Source of the DNA: Acidobacteria bacterium Ga0077551 | GTDB lineage: Bacteria > Pseudomonadota > Alphaproteobacteria > Caulobacterales > Hyphomonadaceae | Direction of reading: 5' to 3' | NCBI GenBank assembly: GCA_001464545.1 | Contig: LNFC01000012.1 | Coordinates: forward strand, 1 to 64,000 | Length of the DNA stretch: 64,000 nt | In this document: positions 1-64,000 of the stretch, piece after piece | How positions within the stretch are numbered: position 1 is the stretch's first letter | How the letters are laid out: every line of letters begins with the position of its first letter | The notes under the pieces: generated by a model | What the model saw: the letters and a program-made list of their open reading frames with translations, nothing else | Told to the model about the DNA's origin: nothing | Databases searched by the model: none | Made by a program: the position numbers and the translations under genes

Positions 1-2
1 AC

Positions 3-2255
3 TGGGCCATCCGCGATTATCTCGGCAACCCGCAGGGCGGCTGGTCGCTGGTCGGCAACCCGGGCGCCTTTCTTCCTGTTTCCGGTGCTTTCTCGCCGAC
101 AGGCGGTGTCCGCCGTGATCCGGGATGCGGAGTCATTGGAGGCGAACTCCACTTCGCAGGCGCAACGCCGGTGTGCGGCTTCCAGTTCACGCCGTTCGAC
201 AACATCGTAGAAGAAGAGAATCGTTACCAGGTGCTCGGCAAAGCCGATTTCGATCTGAACGAAAAACATAACCTGTCGCTCCAGGCCTTCTATTCGGCCA
301 CGGAAGTGCCGCAGATTGCGTTCTCGCCGTCCTTCCCACCTGTCGGTGGCGCAAGCGGCCCAACGGCCGATGCCTCCATCGTGGCCGGGCAGTTCTTCGT
401 TCCAACCACCAACCCGGGCTTTGCTGCGCTGATCAGTCAGAGCCCGGCTTCAGTGCCGGCAGGCACAGCGGGGGCGTTCCTCATTGCGACGCGCCCGCTC
501 GGCTGGGCAGGTAATGCCCTGGCAGGTGGCCGCGGCTCCGAACGCAGCTTCAGGGAGTTCGAGCATTATCGCATTTCCGCTGAACTGAAGGGCGAACTCA
601 CGGAATCGATCAACTATGCCGCGTCGTTCACAACGGGCTCGCAGATTGGCCGCCGCACCAACGAAGACACGGTCATCAACCGTTACGCCCTGGCCCTTCG
701 CGGGCTCGGCGGCGCGGGCTGCAACGTAGCCGCGAATACTCCGGGTGCAAACGGATGTCTCTGGTTCAATCCCTTCTCAACCGGGATTCAGACCAACGTC
801 ATCACGGGCGCTACAAATCCGAACTTTGTCCCTGGCGCAGCCAACTCTCAAGCCGTCCTCGACTTCATCCTCGAAGACACGTTTACCGAGCAGGAATACA
901 AGCTGACGGTCATCGAAGGCGTGCTGAGCGGACAATTGCCGATTGAGCTTGGCGACGGCAATATCGGCTGGGCATTCGGCGGTCAGTACCGCGAAGAGGA
1001 ATTCGATCGTCAGTTCAATGACATCGCCAACCTCAACGTCACGCCGTGCATTGCGACCGTGACGACCGGAACAACATCCTGTGCGCAACCGGTGGGTGCG
1101 TTGGGTTTCCTTGCCGGATCGCGGCCCCTCAATGCAACGCAGGACATCTACGCCATCTTTGGCGAAATGAACCTTCCGTTTACGGACAGCTTCAATGCAT
1201 CGCTTGCCGCACGTTATGAGGATTACGGCGGTGAGACCGGTTCAACGTTTGACCCGAAACTGTCCGCCAAGTGGCAGGTTCTCGAGCCGCTCGCCCTGCG
1301 CGCCTCGGTCGGGACGACCTTCCGCGGCCCTGCGCTGACGCAGGTCGCTACAGGCGCTGTAACCTCTTTGCAAAACGTCGCCGGCACCTTCCGGGCGGTT
1401 GATATTCAAGGCAATCCCAATCTGAAACCGGAAAGCGCCCTGACCTACAACATCGGGACCATCTTCCAGACCGGCAACTTAAACCTGTCGGTCGATTACT
1501 GGAGCTTTGACTTCGATGATTCGGTCATCACCGAGCCAGTGGCGCCCATCGTTGCTGCTGTCTTCCCGTCGGTCGGACCGAACAATTGTGCCAACCCGGC
1601 ATTTGCCGCGCTGGTTGCTCGGTTCACGTTCACCGGCCCTTGCGCCGCAACCAACGTCTCGCGCCTGAATACGCAGTATATCAACGGCCCGAACATCAAG
1701 ACCTCGGGTATTGACGTCCTGGCAGACTACACGTTCGAGGATGTGTTCCTTGGCGGCGATCTTGAGGTTGGGGCCAGCGCGGCTCACGTGCTCAAGTACG
1801 ACGTGGGCTCTGTCACCGTCGAAGGCATTACTGCAGGGCTGCCGTTCTCGGCAGTCGGCTTCCTGAACTTCCAGACGATCGCTACGCCTCTGCCGGAAAC
1901 GAAGCTGGAAACTTATGCAAACTTCTCGACCGACAACACCAATACACGCCTGACGGCGCGTTATGTTGGCGAGTATGAAGACCAGCGTGCGAGCCTGTTC
2001 ACGGCGCCAAATACCGTGACCGGTACGCCGATCCTGGTGGCTCAGGGACAGACGATCAAGGAGCAGCTGGTGTTCGACTCCACCTTTGTCTGGTCCCTGC
2101 CGGGCGATACGACGGTGTCCTTCTCGGTCGAGAATATCCTCGATTCTGATCCGTCCTTCGCGCGCCTCGAGCTGAACTATGATCCGTTCACGGGCGATGC
2201 CGTTGGCCGCACGTTCAAGGTCGGCTTCACGAAGCGTTTCGGCGCAGGCAACTAA
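3..2255 (+). CDS. TonB-dependent receptor, C-terminal part (5' end outside window)
   Basis: Frame open from window start (WAIRDYLGNPQGGWSLVG...); TBDR barrel motifs (AARYEDYGGETGSTFDPKLSAKWQ, LRASVGTTFRGP, NPNLKPESALTYNIG) and terminal aromatic-rich strand. Confidence 0.9.
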   Translation, partial: WAIRDYLGNPQGGWSLVGNPGAFLPVSGAFSPTGGVRRDPGCGVIGGELHFAGATPVCGFQFTPFDNIVEEENRYQVLGKADFDLNEKHNLSLQAFYSATEVPQIAFSPSFPPVGGASGPTADASIVAGQFFVPTTNPGFAALISQSPASVPAGTAGAFLIATRPLGWAGNALAGGRGSERSFREFEHYRISAELKGELTESINYAASFTTGSQIGRRTNEDTVINRYALALRGLGGAGCNVAANTPGANGCLWFNPFSTGIQTNVITGATNPNFVPGAANSQAVLDFILEDTFTEQEYKLTVIEGVLSGQLPIELGDGNIGWAFGGQYREEEFDRQFNDIANLNVTPCIATVTTGTTSCAQPVGALGFLAGSRPLNATQDIYAIFGEMNLPFTDSFNASLAARYEDYGGETGSTFDPKLSAKWQVLEPLALRASVGTTFRGPALTQVATGAVTSLQNVAGTFRAVDIQGNPNLKPESALTYNIGTIFQTGNLNLSVDYWSFDFDDSVITEPVAPIVAAVFPSVGPNNCANPAFAALVARFTFTGPCAATNVSRLNTQYINGPNIKTSGIDVLADYTFEDVFLGGDLEVGASAAHVLKYDVGSVTVEGITAGLPFSAVGFLNFQTIATPLPETKLETYANFSTDNTNTRLTARYVGEYEDQRASLFTAPNTVTGTPILVAQGQTIKEQLVFDSTFVWSLPGDTTVSFSVENILDSDPSFARLELNYDPFTGDAVGRTFKVGFTKRFGAGN

Positions 2256-2281
2256 GCCTTCTGCATACATACCTTATCGAG

Positions 2282-2311
2282 CGGCCCCGGGAGACCGGGG
2301 CCGTTTCTTTT
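2282..2311 (+). terminator. Rho-independent terminator of the TonB receptor gene
   Basis: CGGCCCCGG-gaga-CCGGGGCCG followed by TTTCTTTT. Confidence 0.85.
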
Positions 2312-2321
2312 AGGGCGCCGC

Positions 2322-2356
2322 GCAAAGAAAAAGGGCAGGCTGTGAAGCCTGCCCTT
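2322..2356 (-). terminator. Terminator hairpin for the minus-strand hydrolase gene
   Basis: AAGGGCAGGC-tgtgaa-GCCTGCCCTT; on the minus strand followed by TTTCTTTG. Confidence 0.6.
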
Positions 2357-2453
2357 CTCTGTTTGCAAAAGGGGGCGGATCAGCCCTTGATCGAGAACTC
2401 GATCCCGATGATGCTGCCTGGTTGCAGCGGCTGGAAGGTGCTGGCAGCGCGCG

Positions 2454-3413
2454 TCAGAGGGCGCCGAGGGCCCGGCCGGTGATCTCGCCAGCTTCACGCG
2501 CGGCCTGCCGGGCGGTCGACGAGATGGGGGTGAGGTTCAGGAAGCCGTGCACCATGGAGGCGTATTCGCGCTCGGTTGTGCGCACGCCGAGGGCGCGCAG
2601 CTTCGAGGCATAGGCGAGGCCTTCATCGTGCAGCGGGTCCCAGCCGCAGACGATGATGTGGGCCGGGGGAAGGGCTTTCAGATCCTCGGACGGAGCGAAC
2701 AGGGGCGAGATGCGCCGGTCCATGTAGGCGCCGGGGTCGGGCAGGTAATGGCCGCGGAAGAACTCGAACAGCCCGGCCGAGATGAACAGGCCGCTTTCCT
2801 GCGGGGTCATCTTCTTGGAGCGGATGTCGGCGAACTGGAGCAGGGGATAGAGCAGCAGCTGGAAGGCGGGCTTCGGCCCCCGGACGCGCACCATCTCCTG
2901 CGCCAGATAGGCCGCGATATTGCCGCCGGCGCTGTCACCGGCCACGGCGACGCGGGCCGGGTCGATGCCGGCTTTCGCCGCGCCGCGCTCCTGCACCCAG
3001 GCCCAGGCCGCGAGGGCGTCCTCGTGCGCGCTGGGGAAGCGGTTTTCGGGCGCGAGGCGGTAGTCGATGGCCAGCACGCGGCAACGCGAGCCTTCGGCCA
3101 GGCGGCGGCACAGCATGTCATGGCTGTCGAGATCGCCGAGGACAAAGCCGCCGCCATGGAAGAACAGGATGCCGGGGCCGGGCGGCACGCCGGCGCCGAG
3201 GGGCACGTACAGGCGCGCCTTGATATTGCCGGCGGCGCCCGGAATGATCAGCGGACGGACTTCCGCCAGCTCCGGCGCATCCGGCTCGGCGCTGTAGTCC
3301 ATGCGCAGGAATTCGCGGCGCAGGCGGTCGACGGGGAGTTTCAGGTCAAGCGGCTTCAGTTCCGGAAAACTGAACCGGCCCCGAAGGTTGCGAAAGGCGT
3401 CATCGAACGTCAT
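2454..3413 (-). CDS. alpha/beta hydrolase (HSL/esterase-lipase family)
   Basis: FFHGGGFVLGDLDSHD oxyanion motif, GDSAGG nucleophile elbow; start at MTFDDAF. Confidence 0.85.
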   Translation of the reverse strand: MTFDDAFRNLRGRFSFPELKPLDLKLPVDRLRREFLRMDYSAEPDAPELAEVRPLIIPGAAGNIKARLYVPLGAGVPPGPGILFFHGGGFVLGDLDSHDMLCRRLAEGSRCRVLAIDYRLAPENRFPSAHEDALAAWAWVQERGAAKAGIDPARVAVAGDSAGGNIAAYLAQEMVRVRGPKPAFQLLLYPLLQFADIRSKKMTPQESGLFISAGLFEFFRGHYLPDPGAYMDRRISPLFAPSEDLKALPPAHIIVCGWDPLHDEGLAYASKLRALGVRTTEREYASMVHGFLNLTPISSTARQAAREAGEITGRALGAL

Positions 3414-3504
3414 GTGCGCGCCACTGCCTGCCAATTCCGGCGATGTGAGGGCAGGGTGATGACGATGCAAGCACCGGGCCAATCACGGCCCGGTGAATGC
3501 GGCC

Positions 3505-5358
3505 TCAGAGCGCGATAACGCCCGGCGCAAGCGGCTCGGCATACAGGGCCTGCACAAGATTTGCGCGGCGGGAAATGACGAGGCGCTGGTTCACATAGCC
3601 CTTGTCGGTGATCTCGCCGGCATCGATGCTGGGCGCTTCGGTCATCACCATCAGGCGCTTGATACGGCGGGACGAGCCCTGTTCGGACGCGTTGAAGGCG
3701 GCGGCCTTGCGGGTCAGGTCGCCGACGAGCGCGGCAAAGCCCTTGGCCGGATCGCCGGCCGCCTTGATGTATTGCTCGGCGGTGGCGGGCGAAGGCCAGA
3801 CGAGGGCGGTGGCGAAGTCCTTGTCCTGGCCGCAGATCACGGCGTCAAAAATCAGCGGCGAGCAGGCGGCGACGAAATCCGGACGCAGCGTGCCGACCGA
3901 GACCCAGGTGCCGGAGGAGAGCTTGAAATCCTCCCCGACGCGGCCGTCGAAGATCAGGCCCTTGTTCGGGTCGGTCTCGTCGACGAACTTCACCGCGTCG
4001 CCGAGGCAGTAGAAGCCTTCCTCGTCGAACACTTCGGCGTTCTTCTTCGGGTCGCCCAGATAGCCCGGCATGACGGTCGGGCCCTTGACGCGGACTTCCA
4101 GTTTCTCGCCGTTCGGCACCAGTTTCAGGGTCGTGCCCGGCAGCGGCAGGCCGATCAGGCCGACGCGTTCGACTTCCCAATGCACCACGGTGATGCCCTG
4201 CGTTTCGGTGGCGCCGTACATGGTGACGATGGGAATGCGGCGGCCGGTGGCCTTGATCGAGAGGGCCTGCAGGCGGTCATAGAGGTCGTCCGAGAGCGTC
4301 GCGCCGCCATATCCGATAGAGCGCATGTTCTTGAAGAAGGCTTTCAGCAGAGAGTCGTCCTGCTCCATGGCTTCGGCGAGCATGGAGAGGGCGATGGGCG
4401 CTGTTCCGAACACGGACGGACTGGCTTCGCGGATGTTGCGGATGGTCTCGTGGAAGAGGGCGGGCGTCGGCTTGCCGCCATCGATCCAGAAGGTCGAGCC
4501 GTTCCAGAGCGCGCCGTTGAAGTTCACGTTGGAGCCGGAGATGTGGTTCCAGGGGAGCCAGTCGAGGAAGCTGTCGACGCGGTCCGGATCGTGCTCGGGG
4601 TCGCGGCTGGTATCCTTCAGGCCTTCCTGGCCGCCGATCATCGAACACATGGCGCCCTGCGTCGTCGGCACCGGCTTCGGCATGCCGGTCGAGCCGGAGG
4701 TGAAGAGGTATTTCGCGATGCTGGCATCGTTCAGTTTCGCCATGGCGGCGGCGACGGCGGGCGTCGGCGTGGTGGCGCAGAGCGCGTCATAGGAGATCAC
4801 CGCATTGTCGCCCTCGGGCGCGGCGCTGACGATCTTGAACGCGCCGGCGGGGAGCGCGGCTATGGCTTTCTTGAAGGGCGCGAGCTGTTCGGCAAAGACG
4901 ACGGCGGGTTTCACCGTGTTGAAGCAATGCTTCAGCTTGTCGAAATCAGACGACATCGTGGAATAGGGAACGGAGATCGGGGCCGCCGGGGCGCCGATCT
5001 TCTGCGCGGCGAGGATGACCATCGCGGCGCGGATCGAGTTGCCCGAGAGCAGCATGACGGGCGCATCGGGGCCGGCGCCGAGATCGAGGAAAGCCTGGGC
5101 GAGGCTGTCAGTGATCGTCTTCGCTTCGCCGTAAGTCAGCGTCACCCATTCATCCGTCTTCGGATCACGTTCCCGCAGGAAGGGACGCTCCGGATGCTGC
5201 GCGGCGCGCTCGTCGAGGCAATGCGGCACCGTCTTCGGGCGATCGCCGGGGGCCTGGTTAGCGGAGATGTAGAACGTGCCATCCTTGCGCGTCATCGAGA
5301 CGTCCGGCGTCTTCTGCGGCAGGGGGCGGAATGCGGGCAGGGTCTGTCCCTCGGCCAT
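3505..5358 (-). CDS. AMP-binding acyl-CoA synthetase, feruloyl-CoA synthase-like
   Basis: YLFTSGSTGMPKPVPTTQGAM P-loop, GYGGATLSDDLYDRLQ, YGATETQG; SD GGAGG before MAEGQTL. Confidence 0.85.
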   Translation of the reverse strand: MAEGQTLPAFRPLPQKTPDVSMTRKDGTFYISANQAPGDRPKTVPHCLDERAAQHPERPFLRERDPKTDEWVTLTYGEAKTITDSLAQAFLDLGAGPDAPVMLLSGNSIRAAMVILAAQKIGAPAAPISVPYSTMSSDFDKLKHCFNTVKPAVVFAEQLAPFKKAIAALPAGAFKIVSAAPEGDNAVISYDALCATTPTPAVAAAMAKLNDASIAKYLFTSGSTGMPKPVPTTQGAMCSMIGGQEGLKDTSRDPEHDPDRVDSFLDWLPWNHISGSNVNFNGALWNGSTFWIDGGKPTPALFHETIRNIREASPSVFGTAPIALSMLAEAMEQDDSLLKAFFKNMRSIGYGGATLSDDLYDRLQALSIKATGRRIPIVTMYGATETQGITVVHWEVERVGLIGLPLPGTTLKLVPNGEKLEVRVKGPTVMPGYLGDPKKNAEVFDEEGFYCLGDAVKFVDETDPNKGLIFDGRVGEDFKLSSGTWVSVGTLRPDFVAACSPLIFDAVICGQDKDFATALVWPSPATAEQYIKAAGDPAKGFAALVGDLTRKAAAFNASEQGSSRRIKRLMVMTEAPSIDAGEITDKGYVNQRLVISRRANLVQALYAEPLAPGVIAL

Positions 5359-5456
5359 GATATGTCTCCTCCGGTATCGGTGCGGGCTTTGCTGCCTGAC
5401 GAATAGTGCCTTCAGGATGCCATGCAACCGGTGACGCGGGGAGAGGCTTCCTGCTG

Positions 5457-6797
5457 TCAGGCCTGCGCTTTTACAGCGTCCGCAACGAGGGCGAGCGCGC
5501 GGTGCATGAGTTCGGCGTCGAGCGCTTCGGCCATCACGCGGATCAACGGCTCCGTGCCGGATTTACGCACGACCATCCGTCCACGGCTTCCGAGCAGGGC
5601 GTCCGCTTCGGCCAGCGCGGCCTTGACCCTATCAGATTCGATAGGGTTGGCGCCGGTATAGCGGATGTTGACGAGTTTCTGCGGCGCCGGTTCGAACACG
5701 CGCAGCAGGGTAGAGGCTTTGCCACCGCGCGCGGCGAGCACCGCGAGCACCTGCAGGCCTGCGAGCAGGCCGTCGCCGGTGGTCGAGACATCCGACAGGA
5801 TGATGTGGCCGGATTGCTCGCCGCCGAGATTGAAGCCGTGCTGGCGCATGTGCTCGCCGACATACCGGTCGCCGACTTTCGTGCGCGCGAGCGAGAGGTC
5901 GGAGGCTTTCAGGTATTCGTCGAGGCCCATGTTGGACATGACCGTGGCGACCATGCCGCCGCCCTTGAGGCGCTGCGTGCGGTGCATCTCGGACGCAATC
6001 AGCGCCATCACCTGGTCGCCGTCCGCTTCCTCGCCGGTTTCGTCCACGACGATCAGGCGGTCCGCGTCGCCGTCGAGGGCGATGCCGATGTCCGCGCCGG
6101 TTTCGAGCACGGCGGCTTTCAGCGCGCCGGTCGCTGTAGAGCCTACGCCGGCATTGATGTTGACGCCGTCCGGCTCGGCGCCGATCAGCGTCAGCTGCGC
6201 GCCGAGGCGGCGCAGCGCTTCGGGCGCCGTTTCGAAGCCGGCGCCGTGGGCGCAGTCGAGCACGACTTTCAGACGCGAGAAGTCCTGGCCCTTGCCGATC
6301 GTCTCGAGGCAGCGGCCGATATAGCGCCGGCCGGCGCCCGCCATGCCGGCGGGTTCGGAAATCGCGGCCGGCGGCGCATAGTCGCCTTCAAAGGCGGCGG
6401 CCATCGCCGCTTCGAGCGCTTCCTCGACATCATCCGTGAACTTCACGCCTTCGGGGCTGAAGAGTTTCAGGCCGTTGTCTTCGTACTTGTTGTGGCTGGC
6501 CGAGACCATGAAGCCGAGCGCGGCGCCGGTCTCCCGGGTGATCAGCGCGACGGCGGGCGTGGGCACGACGCCGAGGCGGACCGGCTTGACGCCCATCGAG
6601 GTGAGGCCGGCGATCAGGGCGGCTTCGATCATCTTGCCGGAGCGGCGCGTGTCGCGGCCGATGACGACTTCGCGGCAACCTTCCGGGGCGAAAGTCCGCG
6701 CCGCAGCGATGGCGAGGCGCAGAGCGGTCTCGGCCGTCATCGGGGCCTTGTTGATCCGCCCACGGATTCCGTCTGTGCCGAAATATTGCCGTGCCAT
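5457..6797 (-). CDS. glmM: phosphoglucosamine mutase
   Basis: MARQYFGTDGIRGRIN start, SASHNKYEDNGLK active site, DGDADR metal loop, RKSGTEPLIRVM. Confidence 0.95.
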   Translation of the reverse strand: MARQYFGTDGIRGRINKAPMTAETALRLAIAAARTFAPEGCREVVIGRDTRRSGKMIEAALIAGLTSMGVKPVRLGVVPTPAVALITRETGAALGFMVSASHNKYEDNGLKLFSPEGVKFTDDVEEALEAAMAAAFEGDYAPPAAISEPAGMAGAGRRYIGRCLETIGKGQDFSRLKVVLDCAHGAGFETAPEALRRLGAQLTLIGAEPDGVNINAGVGSTATGALKAAVLETGADIGIALDGDADRLIVVDETGEEADGDQVMALIASEMHRTQRLKGGGMVATVMSNMGLDEYLKASDLSLARTKVGDRYVGEHMRQHGFNLGGEQSGHIILSDVSTTGDGLLAGLQVLAVLAARGGKASTLLRVFEPAPQKLVNIRYTGANPIESDRVKAALAEADALLGSRGRMVVRKSGTEPLIRVMAEALDAELMHRALALVADAVKAQA

Positions 6798-6814
6798 GCT
6801 GAACCCCCGCGCCG

Positions 6815-7603
6815 TCAAAGCGGCGTCACATCTCCGTACACGATAAAGTCCGGATTGTCGTATCCGCGGTCCCGCTTGCCGTAGAGCAGGGGCGCGTGGT
6901 CGAGTGTCAGGACGCGGCCACCGGCGGCTTCCACGACAGCCTGCCCGGCGGCAGTGTCCCATTCCATGGTGCGGCCAAGGCGGGGATAGACGTCCGCTTC
7001 ACCGGCCGCGACGAGACAAAACTTGAGGGCGGAGCCTGCGCCAGCGATTTCCTTCACCGGATACTTCGCGAGCCAGGTGTCGGTTTCCGGCGAGCGGTGG
7101 GACTTGGAGGCGACCGCGGTGAGGCCGTCCGCAGGCGCCGGACGGATGCGCAGGGAGTTGCGCTTCCTCGGCACCGGGCCATCCGGCGCGGCTTTCGACT
7201 GCCAGGCGATGGACGGGCTTTCGGCGACGAACAGGCGGTGTAGCGCCGGGGCATAGACGACGCCCATCACCGGGCGGCCGTGCTCGATGATCGCGATATT
7301 GACCGTGAACTCGCCATTCTTCGCGACGAACTCCTTGGTGCCGTCGAGCGGATCGACGAGCGCGAAGCGGCTGCCGTGTTCGGGGATGTTTCCGCCGGCC
7401 ACTGATTCTTCCGCGATCACCTGAAGCTCCGGCTCGGCCTCGGCCAGCCCCTTCAGGATGATTGCTTCGGCGAGACCGTCTGCCTCCGTCAGAAGGGACG
7501 CATCCAGCTTGGTCTCGACCGAGAAATCGGTGCGGTAGACGCGCATGATCTCCTTGCCAGCGGCGAGGGCAATGCTGGCTAGGGTTTCGGCGGAAACGGC
7601 CAT
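6815..7603 (-). CDS. cysQ: 3'(2'),5'-bisphosphate nucleotidase CysQ
   Basis: Inositol-monophosphatase fold motifs: VDPLDGTKEF, WDTAAGQAVVEAAGG. Confidence 0.9.
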   Translation of the reverse strand: MAVSAETLASIALAAGKEIMRVYRTDFSVETKLDASLLTEADGLAEAIILKGLAEAEPELQVIAEESVAGGNIPEHGSRFALVDPLDGTKEFVAKNGEFTVNIAIIEHGRPVMGVVYAPALHRLFVAESPSIAWQSKAAPDGPVPRKRNSLRIRPAPADGLTAVASKSHRSPETDTWLAKYPVKEIAGAGSALKFCLVAAGEADVYPRLGRTMEWDTAAGQAVVEAAGGRVLTLDHAPLLYGKRDRGYDNPDFIVYGDVTPL

Positions 7604-7607
7604 GGGG

Positions 7608-8528
7608 TTACTGCATCACGCTGATCAGCTCGACTTCGAACTGTAGCGGCGCGTTCGGCGGGATCGGGCCGCCGGGCGTGCCTTCGGCGCCGTAGGCGAG
7701 GTTGGCCGGCACGTAGACCATCCAGCGATCGCCCGGCTTCATGAGGGCGAGGGCTTCAACCCAGCCGTCGATGAGGCCGTTCGACGGGAATGCTTCCGGT
7801 TCGCCGCGCTCATAAGAGCTGTCGAACAGGGCGCCGGTGTCGGCGAGGCGGCCTTCATAGTGGACGAGAACGAATTGTCCGTTCACGGGCGGTGCGCCCG
7901 CCGGGTCGCCGCTGGCGAGCACGGCGTATTGCAGGCCGGATTCGGTTTTCACGACTTCCGGAGCGGCCGGGTTCCATGGGAAGTATTTCGTCCAGGCGTC
8001 GGCGTCGGCCACTTTCGGCACCTCGATGCCGAGCAGCTGGACAAGGAAGACAAGGTCGTCGCCCGCCTTGATCACATCGCCGCGCGGCTGGTCGCCGTAT
8101 GCGAGAGCGCTCGGGATGTAGAAGAGGTATTCGTCGCCTTCGGACATTTCCTGCAGGCCCATCGTCCAGCCGGGGATGACCTGGTTGAGACGGAAGCTGG
8201 CGGGCTCGCCGCGGTCGAGCGAGGAGTCGAATTTCTCGCCGGTGGCAAGGCGGCCTTCATAATGGACGCTTACGCGGTCGGTCGCGACCGGCTTCTTGCC
8301 GCCGTCCGGGCCTTCCTTCAGCACGATGTATTGCAGGCCCATCGGACCGTTTTTGACATCCTGACCCGTCGGGTTCCAGGGCAGGTGGTCCTTGAAGGCA
8401 GCAGGCATGGTGTCATCCGTGAAGGGCGGTGGGGGAAGGACGCCGTCAGCCGGCGCGGTGATGGGGTTTGGCGAGCAGGCCGTCAGGGTTAGGGCAGCCA
8501 GAGCGGGGATAAGCAGTGTGCGGAGCAT
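7608..8528 (-). CDS. Lipoprotein with two tandem FKBP-type peptidyl-prolyl isomerase domains
   Basis: Lipobox LTAC; two FKBP cores (VSVHYEGRLATGEKFDSS...; VLVHYEGRLADTGALFDSS...). Confidence 0.9.
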   Translation of the reverse strand: MLRTLLIPALAALTLTACSPNPITAPADGVLPPPPFTDDTMPAAFKDHLPWNPTGQDVKNGPMGLQYIVLKEGPDGGKKPVATDRVSVHYEGRLATGEKFDSSLDRGEPASFRLNQVIPGWTMGLQEMSEGDEYLFYIPSALAYGDQPRGDVIKAGDDLVFLVQLLGIEVPKVADADAWTKYFPWNPAAPEVVKTESGLQYAVLASGDPAGAPPVNGQFVLVHYEGRLADTGALFDSSYERGEPEAFPSNGLIDGWVEALALMKPGDRWMVYVPANLAYGAEGTPGGPIPPNAPLQFEVELISVMQ

Positions 8529-8552
8529 GTGAGCTTGTCTCTCTTCGGGGGA

Positions 8553-9779
8553 TCAGATCGCGCGCGGCGGGTATCCCGCCTGGGCAAGGGCATCGATGAC
8601 TTCCTGCGTATGCTGGCTGTCACGGGTTTCCATCAGGATGTCGAACTCAGCGCCCTTGGCCGGCACGTCAAGCGCGATCCGGTTGTGGGCGACTTCCATG
8701 ATATTGGCGCCGTTGTCGCCGATGATCTTGGAAACAAGTGCGAGCAGGCCCGGGCGGTCATCGCCGACGATGCGGATGCGGGCGAGCCGGTTCTCGCGCA
8801 CGAGGGCGCGGGTCAGCACCGAAGCGAGGAGACGCGTGTCGATATTGCCGCCGCAGAGGACCAGGCCAACCTTGCGGCCATAGAAGCGTGTCGGATGCGC
8901 GAGCAGCGCGGCGAGACCGGCGGCGCCTGCGCCTTCGGCAATCGTCTTCTCGACTTCGGCGAACAGCGTGATCGCGCGCTCGAGGTGTTCTTCCTCAACG
9001 AGGAGGATGTCGTCCAGCAGCTGCTCGGCGATGCGGCGCGTCAGCTTGCCGACTTCTTTCACGGCGATGCCTTCGGCGATTGTGGCGCCGCCCATCTTGG
9101 GCGTCTTGCCGCGCAGGGCGGCGTGCATGCAAGGGTACATCGCGGCTTCGACGCCGATGATCTTGATGTCCGGCTTCAGCGCCTTTGCCGCGACTGCGAT
9201 GCCGGAGATCAGTCCGCCGCCGCCGATGGGCACGACGAGGGTGTCGAGGTCTGGCTGATCGGCCAGCATTTCGAGCGCGATGGTGCCCTGGCCGGCGATG
9301 ATGTCGAGGTCATCGAACGGGTGGATGAAGACCAGGCCTTCCTTCTCGCCGAGCTTGAGGGCGTAGTCCTTCGCCTCGTCGAACATGAGGCCTTCGAGGA
9401 TGACCCGGGCGCCGTGGTCGCGGGTATGCTCGACCTTGTTGAAAGGCGTGGTCTCGGCCATCACGATCGTCGCCGGGATGCCGAGGCGGCGGGCATGGTA
9501 GGCGACGCCCTGGGCATGGTTACCGGCCGAGGCTGCAATCACGCCGCGGCGCTTTTCGTCGTCGGTCAGCTTGGACAGCTTGTTGAGCGCGCCGCGCTCC
9601 TTGAAGGCCGCCGTGTACTGGCGGTTCTCGAACTTGATCCAGATATCCGCCCCGGTAATCGCCGACAGGGTGCGCGAATGCGCCAGCTCCGTCCGCTCGA
9701 TGTTTCCTTCGAGGACTTTGGCGGCGGCCTGCACGTCGGCAAGCGTTACAAGGGGGTCTGGCGGCAAGGTATCGGGCAT
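8553..9779 (-). CDS. ilvA: threonine ammonia-lyase with C-terminal ACT domain
   Basis: FENRQYTAAFKERGALNKL PLP lysine motif, ASAGNHAQGVA, PIGGGGLISG. Confidence 0.9.
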   Translation of the reverse strand: MPDTLPPDPLVTLADVQAAAKVLEGNIERTELAHSRTLSAITGADIWIKFENRQYTAAFKERGALNKLSKLTDDEKRRGVIAASAGNHAQGVAYHARRLGIPATIVMAETTPFNKVEHTRDHGARVILEGLMFDEAKDYALKLGEKEGLVFIHPFDDLDIIAGQGTIALEMLADQPDLDTLVVPIGGGGLISGIAVAAKALKPDIKIIGVEAAMYPCMHAALRGKTPKMGGATIAEGIAVKEVGKLTRRIAEQLLDDILLVEEEHLERAITLFAEVEKTIAEGAGAAGLAALLAHPTRFYGRKVGLVLCGGNIDTRLLASVLTRALVRENRLARIRIVGDDRPGLLALVSKIIGDNGANIMEVAHNRIALDVPAKGAEFDILMETRDSQHTQEVIDALAQAGYPPRAI

Positions 9780-9824
9780 GGGGCGGGGTCCGGCTGAAGC
9801 GGGCGAACCCTATGCGGGGAGGCC

Positions 9825-11660
9825 TTAACTTACAAGCAATCCCGCTGTGCCCGGAGCTGGGTCATGCTCGGCGACCCAATGACCGGGGCCAATGGGGACG
9901 AGCTGGGCCTGGTACTGCTCGGCTTCAGGGTTATCGATGACCTTGGATTTGAGGAACCGCAGCGCCGCCCGGCTGTCGAGGGGGCTAGGCAGGTCGCCGG
10001 TCAGCTTCAGCTTTTCGCGCGCCCGCTCACCTCTGGGGTCCGCGTTCGGCACGGCGGCGATCAGGGCCTTGGTGTAGGGATGGCGGGCATCGGTATAGAT
10101 GGTGCTGCGCCCGGCCAGTTCGACGACGCGCCCAAGATACAGCACCATGACGCGGTGGCTGATCTGGCGGACGACCGCGAGGTCATGGCTGATGAAAATC
10201 ATCGCAAGGCCGAACTCCTTCTGCAGTTCGATCAGCAGGTCCACGACCTGCGCCTGCACGGATACGTCGAGGGCCGAGACGGCCTCGTCGCAGATCACCA
10301 GTTTCGGCTGCAGGATCATCGCGCGGGCAATGCCGACGCGCTGGTTCTGGCCGCCGGAGAGCTCATGCGGATAGCGGTTGATGAGGTTCGGATCGAGGCC
10401 GACGCGGGGCAGGATCTCGCGCACCTTCGCTTCGCGCTGTAGTCTGTTGAGGCCCGGCTCGTGAACCTGCAGGGGTTCGGCAATCGAAGCGCCGATCGTC
10501 ATCCGTGGGTCGAGGCTGGCGAGGGGGTCCTGGAAGACGATCTGCAGGTCGTCGCGCAGGGCATTCATTTCGCGGGCGCCGGCCTTCGAGATGTCCTTGC
10601 CGAGCCAGGCGACCGTACCGGCGGTCGGCGGAATAAGGCGCAGCACGCCGCGAGCGAGAGTGGACTTGCCGCAGCCGGATTCGCCGACGACGCCGAGCGT
10701 TTCGCCAGGGCGCAGGTCGAAGCTGACGCCGTTGACGGCCTTCAGCGGCTTGGTCTTGCCGAACAGGCCGCCCTTCACCTGGATCGGGAAGTGAACCTTC
10801 ATGTCATCGACCTGCAGCACCGGGGCGATGTCCGGAGAGGGGGCAGGAGAGAGGGGCGGGCGGCCCGGCGGATCCGGCAGGTCGATGCGCGGAACGGCGG
10901 CCAGCAGCATCTTGGTGTAGGGATGTCGCGGGGCGTAGAAGATGTCGTCCACCGCGCCCTGTTCGACGATCTCGCCGTGACGCATCACAATCACGCGGTC
11001 GCACATGCGGGCGACGACGCCCATGTTGTGGGTGATCAGGACGATGCCGGTGCCGGTCTCCCGCTTCAGTTCGTCCATCAGCTCGAGGACCTGTGCCTGC
11101 ACGGTCACGTCAAGCGCAGTGGTCGGCTCGTCGGCGATCAGCAGTTTCGGGCCGCACAGCATGGCGATGGCAATCATCACTCGCTGGCGCATGCCGCCGG
11201 AGAGCTCATGGGGGAACTGGTCGAGCCGGCGGGCGGCTTCCGGAATGCGGACATGCTCAAGCCAGTCGACGCAGCGCTTGTTGGCCTCGTTGCCTTTCAG
11301 GCCTTTGTGCAGCGCCAGGATCTCGCGCATCTGGGCGCCGACCGTCATGTGGGGCGTCAGGCTGGTCAGCGGGTCCTGGAAGATCATCGACATCTCGGCG
11401 CCGCGGATCCTGCGCAGCTCGGCCTTGGGGGCCGTCAGCATGTCTGTGCCGTTGAACAGGATCTGGCCGGTAGCGCTGCCGTTCTCGGCGAGCAGTCCCA
11501 TCGCCGCAAGGGCCGACTGGCTCTTGCCGGAGCCGCTTTCGCCGACGATGCCGAGGCATTCACCGGCTGATACCTGAAAGGAAATTCCCCTGACAGCGTT
11601 TACGGTGCCATCAGCGGTGTCGAAATTTACGGCGAGGTCTTTCACGGTCAGGATCGTCAT
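9825..11660 (-). CDS. ABC transporter ATP-binding protein, fused DppD-DppF type (dipeptide/oligopeptide family)
   Basis: Two ABC cassettes, each with Walker A (GESGSGKSQS, GESGCGKSTL), LSGG signature and Walker B. Confidence 0.93.
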   Translation of the reverse strand: MTILTVKDLAVNFDTADGTVNAVRGISFQVSAGECLGIVGESGSGKSQSALAAMGLLAENGSATGQILFNGTDMLTAPKAELRRIRGAEMSMIFQDPLTSLTPHMTVGAQMREILALHKGLKGNEANKRCVDWLEHVRIPEAARRLDQFPHELSGGMRQRVMIAIAMLCGPKLLIADEPTTALDVTVQAQVLELMDELKRETGTGIVLITHNMGVVARMCDRVIVMRHGEIVEQGAVDDIFYAPRHPYTKMLLAAVPRIDLPDPPGRPPLSPAPSPDIAPVLQVDDMKVHFPIQVKGGLFGKTKPLKAVNGVSFDLRPGETLGVVGESGCGKSTLARGVLRLIPPTAGTVAWLGKDISKAGAREMNALRDDLQIVFQDPLASLDPRMTIGASIAEPLQVHEPGLNRLQREAKVREILPRVGLDPNLINRYPHELSGGQNQRVGIARAMILQPKLVICDEAVSALDVSVQAQVVDLLIELQKEFGLAMIFISHDLAVVRQISHRVMVLYLGRVVELAGRSTIYTDARHPYTKALIAAVPNADPRGERAREKLKLTGDLPSPLDSRAALRFLKSKVIDNPEAEQYQAQLVPIGPGHWVAEHDPAPGTAGLLVS

Positions 11661-11718
11661 TCCCCACGGGTAGCGCCTTGAAACCGCCGCGCAAAGAGGT
11701 GGCGCGCAGAAAACAGGA

Positions 11719-11753
11719 ACGCCGCGCCTCCTGTGGGGTAGGAGACGCGGCGT
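11719..11753 (-). terminator. Hairpin downstream of OmpW-family gene
   Basis: ACGCCGCG..CTCCT..AGGAG..CGCGGCGT inverted repeat; minus-strand tail contains TGTTTTC. Confidence 0.55.
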
Positions 11754-11788
11754 AACTGCGGCTGGCTGCCGGCAAGGCCGGCAGGGCC

Positions 11789-12469
11789 TCAGTATTTGTA
11801 GGCGAGGCCGACGCCCACGACGAGCGGGTTGATATCGACATCGGCGTTCACGGTGGCGCCCAGGGCGGTCGTGAAGTCGACCGTCACATCCGTGTTGATC
11901 CAGATCTTCTTGATGTCGACGTTGAGGGCGAAGCCGCCCTCCTTGCCGTCGAGGTCGTAGTCGAAACCAGCCTGCACGGCGGGTCCGAAGCTCGGATCAT
12001 AGTCCATGCCGTCTGCGACCGGGCCTTCGTCCTCGTTGAAGAAGAAGGTCGCGTTCACGCCGGCGCCGACATAGGGCTTGAACTTGCTGCCGTTCTGGAA
12101 GTGGTATTGCAGGGTCAGGGTCGGCGGCAGGAGCCAGACGTCGCCCAGATCGACGGTGGCGTTGGTCAGGGCGCCCGGTACGGTCACGTTGACGGCGCTG
12201 ACATCATGCGGTGTGACGGCGAGGATCAGCTCGGCGGCGATGTTGTCGGTGAAGAAGTAGGTGATGTCGAATTCGGGGACATACTGGTCGCCGATGTCGG
12301 CGTCGCCCGCGAGGCCTGCGCCGCCAACCGACAGCGCGGCAGATTCGTCCGGCAGCACGGCAAGGACGCGCGCGCGCAGCATCCAGGGACTGTCTTCCGC
12401 CGTCGCGGTTCCGGCAAGTCCGGTGAGGGCTGTGCCCATCATCAGAGCGGCAAGAAGGAGCTTTTTCAT
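11789..12469 (-). CDS. OmpW family outer membrane protein
   Basis: Signal peptide; DITYFFTDNIAAELILAVTPHDV, LPPTLTLQYHF, KPYVGAGVNATFF, C-terminal GVGLAYKY. Confidence 0.9.
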   Translation of the reverse strand: MKKLLLAALMMGTALTGLAGTATAEDSPWMLRARVLAVLPDESAALSVGGAGLAGDADIGDQYVPEFDITYFFTDNIAAELILAVTPHDVSAVNVTVPGALTNATVDLGDVWLLPPTLTLQYHFQNGSKFKPYVGAGVNATFFFNEDEGPVADGMDYDPSFGPAVQAGFDYDLDGKEGGFALNVDIKKIWINTDVTVDFTTALGATVNADVDINPLVVGVGLAYKY

Positions 12470-12734
12470 CGCTTGGTTCCCATCATTTTGGTGAGTGATG
12501 GATCCTAGTTAAACCTCTGGAATTGTTCGTGAAATTGGCCAGCTTGACGCGCGTCGGCGAGCCGCGCGGCACAAGCGCGCGACTAAGTAATCGTCCGTAT
12601 TGAGACGAAATTCGCAGCGGCGCAGGTTGAGGGGAATGCGGCGGGGACCCGCAGAGGAATTCCTTGCCACTGCACATTTCGCGTGTGCTCAAGGGGTAGG
12701 CGCCTGCCCCTGAGGAAAGGCTTGAACTTCCGGC

Positions 12735-12777
12735 CTCCAGTTGGGAACATGGCCCCTTTCCTTGTTCCCGGCTGGAG
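12735..12777 (+). promoter_or_regulatory. Leader hairpin predicted to sequester the SD of the Fe-alcohol dehydrogenase
   Basis: CTCCAGTTGGGAACA (12735-12749) pairs with TGTTCCCGGCTGGAG (12763-12777): 13 Watson-Crick plus 2 G-U pairs; GGAG lies in the 3' arm, 8 nt before ATG 12786. Confidence 0.5.
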
Positions 12778-12785
12778 TGCACCTG

Positions 12786-13919
12786 ATGCCCGTCATGAAT
12801 TTTCTCACCCAATGCGTGTTTGATGCTGGGGCGCTGAAACAGCTTGCGGCGCTGGCCAAGGGCAAGGGGATCACCCGGCCCTTCATCGTCACGGACGCGG
12901 GCATCAAGGCCTCCGGCATCCTGGCAAAGGTCGAGGATGCACTCGGCGTGGCGCCGGCCGGCGTGTTTGCCGAGACGGTCTCGAACCCGACCGAGACGCA
13001 GACGAAGATTGCGGCAAAGCTCTATAAGGAGTCCGGCGCAGACGGCATCATCGCGGTCGGCGGCGGCTCGTCCATGGACCACGCCAAGGCGATCGGCCTC
13101 CTGGCTTCCCATAGCGAACCGCTGGAAACCTACGCGGCGATCATCGGCGGCGCCAAGAAGATCGGCAAGATCCCGCCCCTGATCGCGATACCGACCACGG
13201 CAGGTACCGGCTCGGAAGTCTCGGTCGGCATGGTCATCATCATGGAGAATGGCCGCAAGGAAACCTTTGCCTCACCGAACCTGATCCCCGTGGTCGCGCT
13301 CTGCGATCCGGACCTGACGCTCGGCCTGCCCGCGGGTCTCACCGCGGCAACCGGCATGGACGCACTGACGCATTGTATCGAAGCGGTGCTGACACCGTCG
13401 ATCAATCCGCCTGCGGAAGGTATCGGCTATGACGGCGCGCAGCGCGCCTTCGGTCAGGGCATGCTGGTACGCGCGGTCAAGGACGGCTCGGACGCCGAAG
13501 CGCGCTGGCACATGATGATGGCGAGCTATGAGGGCGCGCTTGCCTTCGTGAAAGGCCTCGGCGGCGTGCATGCGCTAAGCCATGCGGCCGGGCGTCTGGA
13601 ACAGAAGAAGCTGCACCACGGCACGCTGAACGCCGTTTTCCTGCCCCACATCCTGCGCTTCCATCACGGCGCGGCGGACGCCAAATACGTCCGCCTGCGG
13701 CAGGTCATGGGCCTGAAAGCGGGCGCTGATCTGGCCGACGCGATTCAGGATCTCAACAACACCATTGGCATTCCGAAGAACCTGACGGCGATGGGACTCG
13801 CCGCATCGGACGCGCCGGGCATCGTCGACTACGCGCTGAAAGACCTCGCCCACTTCGGCAACCCGCGCCCGATGAGCGCAGACGACTATGCCAAGGTCTA
13901 CGAAACAGCGCTCGGCTAG
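12786..13919 (+). CDS. iron-containing alcohol dehydrogenase
   Basis: GGGSSMDHAKAIG, PTTAGTGSEVSVGMVI, GMDALTHCIEA, HALSHAAGRLEQKKLHHGTLNAVFLPHIL. Confidence 0.92.
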   Translation: MPVMNFLTQCVFDAGALKQLAALAKGKGITRPFIVTDAGIKASGILAKVEDALGVAPAGVFAETVSNPTETQTKIAAKLYKESGADGIIAVGGGSSMDHAKAIGLLASHSEPLETYAAIIGGAKKIGKIPPLIAIPTTAGTGSEVSVGMVIIMENGRKETFASPNLIPVVALCDPDLTLGLPAGLTAATGMDALTHCIEAVLTPSINPPAEGIGYDGAQRAFGQGMLVRAVKDGSDAEARWHMMMASYEGALAFVKGLGGVHALSHAAGRLEQKKLHHGTLNAVFLPHILRFHHGAADAKYVRLRQVMGLKAGADLADAIQDLNNTIGIPKNLTAMGLAASDAPGIVDYALKDLAHFGNPRPMSADDYAKVYETALG

Positions 13920-13940
13920 TGCCTGCCCGCTCCGTGGGCC

Positions 13941-13979
13941 GATCAGCCGGGGCTCGCGCTGAGCCCCGGCTGATCGGCT
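13941..13979. terminator. Bidirectional hairpin between convergent genes
   Basis: Perfect 17-bp arms CCGATCAGCCGGGGCTC / GAGCCCCGGCTGATCGG, 5-nt loop, no long U-tract. Confidence 0.6.
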
Positions 13980-13982
13980 GGT

Positions 13983-15038
13983 CTATTCCGCTTCGAGAAC
14001 CGGCAGGCCGAGCGCCTGTTCGATATCCGCCCAGCTGATAACCTTGAAGTTCTGGTCCTGCCCGGACTTCGGGTTGCCGTCGTCCTGAACGGTCAGTATG
14101 CCGCGCGGATAGCCAGGCAGCGCGCCGGAGAAGACGTCGAGACCGTCCGTATGCGTCACGGCGTCGATGCCGAGGGCGGCGTTCTCGCCGATGGAGAAGC
14201 TGCCCATCGGGGTGTGCGGGGCCTTGCGATCGTAGACCACGAACCGGTTTGCGGACTGGGCCGAGACGACGATCCAGCCGGCGCCGTCCCTGCCGCGCCA
14301 CAGCGAGACACCTTCGACATCCGCCACCAAGCCGGCCGCGCCGCCGACGACATCGATCTGCTCCGGCACAAGCGCGGCATCGCGGTAGGCCATCTTCCAG
14401 AGACCCTGATTTTCCTCGCCCACGAACAGCAGGCCCTGCACCTCGTCAAACACGCAGCCTTCCAGCTGGGTTGCCAGCTTTACCGTCTTCAGAAGTTCGC
14501 CGGTCAGCTCTGGGGGGCTCTCGGAAACGGCCCAGATTTCCACCGTTCCGTCCTTGTACGTCACACCTGCCAGGTCCCGGCCGCCTTCGCGTCCTGAGCA
14601 GATGCCATACGGCTCCAGGCGACCGGTCGGCACGTCGCCCCGGTGCGAAACGGCGCCTGTGGCGCGGTCGACCAGAAACACGGAAATCGCATTCACCTGG
14701 TCATTGCTGGCCACGGCGACATCATAGGGGCGATCCGCAGACTGACGGAGATCGACATTGTTGATCAGGCCGATCGGCAGACGCGCCGCTTCGCTTCCGT
14801 CGAGATTGTAGACGACGAGGCCTTCCTGCTTGTTGGTGCCGAGGATCAGCGATTTCGCCGCGTCCTGCGGGTGCAGCCAGAGGGCCGGATCATCCGCCGC
14901 GTCGCCGCGAGCACCGGCCGGGGCCGTCTCCATTGTGGCGGTGACGATGACCTGCCCGTCGATGACCGGAGGGGCGGACGCGCAGCCGGCGATGAGCGCG
15001 AAAGACGTGGCGGCGGCGAAGAGGGAGGGGCGCAACAT
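13983..15038 (-). CDS. beta-propeller phytase (3-phytase) lipoprotein
   Basis: GDAADDPALWLHPQDAAKSLILGTNKQEGLVVYNLDG is typical of BPP phytases; also VDVEGVSLW, YPRGILTVQDD, lipobox IAGC. Confidence 0.9.
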   Translation of the reverse strand: MLRPSLFAAATSFALIAGCASAPPVIDGQVIVTATMETAPAGARGDAADDPALWLHPQDAAKSLILGTNKQEGLVVYNLDGSEAARLPIGLINNVDLRQSADRPYDVAVASNDQVNAISVFLVDRATGAVSHRGDVPTGRLEPYGICSGREGGRDLAGVTYKDGTVEIWAVSESPPELTGELLKTVKLATQLEGCVFDEVQGLLFVGEENQGLWKMAYRDAALVPEQIDVVGGAAGLVADVEGVSLWRGRDGAGWIVVSAQSANRFVVYDRKAPHTPMGSFSIGENAALGIDAVTHTDGLDVFSGALPGYPRGILTVQDDGNPKSGQDQNFKVISWADIEQALGLPVLEAE

Positions 15039-15110
15039 GGAGGAATTTCCTTCTTGAATGAGAAGTCTAGGGGCATTGCCGGTCCGGACTGCCAAACGCC
15101 TGACTGGCAA

Positions 15111-15126
15111 TGTCAGCCAAATGTCA
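15111..15126 (+). promoter_or_regulatory. Putative Pho box (half-site pair) upstream of phytase gene
   Basis: TGTCA-N6-TGTCA with 11-bp period (TGTCAgccaaaTGTCA), 73-88 bp upstream of the phytase ATG. Confidence 0.4.
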
Positions 15127-16380
15127 GTCAGCTGAGCGGCGCTGATAGGCCAAGGTGGCTTCCGGCACGGGGCGGCCGGACATGTCTTCCGGCGTTGTAA
15201 AGACGCGCACGGTCATCTCGTCTTCGGTCAGTTCAAGATGCATCAGGCCCCAGATATTGCCCTTCGAGAACGGATTGGAAAGTCCCGGGTTGGCAGCGAG
15301 CTGGTTGGCCATGAATTTCGGATGAAGCGGCCGGTATTTGGAGCCCGCGCCGGAAACAAGCAGCGGCAAGGGCGGGCGGCCGGTGACGCCTTCGCTGCGG
15401 CAATCATCCTCATAGACCTCAAGCATGTGGTCATCGCCGGAGATGTAGACGTCGGCATGCTGACAAACAGCGCCCATGTAAAGCGCGCGTAAGGAGTGCG
15501 CCTTCTCGAACTTGCTGCCCCCGCCGGACCAGAGTGCATGATGGCCGATGACGATTTTCCAGCGGGCCCTGGACTCCGCGAGCGACTGGCTGAGCCATTC
15601 GACCATGCGCTTTTCGCCCTCCGTGGCGGGCTTCACGAAGTCGTCCCAGGCTTCCATTTCGCCGGTCCGGACTTCGCGGCCCTCCGCATCCAGATTGTTG
15701 ACATGCACCGATGTGCTGGCCAGCAACATTTCGGTGTCCACGACGAAGAGTTCGACGAAGCCTTCAAGGCCGGCTGGTTCGGCGCGGTAGAAAAAATCAG
15801 GCATCGTGAAATTGGGATGGTCCTGAAAGTAGTTCATCTGCGCCGTCGTGGCTTCGCGGGAGATGCGCCAGTCGTGATTTCCCATCAGGGCGTAGATGGT
15901 GAAACCCGGCGTACCGGCGCCCAGCTTGCCATAGGGACGATCCAGCATGTCGTAGAAGCGGCGCGCATCGGTGACGCCGTCAGCGCCGAGAGTGGCACCA
16001 TCGGGATAGATATTGTCGCCGACCATTGCCGCGAAATTGCAACCGAGCGTCCGGCAAATCTCGTCGGCAGCGAAGGCAACCGGATACATCCCGCTGGCTT
16101 CGATAAAGCCGCCGAGGGCGGATTCGAAAACCCAGGGCGTTGGTGTGAATCCGGCCATGTCCGGGTTGCGTTCCAGCCAGTCGATGGCCTGCGCGGAAAG
16201 ATAGGAACCCAGCGTGCGGTGCGGGGTGTCCTCTTCGTCATAGCGCTCGTATGAGGGAATGTAGCCGGTGTCTCCCACGACAGCGAACCGCGCCGTCCGG
16301 CTGTCTGCACTTGCAGTGCCCGTATGGCTACATGCGGAAAGCGCCAACGCCAGGACCCCGACCATAAGGGTTTTCTGCAT
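15124..16380 (-). CDS. metallophosphoesterase lipoprotein (purple acid phosphatase-like)
   Basis: Metallophosphoesterase motifs FAVVGDTGY, VGDNIYPDG, MGNHDW, VIGHHALW, YISGDDHMLE; lipobox LSAC. Confidence 0.88.
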   Translation of the reverse strand: MQKTLMVGVLALALSACSHTGTASADSRTARFAVVGDTGYIPSYERYDEEDTPHRTLGSYLSAQAIDWLERNPDMAGFTPTPWVFESALGGFIEASGMYPVAFAADEICRTLGCNFAAMVGDNIYPDGATLGADGVTDARRFYDMLDRPYGKLGAGTPGFTIYALMGNHDWRISREATTAQMNYFQDHPNFTMPDFFYRAEPAGLEGFVELFVVDTEMLLASTSVHVNNLDAEGREVRTGEMEAWDDFVKPATEGEKRMVEWLSQSLAESRARWKIVIGHHALWSGGGSKFEKAHSLRALYMGAVCQHADVYISGDDHMLEVYEDDCRSEGVTGRPPLPLLVSGAGSKYRPLHPKFMANQLAANPGLSNPFSKGNIWGLMHLELTEDEMTVRVFTTPEDMSGRPVPEATLAYQRRSAD

Positions 16381-16422
16381 GACGCTCTCCTCCTGAACTC
16401 TTGAATCTATCCCGAAGGAAGC

Positions 16423-16453
16423 CACCGGTCCTGGCATCTCGCCAGGACCGGTG
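16423..16453 (-). terminator. Hairpin between receptor relic and metallophosphoesterase gene
   Basis: Perfect 13-bp arms CACCGGTCCTGGC / GCCAGGACCGGTG, 5-nt loop. Confidence 0.5.
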
Positions 16454-16457
16454 CATC

Positions 16458-16640
16458 TCATCGGAAGTTCGCTTTGACACCAAACTTCGCGGTCCAGCTG
16501 TATTCTTCATACTGAAGAAGACGATCATGGTCCGGACCTTCCTGGTAGGCTGTATAGGTCGCGTCGTTCAGGTTCACAAGTTCGCAAAAGGATCCGGAAG
16601 TTCTGGTTGGCGGCGCCGAAGCGCAGGCCGAATCGGCAAA
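16458..16640 (-). pseudogene. Relic of the C-terminus of a TonB-dependent receptor
   Basis: Minus frame ends ...ELVNLNDATYTAYQEGPDHDRLLQYEEYSWTAKFGVKANFR*, a typical TBDR C-terminus; upstream residues GLRFGAANQ fall in another frame; no N-terminal part. Confidence 0.65.
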
Positions 16641-16747
16641 AACAGAGGCGGCAGCACGGAGAGTTGGGCTTAGTATGTGACAGGTCTCCTTCAGTTCAGC
16701 GCGGCGATTGGCGCCGCCATATCGCTCTGCTGTGACACAAAAGATAC

Positions 16748-16774
16748 TGTCACAAAAATGATACTGATCCGTCA
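16748..16774 (+). promoter_or_regulatory. Putative Pho box, three 11-bp-phased half-sites, upstream of TonB receptor
   Basis: TGTCA(16748)-N6-TGATA(16759)-N6-CGTCA(16770), ending 54 bp before ATG 16829; overlaps dyad TGTGACA-N10-TGTCACA (16731-16754). Confidence 0.4.
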
Positions 16775-16828
16775 CCTGATTGCGAAGATCCAGTGGTAGC
16801 CGCCCTGCATAGACAACTGGGGTGTTCC

Positions 16829-19177
16829 ATGAAAACCAAACTTTCTCTCCTTGCCGGGGCGAGCTTCGTCACGCTTTGCCTGAGCGCAGCCATCTCCGCA
16901 TCCGCGCAGACTGCGCCGGCGGCAACCACCGAAGAGGAGGATCCGATCCTCCGTGCCGAGACGGTCGTGGTTCAGGGCGAGATCACCTATCGCAACCGCA
17001 GCGAAGAAACCGTCCAGACGCTCGAATATGGCCAGGACTATTTCCAGCGCTTCGAGCCGCTGACCGCCGGCGACGCCCTCAAGCGCGTGCCTTCGGTTAC
17101 CTTCCTGTCCGACGTGATCGAGAGCGACGGCGCACGTCTGCGCGGCCTCGACCCGGGCTACACCCAGATCCTCATCAACGGCGAAAAGGTTCCCGGTTCG
17201 AACGCCGACCGTTCCTTCTTCCTCGACCGCATCCCGGCCGAACTGATCGACCGCGTCGAAATCGTCCGCTCCTCGTCGGCCCGCCGTTCGGGTGACGCCC
17301 TTGCGGGTACACTGAACATCGTCCTGCGTGACGGCTACGAACTGGACGGCGGCTATATCCGCGTTGGCGGTCTGGCATTCGACGACGGCGAGTTCAAGGA
17401 AAGCCTCGGCGGCGTCTATGGCGGCGCAGTTGGTCCGGGCCGCCTTTTGCTCGGCGCAAACCTGCAGGGCCGTTACAACCCGAAACTCAAGTCTTCGCAG
17501 CGCTTCGGCGACAGCCCTGAGAATAACCCGACCTTCCGCGTCGATGATTTCGACAACCGCGAAGACCAGACCGACACGCGCGACGGCACGGATTACTCCT
17601 TCAACGCCGATTACAGCATCGATTCCGACGACGGCACCGACATCAACCTTTCCGGCTTCTACGTGAAGACCGAAAGGACTGAAGACGAACGTTCGTTCGA
17701 GTATGACGATCCGACCGCAATCACCGGTCCGGTGCGCCGCGCCGTTGCGGGCAACCTTCTGACCGACAATGCCAACCTCAACGAGATCAACCAGGAGAAC
17801 TACTCCCTGCGTGCGGTCGTCGAGGAAGAATGGGCGGCGGGTGAAACCACTCTGAAAGTCGGCCTCGCGAATTTCGACGAGAGCCAGTACGAGACGGAAG
17901 ACGAAATCGACTTTGATCGCACCACGCCGCGTTACACGGGCGATCTTACGATTGTCGGTATCGTCGATGAAGAGTTCTTCGGCGAATTCGCGCATGAGAT
18001 CGAGACCGGCGACAACACCGAGTTTGAGTTCGGCCTCTTCTATCAGGTTAAGCAACGCGACACCGACATTCGCACGCAGCGCAACCGGTTCAACGTACCG
18101 GTTGCCCTCCGCAATACCTGGGATCAATTCTCGAACAACCCGGAAGTGGCCCGGATCGGCTGGACGAACCTGCAGCCCGTTGTTGGTGGCCTGAGCCAGA
18201 TTGACGAGGAACGTTTCGACGGCTTTGCCGTGCTGAACGGCGAAAGCGGCCCCCTCGCCTGGGAAGCCGGCCTTCGCTACGAGAACACGACAGTCGACAT
18301 CACGGACCTCACCGTGGCTCCGGCCGATCGCGCCACGAACAACAACTTCTCGTTCTTGCTGCCTTCGGCTCACCTGAAGTATGACGTCACCGCTGCCGAC
18401 CGGATTTCCGCCTCCGTGGCGCGCACGGTCCGCCGGCCCAACTTCGACTTCATCTCGCCGGCGCTGCTAGAAGCCGAACTTGGCGACAACGACCTGCTCG
18501 GCAATCCGGACCTTGAGCCGGAAAGCGCCTGGGGCGCCGATCTCGGCTACGAGCGCCGCCTCGGTTCGGCCGGCGTGTTCGGGGTCAACCTGTTCTACCG
18601 CGACGTCAAAGACCTGGTTGAAGTCGCCAACACCGGCGTTGAAGGCTCGGAAGGGCCCGGCACCTTTGTGCTGCAGCCGCAGAACACCGGTGATGGCAGT
18701 GTCTACGGTATCGAACTCGACCTCTCCACGCCGCTGACCGTCGTTGGCCTCCCGAATACGGGTGCCTTCGCCAACTTCTCCTGGCTCGACAGCGATATCG
18801 AAGACGGGTTCGGATCGCGCCGCTTCAACGATCAATCCGAGTTCGTCTACAACTTCGGTTTCATCCACGACCTCGTTGCGTTGGACGCGGCTTTCGGCGC
18901 AACCTATCGCAAGCAGGGTGACGCTTTCGGCCGCGTGATCGGCGAAGAGATCACCACGTCTTATGGCGCCGACCTTGAAGTCTTCATCGAGAAACGCCTC
19001 GGTGACAGCTTCACGATCCGGGCCGTCGGCTCGAACCTGCTGAACGGTTCGAAGGACGAAGTGTTCAACAAGTTCACCACGATCCAGGACCAGATCGACC
19101 GCAGCTTTGACGAGTACGAACTCGAATCCGAAGAAGCCGGCCCGGTATTCCAGCTCATGGCCCGCTACGCTTTCTGA
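16829..19177 (+). CDS. TonB-dependent receptor
   Basis: Signal peptide; plug domain DALKRVPSVTFLSDVIESDGARLRGLDPGYTQILINGEKVPG, DRVEIVRSSSARRSGDALAGTLNIVLR; C-terminal MARYAF. Confidence 0.93.
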   Translation: MKTKLSLLAGASFVTLCLSAAISASAQTAPAATTEEEDPILRAETVVVQGEITYRNRSEETVQTLEYGQDYFQRFEPLTAGDALKRVPSVTFLSDVIESDGARLRGLDPGYTQILINGEKVPGSNADRSFFLDRIPAELIDRVEIVRSSSARRSGDALAGTLNIVLRDGYELDGGYIRVGGLAFDDGEFKESLGGVYGGAVGPGRLLLGANLQGRYNPKLKSSQRFGDSPENNPTFRVDDFDNREDQTDTRDGTDYSFNADYSIDSDDGTDINLSGFYVKTERTEDERSFEYDDPTAITGPVRRAVAGNLLTDNANLNEINQENYSLRAVVEEEWAAGETTLKVGLANFDESQYETEDEIDFDRTTPRYTGDLTIVGIVDEEFFGEFAHEIETGDNTEFEFGLFYQVKQRDTDIRTQRNRFNVPVALRNTWDQFSNNPEVARIGWTNLQPVVGGLSQIDEERFDGFAVLNGESGPLAWEAGLRYENTTVDITDLTVAPADRATNNNFSFLLPSAHLKYDVTAADRISASVARTVRRPNFDFISPALLEAELGDNDLLGNPDLEPESAWGADLGYERRLGSAGVFGVNLFYRDVKDLVEVANTGVEGSEGPGTFVLQPQNTGDGSVYGIELDLSTPLTVVGLPNTGAFANFSWLDSDIEDGFGSRRFNDQSEFVYNFGFIHDLVALDAAFGATYRKQGDAFGRVIGEEITTSYGADLEVFIEKRLGDSFTIRAVGSNLLNGSKDEVFNKFTTIQDQIDRSFDEYELESEEAGPVFQLMARYAF

Positions 19178-19203
19178 TCCGGTCCTCAGCACACAGATGA
19201 AGG

Positions 19204-19237
19204 CGGGCCGCAGCACTTTGCTGCGGCCCGTTTTCGT
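19204..19237 (+). terminator. Rho-independent terminator
   Basis: CGGGCCGCAGC-acttt-GCTGCGGCCCG followed by TTTTCGTT. Confidence 0.85.
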
Positions 19238-19243
19238 TGGGGC

Positions 19244-20113
19244 TCAGCCCCGCGTCTTTGACCAGGCCGCCAGCCGGGCGGTATAGGCGCGCGGCTTCTC
19301 GCCCGCGAGGCGGCGCGAAGTGCCTAAGGCTCGGCGCAACGCGCGGCGGCGGGCTTTGGCGATCAACGCCAGCGCGGTCGCGGCATCGGGTTTGGCAAGC
19401 AGATGCACCGGCACGTCGATTAGGGCGGCTTCCAGCAGGCCGAGATCGCGCCAGTCGCCGAGATCATCGCAGAGCCGTTCGGCCGCAGCGGCGTAGCCGT
19501 CCATCACTTCCGGAAAGGCGCCGCGCAGCAGCAGCGTCTGGTACCAGTGATCCTTCGCGCGTTTGCGGAACTCATGCACGGGCTCTTCGTCCCGGGCGCG
19601 CCGTGCCGCTTCGAAGGACTTGCGGAACCGGCGATGGCTGCGCTGCAGGCCCGGCGCGAGGGCGTGCCAGCCGGTTTGCGTCAGCGTCCAGGATTGCGCG
19701 CGCCCGGCCGCTGCGGCCATCTCTCCGGCGAAGGTTCCCAGCAGGCGTTTCTGCGCGGCGGTGCCAGCAGCGCGGCGCTTGTTGAGGGCAGCGCCAAGGT
19801 TAGCGGAGACGTCCTCCGGCAGGTCCAGCCGGGCCAGCGTTTCGGCCAAGGCGCCCTTGTCTCTCAGCGCGGACAGGCGGGCCGCCGCGTCCCGCAGGAC
19901 GGCGATCTCTTCGCGGGCCTCCGGGAAAACCGGCGCGACCAGGCGCAGCAGGGCGCGCAGCCGTTTGGTCGCCTTGCGGCCTTCATGCACCTTGCGGGGA
20001 AGCGGCACTGACTTGTCCGCCAGTGCTGAGCCAATGGCCGCGAACTCCTCCGCCGCAATCCTGCGCAGGGCTTCGGTCGTCGACGCGTCGCCTGACTTGA
20101 ACCTGTAGGCCAT
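19244..20113 (-). CDS. CHAD domain-containing protein
   Basis: VHEGRKATKRLRALLRLVAPVF and EPVHEFRKRAKDHWYQTLLL: paired conserved His helices of CHAD domains. Confidence 0.88.
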   Translation of the reverse strand: MAYRFKSGDASTTEALRRIAAEEFAAIGSALADKSVPLPRKVHEGRKATKRLRALLRLVAPVFPEAREEIAVLRDAAARLSALRDKGALAETLARLDLPEDVSANLGAALNKRRAAGTAAQKRLLGTFAGEMAAAAGRAQSWTLTQTGWHALAPGLQRSHRRFRKSFEAARRARDEEPVHEFRKRAKDHWYQTLLLRGAFPEVMDGYAAAAERLCDDLGDWRDLGLLEAALIDVPVHLLAKPDAATALALIAKARRRALRRALGTSRRLAGEKPRAYTARLAAWSKTRG

Positions 20114-20268
20114 CGTGTCGCCGGACCTCCTCGCGCCCAGATTGCACAGGCAAATCCGCGCCGCCAATGCTCTCGCGCGGGCGGCGACTACAAGAATCTG
20201 GAGGGTTTATGCCGGCCCGCCTTTAGGCCCTTCCCGAACGCAGGCGAATCCGCCGATACAGCTGGTCC

Positions 20269-20691
20269 ATGCCCGAAACCCTGCAATCTGTCCTGAACAA
20301 TCTCGCCCTGATGGCCTGCGCGCTGGCCATCGGCGCCTCCTGGGTGGCCGCGATCGTGTCGCCCAATTGCAGCTTCGACAAGCTGACGGGCGCGCGCGCT
20401 GACGGGCACGTGCGCGAACTCATCCACCGGACAAGCCCGCAGCTGGGCTTCCTGATGGCGCTGGCCGGCGGCCTGTTCCTGTTTGCCTCGAGCCTCGTAT
20501 CCGGCATCGTGGCGCTCGTCGCAGCGTTCGGTTTCTACGCAACCCGGATGATGCTGGCGCCGAAGGAAGGCAAGAATGCCCCCGGTGTGCGCACCAAGCG
20601 CAAGGAACAGCGCGGCACTTCGGTCGGCCTGATCCTGATGTTTACGGCGACCTCGCTGATCGCCGCCATCCTGGGGCTCTTCGGGCTTTAG
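20269..20691 (+). CDS. membrane protein of unknown function
   Basis: ATG ORF with three hydrophobic segments; no recognised family. Confidence 0.6.
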   Translation: MPETLQSVLNNLALMACALAIGASWVAAIVSPNCSFDKLTGARADGHVRELIHRTSPQLGFLMALAGGLFLFASSLVSGIVALVAAFGFYATRMMLAPKEGKNAPGVRTKRKEQRGTSVGLILMFTATSLIAAILGLFGL

Positions 20692-21071
20692 CCCTTCACC
20701 AGCCAGAGACAGCCGATTTCGTGCAACTGGCGGAAGCTCTCGGTCGAGCGCTCCGTTGCTGCGCGTGCGAGGCGCCCGGCGGTTTTCCGGTTCACCGCCA
20801 GCATCAGCACGCAAACCAGCACGCCCACACCGGCCGTCCACCAGCCCACGGGCAGGGCGGCCAACACGCCGATCAGGACGGCCAGATAGGCCAGCGCGTC
20901 CAGCACGCGGATCCGCACATCGAGGCCCCGGCCGAACGGTTTCAGCAATTCCGGCTGGCGGTGCAGCGCTTCGGCATCGATGGCAAAATGGGTGCCCGGC
21001 GTCTTTTCGAACACCAGAGCGCGGGTCATCCGTCCGCCATCGTGGGGGTTCGGTCGGCAGCTCAGGAACAT
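20688..21071 (-). CDS. hypothetical membrane protein
   Basis: ORF with two TM segments (LAYLAVLIGVLAALPVGWWTAGVGVLVCVLML); an internal start at MTRALVF is possible. Confidence 0.55.
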   Translation of the reverse strand: MFLSCRPNPHDGGRMTRALVFEKTPGTHFAIDAEALHRQPELLKPFGRGLDVRIRVLDALAYLAVLIGVLAALPVGWWTAGVGVLVCVLMLAVNRKTAGRLARAATERSTESFRQLHEIGCLWLVKG

Positions 21072-21271
21072 CGCAAATCCCTCCTGTTTCGGCCCAGCCC
21101 CTGCAGTTTTAGCAGGGCCGCCTGAGGGCGGTGTTCTTCTGGGAGGCGAAAATTGTCACTTTTTCAGCACTTTGTGTTCACCATCGAAAATTGCGCGCGT
21201 CTGGCGAGGCCCATTGCGGGATCGCAATCCCCGGCTTACGCTGCACTGCAACATGAAGGGCAGGTTACACG

Positions 21272-22537
21272 ATGCTGTATTCCCTTGTCGAAATGAACCG
21301 GGTCGCGATGGCGCCCATGCGTCTGGCCGCCAAGGCGGGCCGGGCCGCGCTGGCGTCGCCTCTGAACCCGCTTGGGCAGACAAGTTACGGCAAGTCCCTC
21401 GCCGCCATGGCAGACGTTTTCGAGAGCGCGACCCGCTATTACGGCAAGCCCGAATGGCGCATCGACAATGTGCGCATCAACAGTGTGACGGTCCCGGTGA
21501 CGCCGGAAGTCGCCTGGCGCTCGCCCTGGTGCGGCCTCGTCCACTTCAAGAAGGATGCGGACATCCTCGCCTCCTGCCGCCGCCCCGGCGCGGCGCCGTT
21601 GCCCCGCCTGCTGATCGTTGCGCCGCTGTCCGGGCACTACGCGACGCTGCTGCGTGGCACGGTCGAAGGTTTCCTGGCAACGCATGACGTCTACATCACC
21701 GACTGGACCGACGCGCGCATGTCGCCTGTCTGGCTCGGCCGGTTCGACCTTGACGACTATATAGACCATGTCCGGAAGATGCTGACGCATCTTGGCGGCG
21801 GCGCGCATGTGCTCGCCGTCTGCCAGCCCGGCCCGCCGGTGCTCGCAGCCATCTCGATGATGGCGGAGGAAGAAGATCCCGCGCTGCCGGCCACGATGAC
21901 GTTCATGGGCTCGCCGATTGATGCGCGCCTTTCGCCGACCGTGCCGAACAAGCTGGCCGAAGAGCGCCCCTTCTCCTGGTTCGAGGAGAACATGATCCAC
22001 ACGGTGCCGGGTCCCTATCCGGGCATGCTGCGCCGCGTCTATCCGGGCTTCGTGCAACTCTCCTCGTTCATGAACATGAACTGGGGCCGGCATGTCGATG
22101 CGCAGTGGAAATTCTTCAACCACCTCGTCGGCGGCGACGGCGACAGCGCCGGCAAGCACCGCGAGTTCTATGACGAATACCTCTCGGTGCTCGACCTGAC
22201 CGAAGAGTTCTACCTGCAGACCATCCAGCGCGTGTTCCAGGAGCACCACCTGCCGCGCGGCATTTACAATTATCGCGGCAACCGCATCGTCAAGCCATCC
22301 GCCATCCGCACCGTCGCGCTGATGACGGTGGAAGGCGAGAAGGACGATATCTCCGGCATCGGCCAGACGCAGGCCGCGCATGATATCTGCACCAACATCC
22401 CGAAAGACATGCGTTCGGACTATATCCAGCCCGGCGTCGGCCATTACGGCGTGTTCAACGGCTCACGTTTCGAAACCGAGATTGCGCCGCGCGTCACGCA
22501 GTTCACGCGCCGTTTCGCCAGCCGCCCGGCCGAGTAA
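21272..22537 (+). CDS. phaZ: intracellular polyhydroxyalkanoate depolymerase
   Basis: MLYSLVEMNRVAMAPMRLAA..., HYATLLRGTVEGFLATHDVYITDWTDARMSP, HVLAVCQPGPPVLAA, typical of the PHB depolymerase family. Confidence 0.9.
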   Translation: MLYSLVEMNRVAMAPMRLAAKAGRAALASPLNPLGQTSYGKSLAAMADVFESATRYYGKPEWRIDNVRINSVTVPVTPEVAWRSPWCGLVHFKKDADILASCRRPGAAPLPRLLIVAPLSGHYATLLRGTVEGFLATHDVYITDWTDARMSPVWLGRFDLDDYIDHVRKMLTHLGGGAHVLAVCQPGPPVLAAISMMAEEEDPALPATMTFMGSPIDARLSPTVPNKLAEERPFSWFEENMIHTVPGPYPGMLRRVYPGFVQLSSFMNMNWGRHVDAQWKFFNHLVGGDGDSAGKHREFYDEYLSVLDLTEEFYLQTIQRVFQEHHLPRGIYNYRGNRIVKPSAIRTVALMTVEGEKDDISGIGQTQAAHDICTNIPKDMRSDYIQPGVGHYGVFNGSRFETEIAPRVTQFTRRFASRPAE

Positions 22538-22560
22538 GCTGCAGCGGCTCCCAAGAAGCG

Positions 22561-22667
22561 CTAGAGCGATGTCCGCTCAAGTGGGTACCGGTTGAGCGGA
22601 AGACATCGCGACAAAACAAGAAACCAGAGCCGGCGACCTGATTCCATCAGATCGCGCCCGGCTCTAG
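22561..22667. repeat. RIME-like structured intergenic repeat, copy A
   Basis: ctagagcgatgtccgctcaa...gcgcccggctctag; about 80% identical, gapless, to 24307-24413; two nested hairpins. Confidence 0.75.
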
Positions 22668-23737
22668 GCGCCGCAGCAGGACGCATCAAAGTCCAGCAGC
22701 TCGATATCGGGGCCGAGATCGCCGTCCTTCGCGGGCTCCTCGGCGGCGAGCGCAGTCGAGAGATACTTCTTGTTGTCATCGCAGAACACAGTAGCGACGC
22801 AGGCGCGGGCATCCAGCCGTTCGGCCGCCATCACGGCGCCGATCAGGTTCGCACCGGATGATATGCCGACAGCCAGTCCCAGTTCGCGCGCCAGCCGCTG
22901 CGCCATGCGGATAGCATCACCATCCGAGACGGCGATCACATCGTTCAGTGCACTGAAGTTCACGAGCGCCGGTATGAAATCATCCGAAATCCCCTGGATG
23001 CGGTGGCTGCCCACCTTGTGACCGGTCGAGAGGGTGGGGGATTCTTTCGGCTCCAGCGGATGGATACGCACGCCGGGGTGCACAGCGCGCAGGGCTGCGC
23101 CAACTCCCATCACCGTGCCGCCTGTCCCGACGCCCGCAACGAACGCGTCCGGGGTAAGACCCAGGCAGGCGAGCTGCGCCAGAAGCTCCGGACCCGTCGT
23201 TTCGAGATGCGCACGTGAATTGTCACCATTTGAAAACTGGCAGGGCAGGAACACGTCATTGCGCGCGGCGGCCAGTTGCTGCGTGGCGGCAATGGCGCCG
23301 AGGAAGCCGCCGTCGGCCCGGCTGATCAGGTTGAGGCGCGCGTCCAGGCTGCGCAGCAGGGACTTGCGCTCGTCGCTCATCCAGTCGGGCATGAAGATCT
23401 CTACCGGATGGCCCAGCGCCCGGCCGAGCGCGGCGAGGGCGATACCGGCGTTCCCGCTGGTCGCCTCGGCAATCGTGTCGCCAGGTTGCAGGGCGCCGGA
23501 GCGATAGGCGCGCGTCAGGATCGAGAGCGCCATCCGGTCCTTGATCGAGCCGGTGAGATTGTAATGCTCAGCCTTGGCATGGATCACGTGCTCGCGGCTA
23601 CGATAGCGCAGGCGGATGGAAATCAGCGGTGTGCGCCCGATCAGCGCGCCAAGGCTGCGCAGGCGCGCCGGTTCGCAAGTCGGCAGGGGTGGGACCGTCA
23701 GGCGGGCGGACGAGGTTCGGAGGGGCAGTGCGGACAT
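22664..23737 (-). CDS. PLP-dependent cysteine synthase family protein
   Basis: [14 protein letters not shown] lysine motif, [32 protein letters not shown]. Confidence 0.88.
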
Positions 23738-23851
23738 GAAGCGCTCCAGCGGTAGAGGCGCATCATGCAGCCGCTTCACTGCGGGATCATTCTAGAAAAT
23801 TGGACGGAAAGGCTCTGGAATAGTAAGAATTTTCGGATAATAGTGCCAGAT

Positions 23852-24310
23852 ATGGAAAATATTGATGATACCGACAAGCTGCTGCTGCGGGCCTTGCAGG
23901 CGGATGCCAGTGAATCGCTCGAGACATTGGCCGCCCGCGCCAGCATTTCGGTCAACACCTGCTGGCGGCGGGTCAAGCGGCTGGAAGAGGCGGGTATCCT
24001 GCAGAAGAGGGTGGCCCTGATCGATCCTGAGCGCGTCGGTCTAGGCCAAACGGTCTTCGTCGCGATCCGCACGCGAGAGCATTCGGCGGGCTGGGTCGAG
24101 CGATTCGCGAAAGCCGTGCGCGCGATTCCAGAAGTCGTCGAGTTCTACCGCATGGCAGGTGACGTGGACTATCTGTTGAAGGTTCAGGTGGGCAGCGTCC
24201 AGGATTATGACCGGGTCTACCGCGACCTTATCAGCCGCATTGATCTGGCGGATGTCAGCGCGACATTCGCGATGGAGTGTATCAAGAACACAACCGAGCT
24301 GCCGCTCTAG
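23852..24310 (+). CDS. Lrp/AsnC family transcriptional regulator
   Basis: DDTDKLLLRALQADASESLETLAARASISVNTCWRRVKRLEEAGIL HTH plus RAM/ligand domain. Confidence 0.93.
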   Translation: MENIDDTDKLLLRALQADASESLETLAARASISVNTCWRRVKRLEEAGILQKRVALIDPERVGLGQTVFVAIRTREHSAGWVERFAKAVRAIPEVVEFYRMAGDVDYLLKVQVGSVQDYDRVYRDLISRIDLADVSATFAMECIKNTTELPL

Positions 24311-24413
24311 AGCAAATTCCGCTCAAGTGGCCGCCGGTTGAGCGAAGGAGTTTGCGACCAAACAAGCAACTGGAGCAAGCGATCTGATTGCATCAGATCG
24401 CGCCTTGCTCTGG
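24307..24413. repeat. RIME-like structured intergenic repeat, copy B
   Basis: ctagagcaaattccgctcaa...gcgccttgctctggg, same orientation as copy A. Confidence 0.75.
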
Positions 24414-24426
24414 GTCTGCGCTCCGC

Positions 24427-24585
24427 CTACGGAGTGATCTCGGCTGGCCCGGTCGCTGCACCGCTCCCGAACTTGGCTTCGTGACGCTCCATGGCCGGCA
24501 TCGCGAGAGTGGTCGACACCACCGCCGCAATCGCGGCGCCGATGGCCGCGCCGATCACCTGCCGGACATTCTTCGATAGTTGCAC
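24427..24585 (-). CDS. small hypothetical protein (52 aa), GTG start
   Basis: VQLSKNVRQVIGAAIGAAIAAVVSTTLAMPAMERHEAKFG...: plausible small TM protein; weak. Confidence 0.35.
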   Translation of the reverse strand: MQLSKNVRQVIGAAIGAAIAAVVSTTLAMPAMERHEAKFGSGAATGPAEITP

Positions 24586-24667
24586 CGTGTGCTCCCCCGC
24601 CTTGTCTGGACCGGGGCCGTGCAAACTGTATGCCGGACAGGCAGGCGCTGGCGCCGGCGGGGTCCGC

Positions 24668-25489
24668 TCAGTGTGCCGGCGGCGCCGGTGTGCCGGGTGT
24701 GCGGAAGTCGATCTCCGTGTGATCATGGCCATGACCATGGTTATCAAGCACGCCGTGATCGTGGATCGGCAGCGCCAAGACGGCGAGCGCAAACACCACG
24801 CCTGCCCCGAGCGAGCCCATCGCCCGGACCGGCGAGACTTCCTTCAGCGGCTCCATCATCGGCCCGGTCGCGACATAGATCAGCAAGCCCGCCGACAAGG
24901 CATAGAGCGCCGTGATAGTGCCCGCGCCGAGCCCGTTGACGAACAGTCCGGAGACCAGCGCGCCCAGCGGCGTGGTCGCGGCGGCGGCAATGAAAGCCCA
25001 GACGAGGGCCTCCTTCACCTTGAAGCCGTGCCGCGACAGGATCGCGAACGCGATGATGCCTTCGGCAAACTCGTGCAGGATCAGACCCAGAGACGCATAC
25101 ACACCTGACTGGAAGCTCGCCGCGAACGAAACCGAATAGATCACGCCATCAAAAAACGAATGGACACCCACGGCGAGCAAGGGCGTGAAGGCCTCCGCCC
25201 GGGCTTGCCCCGCGCGCTCCGGAAAGTAGGTGCGCATCGCAAAGCTGAGCAGCAGGCCGGCGAAGAATCCGCCCAGCACGAACTTCGCCGCGCCATGTCC
25301 CGCGCCCAGCGCTTCGGGCACGATGTGCAACAGGCTCATCGTGATCAGCATGCCGCCGGCGGCAAGCGCAAACAGGCCGGACTGGCGCGCCGACCATTCG
25401 CTGCGCAGCGCCACGGCGGCGAGCCCCAGCGATGTCACGACAGCGGCGAGCAGGCCAAAGGATACGGCGGCCTGTAAGGAGAGGGGCAT
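24668..25489 (-). CDS. ZIP family metal transporter
   Basis: HSFFDGVIYSVSF, HEFAEGIIAFAIL, multiple TM helices, His-rich segment HDHGVLDNHGHGHDHTE. Confidence 0.9.
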   Translation of the reverse strand: MPLSLQAAVSFGLLAAVVTSLGLAAVALRSEWSARQSGLFALAAGGMLITMSLLHIVPEALGAGHGAAKFVLGGFFAGLLLSFAMRTYFPERAGQARAEAFTPLLAVGVHSFFDGVIYSVSFAASFQSGVYASLGLILHEFAEGIIAFAILSRHGFKVKEALVWAFIAAAATTPLGALVSGLFVNGLGAGTITALYALSAGLLIYVATGPMMEPLKEVSPVRAMGSLGAGVVFALAVLALPIHDHGVLDNHGHGHDHTEIDFRTPGTPAPPAH

Positions 25490-25554
25490 CGGGGTTAAAC
25501 AGTCCTGCTGGCAACGCAGCGCCGCGCCCGGGCAGGTCCGGAAGGTGCTTGCGA

Positions 25555-25572
25555 GAAGTGTTATAATGTTTC
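25555..25572. promoter_or_regulatory. Putative Zur-like operator in the divergent zinc-locus promoter
   Basis: Palindrome GAA-gtg-TTATAA-tgt-TTC; also contains a TATAAT -10-like hexamer. Confidence 0.4.
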
Positions 25573-25643
25573 AATATGTGCTTGGCGAGCGGAATCTTCC
25601 GCCCTTGGCCGATGACAAACTTTCTTCCCCCGGAGCTGACCCC

Positions 25644-26243
25644 ATGACCCTTCTTCCTGTCCGGTTGCCGATGATCCTGCTGATCGCCGGCGTGCTTGCA
25701 GCGTGCGGCCGCTCGGAACCCGTTCCGCCCGCCGCGCCGCCGGAGACCGTTGTGGCGGAAACGGTTGAGCCTGAAGCCGAGGCGCACGACGAGCACGCGG
25801 AAGGCGAGCATCACCACGAGGATGAAGACTCAACCGCTGGCGGCACGGCGCACGTTCACGGCCTCGCGGACCTCGCCGTCACGCGAGAGGGCAATCGTTT
25901 CGAGGCAGAACTTGTTTCCCCGCTCGCGAATTTTGGTCTCTCCGAAGCCGACGGCGTCATTACGGATACCGTGCAAGCGGAGCTTTCCGGTCTGATTGAA
26001 CTTGCAGGCGGCGATTGCACCGCCAGCGTGCCCAAGGCCGAGGTCGACACCTCCAGCGGGCACACCGACGGACATGTCCACGCGACTTGGACGTGTGCAA
26101 ATCCGGATGCCGTTACGGCGGTGCGTTTCGCCGGCTTCACGGCGTTTCCCAGCTTCGAGACCGTGAATGCGATCTATCTCACGGACACCGATCAGAAAGC
26201 GGGCGAACTGACGCCTTCCGCGCCAGAGCTTTCCCTGAAATAA
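25644..26243 (+). CDS. DUF2796 (ZrgA-like) zinc-associated lipoprotein
   Basis: Lipobox LAAC; His/Asp/Glu-rich AHDEHAEGEHHHEDED; GTAHVHGLADLAVTREGNRFEAELVSPLANFGL. Confidence 0.85.
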   Translation: MTLLPVRLPMILLIAGVLAACGRSEPVPPAAPPETVVAETVEPEAEAHDEHAEGEHHHEDEDSTAGGTAHVHGLADLAVTREGNRFEAELVSPLANFGLSEADGVITDTVQAELSGLIELAGGDCTASVPKAEVDTSSGHTDGHVHATWTCANPDAVTAVRFAGFTAFPSFETVNAIYLTDTDQKAGELTPSAPELSLK

Positions 26244-26250
26244 GGACTGC

Positions 26251-26958
26251 ATGCGCCAGCCCGTCATCGACATCCGCGACATTGCCTTTGCCTGGAAGCA
26301 AGGGCCGCAGGTCCTCGACATTCCAGCGTTCCGTGTGGACGCCGGAGAGCGTGTGTTCCTGCGCGGGCCGTCGGGCTCCGGCAAGTCGACCCTGCTGGGC
26401 CTGATCGCCGGCGTCCTCGCCCCGCAATCGGGATCGATCCACGTGCTCGGCGAAGACATGAGTGCGCTGTCGCCCTCCCGCCGCGATCGTCTGCGCGCGG
26501 ATCATGTCGGCGTCATCTTCCAGATGTTCAATCTCGTTCCCTACCTCTCGGTCACCGGGAACGTGCTCTTGCCGCTGCGCTTCTCGCCGGCGCGCCGCAA
26601 GGCGGCGGGCAACGACGCGGAAGGTGAAGCCCGTCGTCTGCTCGCGCGCCTCGGTCTGGAGGATGAGCAACTCCTGAAGCGCCGCGTGTCGGACCTTTCG
26701 GTCGGCCAGCAGCAGCGCGTTGCCGCCGCCCGCGCGCTGATCGGCGCGCCAAAGCTAATCATCGCCGACGAGCCGACCTCCGCCCTCGACGCCGATGCAC
26801 GCGACCGGTTCATTGCGCTCCTCTCCGAGGAAGTGACGCGCACGGGCGCGAGCCTTCTCTTCGTCAGCCATGATGCCAGCCTCGCGTCCCTGTTCACCCG
26901 CGCAGTCGATCTTGCCGCGATAAACCGGGCCATGAACCGGGCAGGGGCGGCCGCATGA
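26251..26958 (+). CDS. ABC transporter ATP-binding protein (LolD/MacB-like)
   Basis: RGPSGSGKSTLLGLIAGVL, DLSVGQQQRVAAARALIGAPKLIIADEPTSALD. Confidence 0.93.
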   Translation: MRQPVIDIRDIAFAWKQGPQVLDIPAFRVDAGERVFLRGPSGSGKSTLLGLIAGVLAPQSGSIHVLGEDMSALSPSRRDRLRADHVGVIFQMFNLVPYLSVTGNVLLPLRFSPARRKAAGNDAEGEARRLLARLGLEDEQLLKRRVSDLSVGQQQRVAAARALIGAPKLIIADEPTSALDADARDRFIALLSEEVTRTGASLLFVSHDASLASLFTRAVDLAAINRAMNRAGAAA

Positions 26959-28223
26959 GCGCGCTCCTCTCTCTCGCCTGGGCCAGCCTACTCAACCGCA
27001 AGGGCTCGGTGATCCTCACCATCGTCGCGGTCGCGCTCTCGGTTGCGCTCTTCCTCGGCGTCGAGAAAGCCCGCAGCGGCGCGCGCGAAGGCTTCGGCAA
27101 CACCATCTCCGGAACGGACCTGATCGTCGGCGCGCCGACCGGCTCGGTGAACCTGCTGCTCTATTCGGTCTTCCGCATGGGCGGCGCGACCGCCGAAGTC
27201 TCCTGGCCGACCTACCAGAAAATCGCCGCGCGCGAGGATGTTGCCTGGACCGTTCCCATCGCGCTCGGCGACAGCCATCGCGGCTACCGCGTGATGGGCA
27301 CCAATCTCGACTATTTCGAACACTACAAGTTCGGCGGCGGCCAGCAGCTCGGTTTTGCGCAAGGCAAGCCCTTCGACGATCTTTTCGACGCTGTCATTGG
27401 CTCAGAGGTCGCCCGCGAACTCGGCTACACGCTCGATACGCCGGTCACCCTCTCGCACGGCCTCGGCGCCGCCGATCTCGGCTCCGGCCACGAGAACCGG
27501 CCGTTCCGCATCACCGGCATCCTGAAGCCCACCGGCACACCGGTCGACCGCACGGTGCATGTCTCGCTGGAAGCAATCACCGCCATCCATGTCGGCTGGG
27601 AAACCGGAGCCAAGAACCCGCTCGCCGATACGATCCCGGAAGAGATGATCCGTTCGTTCGATCTGACGCCCAAGACGGTGACGGCCATCTTCGTCGGCCT
27701 CGAGCGCAAGGGCACGATCCTGACGACTCGCCGGGCGATCAATACCAATCGCGGCGAGCCGCTGATGGCGATCATTCCCGGCGAAGCGCTGGCCGAACTC
27801 TGGAACGTCACCTCGGTGGCCGAACGCGCGCTGCTCGCCGTCTCCGCCTTCGTCATCGCGGTCGGTCTCGTCTCGATCCTCACGTCCATCCTGACGAGCC
27901 TCAACGAGCGCCGCCGGGAGATGTCGATCCTCAGGGCCACCGGCGCGCGGCCGCATCACATTTTCCTGCTCCTCGTCTTCGAGTCCGGCCTTGTCGGCTT
28001 TCTCGGCGCGGTGCTCGGCATCGCGCTTATTCATGGGCTGATCGCCGTCCTCGCGCCGCTGTTGCAGGCGCAATACGGTGTGGCCTTCTCCATGGGCGCG
28101 CCGGGACTGGTCGATCTCGCGGTGCTCGGCGCCGTGACGGCCGCGTCGCTGGTCATCGGGGCGATCCCCGCGCTCACGGCCATGCGCCGTTCCCTCGCGG
28201 ATGGGCTCAGCGTGCGGCTCTAA
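26955..28223 (+). CDS. ABC transporter permease (FtsX/MacB-like)
   Basis: ATGA overlap with ATPase; SLLNRKGSVILTIVAVALSVALFLGVEKARSGAREGFGNTISGTDLIVGAPTGS and C-terminal FtsX domain. Confidence 0.92.
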   Translation: MSALLSLAWASLLNRKGSVILTIVAVALSVALFLGVEKARSGAREGFGNTISGTDLIVGAPTGSVNLLLYSVFRMGGATAEVSWPTYQKIAAREDVAWTVPIALGDSHRGYRVMGTNLDYFEHYKFGGGQQLGFAQGKPFDDLFDAVIGSEVARELGYTLDTPVTLSHGLGAADLGSGHENRPFRITGILKPTGTPVDRTVHVSLEAITAIHVGWETGAKNPLADTIPEEMIRSFDLTPKTVTAIFVGLERKGTILTTRRAINTNRGEPLMAIIPGEALAELWNVTSVAERALLAVSAFVIAVGLVSILTSILTSLNERRREMSILRATGARPHHIFLLLVFESGLVGFLGAVLGIALIHGLIAVLAPLLQAQYGVAFSMGAPGLVDLAVLGAVTAASLVIGAIPALTAMRRSLADGLSVRL

Positions 28224-28276
28224 GGCATGGTTTTCGGCTCTGGCGCTCGGCGCCATCGCCGCTTAATTAGGAAGGC

Positions 28277-29011
28277 ATGATGAAAACGCTTCCCCGCTCC
28301 GCCCTCGTCGCGCTTGCAATCTGCTTGGCCGCTTGCGGCGCAGCGGACTCGCCGGCCTCTGCCGAATCGCCTGCCGCGAAGCCGGCGGCCAAATCGACCC
28401 CTGCGCCGGCCGTGAAAACCACGGACGCCTCCGGGCCCAAGGTCGGTGACAAGATCGGTGAGACGGCCGCGGACCGCGCCGCCGCACGCGCGAAGAAAGC
28501 CGCCGAGCGCGCCGCCGAGACCAAGAAGAAAGACGCCGAACTCGCCGCCAAGGGCATCAAGCGTATCGGCTGGGAAGACCTGATGCCGGAAGGGGAGGAG
28601 GAGCGCCTCGCCCAGATGTACCAGGCCCAGATGGCGATGCTCTATTCCGGCGCCGGTGTGGCCGAAGGCTCCGCCGCCGACACCATGGTCCAGGTCGGCA
28701 CCTTCAACACGGTCAAGGAACTCAACGGCAAGAAGATCCGGATTCCCGGCTACACCGTCCCGTTCGAATACGGTGCCGATGCGCAGATCAAGGAATTCCT
28801 GCTGGTCCCGTATTTCGGCGCCTGTATCCACTCGCCGCCGCCCCCGCCGAACCAGACCATCTTCATCATGGCCGACAAGCCGATCAAGATGAACGACCTT
28901 GCCCAGGCGGTCTGGATCGAAGGCGTCATCTACACCCAGACGCAGGAAAGTGACCTCGCGGACGCGGCCTACACGATCAAGCTGACCAGCATCGAGGAAT
29001 ACACCTACTGA
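28277..29011 (+). CDS. DUF3299 domain lipoprotein
   Basis: Lipobox LAAC; IRIPGYTVPFEYGADAQIKEFLLVPYFGACIHSPPPPPNQTIFI is the DUF3299 core. Confidence 0.88.
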   Translation: MMKTLPRSALVALAICLAACGAADSPASAESPAAKPAAKSTPAPAVKTTDASGPKVGDKIGETAADRAAARAKKAAERAAETKKKDAELAAKGIKRIGWEDLMPEGEEERLAQMYQAQMAMLYSGAGVAEGSAADTMVQVGTFNTVKELNGKKIRIPGYTVPFEYGADAQIKEFLLVPYFGACIHSPPPPPNQTIFIMADKPIKMNDLAQAVWIEGVIYTQTQESDLADAAYTIKLTSIEEYTY

Positions 29012-29664
29012 CGATCCGCGATCCCTCGGCGGTCCAGGTTGTCGCCTGGGACTTTGACGGCGTCCTCAACCGGAATGTCCAGAACGGCGTGTTCGCCTGG
29101 TCACGCAATTTCGAGCGAGACCTTGGCCTGTCGCTGCATTCCTTCAGCCGCCATCTGTTTGACGGCCGCTTCCAGAAAGCGATGCAGGGCGAGGCCTGCC
29201 TGATCGAGATAGTCACAGAATGGACCGAGAAGAACGGTGCCCACGGGCGCACGTCCGAGATCCTCGATTACTGGTTCACCCGGGACGCGCTGCCGGATCC
29301 TGACACGCTGGCGATTGTCGGCGCCCTGAAGGCGCGCGGCGTGCGCAATGTCATGGCCACCAACAACGAAATCCATCGCACCGATTTCATCGAGCACAAG
29401 ATGGGCTTCCATGCGCATGTCGACCGTATCTTCGCCGCTGGCCGCATGAAGATCGCCAAGCCGCACACGAACTACTTCGCGCATATCGAGGATGAACTGC
29501 AAACGGAACCGGCCGCACTGCTGCTGGTCGATGACATGCACGAAAACATTCTCGCCGCCCGCAGCCGGGGCTGGCAGGCCTTCCATTTCACCGAGGGCTC
29601 GCACGGCGCGCTGGCGGATGCGCTTGGCGTGCGCACGCACATGGCGGACTCCAAACAGCCTTGA
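29008..29664 (+). CDS. HAD family hydrolase (non-ATG start likely)
   Basis: VVAWDFDGVLNRN motif I at ~29041-29070 lies upstream of the listed ORF start; MATNNE, KIAKPHTNYF, LLLVDDMHENILAARSRGWQ. Confidence 0.8.
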   Translation: MTIRDPSAVQVVAWDFDGVLNRNVQNGVFAWSRNFERDLGLSLHSFSRHLFDGRFQKAMQGEACLIEIVTEWTEKNGAHGRTSEILDYWFTRDALPDPDTLAIVGALKARGVRNVMATNNEIHRTDFIEHKMGFHAHVDRIFAAGRMKIAKPHTNYFAHIEDELQTEPAALLLVDDMHENILAARSRGWQAFHFTEGSHGALADALGVRTHMADSKQP

Positions 29665-29714
29665 GCCTGGTTCATGTGAGGCGCATCGCGCCGATACGGA
29701 ACCTGCTGAATCAA

Positions 29715-29741
29715 AAAAGAAGGGCGGCCGTTAGGCCGCCC
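29715..29741 (-). terminator. Terminator between HAD and mscL genes
   Basis: GGGCGGCC-gtta-GGCCGCCC; minus strand followed by TTCTTTTTTGA. Confidence 0.75.
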
Positions 29742-29823
29742 CTCACCACTCTACTCGGTACTCTACTGTCCACGATAATGCGGGAGTAATCCCTAACGCT
29801 CCGTGAACGGCGTGACGCGACCT

Positions 29824-30231
29824 CTAGCCCTTGGCCAGCAGGTTGCGAATTTCTTCCAGCAGCACTTCCTGCCGCGGGGGCGGCGGCGGCGGCGCTGCAG
29901 CTTCGGCCTTCTTGAGCTTGTTCATGGCCTTGATCAGCATGAACATGACGAAGGCGACGATCAGGAACGAGATCAGGGCGCTGATGAACAGGCCGATTTC
30001 CATGATCGCGGCGGGCTTGGTCACTTCACCAGCCGCGTCGAGAACGGCGGGCGTGATCTGGATCTTGAGGGACGACAGGTCGATCCCCCCCATGATCGGT
30101 GCCAGAACCGGTAGGAACACGCCCTGGATGAACGCGGTTACCACAGTTGCAAAGGCGCCGCCCATCACAAAGCCGACCGCCATGTCGATGAGGTTCCCCT
30201 TCATCGCAAACTCTTTGAATTCCTTGAGCAT
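29824..30231 (-). CDS. mscL: large-conductance mechanosensitive channel
   Basis: MLKEFKEFAMKGNLIDMAVGFVMGGAFATVVTAFIQGVFLPVL. Confidence 0.96.
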   Translation of the reverse strand: MLKEFKEFAMKGNLIDMAVGFVMGGAFATVVTAFIQGVFLPVLAPIMGGIDLSSLKIQITPAVLDAAGEVTKPAAIMEIGLFISALISFLIVAFVMFMLIKAMNKLKKAEAAAPPPPPPRQEVLLEEIRNLLAKG

Positions 30232-30340
30232 ATCTTCCCCTTTCGCCCCGGGCACACTACCCGAAAACTAGGTAGTCAGATTGCGGGGTTCGGGTGCAGC
30301 GTCAAGCAGATGACACATGAAAGGCGAGCAAGGTTCGGGC

Positions 30341-30640
30341 TTATCGCGCCTCGGGATCGTCGCCGCCATTGACGCGGGCGCGCAATTCCTTGCCCGCCTT
30401 GAAGAAGGGAACAGCCTTGGCCGGCACTTTCACCGGCTCGCCGGTGCGGGGGTTGCGCCCTCTGCGGGCATCCCGCTTGCGCACCGAGAAGGCGCCGAAG
30501 CCGCGCAGTTCCACCCGGTCGCCGCGCGCAAGCGCATCGCCGATTTCTTCCAGGATCACGTTGACGACCTTCTCCACGTCTTCGTGACGCAGGTGCGGGT
30601 ACTCAGCCGCGAGCTTGTCGATGAGTTGAGACTTCAGCAT
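30341..30640 (-). CDS. ihfB: integration host factor subunit beta
   Basis: [17 protein letters not shown]..., [45 protein letters not shown]. Confidence 0.93.
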
Positions 30641-30736
30641 CCTGTTGATATTAAACGCATTTGCGGCGGAAGCGCTAGGCCCCCGCCGCAAACATTGCCT
30701 GAATTTTAGTTAGACCCCGTTGCGGGATCTACCGTA

Positions 30737-32725
30737 TCAGCCTTCGGACATCAGCTCTTCAGCCTGGCCCTTCCAGTCGTCACGCTCCATCCGGCCCTGG
30801 AACGCGAGCTCTTCTTCAAGGCTCGAAACCTGGTCGTCGGACAGGGCAGCGATCTGCCAGAAGTGGAAGATGCCGGCTTCCTGCAGCTTCTTCTCGAAGG
30901 CCGGACCGACGCCCTTGATCTTCTTCAGATCATCCGCGGTGCCGTGCGGCGCCGTCAGACGGCCGCGTGCATCGAGAGACTTGGCATCGCCCTTGGCAGC
31001 CGGAGCAGCCTTGGCTTTCGCCTTGGTGCCCGACGAGGCGAGCGCCGCGCCCAGGATGTCGCCCAGCGAAGCGCCGGCATCGGCCGAGCCATACTGTGCA
31101 ACGGCTTCGGCTTCTTCCGCGATCTCCAGGGCTTTCACCGAGAGGGAGACCCGGCGCGAAGCCCGGTCAAAGGTCACGACTTTCGCGTCAACCTTGTCGC
31201 CGACCGCAAAGCGCTCGGGGCGTTGGTCAGCCCGGTCACGCGAGAGGTCAGAGCGGCGGATGAAGGTCTTCACCGCCGGGGTGCCGAATTCGACTTCCAG
31301 GCCGCCCGAGGTCACTTCGACCACGGTGCAGGTCACGGTCGAGCCGCGCTTGATGCCGCCGCCGTCGCCGCTGCTGGCTGCCGCTTCGATCGGGTCACCC
31401 GACAGTTGCTTGATGCCGAGCGAGATGCGCTCCTTGTCGACGTCGACATCGAGGACTTTCGCCTTGACGGTATCGCCCTTGGTGAAGGCTTCGATCGCCT
31501 GGTCACCGGGCTTGTCCCACGAGATGTCGTTGATGTGCACCATGCCGTCGAGATCGGGGCCGAGGCCCACGAACAGGCCGAACTCGGTGATGCCGCGCAC
31601 TTCGCCTTCGATTTCCGAACCGACCGGATGTTCGGCCAGGAACGCGTCCCACGGATTGTCCATGGTCTGCTTGAGGCCGAGCGAGATGCGGCGCTTGTCG
31701 CTGTCCACGTCCAGCACTTCCACATCGACTTCCTGCGAGGTCGAGAGGATCTTGCCGGGGTGCACGTTCTTCTTGGTCCAGCTCATTTCGGAGACGTGGA
31801 TCAGGCCTTCGACACCGTCTTCCAGCTCCACGAAGGCGCCGTAGTCGGTGATGTTGGTGACGGTGCCCTTGAGGCGGGCGCCCGACGGGTATCGCGCCGA
31901 GATATTGTCCCACGGATCCGAACCCAGCTGTTTCATGCCGAGCGAGATACGTTGGGTTTCCGGGTTGATCTTGATGATCTGGACTTCGACTTCCTGGCCG
32001 ACTTCGACCACCTGCGAGGGGTGGTTGATGCGCTTGTAGGACATGTCGGTGACGTGCAGCAGGCCGTCGATGCCGCCGAGGTCAACGAACGCACCGTAAT
32101 CGGTGATGTTCTTGACGACGCCTTTGCGGACATCGCCTTCCTTCATGTCGGAGACGATTTCGGCGCGCTGTTCGGCGCGGCTCTCTTCGAGGATCGCACG
32201 GCGCGAAACAACGATGTTGCCGCGCACGCGGTCGAGTTTCAGCACTGCGAACGGCTGCACTTCGCCCATCAGCGGGCCGACATCGCGCACGGGGCGGATA
32301 TCAACCTGCGAGCCGGGAAGGAAGGCGTTGACGCCGCCGAGGTCGACCGTGAAGCCGCCCTTGACGCGGCCGGAGATGGCGCCCTTGACGGGCTCGCCTT
32401 TGGCAAAGCTGCGTTCCAGCTTGACCCAGCGCTCTTCGCGGCGGGCTTTCTCGCGGCTGAGGACAGCCTCGCCGAGGGCGTTCTCGATCCGGTCGAGATA
32501 CACGTCGACGATGTCGCCGGGGGCCGGCTGTTTGTCCTCGAGGGAGAATTCCTTGATATCGATGCGGCCTTCGGTCTTCAGGCCGATGTCGACGACGATC
32601 GAGTCATTGTCGATGCGAAGGACGGTGGCCGGGATAACCTGGCCTTCCTTCATGGCGCCAGCGGCGGCCGAACTCTCGAACATCGAAGCGAAGTCGGCAG
32701 GGGTAGGGTTCATGGATTTCGTCAT
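30737..32725 (-). CDS. rpsA: 30S ribosomal protein S1 with an extra C-terminal HhH-like domain
   Basis: Repeated S1 motifs (GAFVDLGGIDGLLHVTDMSYKRINHPSQVV etc.); C-terminus ADDLKKIKGVGPAFEKKLQEAGIFHFWQIAALSDDQVSSLEEELAFQGRMERDDWKGQAEEL. Confidence 0.95.
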   Translation of the reverse strand: MTKSMNPTPADFASMFESSAAAGAMKEGQVIPATVLRIDNDSIVVDIGLKTEGRIDIKEFSLEDKQPAPGDIVDVYLDRIENALGEAVLSREKARREERWVKLERSFAKGEPVKGAISGRVKGGFTVDLGGVNAFLPGSQVDIRPVRDVGPLMGEVQPFAVLKLDRVRGNIVVSRRAILEESRAEQRAEIVSDMKEGDVRKGVVKNITDYGAFVDLGGIDGLLHVTDMSYKRINHPSQVVEVGQEVEVQIIKINPETQRISLGMKQLGSDPWDNISARYPSGARLKGTVTNITDYGAFVELEDGVEGLIHVSEMSWTKKNVHPGKILSTSQEVDVEVLDVDSDKRRISLGLKQTMDNPWDAFLAEHPVGSEIEGEVRGITEFGLFVGLGPDLDGMVHINDISWDKPGDQAIEAFTKGDTVKAKVLDVDVDKERISLGIKQLSGDPIEAAASSGDGGGIKRGSTVTCTVVEVTSGGLEVEFGTPAVKTFIRRSDLSRDRADQRPERFAVGDKVDAKVVTFDRASRRVSLSVKALEIAEEAEAVAQYGSADAGASLGDILGAALASSGTKAKAKAAPAAKGDAKSLDARGRLTAPHGTADDLKKIKGVGPAFEKKLQEAGIFHFWQIAALSDDQVSSLEEELAFQGRMERDDWKGQAEELMSEG

Positions 32726-32856
32726 TTTGTCTCCGGGGAAGGGCATGAATGGTTCAAAGGCAGGGCGTGCATGATTGCAGCCTGCGGACATCCGGCCCCT
32801 TGGGGTGGTCTGGTTCTGTTGCTGCGCCGCCTGTTTGGATTGAGCCTTTAGGGCCC

Positions 32857-33495
32857 TCAGGCAGTCTTTCCACGGGCGAGAGCAGCTTCCACAGCCGCCA
32901 CCGCCTTTTCCACAGCCGCTTCTATAGTGAGATCAGTCGTATCGATCAAGATGGCATCGGCGGCCATCGCGGCGGGGGCGTCGGCGCGTCCCTGGTCGCG
33001 CGCATCGCGGATTTTCAGCTGTTCGACCACTGTTTCGAGGCTGACCATGTCGCCCTGGCCGACCAGCTCCTTCCAGCGCCGGACCGAGCGCTGGATAACA
33101 TCGGCGTCCACCCACAGCTTCACGTCGGCGTCCGGGGCGATCACTGTGCCGATGTCGCGCCCGTCCAGCAGCGCGCCGCCGGCCTGCATTGCAAACGCCC
33201 GCTGAAGCTCGAACAGGGCCTGTCGCACCGACGGGATGGCCGCCACGATGCTCGCCGCCTTGCCCGCCTCGGCGGAGCGCAGCTCGTGCTCGATGAAGTC
33301 ATTCAGGTCCAGCGAGCGGGCGAGATCGGACAACGGCCCCGCCGCGTCCAGCGGCACACCATGCTTCATCGCCGCTACCCCCACCGCGCGGTAGAGCCGC
33401 CCGGTATCCATGTGCGGCAGCCCGTAATACCCGGACAACCGCCGCGCAATCGTCCCCTTGCCGGACGCCGTAGTGCCATCAATCGCTATGATCAT
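32857..33495 (-). CDS. cmk: cytidylate kinase
   Basis: MIIAIDGTTASGKGTIARRLSGYYGLPHMDTGRLYRAVG, DGRDIGTVIAPDADVKLWVDA. Confidence 0.95.
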   Translation of the reverse strand: MIIAIDGTTASGKGTIARRLSGYYGLPHMDTGRLYRAVGVAAMKHGVPLDAAGPLSDLARSLDLNDFIEHELRSAEAGKAASIVAAIPSVRQALFELQRAFAMQAGGALLDGRDIGTVIAPDADVKLWVDADVIQRSVRRWKELVGQGDMVSLETVVEQLKIRDARDQGRADAPAAMAADAILIDTTDLTIEAAVEKAVAAVEAALARGKTA

Positions 33496-33571
33496 GAGGC
33501 CGGGGAGTGGGGCAGGGGATATACTGAGTCAAGTTCTTGAACCCCTCTCCCGCAAGCGAGAGGGGGAGAGA

Positions 33572-34354
33572 TCAGCGCGGGGCCATCCGGATCCCGCCGT
33601 CCAGCCGGATGCATTGCCCGTTGAAATACGTGTTCCGCGAAAGCTCCAGCGCCAGCGAGGCATACTCCTCCGGCTTGCCGAGGCGTTTCGGAAACGGCAC
33701 CGACGAGGCCAGCGAGTTCAGAACCTTGTCCGACGCGCGCAGCATGAGCGGCGTCGCGAAGATGCCCGGCATGATCGAGTTGACCCGGATGCCTACGTCC
33801 ATCAGGTCGCGCGCCATCGGCAATACGAGGCCGTTGACGCCCGCCTTGCAAGATCCGTACACGACCTGTCCGATCTGGCCGTCCTGCGCAGCCACCGACG
33901 CCGTCAGCGTGATGCACCCGCGCTCGCCGTCTTCCAGTTCCGGCAGGCCTGCCATGCCGAGCGCCGAGAGCGAGGCGATCCGGTAGGAGGCGACCAGCAC
34001 GCCTTCGGCGCCGAACGCATAATCTTCCGTAGGCAGACGCTTGTAGCGGGCGTTCTCCTTGTCCCAGCTCAGCGTCTTGCCGCCCTTGGCCGCCATTGCG
34101 CAATGCACGGTGATCCGCTCCTGGCCGTTCGCCTTGCGGGCCTTCTCGAAACCCGCGACGCAGGAGTCCTCGTCCATGATATTGACGTTGCAGAAGACGC
34201 CGCCGATTTCCTTGGCAGTTGCCTCGCCGGCTTCGGCGTTTATGTCGAAGATCGCAACCTTCGCGCCGGCCTTCGCCAGCGCCCGGGCGGTGGCCTGGCC
34301 GAGGCCCGAGGCGCCGCCGGTCACGACCGCGGCTGTGTCCTTGGTGATTTCCAT
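33572..34354 (-). CDS. SDR family oxidoreductase (3-hydroxyacyl-CoA dehydrogenase-like)
   Basis: AAVVTGGASGLGQATARALAKAGAKVAIFDIN, YGSCKAGVNGLVLPMARDL. Confidence 0.9.
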   Translation of the reverse strand: MEITKDTAAVVTGGASGLGQATARALAKAGAKVAIFDINAEAGEATAKEIGGVFCNVNIMDEDSCVAGFEKARKANGQERITVHCAMAAKGGKTLSWDKENARYKRLPTEDYAFGAEGVLVASYRIASLSALGMAGLPELEDGERGCITLTASVAAQDGQIGQVVYGSCKAGVNGLVLPMARDLMDVGIRVNSIMPGIFATPLMLRASDKVLNSLASSVPFPKRLGKPEEYASLALELSRNTYFNGQCIRLDGGIRMAPR

Positions 34355-34378
34355 GTGTGTCTCCCTTTGAGTTTTTTG

Positions 34379-35476
34379 TCAGTCAGCGGATGATGTCTGG
34401 GGCTCGGCAACGAAGCCCTTCCAGGTCTTCATGTAGGTGAGGAAGGCTATGCCGAGGCCTTCGGCCTTGAGGTGCGCTTCCGGCACGGGCAGGGCGATCG
34501 GCTCGAACGCCGCATTCGCCGCCACCTTCTTCGGGAAATCATGGTGCAGGATCGCCGCGCGTCCGATCACGACATAGTCCAGCCCCTCGTCCATCGCTTT
34601 CTGGCATTGCGCGCCGGTCGCAATCTTGCCCGCCGCGCCGAGGCGGCAGTCGCCGCGCGGCAGGGAGCTGAACCATTGCAGCAATGTCTTGCCCTTGAAG
34701 GCGGCGTCTTCCGGTTCCTTGAAGACATCCCAGAGCGACATGTCGAGATAGTCGACCTTGCCGCCCGTCATCAGGCCCTGTGCGAGGACAAGGATCTCGC
34801 CCAGGTCCATGCCGAAGCGTTCCGGCGACAGGCGTACGCCAACCGAAAAATCCTTGCCGCACGCCGCACGCACGCCGTCGAGGATTTCGTCGAGGAACCG
34901 CCGGCGGTTCTCGAAGTCGCCGCCATATTCATCCGTACGCAGGTTCACTTCGGCGGAGAGGAACTGGCAGATCAGGTAGCCATGCGCGCCGTGCAATTCC
35001 ACGCCGTGAAAGCCCGCCTTCTCCGCGCGCACCGCCGCGGCGATGAACGCGTCACGCGACTCCCGCACTTCGTCCAGGCTCATTGCGCGTGCGCCGAACT
35101 CGTCATTCGCTGATGGGCAATGCGGCGCCTCGCCGATCAGCTCCTTCGGGCTGCGCATGCCGGCGTGATGCAGCTGCACTACCGAATGCGTGCCTTCCGC
35201 GTTCAACGCAGACGCAAGCCGCGACAGGCCCGCGAGGTGCTTGTCATCGAATATGCCGAGCTGTCCGGGAAATCCCTGACCCTTTGCCTGCACATGCGCG
35301 GCGCAGGTCATGGTGAGCCCGAAGCCGCCCTGGGCCCGCAAGGTCAGCCAGCGGAACTCGTCATCGCTGAGCACGCCGTCGGCATGGCTCTGGAGGTTGG
35401 TCAGCGGCGCCAGCATGAAGCGGTTCTTCAAAGCAGGCCCGCGCGAAAGGGAGAGAGGAGAATGGAGATCTGTCAT
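34379..35476 (-). CDS. NADH:flavin oxidoreductase (old yellow enzyme family)
   Basis: LKNRFMLAPLTNLQSHADG, LHHAGMRSP, GFHGVELHGAHGYLICQFLSAEVNLRTDEYGGDFENRRRFL. Confidence 0.92.
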   Translation of the reverse strand: MTDLHSPLSLSRGPALKNRFMLAPLTNLQSHADGVLSDDEFRWLTLRAQGGFGLTMTCAAHVQAKGQGFPGQLGIFDDKHLAGLSRLASALNAEGTHSVVQLHHAGMRSPKELIGEAPHCPSANDEFGARAMSLDEVRESRDAFIAAAVRAEKAGFHGVELHGAHGYLICQFLSAEVNLRTDEYGGDFENRRRFLDEILDGVRAACGKDFSVGVRLSPERFGMDLGEILVLAQGLMTGGKVDYLDMSLWDVFKEPEDAAFKGKTLLQWFSSLPRGDCRLGAAGKIATGAQCQKAMDEGLDYVVIGRAAILHHDFPKKVAANAAFEPIALPVPEAHLKAEGLGIAFLTYMKTWKGFVAEPQTSSAD

Positions 35477-36053
35477 CGCGCCACAATGGCGCCAGCGGCG
35501 CGCCCGTCAATTCTGCCGCCGGGGCAGGGGTCTCTCACCTGGTCATCCCTGGATGCACGGGCGTCGAGGCCGTCCGAGGGCTGTTGCGCCAGGGAGGCTA
35601 CGCGTTCACCGCGCGCGGTTCAGGATGGCAGGTGCCTGCCGTGTTGAGGCGAGCAACCCAAAGAAGAAAATGTTCGGCACCGTTCTCGGATAAAGAGACA
35701 GCGGAATTCGAGCCGCGCGGCCCGCTGAAGACACTCAAAGGGTGATTCGGTTTGGAGGGTGATGTGCGGGTTTTCGCAGCTTCCGTATTGGCGAGACGGG
35801 CTCATTTTACGAAGCGAAGCGCGATCAACTGTATCGTACACTACAGGAAACAGAAAATGCAGCCCATAGCCCTTGTGTTCGTGAACTCCTGATTCCGTTG
35901 AAGTTTTTGGTCCAGCTCGAATGATCCTTGTGCGCGCAATACTAAATAAAGTGGAATCCTCCGTCTACGAATCGTTCAACTCAAGAAAGGGAAGTAACCG
36001 TTTCTCAAGGATGACGGATTTATGGCTAATCCGGGCACTACAGGGGGGATTTC

Positions 36054-38462
36054 ATGACGCGAACTGATATTGCGGCTCAGGCCAGGCGTGGCTTCGGACT
36101 GTTCCTTGGCATCGCTTTGGCTGGCGCGGCCATAAGCTTGTTCGCCACGCTCTACCTCGCCCATGCGGGCCTCAAACTCGGCCGCGATCTGGCGCCCTTG
36201 TCGGGCGCGACACTGCAAGTCCGCCAGAACATTGCGGAAGCGCACCTACTGGTCGAGCATATCATGAGCCATGATGAGAGTCTGACACCGGCAGATGTTA
36301 CGGCGCTCCTGGATCACACCGACCAGCTTCTGATGGCGATCGTCGAAGGCGGAAAGGTCGATGGCACCGTCTACCGGCCAGTCGGGTCCAAACTGGTGCG
36401 GAGCGAAATCGCTGCAGCGCGCGAACAGCTGGCCGTGCTCCGGCTTCAGGCAGAGACGCGGATGGACACGCTGTCGCTCGATCAGACCGCCGGCTCAGGC
36501 GCCGATGAAGCCTTCGACACGCTGTTTGACGGCATTGTGGATAGACTGCAGGTCCTCGCCGGGCGGCCCGCCATGTCCGGTTCCGCCGCAGCGCAGCGCC
36601 TTGTCGGTGAGGCGCTTTTCCAGACCACGCTCGGCCATCTGGTTGTGGAGGAATCGCTGGGCGGCGACGCGGGTGAGGATTTTGATGCCGCCCTCGGCTC
36701 GTTCGCGCTGGCGGCGGAAAAGCTGGTGCAAGCCCGGCGGCTGACCGGACTCTCCGAGTTCAGCGCCATCGCCGCCGACCTTGAAGAATTCTCCGCAGTC
36801 GCGGCTGAGCGGCGGGATACTGCGAAATATGTCAGCGAGCAGCGCGCCAGCGCCGATGAACGTTTTGATGTCGCCTATGCGGAATTCATTGCGCTCTCGG
36901 GCCGGGCCGAAGCCAGCTTGAACAAGCAGATCGCGGGCGGCCTGGCGGGCCTGATGTGGGCGCGCGCCATTGCGATCGCTTCCGTCGTGGCCGTTTCGGT
37001 CGGGCTCGTCCTGATGATGATGGCCGGCTACCGGCTCGTCGAGGCGCGCCTGGTCCGCCGGCTGCAGGACGTCACGACCGGCATGACCGCTCTGGGAGCG
37101 GGTAACCTCAATGCCCCGATTCCGAACTGGCATGCAGATGACGAACTGGGCGACCTGCGAGATGCGCTGGTCACCTTCCGCACGGCGCAGGAAGAGCGCC
37201 GGGCCTTGGAAGCCGAAACCCGCGCGGCAGCGGAGCGGGAGGCTGCAATGCGGACGGCTGATGCTGAGCGTGCCCGCGCCGAGATGGCCGAGAAGGCGCA
37301 CCGCGCCGAAATTGAGCGGCAAAAAGCCGAATCGGAGCGGCACCAGGCCGAATCCCGGCGCGAGGCTGAAGCCCGTGCTGCGGCAGAAATCGCGCAAGTC
37401 GTCGAAGCTTGCGCGAGGGGCGATTTCTCGCGCGGTTTGCGCACCGACGACAAGGAAGGCATCTTCGCCGAACTCTGCGACGGGATGAACCGCATCGGGA
37501 TCGCCGCGAATGAAGGTCTCGGCGCGGTGCGCACCGGCCTCGCGCACCTCGCGCAAGGCGATCTGACCTACCGGATGCCCGTGCACTTCCATGGCGTGTT
37601 TGCCGAGATCGCCGCGAGCGTCAACACGACCGCGGAAAGCCTGGGCCGGACGTTGTCGGACATTTCCCAGTCTTCCACTTCGGTCGACACGTCCTCGCGC
37701 GAAATCGCGAGTGCAGCCGACGATCTGGCGCGGCGGACCGAGCGCAACGCCTCGATGCTGGAAAAGACCGCGACGGCGCTGGAACAGATGTCGGCCTCGG
37801 TGCGCTCCGCCGCCGGGTCGGCGCAAACCGCCCACGCGGCCGTTGAAAACATCTCTGCCCGCGCAACTGCTGGCCATGCCGTCGTAACCCGCGCCGTCAC
37901 GGCGATGGACGAAATCCGCGCGTCTTCGGACGCCATCGGCCGGATCCTTCAGGTCATCGACGAAATAGCTTTCCAGACCAACCTTCTTGCGCTCAACGCG
38001 GGCGTCGAGGCGGCGCGGGCCGGTGATGCGGGACGCGGCTTTGCCGTGGTCGCCTCCGAGGTGCGGGCACTTGCCAGCCGGTCGTCGGAGGCTGCGCGCG
38101 AGATCGCCACGTTGATTGATACCTCGGGCAGCACGGTCAGCCGCGGCGTCGATTTGGTGCGTTCCTCCGGCTCCGCCCTGCAGGAGATCGTTTCGGGCGT
38201 CGCCGACGTGACAGTCAAAATCCGCGAGATCGTCACGGCATCGAATGAAACGGCCACCGGTATCGGTGAAATTTCCAGTGCCACCAGCGAACTTGACCGC
38301 GCAACCCAGCAAAACGCCGCCATCTTCGAGGAAACCAACGCCGCCGTGCAGTCCCTGCAGGCTGAGGCCGAGGCGCTGGCAGCAACCGTGGCGGCCTTCA
38401 AGCTCAAGGCCGGTGAAACCGGCGGAAGCGCCGCCGCACCCCGTTCGCGCCGTGTGGCCTGA
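36054..38462 (+). CDS. methyl-accepting chemotaxis protein with HAMP domains
   Basis: TM helices, coiled HAMP linker, signalling hairpin [50 protein letters not shown]. Confidence 0.95.
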
Positions 38463-38513
38463 TTGCCGGGCCCGGCCGGCTGCAATCTCGATGACTTTAT
38501 GAGGAGGTACCCA

Positions 38514-39239
38514 ATGTTCCTTCAACGTGCCCTGTGCTCTTCCACGCTCTTGATGGTTGCCTTGCCCTTGGCTGCGGAGGCCGGCGAGATGCAGCTCTCT
38601 GTCGATGTCGCCGCCGTATCCGCGCTGCATGATCGCGGCGAACAAATCGCCCGCGAAGCTCTGCAGGTGGGCGCGGGCGCCCAGACCGAAGTGCAGGATG
38701 TGACTGTGTATGGCGCTGTCTATCGCCTGCTGCCGGTCGGCGGGCAGCAGGAGGCCTTCGATGACGAAGCCGGCTTCACGCTCGGCATGGCCTGGGACAA
38801 GCAATCCTATAGCGCTGACATCTCTGCCAACCTTCTGACGTTTCCGGGTGAAGAGGCAGAATCGAGTATCGAGCTGGCGGGAGCCTTCACCCTCCATACG
38901 GCCTTCGCCCCCGCTCTGATCGGCTTCTATGATACCGACTTCAAGGACTGGGGCCTGGAACTTGCGGGCGGACCCGAATGGGAAGCGGGCGACTGGACGA
39001 TCTACGCCCTCGGGCGGGCAGGGTTCGTCCAGCCCGGAGACGACTCGGCGCACAGGTCCTATGCGGGCGTCGAATGGGGCGCCGTGCGCCCCGTTTCCGA
39101 CTCGGTGGAATTCAGCCTTTTTGCGCGGTCCGATATCGCGGATGAGGAGACGTTCGTGCGCCGCATACAAAGCCGCGAGATCACCTCGCTTCGCAATTCC
39201 GGCGTGGCGGCCGGTATCAACCTGGCGATAAGCCATTAG
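38514..39239 (+). CDS. secreted/outer-membrane hypothetical protein
   Basis: Strong SD GAGGAGG; signal peptide MFLQRALCSSTLLMVALPLAAEA; alternating beta-strand pattern. Confidence 0.75.
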   Translation: MFLQRALCSSTLLMVALPLAAEAGEMQLSVDVAAVSALHDRGEQIAREALQVGAGAQTEVQDVTVYGAVYRLLPVGGQQEAFDDEAGFTLGMAWDKQSYSADISANLLTFPGEEAESSIELAGAFTLHTAFAPALIGFYDTDFKDWGLELAGGPEWEAGDWTIYALGRAGFVQPGDDSAHRSYAGVEWGAVRPVSDSVEFSLFARSDIADEETFVRRIQSREITSLRNSGVAAGINLAISH

Positions 39240-39343
39240 AGCATCTGTCGGCTCCCGGCTGATCAGTTTGAAACAAGCCGGGCGGACGGATTGAGCCAGG
39301 AGCCGGGACGAGCCAGACTCATCAACCTGCTGAACTGTATTCT

Positions 39344-40666
39344 CTATCCCTGGCCGATCTCCGCCCCCAGCATTGCCATATGCCCGAGGAAATCCGGATA
39401 GCTCGTGTCGATCATCGACACGTCGTCGACGCTCACGGGCTTCTTCGCTGCCGTGCCCATCACCAGCGCGCTCATCGCGATGCGGTGGTCGTGGCGTGTC
39501 TCGACGAGGCCGCCGCCCGGCACCGGACCGCCGCAGCCCTGCACCGTGAAGCCGTCCACTGTCTCCTCGACGTCCACGCCGTTGACGCGCAGCATCGCGA
39601 CGATCGCCTTGATCCGGTCGCTCTCCTTGACGCGCAGCTCGTCCGCGCCGGTCACACGCGTCTCGCCGGTCGCAAACGCCGCCAGCACCGCGAGGATCGG
39701 GAACTCGTCGATCATCGAGGCGACGAGACGCTCCGGCACGGCAATGCCCTTCAGGCCGGCATAGCCCGCATGCAGGTCGATCAGCCGCTCGCCCGCCGCC
39801 TCACCGCGCTCCTCGGCGCCAAGGTGCGCGCCCATCAGGTTGGCGGCGTCATAGAAGCCCGAGCGCGTCGGGTTCGACATCACGCCTTCGACCATCACGT
39901 CGCCCTGCGCCGACAGGATGCCCGCCGCAATCAGGAACGCCGCCGAGGACGGGTCGCCGGGAATGGCGGCGTCCACTGCGAACAGCGGCTGCTTGCCCTC
40001 AATCGAGATTTCCGCCGCCCCGCCGGGCGCCACCTTGAAGCCGAGCTTCGCGCCAAAGCCTTTCAACATCCGTTCGGTATGGTCCCGTGTCGCCTTGGCC
40101 TCGACCACCGTGGTCGTCCCCACGGCGTTCAGCCCGGCCAGCAGCACGGCGGATTTGACCTGCGCGCTCGCCTGCGGGGGGGCGTAGCGGATGCCCTTCA
40201 GCGCGCTGGAGCCCGTCAGCGAGAAGGGCAGGCGCCCGTCCGGCCCGGCCGTATCCTTCATTCCCATTTCGCGAAGCGGGTTCAGCACCCGGTTCATCGG
40301 CCGGGAAGAGAGGGACGCGTCCCCGCTCAGCTCCGCCGTCAGGTCAAAGCCGGCCATCACGCCCATCATCAGGCGCGATCCGGTGCCTGAATTGCCGAAA
40401 TCCAGCCCGTCCTTCGGTGAGGCGAGGCCCTTGGTGCCCACGCCCCGGACCTCCCAGGCGCCAGGGCCGGTACAGGCCACTTCCGCTCCCATCGCCGCCA
40501 TGGCGAGGCCGGTGCGGATCACGTCGTCTCCTTCGAGCAGGCCGGTGAACCGGCTCACCCCGGAGGCCAGCCCGCCGAAGATCAGCGCGCGGTGGCTGCA
40601 GGACTTGTCACCCGGCGCGCGGATGGAACCGGCGAGGCGCCGGACGGGTCGGCTGGTCCAGACCAT
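39344..40666 (-). CDS. aroA: 3-phosphoshikimate 1-carboxyvinyltransferase
   Basis: PGDKSCSHRALIFGGLASG, GNSGTGSRLMMGVMAG, RVKESDRIKAIVAMLR, HDHRIAMSALVMG. Confidence 0.95.
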   Translation of the reverse strand: MVWTSRPVRRLAGSIRAPGDKSCSHRALIFGGLASGVSRFTGLLEGDDVIRTGLAMAAMGAEVACTGPGAWEVRGVGTKGLASPKDGLDFGNSGTGSRLMMGVMAGFDLTAELSGDASLSSRPMNRVLNPLREMGMKDTAGPDGRLPFSLTGSSALKGIRYAPPQASAQVKSAVLLAGLNAVGTTTVVEAKATRDHTERMLKGFGAKLGFKVAPGGAAEISIEGKQPLFAVDAAIPGDPSSAAFLIAAGILSAQGDVMVEGVMSNPTRSGFYDAANLMGAHLGAEERGEAAGERLIDLHAGYAGLKGIAVPERLVASMIDEFPILAVLAAFATGETRVTGADELRVKESDRIKAIVAMLRVNGVDVEETVDGFTVQGCGGPVPGGGLVETRHDHRIAMSALVMGTAAKKPVSVDDVSMIDTSYPDFLGHMAMLGAEIGQG

Positions 40667-40787
40667 GAGAGAAGGCCCTGTTTCTATAAAATGCTGACTT
40701 CAATTCGGGCTTTGACAGCGCCGGGCGTTCATGGCAAGCGCGCCAGCTTCCATCAGGTATTTTCCCCATAAAGAGGAGCGCGCGCCC

Positions 40788-41309
40788 GTGTCCAAGGACA
40801 AGCTCGGAACCAAGCAGGTCTGCCCATCCTGCGAATCGCGATTCTACGACCTGAACAAACGCCCCGCCGTCTGCCCGAAATGCGGCGCCGAGTTCGACCC
40901 CGAAGACGAGGTGATCCGCACCACGATCACCAAGGTCAAGGCGAAGGCGGCCCGCGCCGCCGTGAAGGCCGTGGCCGATGATGACGAGGACGCCGAGGAA
41001 GAGGATGACGCCGTCATCCGCGATGACGACGAAGATGATGCCGCCGAGGCCGAAGAGGTCGAGGAGGACGATGAAGAGGAAACCAAGGAGCTCGTCGGCG
41101 AGGAAGACGACGTGATCCTGGAAGACGCCGAGGACGAGGAAGAGACGCCAGCACCGGGCAAGGTGCCGGCCGGCTTCACCGAAGACGGCGCCGCAGTCGA
41201 CGATGATGACGTGATCATTGCCGACGATGATGAGGAAGAGTTCGAGATCGATGACGACGAGGACGGCGACGATGATCTCGCCCTCGACGACGATGAAGAC
41301 GAACGGTGA
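40788..41309 (+). CDS. TIGR02300 family protein with long acidic tail, GTG start
   Basis: SKDKLGTKQVCPSCESRFYDLNKRPAVCPKCGAEFDPEDEV zinc-ribbon-like N-terminus, then Asp/Glu-rich tail. Confidence 0.88.
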   Translation: MSKDKLGTKQVCPSCESRFYDLNKRPAVCPKCGAEFDPEDEVIRTTITKVKAKAARAAVKAVADDDEDAEEEDDAVIRDDDEDDAAEAEEVEEDDEEETKELVGEEDDVILEDAEDEEETPAPGKVPAGFTEDGAAVDDDDVIIADDDEEEFEIDDDEDGDDDLALDDDEDER

Positions 41310-41326
41310 TAATTAGGACTTGAAAC

Positions 41327-41355
41327 GGCGGGAGGCTGAGACTAATCCTCCCGCC
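41327..41355. terminator. Hairpin upstream of tRNA-Ala
   Basis: GGCGGGAGG-N11-CCTCCCGCC. Confidence 0.5.
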
Positions 41356-41364
41356 TCCCGGTCA

Positions 41365-41440
<76 letters not shown>

Positions 41441-41627
41441 GGACCCGTTTCCGGGCAAACCTGTCAAAATTTGAGCAATCAGGCGCGCTAAACGGGCCTG
41501 TGAGCCCGCGCCGCCGTGTTGCCGCAGGCCGGTGCTTGAACCGGACACATTCGAGGCCCACCTTCAGTTCATGGCAGAGCACCCGCCTGCCAGCGACCCC
41601 ATCCGGGGCGCGGAAAGGAGTGGACCT

Positions 41628-41867
41628 ATGACGACCGGCCTGAAATCGACTTCCCTCGAAGGCAATTCCTTCGTCTACATCCGCCATCTCGATGATGGCG
41701 AAATCCGCAGCCTGTTGCCGCCTGAAGCCCTCGATGATGTGGCTGACCCGGAAGACCTGTTCGTCGTTGCCTCGGCAGACGGTCAGCGCCTGGCCATCGT
41801 CGAAGGCCGTGAAGCGGCTTTTGCTGCAGCCCTCGCCAACGATCTGAGCCCGCTCAGCGTTCACTAG
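41628..41867 (+). CDS. DUF1150 family small protein
   Basis: GNSFVYIRHLDDGEIRSLLPPEAL...DLFVVASADGQRLAIVEGREAAFAAALANDLSPLSVH. Confidence 0.8.
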   Translation: MTTGLKSTSLEGNSFVYIRHLDDGEIRSLLPPEALDDVADPEDLFVVASADGQRLAIVEGREAAFAAALANDLSPLSVH

Positions 41868-41890
41868 CGCCCCCGCGCGCCGTCTTGCTT

Positions 41891-41934
41891 TTCCCCGGAT
41901 TGAAGATGACACTCGCGTCAACTGATCCGGGGAA
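41891..41934 (+). promoter_or_regulatory. Leader inverted repeat overlapping the SD of the beta-helix gene
   Basis: Perfect arms TTCCCCGGAT / ATCCGGGGAA with inner TGAC/GTCA; 3' arm contains GGGGAAG just before ATG 41941. Confidence 0.45.
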
Positions 41935-41940
41935 GAATCC

Positions 41941-43188
41941 ATGACTCTTGCGCGCTTTGCCTGTGCGATTCCGTTCGCACTGCTCGTCTCGGCCTGCATG
42001 CCGAATACCACGTCGGCCCCGGCCGCAGAGCCCGGCGGGCCTGCGCCCCTTTCGGCCGAAGGCGATTTTGGCGCGACGCTTCAGGGCGCGCTGATCAATG
42101 CCAAGCCCGGCGACACGGTCGTCATGCCCGCGGGGACCTTTGCGCTGGCCGATTCGCTGTCTCTGGACGTGGACGGCGTGACGCTGCGCGGCGCGGGGCA
42201 GGGTGTCACCGTGCTGGACTTCGCCCAGCAATCGGGCGCCGGCGAAGGCCTGCTGGTAACCTCCAATGATGTCACCCTCACGGACTTCACCGTGCGCGAC
42301 ACCAAGGGCGACGGTATCAAGTCGAAGGGCGCCGACCGGATCACCTACAAGCAGCTGACCGTCGAATGGAGCGGCGAGCCCGACGAGACCAATGGCGCCT
42401 ACGGCGTCTACCCGGTCGAATCGAAGGACGTGCTGGTCGAGAACGTCACCGTGCGCGGCGCCTCGGACGCCGGCATCTATGTTGGCCAGTCCTCCAACAT
42501 CATCGTGCGCAACTCGGTCGTCGAGTTCAACGTTGCCGGCATCGAGATCGAGAACTCGACCGGCGCGGACGTGTACGGAAACATCGCCCGCAACAATACT
42601 GGCGGCATCCTGGTGTTCGACCTGCCGGACCTTCCGGTCTCCGGCGGCAACGCAACGCGCATCTATGCCAACCAGATCTTTGCCAACAACACGCGCAACT
42701 TTGCGCCCGCCGGAAACATCGTCGCGGGCGTGCCTTCGGGCACCGGCGTCATCATCATGGCGAACCGCAACGTCCATGTGTTCGACAATGCCTTCGAGAA
42801 CAATCGCTCCGCCCACGTCCTGATCACCGCCTATTCGCTGCCCTTCACCGACGCGGCCTACAATCCGCTGCCGCGCGATGTCGTGATCCGCAACAACACC
42901 TATTCCGGCGGCGGCGATGATCCGCAGGGCATCCTCACCCCGCTTGCCGAAGCGCTCGGCGGCACGCTGCCCCCCATTGTCTGGGACGGCGTCTCCACCT
43001 GGCCCGGCGCTACCGAAGCGCAGACCGTGAACCTCACCATCGCCGAGGCGCCCGAAGTGGGTTTCCTGAACTTTGGCATCCCGTCCTATCCGCTGGACCC
43101 GGCCATGCTGGCGCCGTCACCCGACCGCCCGGCGAGCACGCCGCCGGCCGAGCCTGCCGCCATCGTGCTGGCGCACGTCAAGGAATAG
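41941..43188 (+). CDS. parallel beta-helix domain lipoprotein (TIGR03805-like)
   Basis: Lipobox VSAC; right-handed beta-helix repeats (NVTVRGASDAGIYVGQSSNIIVRNSVVEFNVAGIEIENSTGADVYGNIARNNTGGILVF). Confidence 0.88.
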   Translation: MTLARFACAIPFALLVSACMPNTTSAPAAEPGGPAPLSAEGDFGATLQGALINAKPGDTVVMPAGTFALADSLSLDVDGVTLRGAGQGVTVLDFAQQSGAGEGLLVTSNDVTLTDFTVRDTKGDGIKSKGADRITYKQLTVEWSGEPDETNGAYGVYPVESKDVLVENVTVRGASDAGIYVGQSSNIIVRNSVVEFNVAGIEIENSTGADVYGNIARNNTGGILVFDLPDLPVSGGNATRIYANQIFANNTRNFAPAGNIVAGVPSGTGVIIMANRNVHVFDNAFENNRSAHVLITAYSLPFTDAAYNPLPRDVVIRNNTYSGGGDDPQGILTPLAEALGGTLPPIVWDGVSTWPGATEAQTVNLTIAEAPEVGFLNFGIPSYPLDPAMLAPSPDRPASTPPAEPAAIVLAHVKE

Positions 43189-43191
43189 GCC

Positions 43192-44229
43192 TTGCGCGCC
43201 GCTGCCCTCCTGCTCGCCGCGCTGCTCGCGGGGCTGGTCTCCGCCTGCGGTCTCGCCAAAGGCGGCGGTCCGGACATGGGCGTGATCCTCGCGGAGGCGC
43301 CGGCGGAAAAACTCTCAGCTTACGGATTGTTCTCGGATACCGCTGCTGCTGTGCCCGCTGCCGGTGTTGTCCCCTATGACCTGGTCAACCCGCTCTTCTC
43401 GGATCACGCGGCGAAGCACCGCCTCGTCTTTGTACCCGGCGGCGAAACGGCTGCATATGCGGACGATGACGTCTTCGCCTTTCCGGTGGGCACGGTGCTC
43501 GTCAAGACGTTTGCGTTCGCGCCGGACATGCGCACACCGCAGACAGGCGAATACCGGGTCGAAACCCGCCTGCTGATCCACAAGGCCGCCGGCTGGGTCG
43601 CGTATCCCTACATCTGGAACGAGGACGGCACCGAGGCGGTCTATTCGCCGATTGGCGGCAAGCGGACGATCGAGACGATCACGCCCGCCGGTGCGCCGCT
43701 CACGATCCAGTACGCCGTGCCCAACCAGAACCAGTGCAAGACGTGCCATCAGGCGGGCGACGCGCTCTCGCCGATCGGCCCCAAGGCGCGCAATCTCAAT
43801 CACGAAGGCCAGCTCGAAGACTGGGTGGAGAAAGGCGTGCTGGACCAGCTTCCGTCATCTGCGCCAGCCTCGGCGGCCGTCTACGATGTATCGCTGCCGC
43901 TCGAGGCGCGGGCCCGCGCCTGGCTCGACATCAACTGCGCCCATTGCCACAAGCCGGATGGCTCGGCGTCGAATTCCGGCCTTGTCCTCTCGGCCACCGA
44001 GACCGACCCGGTGAGAATCGGCATCGGCAAGCACCCCGTCGCCGCCGGGCGCGGGGCAGGGACGCTGTTCCAGGTCATCGTCCCCGGCGCCCCGGACCGC
44101 TCGATCCTCGCCTACCGTATGGCCTCCACCGAACCCGGCGTCGCGATGCCCGAACTCGGCCGCAGTGTTCCGGACCCGGAGGGTCTCGCCCTGGTGCGCG
44201 ACTGGATCGCGGAGATGGAGCCGCGTTGA
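43192..44229 (+). CDS. diheme c-type cytochrome lipoprotein (SO_2930/HNE_0200, TIGR03806-like), TTG start
   Basis: Two CXXCH motifs (QCKTCHQAG, INCAHCHKPDG); ENLSAYGLFSD-type N-terminus, YPYIWNEDGTEAVYSPIGGKR. Confidence 0.88.
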   Translation: MRAAALLLAALLAGLVSACGLAKGGGPDMGVILAEAPAEKLSAYGLFSDTAAAVPAAGVVPYDLVNPLFSDHAAKHRLVFVPGGETAAYADDDVFAFPVGTVLVKTFAFAPDMRTPQTGEYRVETRLLIHKAAGWVAYPYIWNEDGTEAVYSPIGGKRTIETITPAGAPLTIQYAVPNQNQCKTCHQAGDALSPIGPKARNLNHEGQLEDWVEKGVLDQLPSSAPASAAVYDVSLPLEARARAWLDINCAHCHKPDGSASNSGLVLSATETDPVRIGIGKHPVAAGRGAGTLFQVIVPGAPDRSILAYRMASTEPGVAMPELGRSVPDPEGLALVRDWIAEMEPR

Positions 44230-44299
44230 GGCTTGCCGGCCCCTGAGCGGGTGCTAGTTGCTCTCGCGAACAAGCCTGCTTCGCCCGGAGACATCCCGC

Positions 44300-44728
44300 A
44301 TGAAATTCCTCTACCCGCTCGCCGCCCTCCTGCTTGCGGCGTGCGCAACGCCTGCGGCGCCTGCAAGCCCTGCGGCCGAAGCCGCTGCGCCGGTCCTCGC
44401 GGGCAGCGATCTCGACGGCACCTGGGACGTCACGATGTACTGGTCGCCGACCGAGCCGCCGAGTTTGACCGTGATGGTGCTGGCGGCGGCGCCGGACAAC
44501 AAGGTCACGGGCTCCTTCTACGGCTCGGATTTCCTTGAAGGGGAGTATTCCCTGCGCGGCGACACGCTTGCTTTCGGCAGCGTCACGACCGATGGCGAGG
44601 CGCTCTACAGCCATTCCGGGCGCTTCGTGGACGGGCAGATCGAAGGCCAGACCTTGTCGCACGGCCGGGATTTCCTCATGATCTGGGTCGCCACACGGCG
44701 CGCGGGGGAGGCTCCCCCCGCGCCCTGA
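44300..44728 (+). CDS. lipoprotein of unknown function
   Basis: Lipobox LLAAC; LDGTWDVTMYWSPTEPPSLTVMVLAAAPDNKVTGSFYGS. Confidence 0.7.
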   Translation: MKFLYPLAALLLAACATPAAPASPAAEAAAPVLAGSDLDGTWDVTMYWSPTEPPSLTVMVLAAAPDNKVTGSFYGSDFLEGEYSLRGDTLAFGSVTTDGEALYSHSGRFVDGQIEGQTLSHGRDFLMIWVATRRAGEAPPAP

Positions 44729-44742
44729 CAGGAGGCCAAGGC

Positions 44743-45207
44743 ATGACCCCTCGTATCCTCGTCGACGCGGATGCCTGCCCGGTAAAGGACGAGATCTACA
44801 AGGTTGCCCTGCGCCACGGTGTCGAAGCGGTCATCGTCGCCAATTCGTACATCCGGATCCCGGAGCACCCGCTCTTCTCGCGCAAGATCGTCAGCGACGG
44901 CTTCGATGCCGCCGATGACTGGATCGCGGAGCAGGCCACGCCGGCTTGCGTCGTGATCACCGCTGATATTCCCCTCGCGGACCGCTGCCTGAAGGCCGGC
45001 GCGAACGTTCTCAGCCATGCCGGCAAGCCGTTCACGCCGGACTCGATTGGCGGCGCGCTCGCCACCCGCGCCATCATGGCGGACCTGCGCGTCGGGGTCG
45101 CCGGCATCGGCGCCTCGGGGCCAGCGCCCTTCTCGAAGGCGGACCGTTCGCGGTTTCTCTCGGCGCTGGATACGGCCCTCGTCGCGGTCCGGAAGGCAGC
45201 CGGGTAG
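44743..45207 (+). CDS. YaiI/YqxD family protein (DUF188)
   Basis: PRILVDADACPVKDEIYKVALRHG, VVITADIPLADRCLKAGANVLSHAGKPFT. Confidence 0.93.
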   Translation: MTPRILVDADACPVKDEIYKVALRHGVEAVIVANSYIRIPEHPLFSRKIVSDGFDAADDWIAEQATPACVVITADIPLADRCLKAGANVLSHAGKPFTPDSIGGALATRAIMADLRVGVAGIGASGPAPFSKADRSRFLSALDTALVAVRKAAG

Positions 45208-45254
45208 GGCGCCCGCACACTTGCCCTTAACGGGCACCGTGGTATGGGCCGCAG

Positions 45255-45869
45255 ATGAGCCAGATCACGCTTCACAAGGGGGATCTCCCCAAAGGCCTCA
45301 GTTTCGGCCCCGTCGTCGCCGTCGATACCGAAGCGATGGGTCTCAATCCGAACCGGGATTACCTGACGCTGGTACAGCTGTCGCCCGGCGATGGCACCGC
45401 GCATCTCGTACAGCTGACCCGGGACTTTGACTGCCCGAACCTCAAGGCGCTGATGACCGACCCGAAGGTCGTGAAGCTGTTCCATTTTGCGCGTTTCGAC
45501 ATCGCGATGATGCGCAAGTGGATGGGCATCACGGTCTCGCCGATCTGGTGCACCAAGATCGCTTCGCGTCTCGCCCGCACCTATACCGACCGGCACGGCC
45601 TCAAGGATGTCGCCCGCGAGATCGCCGGGATCGACATGTCCAAGGCCCAGCAAAGCTCCGACTGGGGCGCCGCGGCGCTGACCGATGCGCAGATCCAGTA
45701 TGCCGCTTCGGATGTGCTCTACCTGCACCAGATCAAGGCCGGCCTCGAAGCGATGCTGGTGCGCGAAGGCCGGATGGCGCTGGCCGAGGCCTGCTTCGGT
45801 TTCCTGCCGGTGCGCGCCGAGCTGGACCTTGCCGGTTGGGGCGAGGAAGACGTTTTTTCGCATTCCTGA
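45255..45869 (+). CDS. rnd: ribonuclease D
   Basis: VVAVDTEAMGLNPNRDYLTLVQLSPGDG, KLFHFARFDIAMMRKWMG, YAASDVLYLHQIKAGLE. Confidence 0.92.
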   Translation: MSQITLHKGDLPKGLSFGPVVAVDTEAMGLNPNRDYLTLVQLSPGDGTAHLVQLTRDFDCPNLKALMTDPKVVKLFHFARFDIAMMRKWMGITVSPIWCTKIASRLARTYTDRHGLKDVAREIAGIDMSKAQQSSDWGAAALTDAQIQYAASDVLYLHQIKAGLEAMLVREGRMALAEACFGFLPVRAELDLAGWGEEDVFSHS

Positions 45870-45953
45870 TCGCCTGCGGCCCGCGCTTTCACTCGGGCCC
45901 CATCGCGGTTAAGCATATCGCCTGAAACTATCGCAGGATCAGGCCGCCCCATC

Positions 45954-46628
45954 ATGGACGCCAGCCTTCATCATGACCCCGCCACGCTCTGGGCCCCGCG
46001 GCGCCAGTTGACGCTGGCGCAGGCGCGCAAGCGGTCCGAGCGGGTGCGCTCCCTGCGCTATGCCTTTGTCGGCGCAGCGGCCATCTCGATCGGCCTGTTC
46101 CTCGGTTTCGTGTTCCGCAGCGCCCTCAGCCAGGATGCCCGCCCGCCGGCGGTGCGCGATGACGACGCCGTCACGATGATCAACCCGCGCTTCACGGGCC
46201 GCGATTCGGCCGGCCAGGTGTTCACGATCACCGCCGACTCGGCCCAGCGCCGGCGCGCCGAGAACGGCGTCGTCGACCTCGTCAATCCCGTCATGCGCGA
46301 TGGTACCGGCGCTGAACTGAAGGCCCCGACCGGGTTTTATGACCGCGACAAGGGCGTTCTGGAACTCTACGAAGCGGTCAATATCACCGACAGCGGCGGC
46401 TATTCCTTCATCAGCCGCGGCGCCCGGATGGTGCTCGGCGAACAGAGGGTGGAGGGACTTTCACCTCTGGAAGGCAAGGGCCCCCTTGGCGATATCCGGG
46501 CGGACTCGTATGAAATTCTCGACGGCGGCAACCGGATTGTCTTCGAAGGCAATGTGCGCACCGTGATCTATCCTCAACCGGCCGAAGAGCCCGCAACGTC
46601 TGAAAGTGAGCAAGATGGCACTCCGTAA
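45954..46628 (+). CDS. lptC: LPS export ABC transporter periplasmic protein LptC
   Basis: N-terminal TM anchor; MINPRFTGRDSAGQVFTITADSAQRRRAENGVVDLVNP; followed by lptA-lptB. Confidence 0.88.
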   Translation: MDASLHHDPATLWAPRRQLTLAQARKRSERVRSLRYAFVGAAAISIGLFLGFVFRSALSQDARPPAVRDDDAVTMINPRFTGRDSAGQVFTITADSAQRRRAENGVVDLVNPVMRDGTGAELKAPTGFYDRDKGVLELYEAVNITDSGGYSFISRGARMVLGEQRVEGLSPLEGKGPLGDIRADSYEILDGGNRIVFEGNVRTVIYPQPAEEPATSESEQDGTP

Positions 46629-47136
46629 AGCCGCCGGCGCAGCCCTTTGCCTTGCCCTTCTGGGCGCGCCCGCCTTTGCCCAGATCTCTTCCGAGGGTGG
46701 CCCGATCTATATCAACTCGGCCCGCACCGAGAGCCTCGAGAATGAGCGCAAGGTCATTCTCGCCGGCAATGTCGACATCCAGCAGGGTACGGCCCGTTTG
46801 CGCGCCGATACGGTCACCATCCGCTTCACCGGCAAGCCGGGCGGCGGCGGCACCAGCATCGTCGGCGGGTTCGGCCAGGTCGAGAACATCATCGCCGAAG
46901 GCAATGTCTACTATGTGACGCCGGAGCTGAAGGCCAAAGGTGACCGCGGCGTTTACGAACTCGCCACCGACACGATCACCATCACCGGCAAGGTCGCCCT
47001 GATGCGGGAACGCGACGTGGCCGAGGGCGAAACCCTGCGGATGGAGGTCAAAAACCGCCGTACGACGCTCGAAGGCGGGTCCGGACGCACGCGGATGGTG
47101 ATCGATCCGTCGACCCAGCCCGGCCAGAACCAGTGA
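46606..47136 (+). CDS. lptA: LptA/OstA family protein
   Basis: Signal peptide; INSARTESLENERKVILAGNVDIQQGTARLRADTVTIRF. Confidence 0.9.
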   Translation: MSKMALRKAAGAALCLALLGAPAFAQISSEGGPIYINSARTESLENERKVILAGNVDIQQGTARLRADTVTIRFTGKPGGGGTSIVGGFGQVENIIAEGNVYYVTPELKAKGDRGVYELATDTITITGKVALMRERDVAEGETLRMEVKNRRTTLEGGSGRTRMVIDPSTQPGQNQ

Positions 47137-47213
47137 ATTTTACGCGGCAGGTGAAAGCGATCTTAAGCATGGCCGGTTAAGGCTGTGGGAGGCCGGAAAA
47201 CGGCCGTGGATGG

Positions 47214-47960
47214 ATGGAAAACGGAATGAACGAAGCGGCCGAAGGCCTGGTAGTCAGCAATCTTGCCAAATCTTTTGGCAAGCGCCAGGTCGTCCGCGAC
47301 GTGTCCCTTTCCCTTGGCCGCGGTGAAGTTGTCGGCCTGCTCGGACCCAACGGGGCCGGCAAGACCACCTGTTTCTACATGATCATGGGGTTGATCGGGG
47401 CCGATTCCGGCGCGATCTCCATCGACGGCGAGGATGTCACCCGCCTGCCGATGTATCAGCGCGCCCGTCTCGGCGTCGGATACCTGCCCCAGGAGGCCTC
47501 GATCTTCAGGGGCATGAGTGTGGAGGAAAACGTCATGGCGGTTGCGGAGCTTGTCGAGAAAGACAGCGCCGCCTGCCAGGCACAGGTCGACAGCCTGCTC
47601 AGTGAACTGCACGTGGAACACCTGCGCAAGCAGCCGGCGACGTCCCTTTCGGGCGGCGAGCGGCGGCGTGTGGAGATTGCACGTGCGCTCGCATCACGTC
47701 CGAGCTTCATGCTACTGGACGAACCGTTCACCGGCATCGACCCGCTCGCCATTTCCGACATTTCCGACCTCGTCCGCTTCCTCAAGCAGCGCGGCCTCGG
47801 CGTTCTGATCACGGACCACCAGGTTCGCGAGACGCTGCAGATCGTGGACCGGGCCTATGTGATGTATGATGGCGCCGTCCTCTTTGATGGCACGCCGGAA
47901 GACGTGCTCAAGAATGATGACGTCCGCAGGGTTTATCTGGGTGAGCAGTTCGCCGCTTGA
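47214..47960 (+). CDS. lptB: LPS export ABC transporter ATP-binding protein
   Basis: GLLGPNGAGKTTCFYMIMGLI, GVGYLPQEASIFRGMSVEENVMAV, SLSGGERRRVEIARAL. Confidence 0.95.
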   Translation: MENGMNEAAEGLVVSNLAKSFGKRQVVRDVSLSLGRGEVVGLLGPNGAGKTTCFYMIMGLIGADSGAISIDGEDVTRLPMYQRARLGVGYLPQEASIFRGMSVEENVMAVAELVEKDSAACQAQVDSLLSELHVEHLRKQPATSLSGGERRRVEIARALASRPSFMLLDEPFTGIDPLAISDISDLVRFLKQRGLGVLITDHQVRETLQIVDRAYVMYDGAVLFDGTPEDVLKNDDVRRVYLGEQFAA

Positions 47961-47978
47961 TCTCAGGGGGCGCGGCCT

Positions 47979-49472
47979 ATGGCCATGAAACATTCACTCG
48001 ACATGCGCCAGGGCCAGTCCCTGGTGATGACGCCGCAGCTACAGCAGGCGATCAAACTCCTTCAGCTTTCGAACCAGGAACTCGCCGAATTCGTCGAGGC
48101 CGAGCTTGAGCGCAATCCGCTGCTCGTGAAGGTCGAAGGCGACGCGACACCGGTGGCGGAAGCCGTCGAGGCGCAGCGCACCGACGCGCGCGAACAGGGC
48201 GAGGCAGCCACCCAGAGCGAGGCGCGCGACCAGCTTGATGCGCCCGGCGAAGATGTTTACGAGCCCGGCACGGGATCCGACGCGGCGATGCCCGCGAACG
48301 CGTCCGGCCCGTCGGCGACGACCGACTGGTCGAGCGCCGGAAGTGGTCAGTCCTCGGAAGATTTTGACTATACCGCGAACCTCTCCAGCGACGTGACGCT
48401 GGCCGAACACCTGCACATGCAGCTGAATTTCGCTGGCCTTTCGAGCGCCGACCGGCTGATCGCCGCGCGCCTGATCGACGAGACGGACGAGACCGGCTAC
48501 CTGCGCACACCGCTTGAGGACATCGCGAAATCGCTCGGCGCCGACATCGCGAATGTCGAGGCCGTTCTCGGCGTCTGCCAGGGCTTCGACCCGACCGGCG
48601 TGATGGCGCGCTCAATCCCCGAATGCCTCGCGCTGCAGCTGCGTGATCGCGGCCGGCTCGACCCGGCGATGCAGGCGATGCTCGACAATCTGGGCCTCGT
48701 GGCCAAGCATGACATCAAGACGTTGATGGATGTCTGCGGCGTCGACAAGGCCGACATCCAGGACATGCTGCTGGAACTGCGCCAACTGTCGCCGAAGCCC
48801 GGCGGGGGCTTTTCCAGCGACACGACCGTGGCGGTGGCGCCGGATGTGTATGTCCGCGAGTTGCCGAACGGCATGTACGCGGTGGAGCTCAATTCCGAAA
48901 CGCTGCCGCGCGTGCTGATGGACAAGGCCTATTATGCCGAAGTCACGGCGCTGCCGATGCGCGACAAGGAGAAGGAATTCATCTCCGAATGTGCGGCGTC
49001 CGCGACCTGGCTGATCAAGTCGCTCGAACAGCGGGCACGCACGATCCTGAAGGTCGCCAGCGAGATCGTGCGCCAGCAGGACGGCTTCTTTGCGCACGGT
49101 GTGGCGCATCTGCGGCCACTGAATCTGAAACAGGTGGCTGACGCGATCGAGATGCACGAATCGACCGTCAGCCGGGTGACGACGAACAAGTACATGGCGA
49201 CGCCGCGCGGCCTATTCGAACTCAAGTATTTCTTCTCCGCCTCGATCCCCGCCACCGGCGGCGGCGAGGCACATTCGGCCGAAGCCGTCCGTCACCGGAT
49301 CAAGCAACTGATCGAGGACGAACAGCCGGATGACGTCCTGTCAGACGACCAGATCGTCGAAATCCTCACCGGGTTCGGTATCGACATCGCCCGCCGCACC
49401 GTCGCGAAGTATCGCGAAAGCCTGCATATTCCTTCGAGCGTGCAGCGCCGGCGGATGGGCAAGGCGGGGTAG
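47979..49472 (+). CDS. rpoN: RNA polymerase sigma-54 factor
   Basis: DMRQGQSLVMTPQLQQAIKLLQLSNQEL, C-terminal ARRTVAKYRESLHIPSSVQRRR (RpoN box). Confidence 0.96.
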   Translation: MAMKHSLDMRQGQSLVMTPQLQQAIKLLQLSNQELAEFVEAELERNPLLVKVEGDATPVAEAVEAQRTDAREQGEAATQSEARDQLDAPGEDVYEPGTGSDAAMPANASGPSATTDWSSAGSGQSSEDFDYTANLSSDVTLAEHLHMQLNFAGLSSADRLIAARLIDETDETGYLRTPLEDIAKSLGADIANVEAVLGVCQGFDPTGVMARSIPECLALQLRDRGRLDPAMQAMLDNLGLVAKHDIKTLMDVCGVDKADIQDMLLELRQLSPKPGGGFSSDTTVAVAPDVYVRELPNGMYAVELNSETLPRVLMDKAYYAEVTALPMRDKEKEFISECAASATWLIKSLEQRARTILKVASEIVRQQDGFFAHGVAHLRPLNLKQVADAIEMHESTVSRVTTNKYMATPRGLFELKYFFSASIPATGGGEAHSAEAVRHRIKQLIEDEQPDDVLSDDQIVEILTGFGIDIARRTVAKYRESLHIPSSVQRRRMGKAG

Positions 49473-49853
49473 GGGCTCCTCACTTCCCGCTGCGGAGCAA
49501 TGGAAGGTGAAAGGCTTTTGTTTGGGAGTTTTTGAAGTGGCTTCATGCAGGGAGTATAACTCCGTGCACGGAGGTGTGGCGTAAGGATCTGCGGTGTATT
49601 TTGCAAGCGCCTGATCTGGCTGGATTTTATTTTTGGGCGAGGTGGATTTTGTAGGCGCAAGCCCGGGCATCCAGCCTCGCCAAGCTGCTTCATCCGTCTG
49701 CAATCAATGCACACGCGATGTCGAATCTTTCTCATTGATTCTCAGTTTTTATCGCTCAGGGACGGTTCGTTATCGTCCCGTATCGCTGCTGCACATCCAA
49801 TTGCCAGCTCATCCCCGCGCCGGCGGGGACCGGGATTGGACTGAGCGGACCTG

Positions 49854-52592
<2,739 letters not shown>

Positions 52593-52778
52593 ATGAAGCA
52601 GCACCAACCAGTTTACGGGGATATATGCGGGCGATCCTGAACCGGAGCTTACAGGATTTAAGGCCGCTATCCCACCGCGCCTTGTCTGGCTGAAACCACT
52701 CGACCAGCACGCGGGGCAGACTTAAGAACGCCGCCAAAGGGTGTCAATGAGGCGCCCTCAGTCTGTGAGGGGGCCCCC

Positions 52779-53699
52779 ATGCGAGCCATGCCTTTGATTT
52801 TGCCTGTGCATTTGGCGGTTTTGGCGCTGGCGGCGCTGCTTGCGGGCTGCGGGAAGACCGAGACGGCGGCCACCGAGATTCCGGTGATCGACCAAACGGT
52901 CGCAGCCTATGTCAACGGCGAGCCGGTGTTCGAGGGGGATGTCGAGCTGGAGGCGGTGGCCCGCGGGCTGATCAATGCCGGGCAGGACTTCAGCGCCGAT
53001 GACGAGGAACACCGGATCATCCTCGACCAGCTGATCGACCAGAAACTGATGGCGCAGGAAGCGGCGCGCCGGCAGCTGGACCGTGATCCTTCGGGGCAGC
53101 GGCGGCTGGAGATGGCGCGCGAGCGCATCCTCGGCAACCTGCTGGTGGAGAGCCTGGTGGCGCAGCAGGTGACCGAGGAGGCCATCGACAAGATGTATGC
53201 CGAGCAGGTGCGCCTGCAGCAGGCGAACGACCAGGTTTCGGTGGCGCACATTCTTGTGGATACCAAGGATGAGGCCGACGCCCTGTTCCGGCAGATCGAG
53301 CAGGGCGAGACGTTCGAGAGCCTCGTGTTCAACAATTCCAAGGACACGCGCACAAGGATGGAGAATGGCGACCTCGGCTATCTCGCGCCGAACGACCTGG
53401 CCGAGCCGTTTCCGGTGGTGATTGCCAACACGCCGGAAGGGGAGGTCTCGCCGCCCTTCGAGACGGCGGACGGCTGGCATATCCTGAAGGTGAAGGACCG
53501 CCGGACCGAGCCGCCGAAGACGCGCGAGGAGATGCGGCCCGAGATCGCGACCTTCCTGACGCTCAACGAGGTGAGCCGAATCCTGCGCCGCCTGCGCACC
53601 GAAGCGACGATCGAGCAGGGGGGCGGCGAAATCTATGTGCCGTCCTCGGAGCCTGCCGCCCCCATTCCCCAAAGCCCACCCGGAGATGATGAGCTGTGA
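52779..53699 (+). CDS. peptidylprolyl isomerase lipoprotein (parvulin/SurA-like)
   Basis: Lipobox LAGC; VSVAHILVDTKDEADALFRQIEQGETFESL..., ENGDLGYLAPNDLAEPF, ETADGWHILKVKDRR. Confidence 0.9.
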   Translation: MRAMPLILPVHLAVLALAALLAGCGKTETAATEIPVIDQTVAAYVNGEPVFEGDVELEAVARGLINAGQDFSADDEEHRIILDQLIDQKLMAQEAARRQLDRDPSGQRRLEMARERILGNLLVESLVAQQVTEEAIDKMYAEQVRLQQANDQVSVAHILVDTKDEADALFRQIEQGETFESLVFNNSKDTRTRMENGDLGYLAPNDLAEPFPVVIANTPEGEVSPPFETADGWHILKVKDRRTEPPKTREEMRPEIATFLTLNEVSRILRRLRTEATIEQGGGEIYVPSSEPAAPIPQSPPGDDEL

Positions 53700-54946
53700 A
53701 ACTGACCCCGTCGCCTTTTGCGCCCGAGACGTTCCCGACGTTGCCGCAGGTGCGCGGCGTGAGGGCGGCGACCGGCAGCCGCGGTTTCTATGCCCGGCGC
53801 GGCGTGGTGCGCGATGACGTGTTCCTGTTCGTGTTTGACGAAGGCACGACCTGCGGCGGTGTGTTCACGCGCTCGCTGACCGCGTCGGCGGACGTGCGCT
53901 GGTGCCGGGAGGCGCTGCAGGCGGGCGGCGGCACGGCGCGGGCCCTGGTGGCCAACTCCGGCAACTCCAACGCCTTCACCGGCCCGAAAGGCGTGCTGAA
54001 GAACGACGCGACGCTGCACGCGCTGACCCAGACGCTGGGCGTGCGGCGGGAGGCATGTTTTCTGGCCGCGACGGGCGTGATCGGCGAGCCGCTCAGTGAT
54101 CCCAACTATGTCGGCGAGTTCGTGCCGGAACTGGCGGGCCGGTTGGACGCACCGGACTGGGAGAAGGCGGCGCGGGCCTTCATGACGACGGATACCTATC
54201 CCAAGGGGGCGGGCGGGACGTTCGACATCGGCGGCGCCGACGTGCGGTTCGCCGGGATTGCGAAAGGCTCCGGCATGATCGCGCCGAACATGGCGACCAT
54301 GCTGGCCTATGTGTTCACGGACGCCGCCATCGAGGCGGGCCTGCTGCAGGCGATGCTGCGCGAGGCGGCGGACCTGACTTTCAATTCGATCACGGTGGAC
54401 GGCGACACGTCGACGTCTGACACGCTGATGGTGTTCGCGACGGGTGCCAGCGGCATGGCGCCGATCGAGGGCGTCCACGATCCGCGGTTCGCGGACTTCT
54501 TCGAGGCGTTGCGCGGCGTGTGCCACGATCTGGCGATGCAGGTGGTCAGGGACGGGGAAGGGGCGAGTAAGATCGCCACAATCGAAGTGGAAGGAGCCGC
54601 GTCGGATGCCTCGGCCAAGGCAGTTGGCGTGTCGATTGCCAACTCACCGCTGATCAAGACGGCGATGGCGGCGGGGGATGCCAACTGGGGGCGGATCGTG
54701 ATGGCGGTCGGCAAGTCGTACGAGCCGGTGGACATCGACAAGCTGGCGATCTGGTTCGACGGTGTGCAGGTGGCCAGGGAGGGCGGCCGGGCGCCGGACT
54801 ATGACGAGGCAGCCGCGAGCGCGGTGTTCGCACAGCCCGAGTTCCGCATCAGGGTAAACCTCGGCGTGGGCCAGGGCAGGTGGACCGTCTACACCTGCGA
54901 TCTCACGCACGGCTATGTCGACATCAACGGCGCCTACCGGACATGA
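53696..54946 (+). CDS. argJ: bifunctional glutamate N-acetyltransferase/amino-acid acetyltransferase
   Basis: LVANSGNSNAFTG, GIAKGSGMIAPNMATMLAYVFTDA, FNSITVDGDTSTSDT. Confidence 0.95.
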   Translation: MKLTPSPFAPETFPTLPQVRGVRAATGSRGFYARRGVVRDDVFLFVFDEGTTCGGVFTRSLTASADVRWCREALQAGGGTARALVANSGNSNAFTGPKGVLKNDATLHALTQTLGVRREACFLAATGVIGEPLSDPNYVGEFVPELAGRLDAPDWEKAARAFMTTDTYPKGAGGTFDIGGADVRFAGIAKGSGMIAPNMATMLAYVFTDAAIEAGLLQAMLREAADLTFNSITVDGDTSTSDTLMVFATGASGMAPIEGVHDPRFADFFEALRGVCHDLAMQVVRDGEGASKIATIEVEGAASDASAKAVGVSIANSPLIKTAMAAGDANWGRIVMAVGKSYEPVDIDKLAIWFDGVQVAREGGRAPDYDEAAASAVFAQPEFRIRVNLGVGQGRWTVYTCDLTHGYVDINGAYRT

Positions 54947-55347
54947 CGAAACCGGTTCTGCTGGTTGCGGCGGCCGCCCTGTTCGATGAGGCGGGGCGCA
55001 TCCTGCTGGCGCAGCGGCCGGAGGGCAAGCAGCTGGCGGGGCTGTGGGAGTTTCCGGGCGGCAAGCTGGAGCCAGGCGAGACGCCCGAGGCGGCGCTGGT
55101 GCGCGAGCTGGAGGAGGAGCTGTCGATCAGGGTTAACGAAAGCACACTCGAACCGCTGACTTTTGCGAGTTTCACTTACCCTACATTTCACCTGTTGATG
55201 CCATTGTACGGGTGCAAAAAGTGGTCTGGGTCCATCCAGCCGCGCGAAGGCCAGGCCATAGCGTGGGTAGAGACATCAAGGCTGCGAGACTACCCGGCAC
55301 CACCGGCAGATCTGCCCCTGTTCGACTGGCTCGCCCAACGGCCCTGA
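54943..55347 (+). CDS. mutT: (deoxy)nucleoside triphosphate pyrophosphohydrolase
   Basis: Nudix box GGKLEPGETPEAALVRELEEEL; ATGA overlap with argJ. Confidence 0.92.
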   Translation: MTKPVLLVAAAALFDEAGRILLAQRPEGKQLAGLWEFPGGKLEPGETPEAALVRELEEELSIRVNESTLEPLTFASFTYPTFHLLMPLYGCKKWSGSIQPREGQAIAWVETSRLRDYPAPPADLPLFDWLAQRP

Positions 55348-55535
55348 TGGATAAAAAAATGAACGCGATGCGCTGCCTCCTCAAAGACCTTCTCGCCGAT
55401 GAGGGCGGTGCCACTGCCGTTGAATACGGCATGATCGCGGCGCTGATCGTTGTGGCACTGCTGTCCGGCCTGACCTCGGTCGCCGCCGCGAATGACGAGA
55501 CCTACCAGCAGATCGAAGACGCGATCGTCACCTGA
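55347..55535 (+). CDS. Flp family type IVb pilin
   Basis: LLADEGGATAVEYGMIAALIVVALLSGLTSV: Flp prepilin processing site and TM helix; TGATG overlap with mutT. Confidence 0.9.
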   Translation: MDKKMNAMRCLLKDLLADEGGATAVEYGMIAALIVVALLSGLTSVAAANDETYQQIEDAIVT

Positions 55536-55559
55536 TCCGTCCGTAGACGGAAGACAGCC

Positions 55560-56471
55560 TTACCCCTCATCCTTCTGCACGCGGCGCACGGCGTCCGCGA
55601 GGCTGGCGCGCGCGCTGCCGGGCTTCAGCGGTTGCGGCTGGCCGGGCGCTGGGGTCCAGCCGAGAATGTGGACAATTTCAAACGTCGCAGGGACGCGGCC
55701 ATCCGGGCCCGCGTAACGTTCGCGGTAGAGTGCCAGTGCGCGGGCGAGCACGCGCCGGGGCAGGGGCTGGGCATTGCCGCGTGTGAAGGCGGCGCGTTCA
55801 CCCATACCCTTCAGATCAGCGAGCAGGCGCAGGGGGTCCGCGTAGCGCACGGTGACCGTGTCGCGGTCGGCGACCGGCAGGGCAAAGCCGGCGCGTTGCA
55901 GCAGCCCCGCCATGTCGCGCAGGCCGGGCAGGGGCGAGAGGCGCGGCGCAAGGCCGCCCATGATCTCGGTCTCGGCGTCCGTCAGTACACTGCGCAGTTC
56001 GGCGAGCGTGCCGCCACCGAACAGGGCGCCGACGAACAATCCGTCCGGCTGCAGCGTGCGCTTGATCTGGGCGAGGGCGCCCGGCAGGTCGTTGACCCAG
56101 TGCAGGGTCAGCGGGGCGGCGATCAGGTCAAAGCTGGCGGGCGGGAACGGCAGCGCCTCCTCGTCAGCGAAGGCGGCGTCGAGACCGCGCGCCTGGGCGG
56201 CGGCGAGGAAGGCGGGCGCGGTATCGGCGGCGACCATCGCCTGCGTCTTGCCGCTGGCGAGCAGGCGCGCGGACAGCTCGCCGCCGGCGGCGCCCAGCTC
56301 GAGCCCCCGCGCGAACTTGCGAGGCGTGTCGTCGAGACGGCTTTCGAGGTCGGCGAGGACGCGCTGGCGCAGGAAGCTGTAGTCTGCGAAAGTTTTGGCG
56401 ATCCGGTGCCGGCGCGCGGCGAGGCGTGCCCGGTCGAAGATCTGCGGCGGGGCTTGTGCGGGGGGCGCCAT
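55560..56471 (-). CDS. SAM-dependent methyltransferase (BioC/NDUFAF5-like)
   Basis: IFDRARLAARRHRIAKTFADYSFLRQRVLADLESRLDDTPRKFARGLELGAAGG, LIAAPLTLHWVNDLPGAL. Confidence 0.88.
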   Translation of the reverse strand: MAPPAQAPPQIFDRARLAARRHRIAKTFADYSFLRQRVLADLESRLDDTPRKFARGLELGAAGGELSARLLASGKTQAMVAADTAPAFLAAAQARGLDAAFADEEALPFPPASFDLIAAPLTLHWVNDLPGALAQIKRTLQPDGLFVGALFGGGTLAELRSVLTDAETEIMGGLAPRLSPLPGLRDMAGLLQRAGFALPVADRDTVTVRYADPLRLLADLKGMGERAAFTRGNAQPLPRRVLARALALYRERYAGPDGRVPATFEIVHILGWTPAPGQPQPLKPGSARASLADAVRRVQKDEG

Positions 56472-56946
56472 GACAGGGGATATGCCCAAGGGGCGGGCCG
56501 GGGCCAAGGCGTTTCTCCGCTCGGCCGGCGATTTCCTGTGGCCGCCGCGCTCGCTGATAAGTGGCGCAGAGGTGCTCGTGCCGGTACCGCTGCACTATAC
56601 GCGGCTGGTGGTGCGGGGGCTCAACCAGTCCGGCTGGCTGGCGCAGGCGATTGGCGCCGAGACGGGCCGCAAGGTGCTGGTGGATGGGCCGGTGCGTACG
56701 CGGCGTACGCCCAGCCAGGCAGGGCTGGCGGGCCGGGCGCGGCGGCGCAACGTTTCAGGGGCGTTCAGGGTGCGAACGAGCCGGCTGGCGGCGATTGCGG
56801 GCAAACGGGTGCTGCTGGTGGACGATGTGCTGACGACCGGGGCGACGCTGTCGGCGTGCACGCGCGCCCTGAAACAGGCAGGGGCGCGGCACGTTGACGT
56901 GCTGGTGCTGGCACGCGTTGTCCGGGAAACCGACGTAACCATATAA
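56470..56946 (+). CDS. ComF family phosphoribosyltransferase, internally shortened
   Basis: FLWPPRSLISGA N-terminus joined to LVPVPLHYTRLVVRGLNQS...; PRPP loop VLLVDDVLTTGATL; no CXXC zinc ribbon. Confidence 0.8.
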   Translation: MTGDMPKGRAGAKAFLRSAGDFLWPPRSLISGAEVLVPVPLHYTRLVVRGLNQSGWLAQAIGAETGRKVLVDGPVRTRRTPSQAGLAGRARRRNVSGAFRVRTSRLAAIAGKRVLLVDDVLTTGATLSACTRALKQAGARHVDVLVLARVVRETDVTI

Positions 56947-56994
56947 TTAATGTGTCAGGGCAGAATGCGTCTGCCGCTTCGAGAGGAATGCCGG

Positions 56995-57255
56995 ATGGCC
57001 AAGGTCACGATCTATACGCGTCAGTTCTGCCCCTATTGTTCGCGCGCTGTGGCGCTGCTGAAGGACAAGAAGGTGGATTTCAAGGAGATCGATGCGGGCA
57101 TGGACGCTGCGCTGAAGGAAGAAATGGTCCAGCGGTCGGGCGGCGGGAAAACGTTTCCGCAGATCTTTGTCGGCGAAAAGCATATCGGCGGCTGCGACGA
57201 CATGATGGCGCTGGACCGGGCGGGCAAGCTGGACCCGCTGCTGGCAGGCGCCTGA
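56995..57255 (+). CDS. grxC: glutaredoxin 3
   Basis: VTIYTRQFCPYCSRAVALLKDKKVDFKEID, KTFPQIFVGEKHIGGCDDMMALD. Confidence 0.95.
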   Translation: MAKVTIYTRQFCPYCSRAVALLKDKKVDFKEIDAGMDAALKEEMVQRSGGGKTFPQIFVGEKHIGGCDDMMALDRAGKLDPLLAGA

Positions 57256-57265
57256 GGCGGGCCGA

Positions 57266-57712
57266 ATGATTCGCTACGCGCTCACCTGTACGGACTGCGA
57301 TCACGGGTTCGAGGCCTGGTTTGCCTCCTCGGACGCCTATGACAAGCAGGCCAAGCGCAAGCTGGTGACGTGCCCGGACTGCGACAGCCGCGCGGTGACG
57401 AAGCAGATCATGGCGCCGGCGGTGAAGACGACCAAGGGCAAGGTGGCGGCGCCGGACCCCGAAAAGCTGATGGCCGCGTTTGCCGAGAAGGCGCGCGAGC
57501 ATGTCGCGGAGAATTTTGACTATGTCGGCGGCGATTTCGCCGAGGAAGCGCGCGCCATGTATTACGGCGAGCAGGACGACCGGCCGATCTGGGGCGAGAC
57601 GACCCCGGAGGAGCGCGAGGCGCTGAAGGAGGAGGGCGTGCCGGCCCTGCCGCTGCCTGCGCCGTTTGCGCCGAAACCGCCGAAACGCAAGGCGCGCCAG
57701 CCGCTGAACTAG
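57266..57712 (+). CDS. DUF1178 family protein
   Basis: MIRYALTCTDCDHGFEAWFASSDAYDKQAKRKLVTCPDCDSRAVTKQIMAPAV. Confidence 0.92.
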   Translation: MIRYALTCTDCDHGFEAWFASSDAYDKQAKRKLVTCPDCDSRAVTKQIMAPAVKTTKGKVAAPDPEKLMAAFAEKAREHVAENFDYVGGDFAEEARAMYYGEQDDRPIWGETTPEEREALKEEGVPALPLPAPFAPKPPKRKARQPLN

Positions 57713-57809
57713 CGGGGCCCGCGTCAGGGTCGCTTTGCCGCGCTTGATGCGCCGGGAGAGGCCCGATAGAACGCGCAACAGGCACGACCACCGATCAAGA
57801 GGGCAGACC

Positions 57810-58112
57810 ATGGCCACCCACGAATACCACCGCGGCGAGATGGACATTCGCGACCAGAAGGCGACCTGGGATGGTTTCATCACCGGGAGCGTCTGGGGCG
57901 GCCTGCTGATCGTCCTGATGGTCGGCCATGCGACCCTGGCCCTCGCGATCGGCTTCAACTGGGCGATCTCACTCGGCCTGATGGCGATTGTCGGCTTTGC
58001 GGCGGGTGTGTTCATGAACCTCGGCGGGCGCTGGATGGCGACGGTCGTGGTGATGATCGTGCTGGCGCTGATCGTGCAGGCGATGATCTGGCTGTTTGGC
58101 GCCGTCATGTGA
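57810..58112 (+). CDS. aa3-type cytochrome c oxidase subunit IV
   Basis: HEYHRGEMDIRDQKATWDGFITGSVWGGLLIVLMVG. Confidence 0.85.
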   Translation: MATHEYHRGEMDIRDQKATWDGFITGSVWGGLLIVLMVGHATLALAIGFNWAISLGLMAIVGFAAGVFMNLGGRWMATVVVMIVLALIVQAMIWLFGAVM

Positions 58113-58119
58113 TTTCCGG

Positions 58120-58140
58120 GAGCGGCGTTTAACGCCGCTC
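58120..58140. terminator. Short perfect hairpin after COX subunit IV gene
   Basis: GAGCGGCGTT-t-AACGCCGCTC. Confidence 0.45.
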
Positions 58141-58220
58141 TAAGCCTTCGCGCGCCATACCCCTTGAACTTTATCGAATTACGCTAAAGTCTGGGTATCA
58201 GCTGCTGAAGGAGACCGCCC

Positions 58221-59192
58221 ATGGGCGAAGCCCCGCTCGTCATGTCCGGCGCGACCAAAAGATTTGGCGGCTTCACGGCGGTCAGCAACCTGTCGTTTGA
58301 AGTGCCCCAGGGCCAGATCATCGGCTTCCTCGGGCCGAACGGTGCGGGCAAGTCGACCAGTCTGCGGATGGCGCTGGGCGTGATGCAGCCGGATGAGGGC
58401 TCGGTTTCGCTGTTCGGCGCGGCGCCGGACATCAAGAACCTGCGGCGGGTGGGGTTCCTTCCGGAAGAGCGCGGCCTCTACAAGAAGATGACGGCGCGCG
58501 ACACGATCACCTATTTCGCGCGCCTCAAGGGCATGAGCGCGGCGGACGCGAAGGCGCGGGCCAACGAGCTGCTGGAGACGACCGGCCTCGGCGCGTTCAA
58601 GGCGTCGCGGATTTCCAAGCTGTCGAAGGGCATGGCGCAGAAGGTGCAGATCCTCTCGACGCTGGCGCACCGGCCGGATTTCCTCATCCTCGACGAGCCG
58701 TTCTCGGGCCTTGACCCGATGAACCAGCAGACACTGGAAGACCTGATCCGCGCCGAGCACAAGCGGGGCGCGACGATCCTGTTCTCGACGCACGTGATGG
58801 AACATGCCGAACGCCTCTGCGACGGGATCGTGATGCTGGCGCGCGGGCGCAAGGTTTTCGACGGCACGCTGGACGCGGCCTATGCGACGCTCGGACGGGG
58901 CGCGCGGATGGCCGTGGAACACGGGTTCGACCTTGCCGGGGCGCTGCGGCCGAAAGGCTTCGAGGCGCACCGGGCGGCGGACAAGGGGCCGGGCGATTCC
59001 TGGCGCGTGGCCTTGCCGCGCGGACTGGGCGCGCAGGACGTGCTGCGGGCGGCGCTGGAGACGGGCGCGCCGATTGTCGGCTTCCAGCCGGAGGAGGCGC
59101 GCCTCCGGGACGTGTTCGTCTCGCTGGTCGGCGAGGCAGAGGCGGCGGCGCTGGACGTGCCGGTGGCTGCGGACGTGGGGGAGGCCGCCTGA
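58221..59192 (+). CDS. ABC transporter ATP-binding protein (NatA-like)
   Basis: GFLGPNGAGKSTSLRMALGVM, KLSKGMAQKVQILSTLAHRPDFLILDEPFSGLDP. Confidence 0.93.
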   Translation: MGEAPLVMSGATKRFGGFTAVSNLSFEVPQGQIIGFLGPNGAGKSTSLRMALGVMQPDEGSVSLFGAAPDIKNLRRVGFLPEERGLYKKMTARDTITYFARLKGMSAADAKARANELLETTGLGAFKASRISKLSKGMAQKVQILSTLAHRPDFLILDEPFSGLDPMNQQTLEDLIRAEHKRGATILFSTHVMEHAERLCDGIVMLARGRKVFDGTLDAAYATLGRGARMAVEHGFDLAGALRPKGFEAHRAADKGPGDSWRVALPRGLGAQDVLRAALETGAPIVGFQPEEARLRDVFVSLVGEAEAAALDVPVAADVGEAA

Positions 59193-60568
59193 TGCGCAAC
59201 ATCTACCTGATCTTCCGGCGCGATTTCCTCGGCTATGTGAAGGCCTGGGGCTTCTGGCTGAGCCTCGCGGCGGTGCCGCTGTTCATCATCATCGGGGCGG
59301 CGTTCGGCTATTTCGCGGCGTCCTCCTCGCCGGTGCGCTATTACACCGTGGTCGAGCCGGGCAGCGTGATTTCCGAAGCGATCGATGCCGAGTTCCGGCG
59401 CAGCGAAGCGCGCGCGCTGGAGGAGTTCCAGTCCCTGTCGGGATCGGGCGAGGGCGTCCAGACGGACGCAGCAAGCGCGGCGGCGACGGCGCGTAAGTTC
59501 GTGGCGGTGCCGGCGCCGGCGGCGACGATCGACGAGCTGACGCCGTATCTGGACGGCGAGAAGAAAGTGGCGGGGCCAGGCGGGGAGAAGCCGCTGTTTG
59601 CGGCGCTGATCCTGTCGGAAGATGGCCGGACGCTGGAGTACTGGAGTTCGGACGTGAACGTCTCGGGCCTGCGCTTTTCGGCGGAGACGGCGATGCGCGA
59701 TCTTAGCCGCCGGGACGCGCTGGTGGCGGCGGGGCTCAGTTCCGATTTTCTGAAAACGGCGGATGAGGCTGCCGTGACGGTGGCAGAGTTCCGGCCGCGC
59801 GAAACGGCGGAGCAGGGGGCGGAAGTGACGACCGCCGACCGGGCGCCGGCGATTGTCGCGGTGGCGCTCGCCTACTTCCTCTGGCTGATGGTGTTCTCGA
59901 TCATCCAGTACCTGCTGATGGGCACGATCGAGGAACGCTCGAACAAGATTTTCGACACGCTGCTGACTTCGGTGAAGCTGCCGGAACTGCTGGCGGGCAA
60001 GCTGCTCGCGGTGTTTGCGGTGACCTCGACGATGATGCTGTCCTGGGGCCTGTTTGCCGGGGCGGGCGCAGCCTTCGGGGCAAGCCAGTCTCCCACGCTG
60101 ATGGAGATGATCCAGCCGTTCATTGCGGCGGCGTCGGATCCGGCGCTGATCATCCCGGCCCTGATCAGTTTCATGCTCGGCTATGTGCTCTATGGCGCGA
60201 TATTCATGGCGCTCGGCTCGCTGTGCGACACGATCCAGGAAGCGCAGACGCTGCTGAGCCCGATGATGATCCTCTTGATGCTGCCGATGTTCGCGATCTT
60301 CATCGCGTTCAACGATCCGGGCTCACCGGTGATCGACTATGCGAGCTGGGTGCCGCTGTTCACGCCGTTCCTATTGATCCTGCGCATGCCGTCCGATCCG
60401 CCGCTGTGGGAAATCCTCGCGCAGATGGCGCTGATGGCGGTGACCACCGCGCTGATCGTCTGGGGCGCGACCAAGGTCTACCGCGCCGGCGCCGTCCACG
60501 GCGCGGGCATCGGCGACCTGATGGGCATGATCAACGGCGCAATGGGGATGAAGCCGAAGGCGGGCTAG
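59192..60568 (+). CDS. ABC transporter permease (NatB-like, ABC-2 type)
   Basis: Start overlaps ATPase stop; six-TM ABC-2 pattern, IEERSNKIFDTLLTSVKLPELLAGKLLAVFAV. Confidence 0.92.
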   Translation: MRNIYLIFRRDFLGYVKAWGFWLSLAAVPLFIIIGAAFGYFAASSSPVRYYTVVEPGSVISEAIDAEFRRSEARALEEFQSLSGSGEGVQTDAASAAATARKFVAVPAPAATIDELTPYLDGEKKVAGPGGEKPLFAALILSEDGRTLEYWSSDVNVSGLRFSAETAMRDLSRRDALVAAGLSSDFLKTADEAAVTVAEFRPRETAEQGAEVTTADRAPAIVAVALAYFLWLMVFSIIQYLLMGTIEERSNKIFDTLLTSVKLPELLAGKLLAVFAVTSTMMLSWGLFAGAGAAFGASQSPTLMEMIQPFIAAASDPALIIPALISFMLGYVLYGAIFMALGSLCDTIQEAQTLLSPMMILLMLPMFAIFIAFNDPGSPVIDYASWVPLFTPFLLILRMPSDPPLWEILAQMALMAVTTALIVWGATKVYRAGAVHGAGIGDLMGMINGAMGMKPKAG

Positions 60569-60721
60569 GGTCTGCGGACTGTCTGGTCCGAGGGGGTCAA
60601 GCTTTCAAGGGCCGAAGATGGCCCGTTCCAGCCTGTCGGCAGCATGTTTTAGCCCGCAAATCCCAAGTCGGGATTTCATAGAAACGGCAAAGTCCGACCC
60701 GCCGCAAAATCTCCACTTGCA

Positions 60722-60775
60722 GCGCTAAGGATATTCGTTACGTAATACTATTACGTTTCGATTATCCTTGAGCGC
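60722..60775. promoter_or_regulatory. Long imperfect palindrome upstream of TonB siderophore receptor
   Basis: AAGGATATTCGTTACGTAATA-C-TATTACGTTTCGATTATCCTT: 18/21 arm positions complementary, extended by GCGCT/AGCGC. Confidence 0.6.
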
Positions 60776-61018
60776 CTTCATGACCTTGCATCCGAATTCA
60801 TCCGTCACAGTGCTGCGCCGATTTCGCGACGCCGGGCAAACGACGCTTCGCAATCATGACCTGAACAACCGCAAAGGCCGCCCCATCGCTTTGTAGCGTA
60901 AATTGCATGCACGGGGTCAAAACAGACGCAGAACGCGGCCGGTCGCGGACAACAAAGGCGCTGGTTGAGGGGCCGGCTACTCAAAAAACGAATTTTCAGA
61001 CTTGAGGGACAAACACCA

Positions 61019-63160
61019 ATGAAATCCAGATACGCTGCCTTGCTGTTTGCGGGGTGCACGACCCTAGCGCTTGCCCCGGTCTCAGCGCTTGCTCAGGGAA
61101 CGGAAGATTCCGAAGCACGGCAACAGACTGTAGTCGTGACCGGAACGCGTCAGGCTTATCAGGGCGAATTCGAAGTCCTTGATGTTCCGCAAGCCGACTT
61201 GGTGATTGATGCCGACGCCCTTCGCGACGCAGGCGTGCTGGATCTCAATCAGGCGCTGGATCTGTCGGCGTCGGTCGCCCGGCAGAACAACTTCGGCGGC
61301 CTGTGGAACAGCTTTGCTGTTCGCGGTTTCGTGGGCGATGAGAACCTTCCGAGCAACTACCTCGTCAACGGCTTCAATGCCGGGCGCGGTTTCGGCGGCC
61401 CACGCGATATCTCGGGCATCGAGAGCGTCGAAGTGCTCAAAGGCCCGCGCGCGGCTCTGTTCGGACGCGGCGAACCCGGCGGAACAGTCAACCTTGTGAC
61501 CAAGCGCCCGACTTTCGAAACCGCCGGCGAACTTAAAATCGCAGCTGGAAGCTTTGACTTCTACCGCGCCGATGCGGATTACACGAGCCCGCTTTCCGGA
61601 AATGCTGCCGTTCGCTTGACAGGCTTTTACGAAGATGCCGGCAGCTTCCGCGACACGGTCGAAACGCTCAAATACGGCGCAAGTCCGTCAATTGCTTTCA
61701 AGCTCGGTGGTTCCACCCAGTTGGTATATGAGGCGGAGTTCAGCCATCAGGAAATCCCTTTTGACCGCGGCGTACTCGCGATCAACGGCGAGCTCGGCCG
61801 CATTCCTGAGAGCCGCTTCCTGGGAGAGCCTGGTGACGGGCCGCTTGAAGCGGATGTGCTCGGCCACCAGCTCGAACTCCAGCATGACTTCAATGATGAC
61901 TGGAGCGGCCTCGTCGGATTGAACTACCGGGAAACGTCGCTTGAGGGAACGTCGACAGAGGCGGAGCTTGCCAATGGTCGACAGCGCCTGTTGGTCGACG
62001 GGCGCTCGCTTTCCCGTCAGCGGCGCAGCCGCGAGTATGACGCAACCTACACCGTTCTGCGGGGAGAAGTTACCGGGCGCTTCAATACAGGATCGATTCA
62101 GCACCGTATCATCGTAGGTGCCGATACCGATGAATTCGAAAACGACCAGGTTTTCCTTCGCTTCCGGCCTCCGACGAATGCTTCGAACCCGTCCGAGCAA
62201 GCCGCCAACATCATTGACGTTTTCAATCCCGTCTATGGCCGCTTCCCCCTTCCATCCTTCAGTCCACTGACAAACCGTGTCGAGACACAACGCTCAACCG
62301 GCGTCTTCCTCCAAGACCAGATAACACTGACTGACCGACTCGAAGTTCGCCTTGGGGGCCGATACGACGACTACGAACAGGAATTGCTGAACCGCGCCAA
62401 CGGCATCTCGAGCAAGCAGACAGAAAGCCAGTTCAGCCCACAGTTCGGCGCCGTCTACAAAGCTAGCGATATGGTTTCGGTCTATGCCGCCTATGGCGAG
62501 AATTTCCGGCCGCTTTCAGGGTCTGATTTTGCGGGAAATGCCTTTGATCCAAACTACTCGAAATCTCTCGAAGGCGGCTTGAAATTTGCGCTGCGAAATG
62601 GCGCCTTGATCGGTACTGTCAGCGCGTTTTCGATCGAGCAAGAAAACATCCTGACGGCAGACCCGGTCAATGCCGGTTTCTCCGTCTCGGCCGGCAAGGC
62701 TGAAAGCCAGGGCTTTGAGTTCGATCTCAGCGGCGAGATTGCAGACGGACTGACACTCTGGGCGTCGTATGCCTACGTTGATGCCCAGATCAGCAACGAC
62801 GTGCTCGATTTCAATTTTGCCTTGCCTATCGAGGCCGGTGACCGGCTGCTCAACATTCCCGAACAGTCCTTGAGCCTGCAACTGGTCAAGCAAGCTCAGC
62901 TGGCGTCTCGTCCGCTTTCCCTTGGAGCCGGGCTCCTGCATGTAGGTGAACGCTTGGGTGAAGCAGGTACGGACTTCGAACTGCCAGGCTATACTCTGGC
63001 AAGAGCCTTCGCGGCCTATGACCTCACCGGCGCGCTCACCCTGCGCGCCGAAGTCGATAACCTGTTCGACGAAACTTACTACACAAACTCCTTCTCGCAG
63101 TTGTGGGTTCAGCCCGGAACACCGCAAAGCTTCCGCATTTCGGCTGCCGTCAAGTTCTAG
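61019..63160 (+). CDS. TonB-dependent siderophore receptor family protein
   Basis: FAVRGFVGDENLPSNYLVNGFNAGRGFGGPRDISGIESVEVLKGPRAALFGRGEPGGTVNLVTKRP plug; C-terminal FRISAAVKF. Confidence 0.94.
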   Translation: MKSRYAALLFAGCTTLALAPVSALAQGTEDSEARQQTVVVTGTRQAYQGEFEVLDVPQADLVIDADALRDAGVLDLNQALDLSASVARQNNFGGLWNSFAVRGFVGDENLPSNYLVNGFNAGRGFGGPRDISGIESVEVLKGPRAALFGRGEPGGTVNLVTKRPTFETAGELKIAAGSFDFYRADADYTSPLSGNAAVRLTGFYEDAGSFRDTVETLKYGASPSIAFKLGGSTQLVYEAEFSHQEIPFDRGVLAINGELGRIPESRFLGEPGDGPLEADVLGHQLELQHDFNDDWSGLVGLNYRETSLEGTSTEAELANGRQRLLVDGRSLSRQRRSREYDATYTVLRGEVTGRFNTGSIQHRIIVGADTDEFENDQVFLRFRPPTNASNPSEQAANIIDVFNPVYGRFPLPSFSPLTNRVETQRSTGVFLQDQITLTDRLEVRLGGRYDDYEQELLNRANGISSKQTESQFSPQFGAVYKASDMVSVYAAYGENFRPLSGSDFAGNAFDPNYSKSLEGGLKFALRNGALIGTVSAFSIEQENILTADPVNAGFSVSAGKAESQGFEFDLSGEIADGLTLWASYAYVDAQISNDVLDFNFALPIEAGDRLLNIPEQSLSLQLVKQAQLASRPLSLGAGLLHVGERLGEAGTDFELPGYTLARAFAAYDLTGALTLRAEVDNLFDETYYTNSFSQLWVQPGTPQSFRISAAVKF

Positions 63161-63169
63161 GAGCAAGCC

Positions 63170-63892
63170 ATGGGGGAGTTTGCGCTTTCTGCTGACAGGT
63201 TGAGCGTCAAGCGCGGCGGTCTTCTGGCCCTTCGCGATGTAAGCTTTGAGGTTCGAGCCGGCGAAGTGTTCGCTTTGCTCGGAGGCAACGGCGCCGGCAA
63301 GTCGACGACGCTGCTGTCCTTTCTCGGGCTGCTGAAGCCAGAAGCGGGCGAAGCCCGGGTCCTGGGTCAATCCGCCCATGATAATGTCGCCGCTGCCCGG
63401 AAGCAGATTGCTTACCTCCCAGAGGCGGCGACCCTTTATCCGCACCTTTCAGCCGAGGAAAACATCTCCTATTTTCTGTCACTCGCCGGCCTGCGCAGGG
63501 ACAAGTCCGCCATAAATGCGGCCCTTGAGCGGGTCGCGCTCCAGCCTGCCGCAAGGGCCCAGCGAATGGAGCGCTATTCGAAAGGCATGCGCCAGAAGGT
63601 CGCCATCGCGCTGGCTCTTTTACGGGAAGCGCCGATCCTGCTCCTCGACGAACCGACATCCGGTCTCGACCCGATCGCAATCGACGACTTCAATATCCTG
63701 ATCGGGGATCTGGCACGGTCAGGATCGACCGTCCTGATGGTCACCCACGACGTCTATGGCGCTTGTCAGGTCGCCTCACGCATTGGACTTTTGCGAGCCG
63801 GCGAACTGGTGGGGGTCTTTGATGCGCCAGCCGACGGACGCATCGACACCGACGCCGTACATGCTGCCTTTGCGGGGCGCGCCGCCTCATGA
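63170..63892 (+). CDS. ABC transporter ATP-binding protein
   Basis: ALLGGNGAGKSTTLLSFLGLL, YSKGMRQKVAIALALLREAPILLLDEPTSGLDP. Confidence 0.93.
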   Translation: MGEFALSADRLSVKRGGLLALRDVSFEVRAGEVFALLGGNGAGKSTTLLSFLGLLKPEAGEARVLGQSAHDNVAAARKQIAYLPEAATLYPHLSAEENISYFLSLAGLRRDKSAINAALERVALQPAARAQRMERYSKGMRQKVAIALALLREAPILLLDEPTSGLDPIAIDDFNILIGDLARSGSTVLMVTHDVYGACQVASRIGLLRAGELVGVFDAPADGRIDTDAVHAAFAGRAAS

Positions 63893-64000
63893 GAACTATC
63901 CTCCTCGTCGCAGCCGACGAATGGCGGTTCTGGCGACGCTCACGCCTTGCCATGTTGGCACTTGGGCTTTTGCTCGTGCTTGTTGCGGCCTCTGCGACAC
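63889..64000 (+). CDS. N-terminus of a probable ABC-2/DUF3526-type permease (truncated by window end)
   Basis: ATGA overlap with ATPase; MRTILLVAADEWRFWRRSRLAMLALGLLLVLVAASAT. Confidence 0.65.
   Translation, partial: MRTILLVAADEWRFWRRSRLAMLALGLLLVLVAASAT

Follow-up and report, generated by a model that had tools for sequence, protein, structure and literature searches.

The locus studied here raises the question of whether a beta-propeller phytase, a metallophosphoesterase (MPE) and a TonB-dependent receptor (TBDR) act together in phosphate scavenging, and of how these genes came to be neighbors. An earlier note on this DNA had described the two enzymes on one strand, divergent from the receptor. 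This observation is real and was confirmed by Pfam matches and coordinates, which placed all three genes where they had been reported within the window, i.e., the whole stretch of 64,000 nucleotides that was analyzed. The host, a marine bacterium, has a Hyphomonas-like genome of 3.08 Mb (3,080,578 bases) in 25 contigs. The reading favored here, with a probability of about 0.6, is that of a phosphate-starvation cassette for inositol phosphates which was assembled by rearrangement. It builds on direct observations, namely the gene content, the conserved phytase-TBDR pairing, the Pho-box matches, the phosphatase fold of the MPE and the scar of the MPE insertion.

Enzymes, receptor and flanking genes

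The phytase (13983 to 15038, minus strand, 351 residues) starts with the ATG at 15038 and matched PF02333 with E=5.6e-60 and 203.7 bits, well above the curated cut-off of 21 and across most of the domain (profile positions 30-358 of 375, Pfam search). Its best solved relatives are Bacillus 3-phytases (3amr, 1e-47; 1poo). The DDPA, NNVD, EG (near 211), DxEG (near 260) and TDG segments, which we take to be the active site of the Bacillus phytases, are all aligned and kept with respect to both structures; the arginine of the Bacillus ASNR segment is without a counterpart. Phytases of this kind are common, being found in 84 of the 105 genomes of the family and in 221 of the 398 genomes of the order. 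Broken copies were also encountered (L067 in G061, L068 in G063 and L173 in G049), in the form of a phytase lacking its N-terminal half, a phytase split over two frames and a neighboring TBDR split in two frames. Besides, open frames of about 710 residues with two tandem phytase domains occur at L216, L222 and L223 (G095, G101 and G023).

The MPE (15124 to 16380, minus strand, 418 residues) matched PF00149 with E=2.9e-09. Both enzymes had been described as lipoproteins with family motifs, and this was borne out by their lipoboxes, LIAGC in the phytase and LSAC in the MPE, together with the two Pfam matches. By sequence, the only solved relatives of the MPE are mammalian purple acid phosphatases (PAPs; TRAP chains, E ~1e-7). 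A structure model of moderate confidence (mean pLDDT 71.6) was used for a fold search, in which pig, human and rat purple acid phosphatases came out best (E 1e-13 to 1e-16, target TM ~0.75), all of them TRAP-type, which points to a purple acid phosphatase fold. The protein carries GDTG, GNHD and VIGHH, and GDxG, GDNIY, GNHDW and GHHAxW are kept in an alignment of nine homologues. Of the four motifs of purple acid phosphatases and phytases (GDxG, GNH[DE], VxxxH and GHxH; PMC12406696), the fourth is replaced by GDDH in all nine. Because of this replacement, the MPE is called PAP-like here and is not filed as a PAP.

The receptor, TBDR-A (16829 to 19177, plus strand, 782 residues), belongs to a phytase-linked family. 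It is a TonB-dependent receptor by profile matches to plug (PF07715) and barrel (PF00593), both above cut-off, and by its aromatic C-terminus (RYAF). It falls outside TIGR01782 (TonB-Xanth-Caul), on which it scored 164 bits against the required 310, whereas other receptors paired with phytase or MPE reached 573-606 bits. A PF13715 domain was absent in the Pfam search. No NCBIfam receptor model, whether for siderophores, heme, B12 or others, was matched by TBDR-A above its curated cut-off; the CirA model gave 57.7 of 745 bits and the remaining models were lower relative to their cut-offs. CirA, a catecholate siderophore receptor, is also its best solved relative by sequence, the resemblance covering the plug region and, in the barrel, a single short segment only. 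A clustering with characterized siderophore or carbohydrate receptors, which the earlier note had named as speaking against its proposal, was thus not seen as far as these comparisons reach. A second, partial TBDR-A lies away from the phytase in G072 (contig C15:62681-64582; 96% identity over residues 149-782).

On one side, the cassette is flanked by genes for an iron-type alcohol dehydrogenase, OmpW and an ABC transporter. A very stable 18-pair hairpin stands at 13915-13990 of the window, between the convergent phytase and alcohol dehydrogenase genes, and is probably the terminator of both. On the other side, a CHAD-domain protein (19244 to 20167, minus strand; PF05235, 1.4e-26) bounds the receptor slot, as synteny indicates. 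CHAD proteins are known to bind polyphosphate. In receptor-less Hyphomonas genomes (L054, L055, L056, L059, L061 and L062), the CHAD protein lies directly upstream of the phytase, in the same direction. Farther right, the scanned proteins were ordinary (EPSP synthase, a ribosomal S1-type protein, sigma-54, SecA and another TBDR). The phosphate genes thus form a small cassette and no large island.

A rearrangement scar between MPE and receptor

The closest relatives, G060 and G072, lack the MPE at this place; their phytase and TBDR-A stand back to back, and about 150 bases separate the two coding regions. Positions 16609 to 19300 of the window share 91-92% identity with these genomes (92% with G072). 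This segment retains the old promoter and some 25 codons from the beginning of the former phytase gene, in which the start codon ATG is now ATA. This remnant of the 5' end of the former phytase gene (16605 to 16676, minus strand; 71% match to the N-terminus of the G072 phytase) is joined at 16604/16605 to a second remnant, the last ~43 codons and the stop of a different TBDR (16458 to 16604, minus strand). Over 42 residues, the latter shares 83% identity with the receptor encoded immediately upstream of the MPE in G063 (L033), and G042 is similar at the DNA level. The TBDR tail is followed by a strong hairpin (16423 to 16453, minus strand; fold z-score -5.4), the MPE, a new leader with a Pho box, and the phytase. 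A hairpin comparable in place and different in sequence occurs in TBDR-MPE loci of other Hyphomonas (L033 and L137). The dead phytase 5' end, the TBDR tail and the hairpin (16423-16676) had been missed by the earlier reader.

The windowed identity of the phytase completes the picture: in comparison with G060, G071 and G072 it amounts to 86-88% in the body and to only 62-69% in the first 100 bases. The scar shows that the MPE was added later, together with the end of a TBDR-MPE unit. The simplest reading of these sequences is that a piece ending such a unit would have been inserted into the phytase 5' end, the phytase start having been rebuilt from another source. An assembly error appears unlikely, because the junctions are located within a long contig and their sequences by now differ from those they came from.

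Other histories were considered and set aside. An early presence of the MPE at the locus was rejected, because 36 of the 41 other Hyphomonas genomes lack it, as do all near relatives, and those that have it carry it elsewhere. A replacement of the whole phytase allele together with the MPE is contradicted by the phytase body: among G060, G071 and G072 the bodies are 87-90% identical, and the window's copy is equally close to them, differing only in the first ~100 bases. A TBDR-MPE place conserved in the subclade and later moved was not supported; for one of the genes that flank the TBDR-MPE locus, the subclade has no more than a distant relative. Finally, an intrinsic terminator after the remnant was not retained, the hairpin being present and the scan finding no T-run.

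In G067 (L053, around 8634-8890), a second phytase start region with the motif CTGACAAATCGCTGACAG (CTGACAN5CTGACA) lies downstream of an older, disused start, and no MPE is present. The DNA may have broken here at the same place, independently or in a related event; this similarly doubled start suggests that the spot was broken more than once.

Phytase-receptor pairing, receptor exchange and Pho boxes

The earlier note had proposed a synteny search for phytase-TBDR pairs, and the pairing proved to be conserved. A TBDR is the neighboring gene (gap up to ~1.2 kb) in 62 of the 80 phytase loci fetched from the family, a count obtained with search profiles for two TBDR classes, so that other kinds may be missed; elsewhere in the same 80 stretches only two further TBDRs were present. 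Orthologues of TBDR-A occur in 70 of the 398 genomes of the order, some of which are draft or metagenome assemblies. Among the 57 Caulobacterales copies of sufficient length, 39 are phytase-linked (38 counted directly plus that of the window): 30 are divergent from the phytase, including the window's own with the MPE in between, 9 are co-directional and 18 are without phytase. On the receptor tree, the layout label has to change 13 times when all three states are counted and at least 5 times for the co-directional state, and linkage survives at least five changes between the divergent and the co-directional layout. That the genes were rearranged and yet stayed together is the strongest evidence for a shared function. 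Basic residues special to the phytase-linked receptors were sought and none was found, the unlinked copies keeping the same conserved ones. Hence, as 18 of the 57 copies keep these residues without a phytase, the ligand of TBDR-A may not be tied to this enzyme.

The receptor itself varies beside a constant enzyme. In Hyphomonas, the slot next to the same phytase, bordered by alcohol dehydrogenase and OmpW on one side and CHAD on the other, holds no receptor (for example in G056, G058, G045 and G042), TBDR-A (G060, G072, G073, G067 and G069) or an unrelated receptor of ~930 residues (G071 and G061). In most of the family, the long receptor type precedes the phytase in the same direction. Similarly, when the MPE loci L031 and L032 are compared with L033 and L137, the flanking genes are 82-95% and the MPEs 86-88% identical, whereas the receptors directly upstream are only 30% identical. 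The same neighborhood and the same MPE with such different receptors imply that the receptor was replaced in place. As read from these comparisons, the enzyme is thus conserved at both the phytase and the MPE loci, and the receptor is what was replaced.

Putative Pho boxes had also been proposed at this locus. With the consensus CTGWCAYN4CTGWCAY, an exact match, CTGACATTTGGCTGACAT, was found at 15110 to 15127 (minus strand), where it overlaps the stop of the MPE and lies 72 bases ahead of the phytase ATG. The 3,080,578-base genome holds just one further exact match (G000 contig C21:45-62), which stands at a contig end with its gene out of view. With one mismatch allowed, the pattern occurs 9 times in the whole genome and its reversed control once. 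In the window alone, with up to 2 mismatches, the pattern was not above chance (3 found, 2.4 expected), so that the argument draws its strength from the exact match and from conservation. On the receptor side, the promoter carries three Pho-box-like heptamers with an 11-base period (16747 to 16775, plus strand): CTGTCAC, ATGATAC and CCGTCAC, separated by AAAA and TGAT. The first pair scores 12/14, and the outer two are kept in the equivalent sequences of G060, G072, G073, G069 and G071. A strict triple Pho box gave no match at 3 mismatches. A promoter score of at least 12/14 was reached in 17 of 38 linked and 3 of 17 unlinked TBDR-A copies, and in 0-5 of 100 shuffles per TBDR-A promoter. Upstream sites of the kind expected for the Pho regulon are therefore present before both genes, exact for the phytase, weaker and conserved for the receptor. 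The host genome also encodes PhoB (347 bits, above the curated cut-off) and has two pst permease matches on contig C14, with a box of type TCGTCACTGAACTGTCAC ahead of the pst genes.

Proposed function and relation to known systems

According to the favored reading, PhoB would respond to phosphate limitation by acting at two places, the box ahead of the phytase and the divergent promoter at about 16750. Located presumably in the outer membrane or the periplasm, the phytase would strip phosphates from phytate. TBDR-A, judging from its gene neighborhood, may import phytate, its complex with a metal, or lower inositol phosphates through the outer membrane. The products left by the phytase, or other organophosphates, would be dephosphorylated further by the MPE, and Pst would take up the phosphate released. 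The remnant, the MPE and the phytase may share one transcript. Two observations speak against such a scheme: the MPE is separated from the old promoter by the strong hairpin, and it is without the GHxH motif of purple acid phytases. Moreover, because the MPE is found at this place in no other genome, its cooperation with the phytase has not been tested by evolution. A more far-reaching proposal, which we regard as tentative, is that the TBDR-A family would consist of inositol phosphate importers and represent one of several unrelated receptor types swapped beside a fixed phosphatase, thus retuning phospho-compound uptake; here, the phosphatase of a second receptor-phosphatase pair would have joined the first pair, and the two enzymes would together break phytate down completely.

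TBDR-A could instead be a general importer of organophosphates or phospho-oligomers (nucleotides, glycerophosphodiesters or phosphorylated glycans), with the phytase as one of several possible adjoining enzymes. The 18 copies without phytase, the unrelated receptors beside the same phytase and the pairing of the MPE with two such dissimilar receptor types fit this proposal. However, no other phosphatase gene was recognized beside the unlinked copies, as inspected by eye and with a few Pfam scans, and the partner, where present, is the phytase, so that we hold a general importer to be rather unlikely. Alternatively, phytate is a strong iron chelator, and the receptor might take up iron or another metal as the phytate complex, the phytase freeing the metal by destroying the chelator. 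Selection would favor the same gene pair in that case, and the closest solved structure being CirA agrees with it. We nevertheless consider metal uptake improbable, as the sites detected are of the Pho type, CirA is matched only in part and with a score far short of the family cut-off, and the phytase-linked transporter of Flavobacterium responds to phosphate depletion (PMC8115612). A mere chance neighborhood of unrelated genes could be argued from the MPE, an accidental insertion at this place in this genome only; for phytase and receptor it is already contradicted by their adjacency (62/80 and 39/57), kept through the layout changes, which makes it highly improbable overall.

The proposed cassette for inositol phosphates is in line with several previous studies. 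In Flavobacterium johnsoniae, a phytase (Fjoh_1367) and a TonB-dependent transporter (Fjoh_1368) are both induced at low phosphate (PMC8115612); as here, a PF02333 phytase adjoins the transporter, but Fjoh_1368 is of the Bacteroidetes type with PF13715, which TBDR-A does not have, and neither an MPE nor a rearrangement is described there. The marine alphaproteobacterium Citromicrobium bathyomarinum JL354, compared by description only, likewise has a transporter beside a phytase, with phytic acid proposed as the substrate (PMC3400609); that report concerns one genome and describes no Pho box, receptor classes or gene exchange. In Caulobacter crescentus, of the same order, the PhoB regulon contains phytase and TBDRs (PMC11208175), a likeness drawn from regulon content. 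Moreover, the Caulobacter phytase is needed for good growth on phytate (cited in PMC8963506) and is also controlled by the two-component system UrpRS (PMC11208175, PMC8963506). From these published pairs and this regulon, the kind of system is already known, and the phytase-TBDR pairing as such is already published. The scavenging role suggested in the earlier note hence agrees with conserved synteny, Pho-box-like sites and precedent (PMC8115612, PMC11208175, PMC3400609), although its trio is not an old island, the MPE having arrived by rearrangement.

Regarding the MPE, fold, GDxG, GNHD and VxxxH are shared with mammalian-type (TRAP-like) PAPs and with the marine PAP phytases of clade XP, which carry GDWG, GNHD, VVGHH and GHDH (PMC12406696); it differs from both by the invariant GDDH in place of GHxH, and its activity is a predicted one. 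As hydrolysis by beta-propeller phytases stops at Ins(2,4,6)P3 (PMC12406696), an enzyme going further would be a useful addition. In the literature consulted, we found no report showing phytate transport by a TBDR, and no description of the TBDR-A class, of in-place receptor exchange beside a constant phosphatase at two loci, or of a PAP-like insertion into a phytase-receptor pair. In comparison with the known systems, a receptor kept beside the phytase through repeated layout changes offers a clean genetic candidate. Besides, the locus shows how such units are built: the enzyme stays constant while the receptor changes, and the arrival of a second enzyme has left a readable scar.
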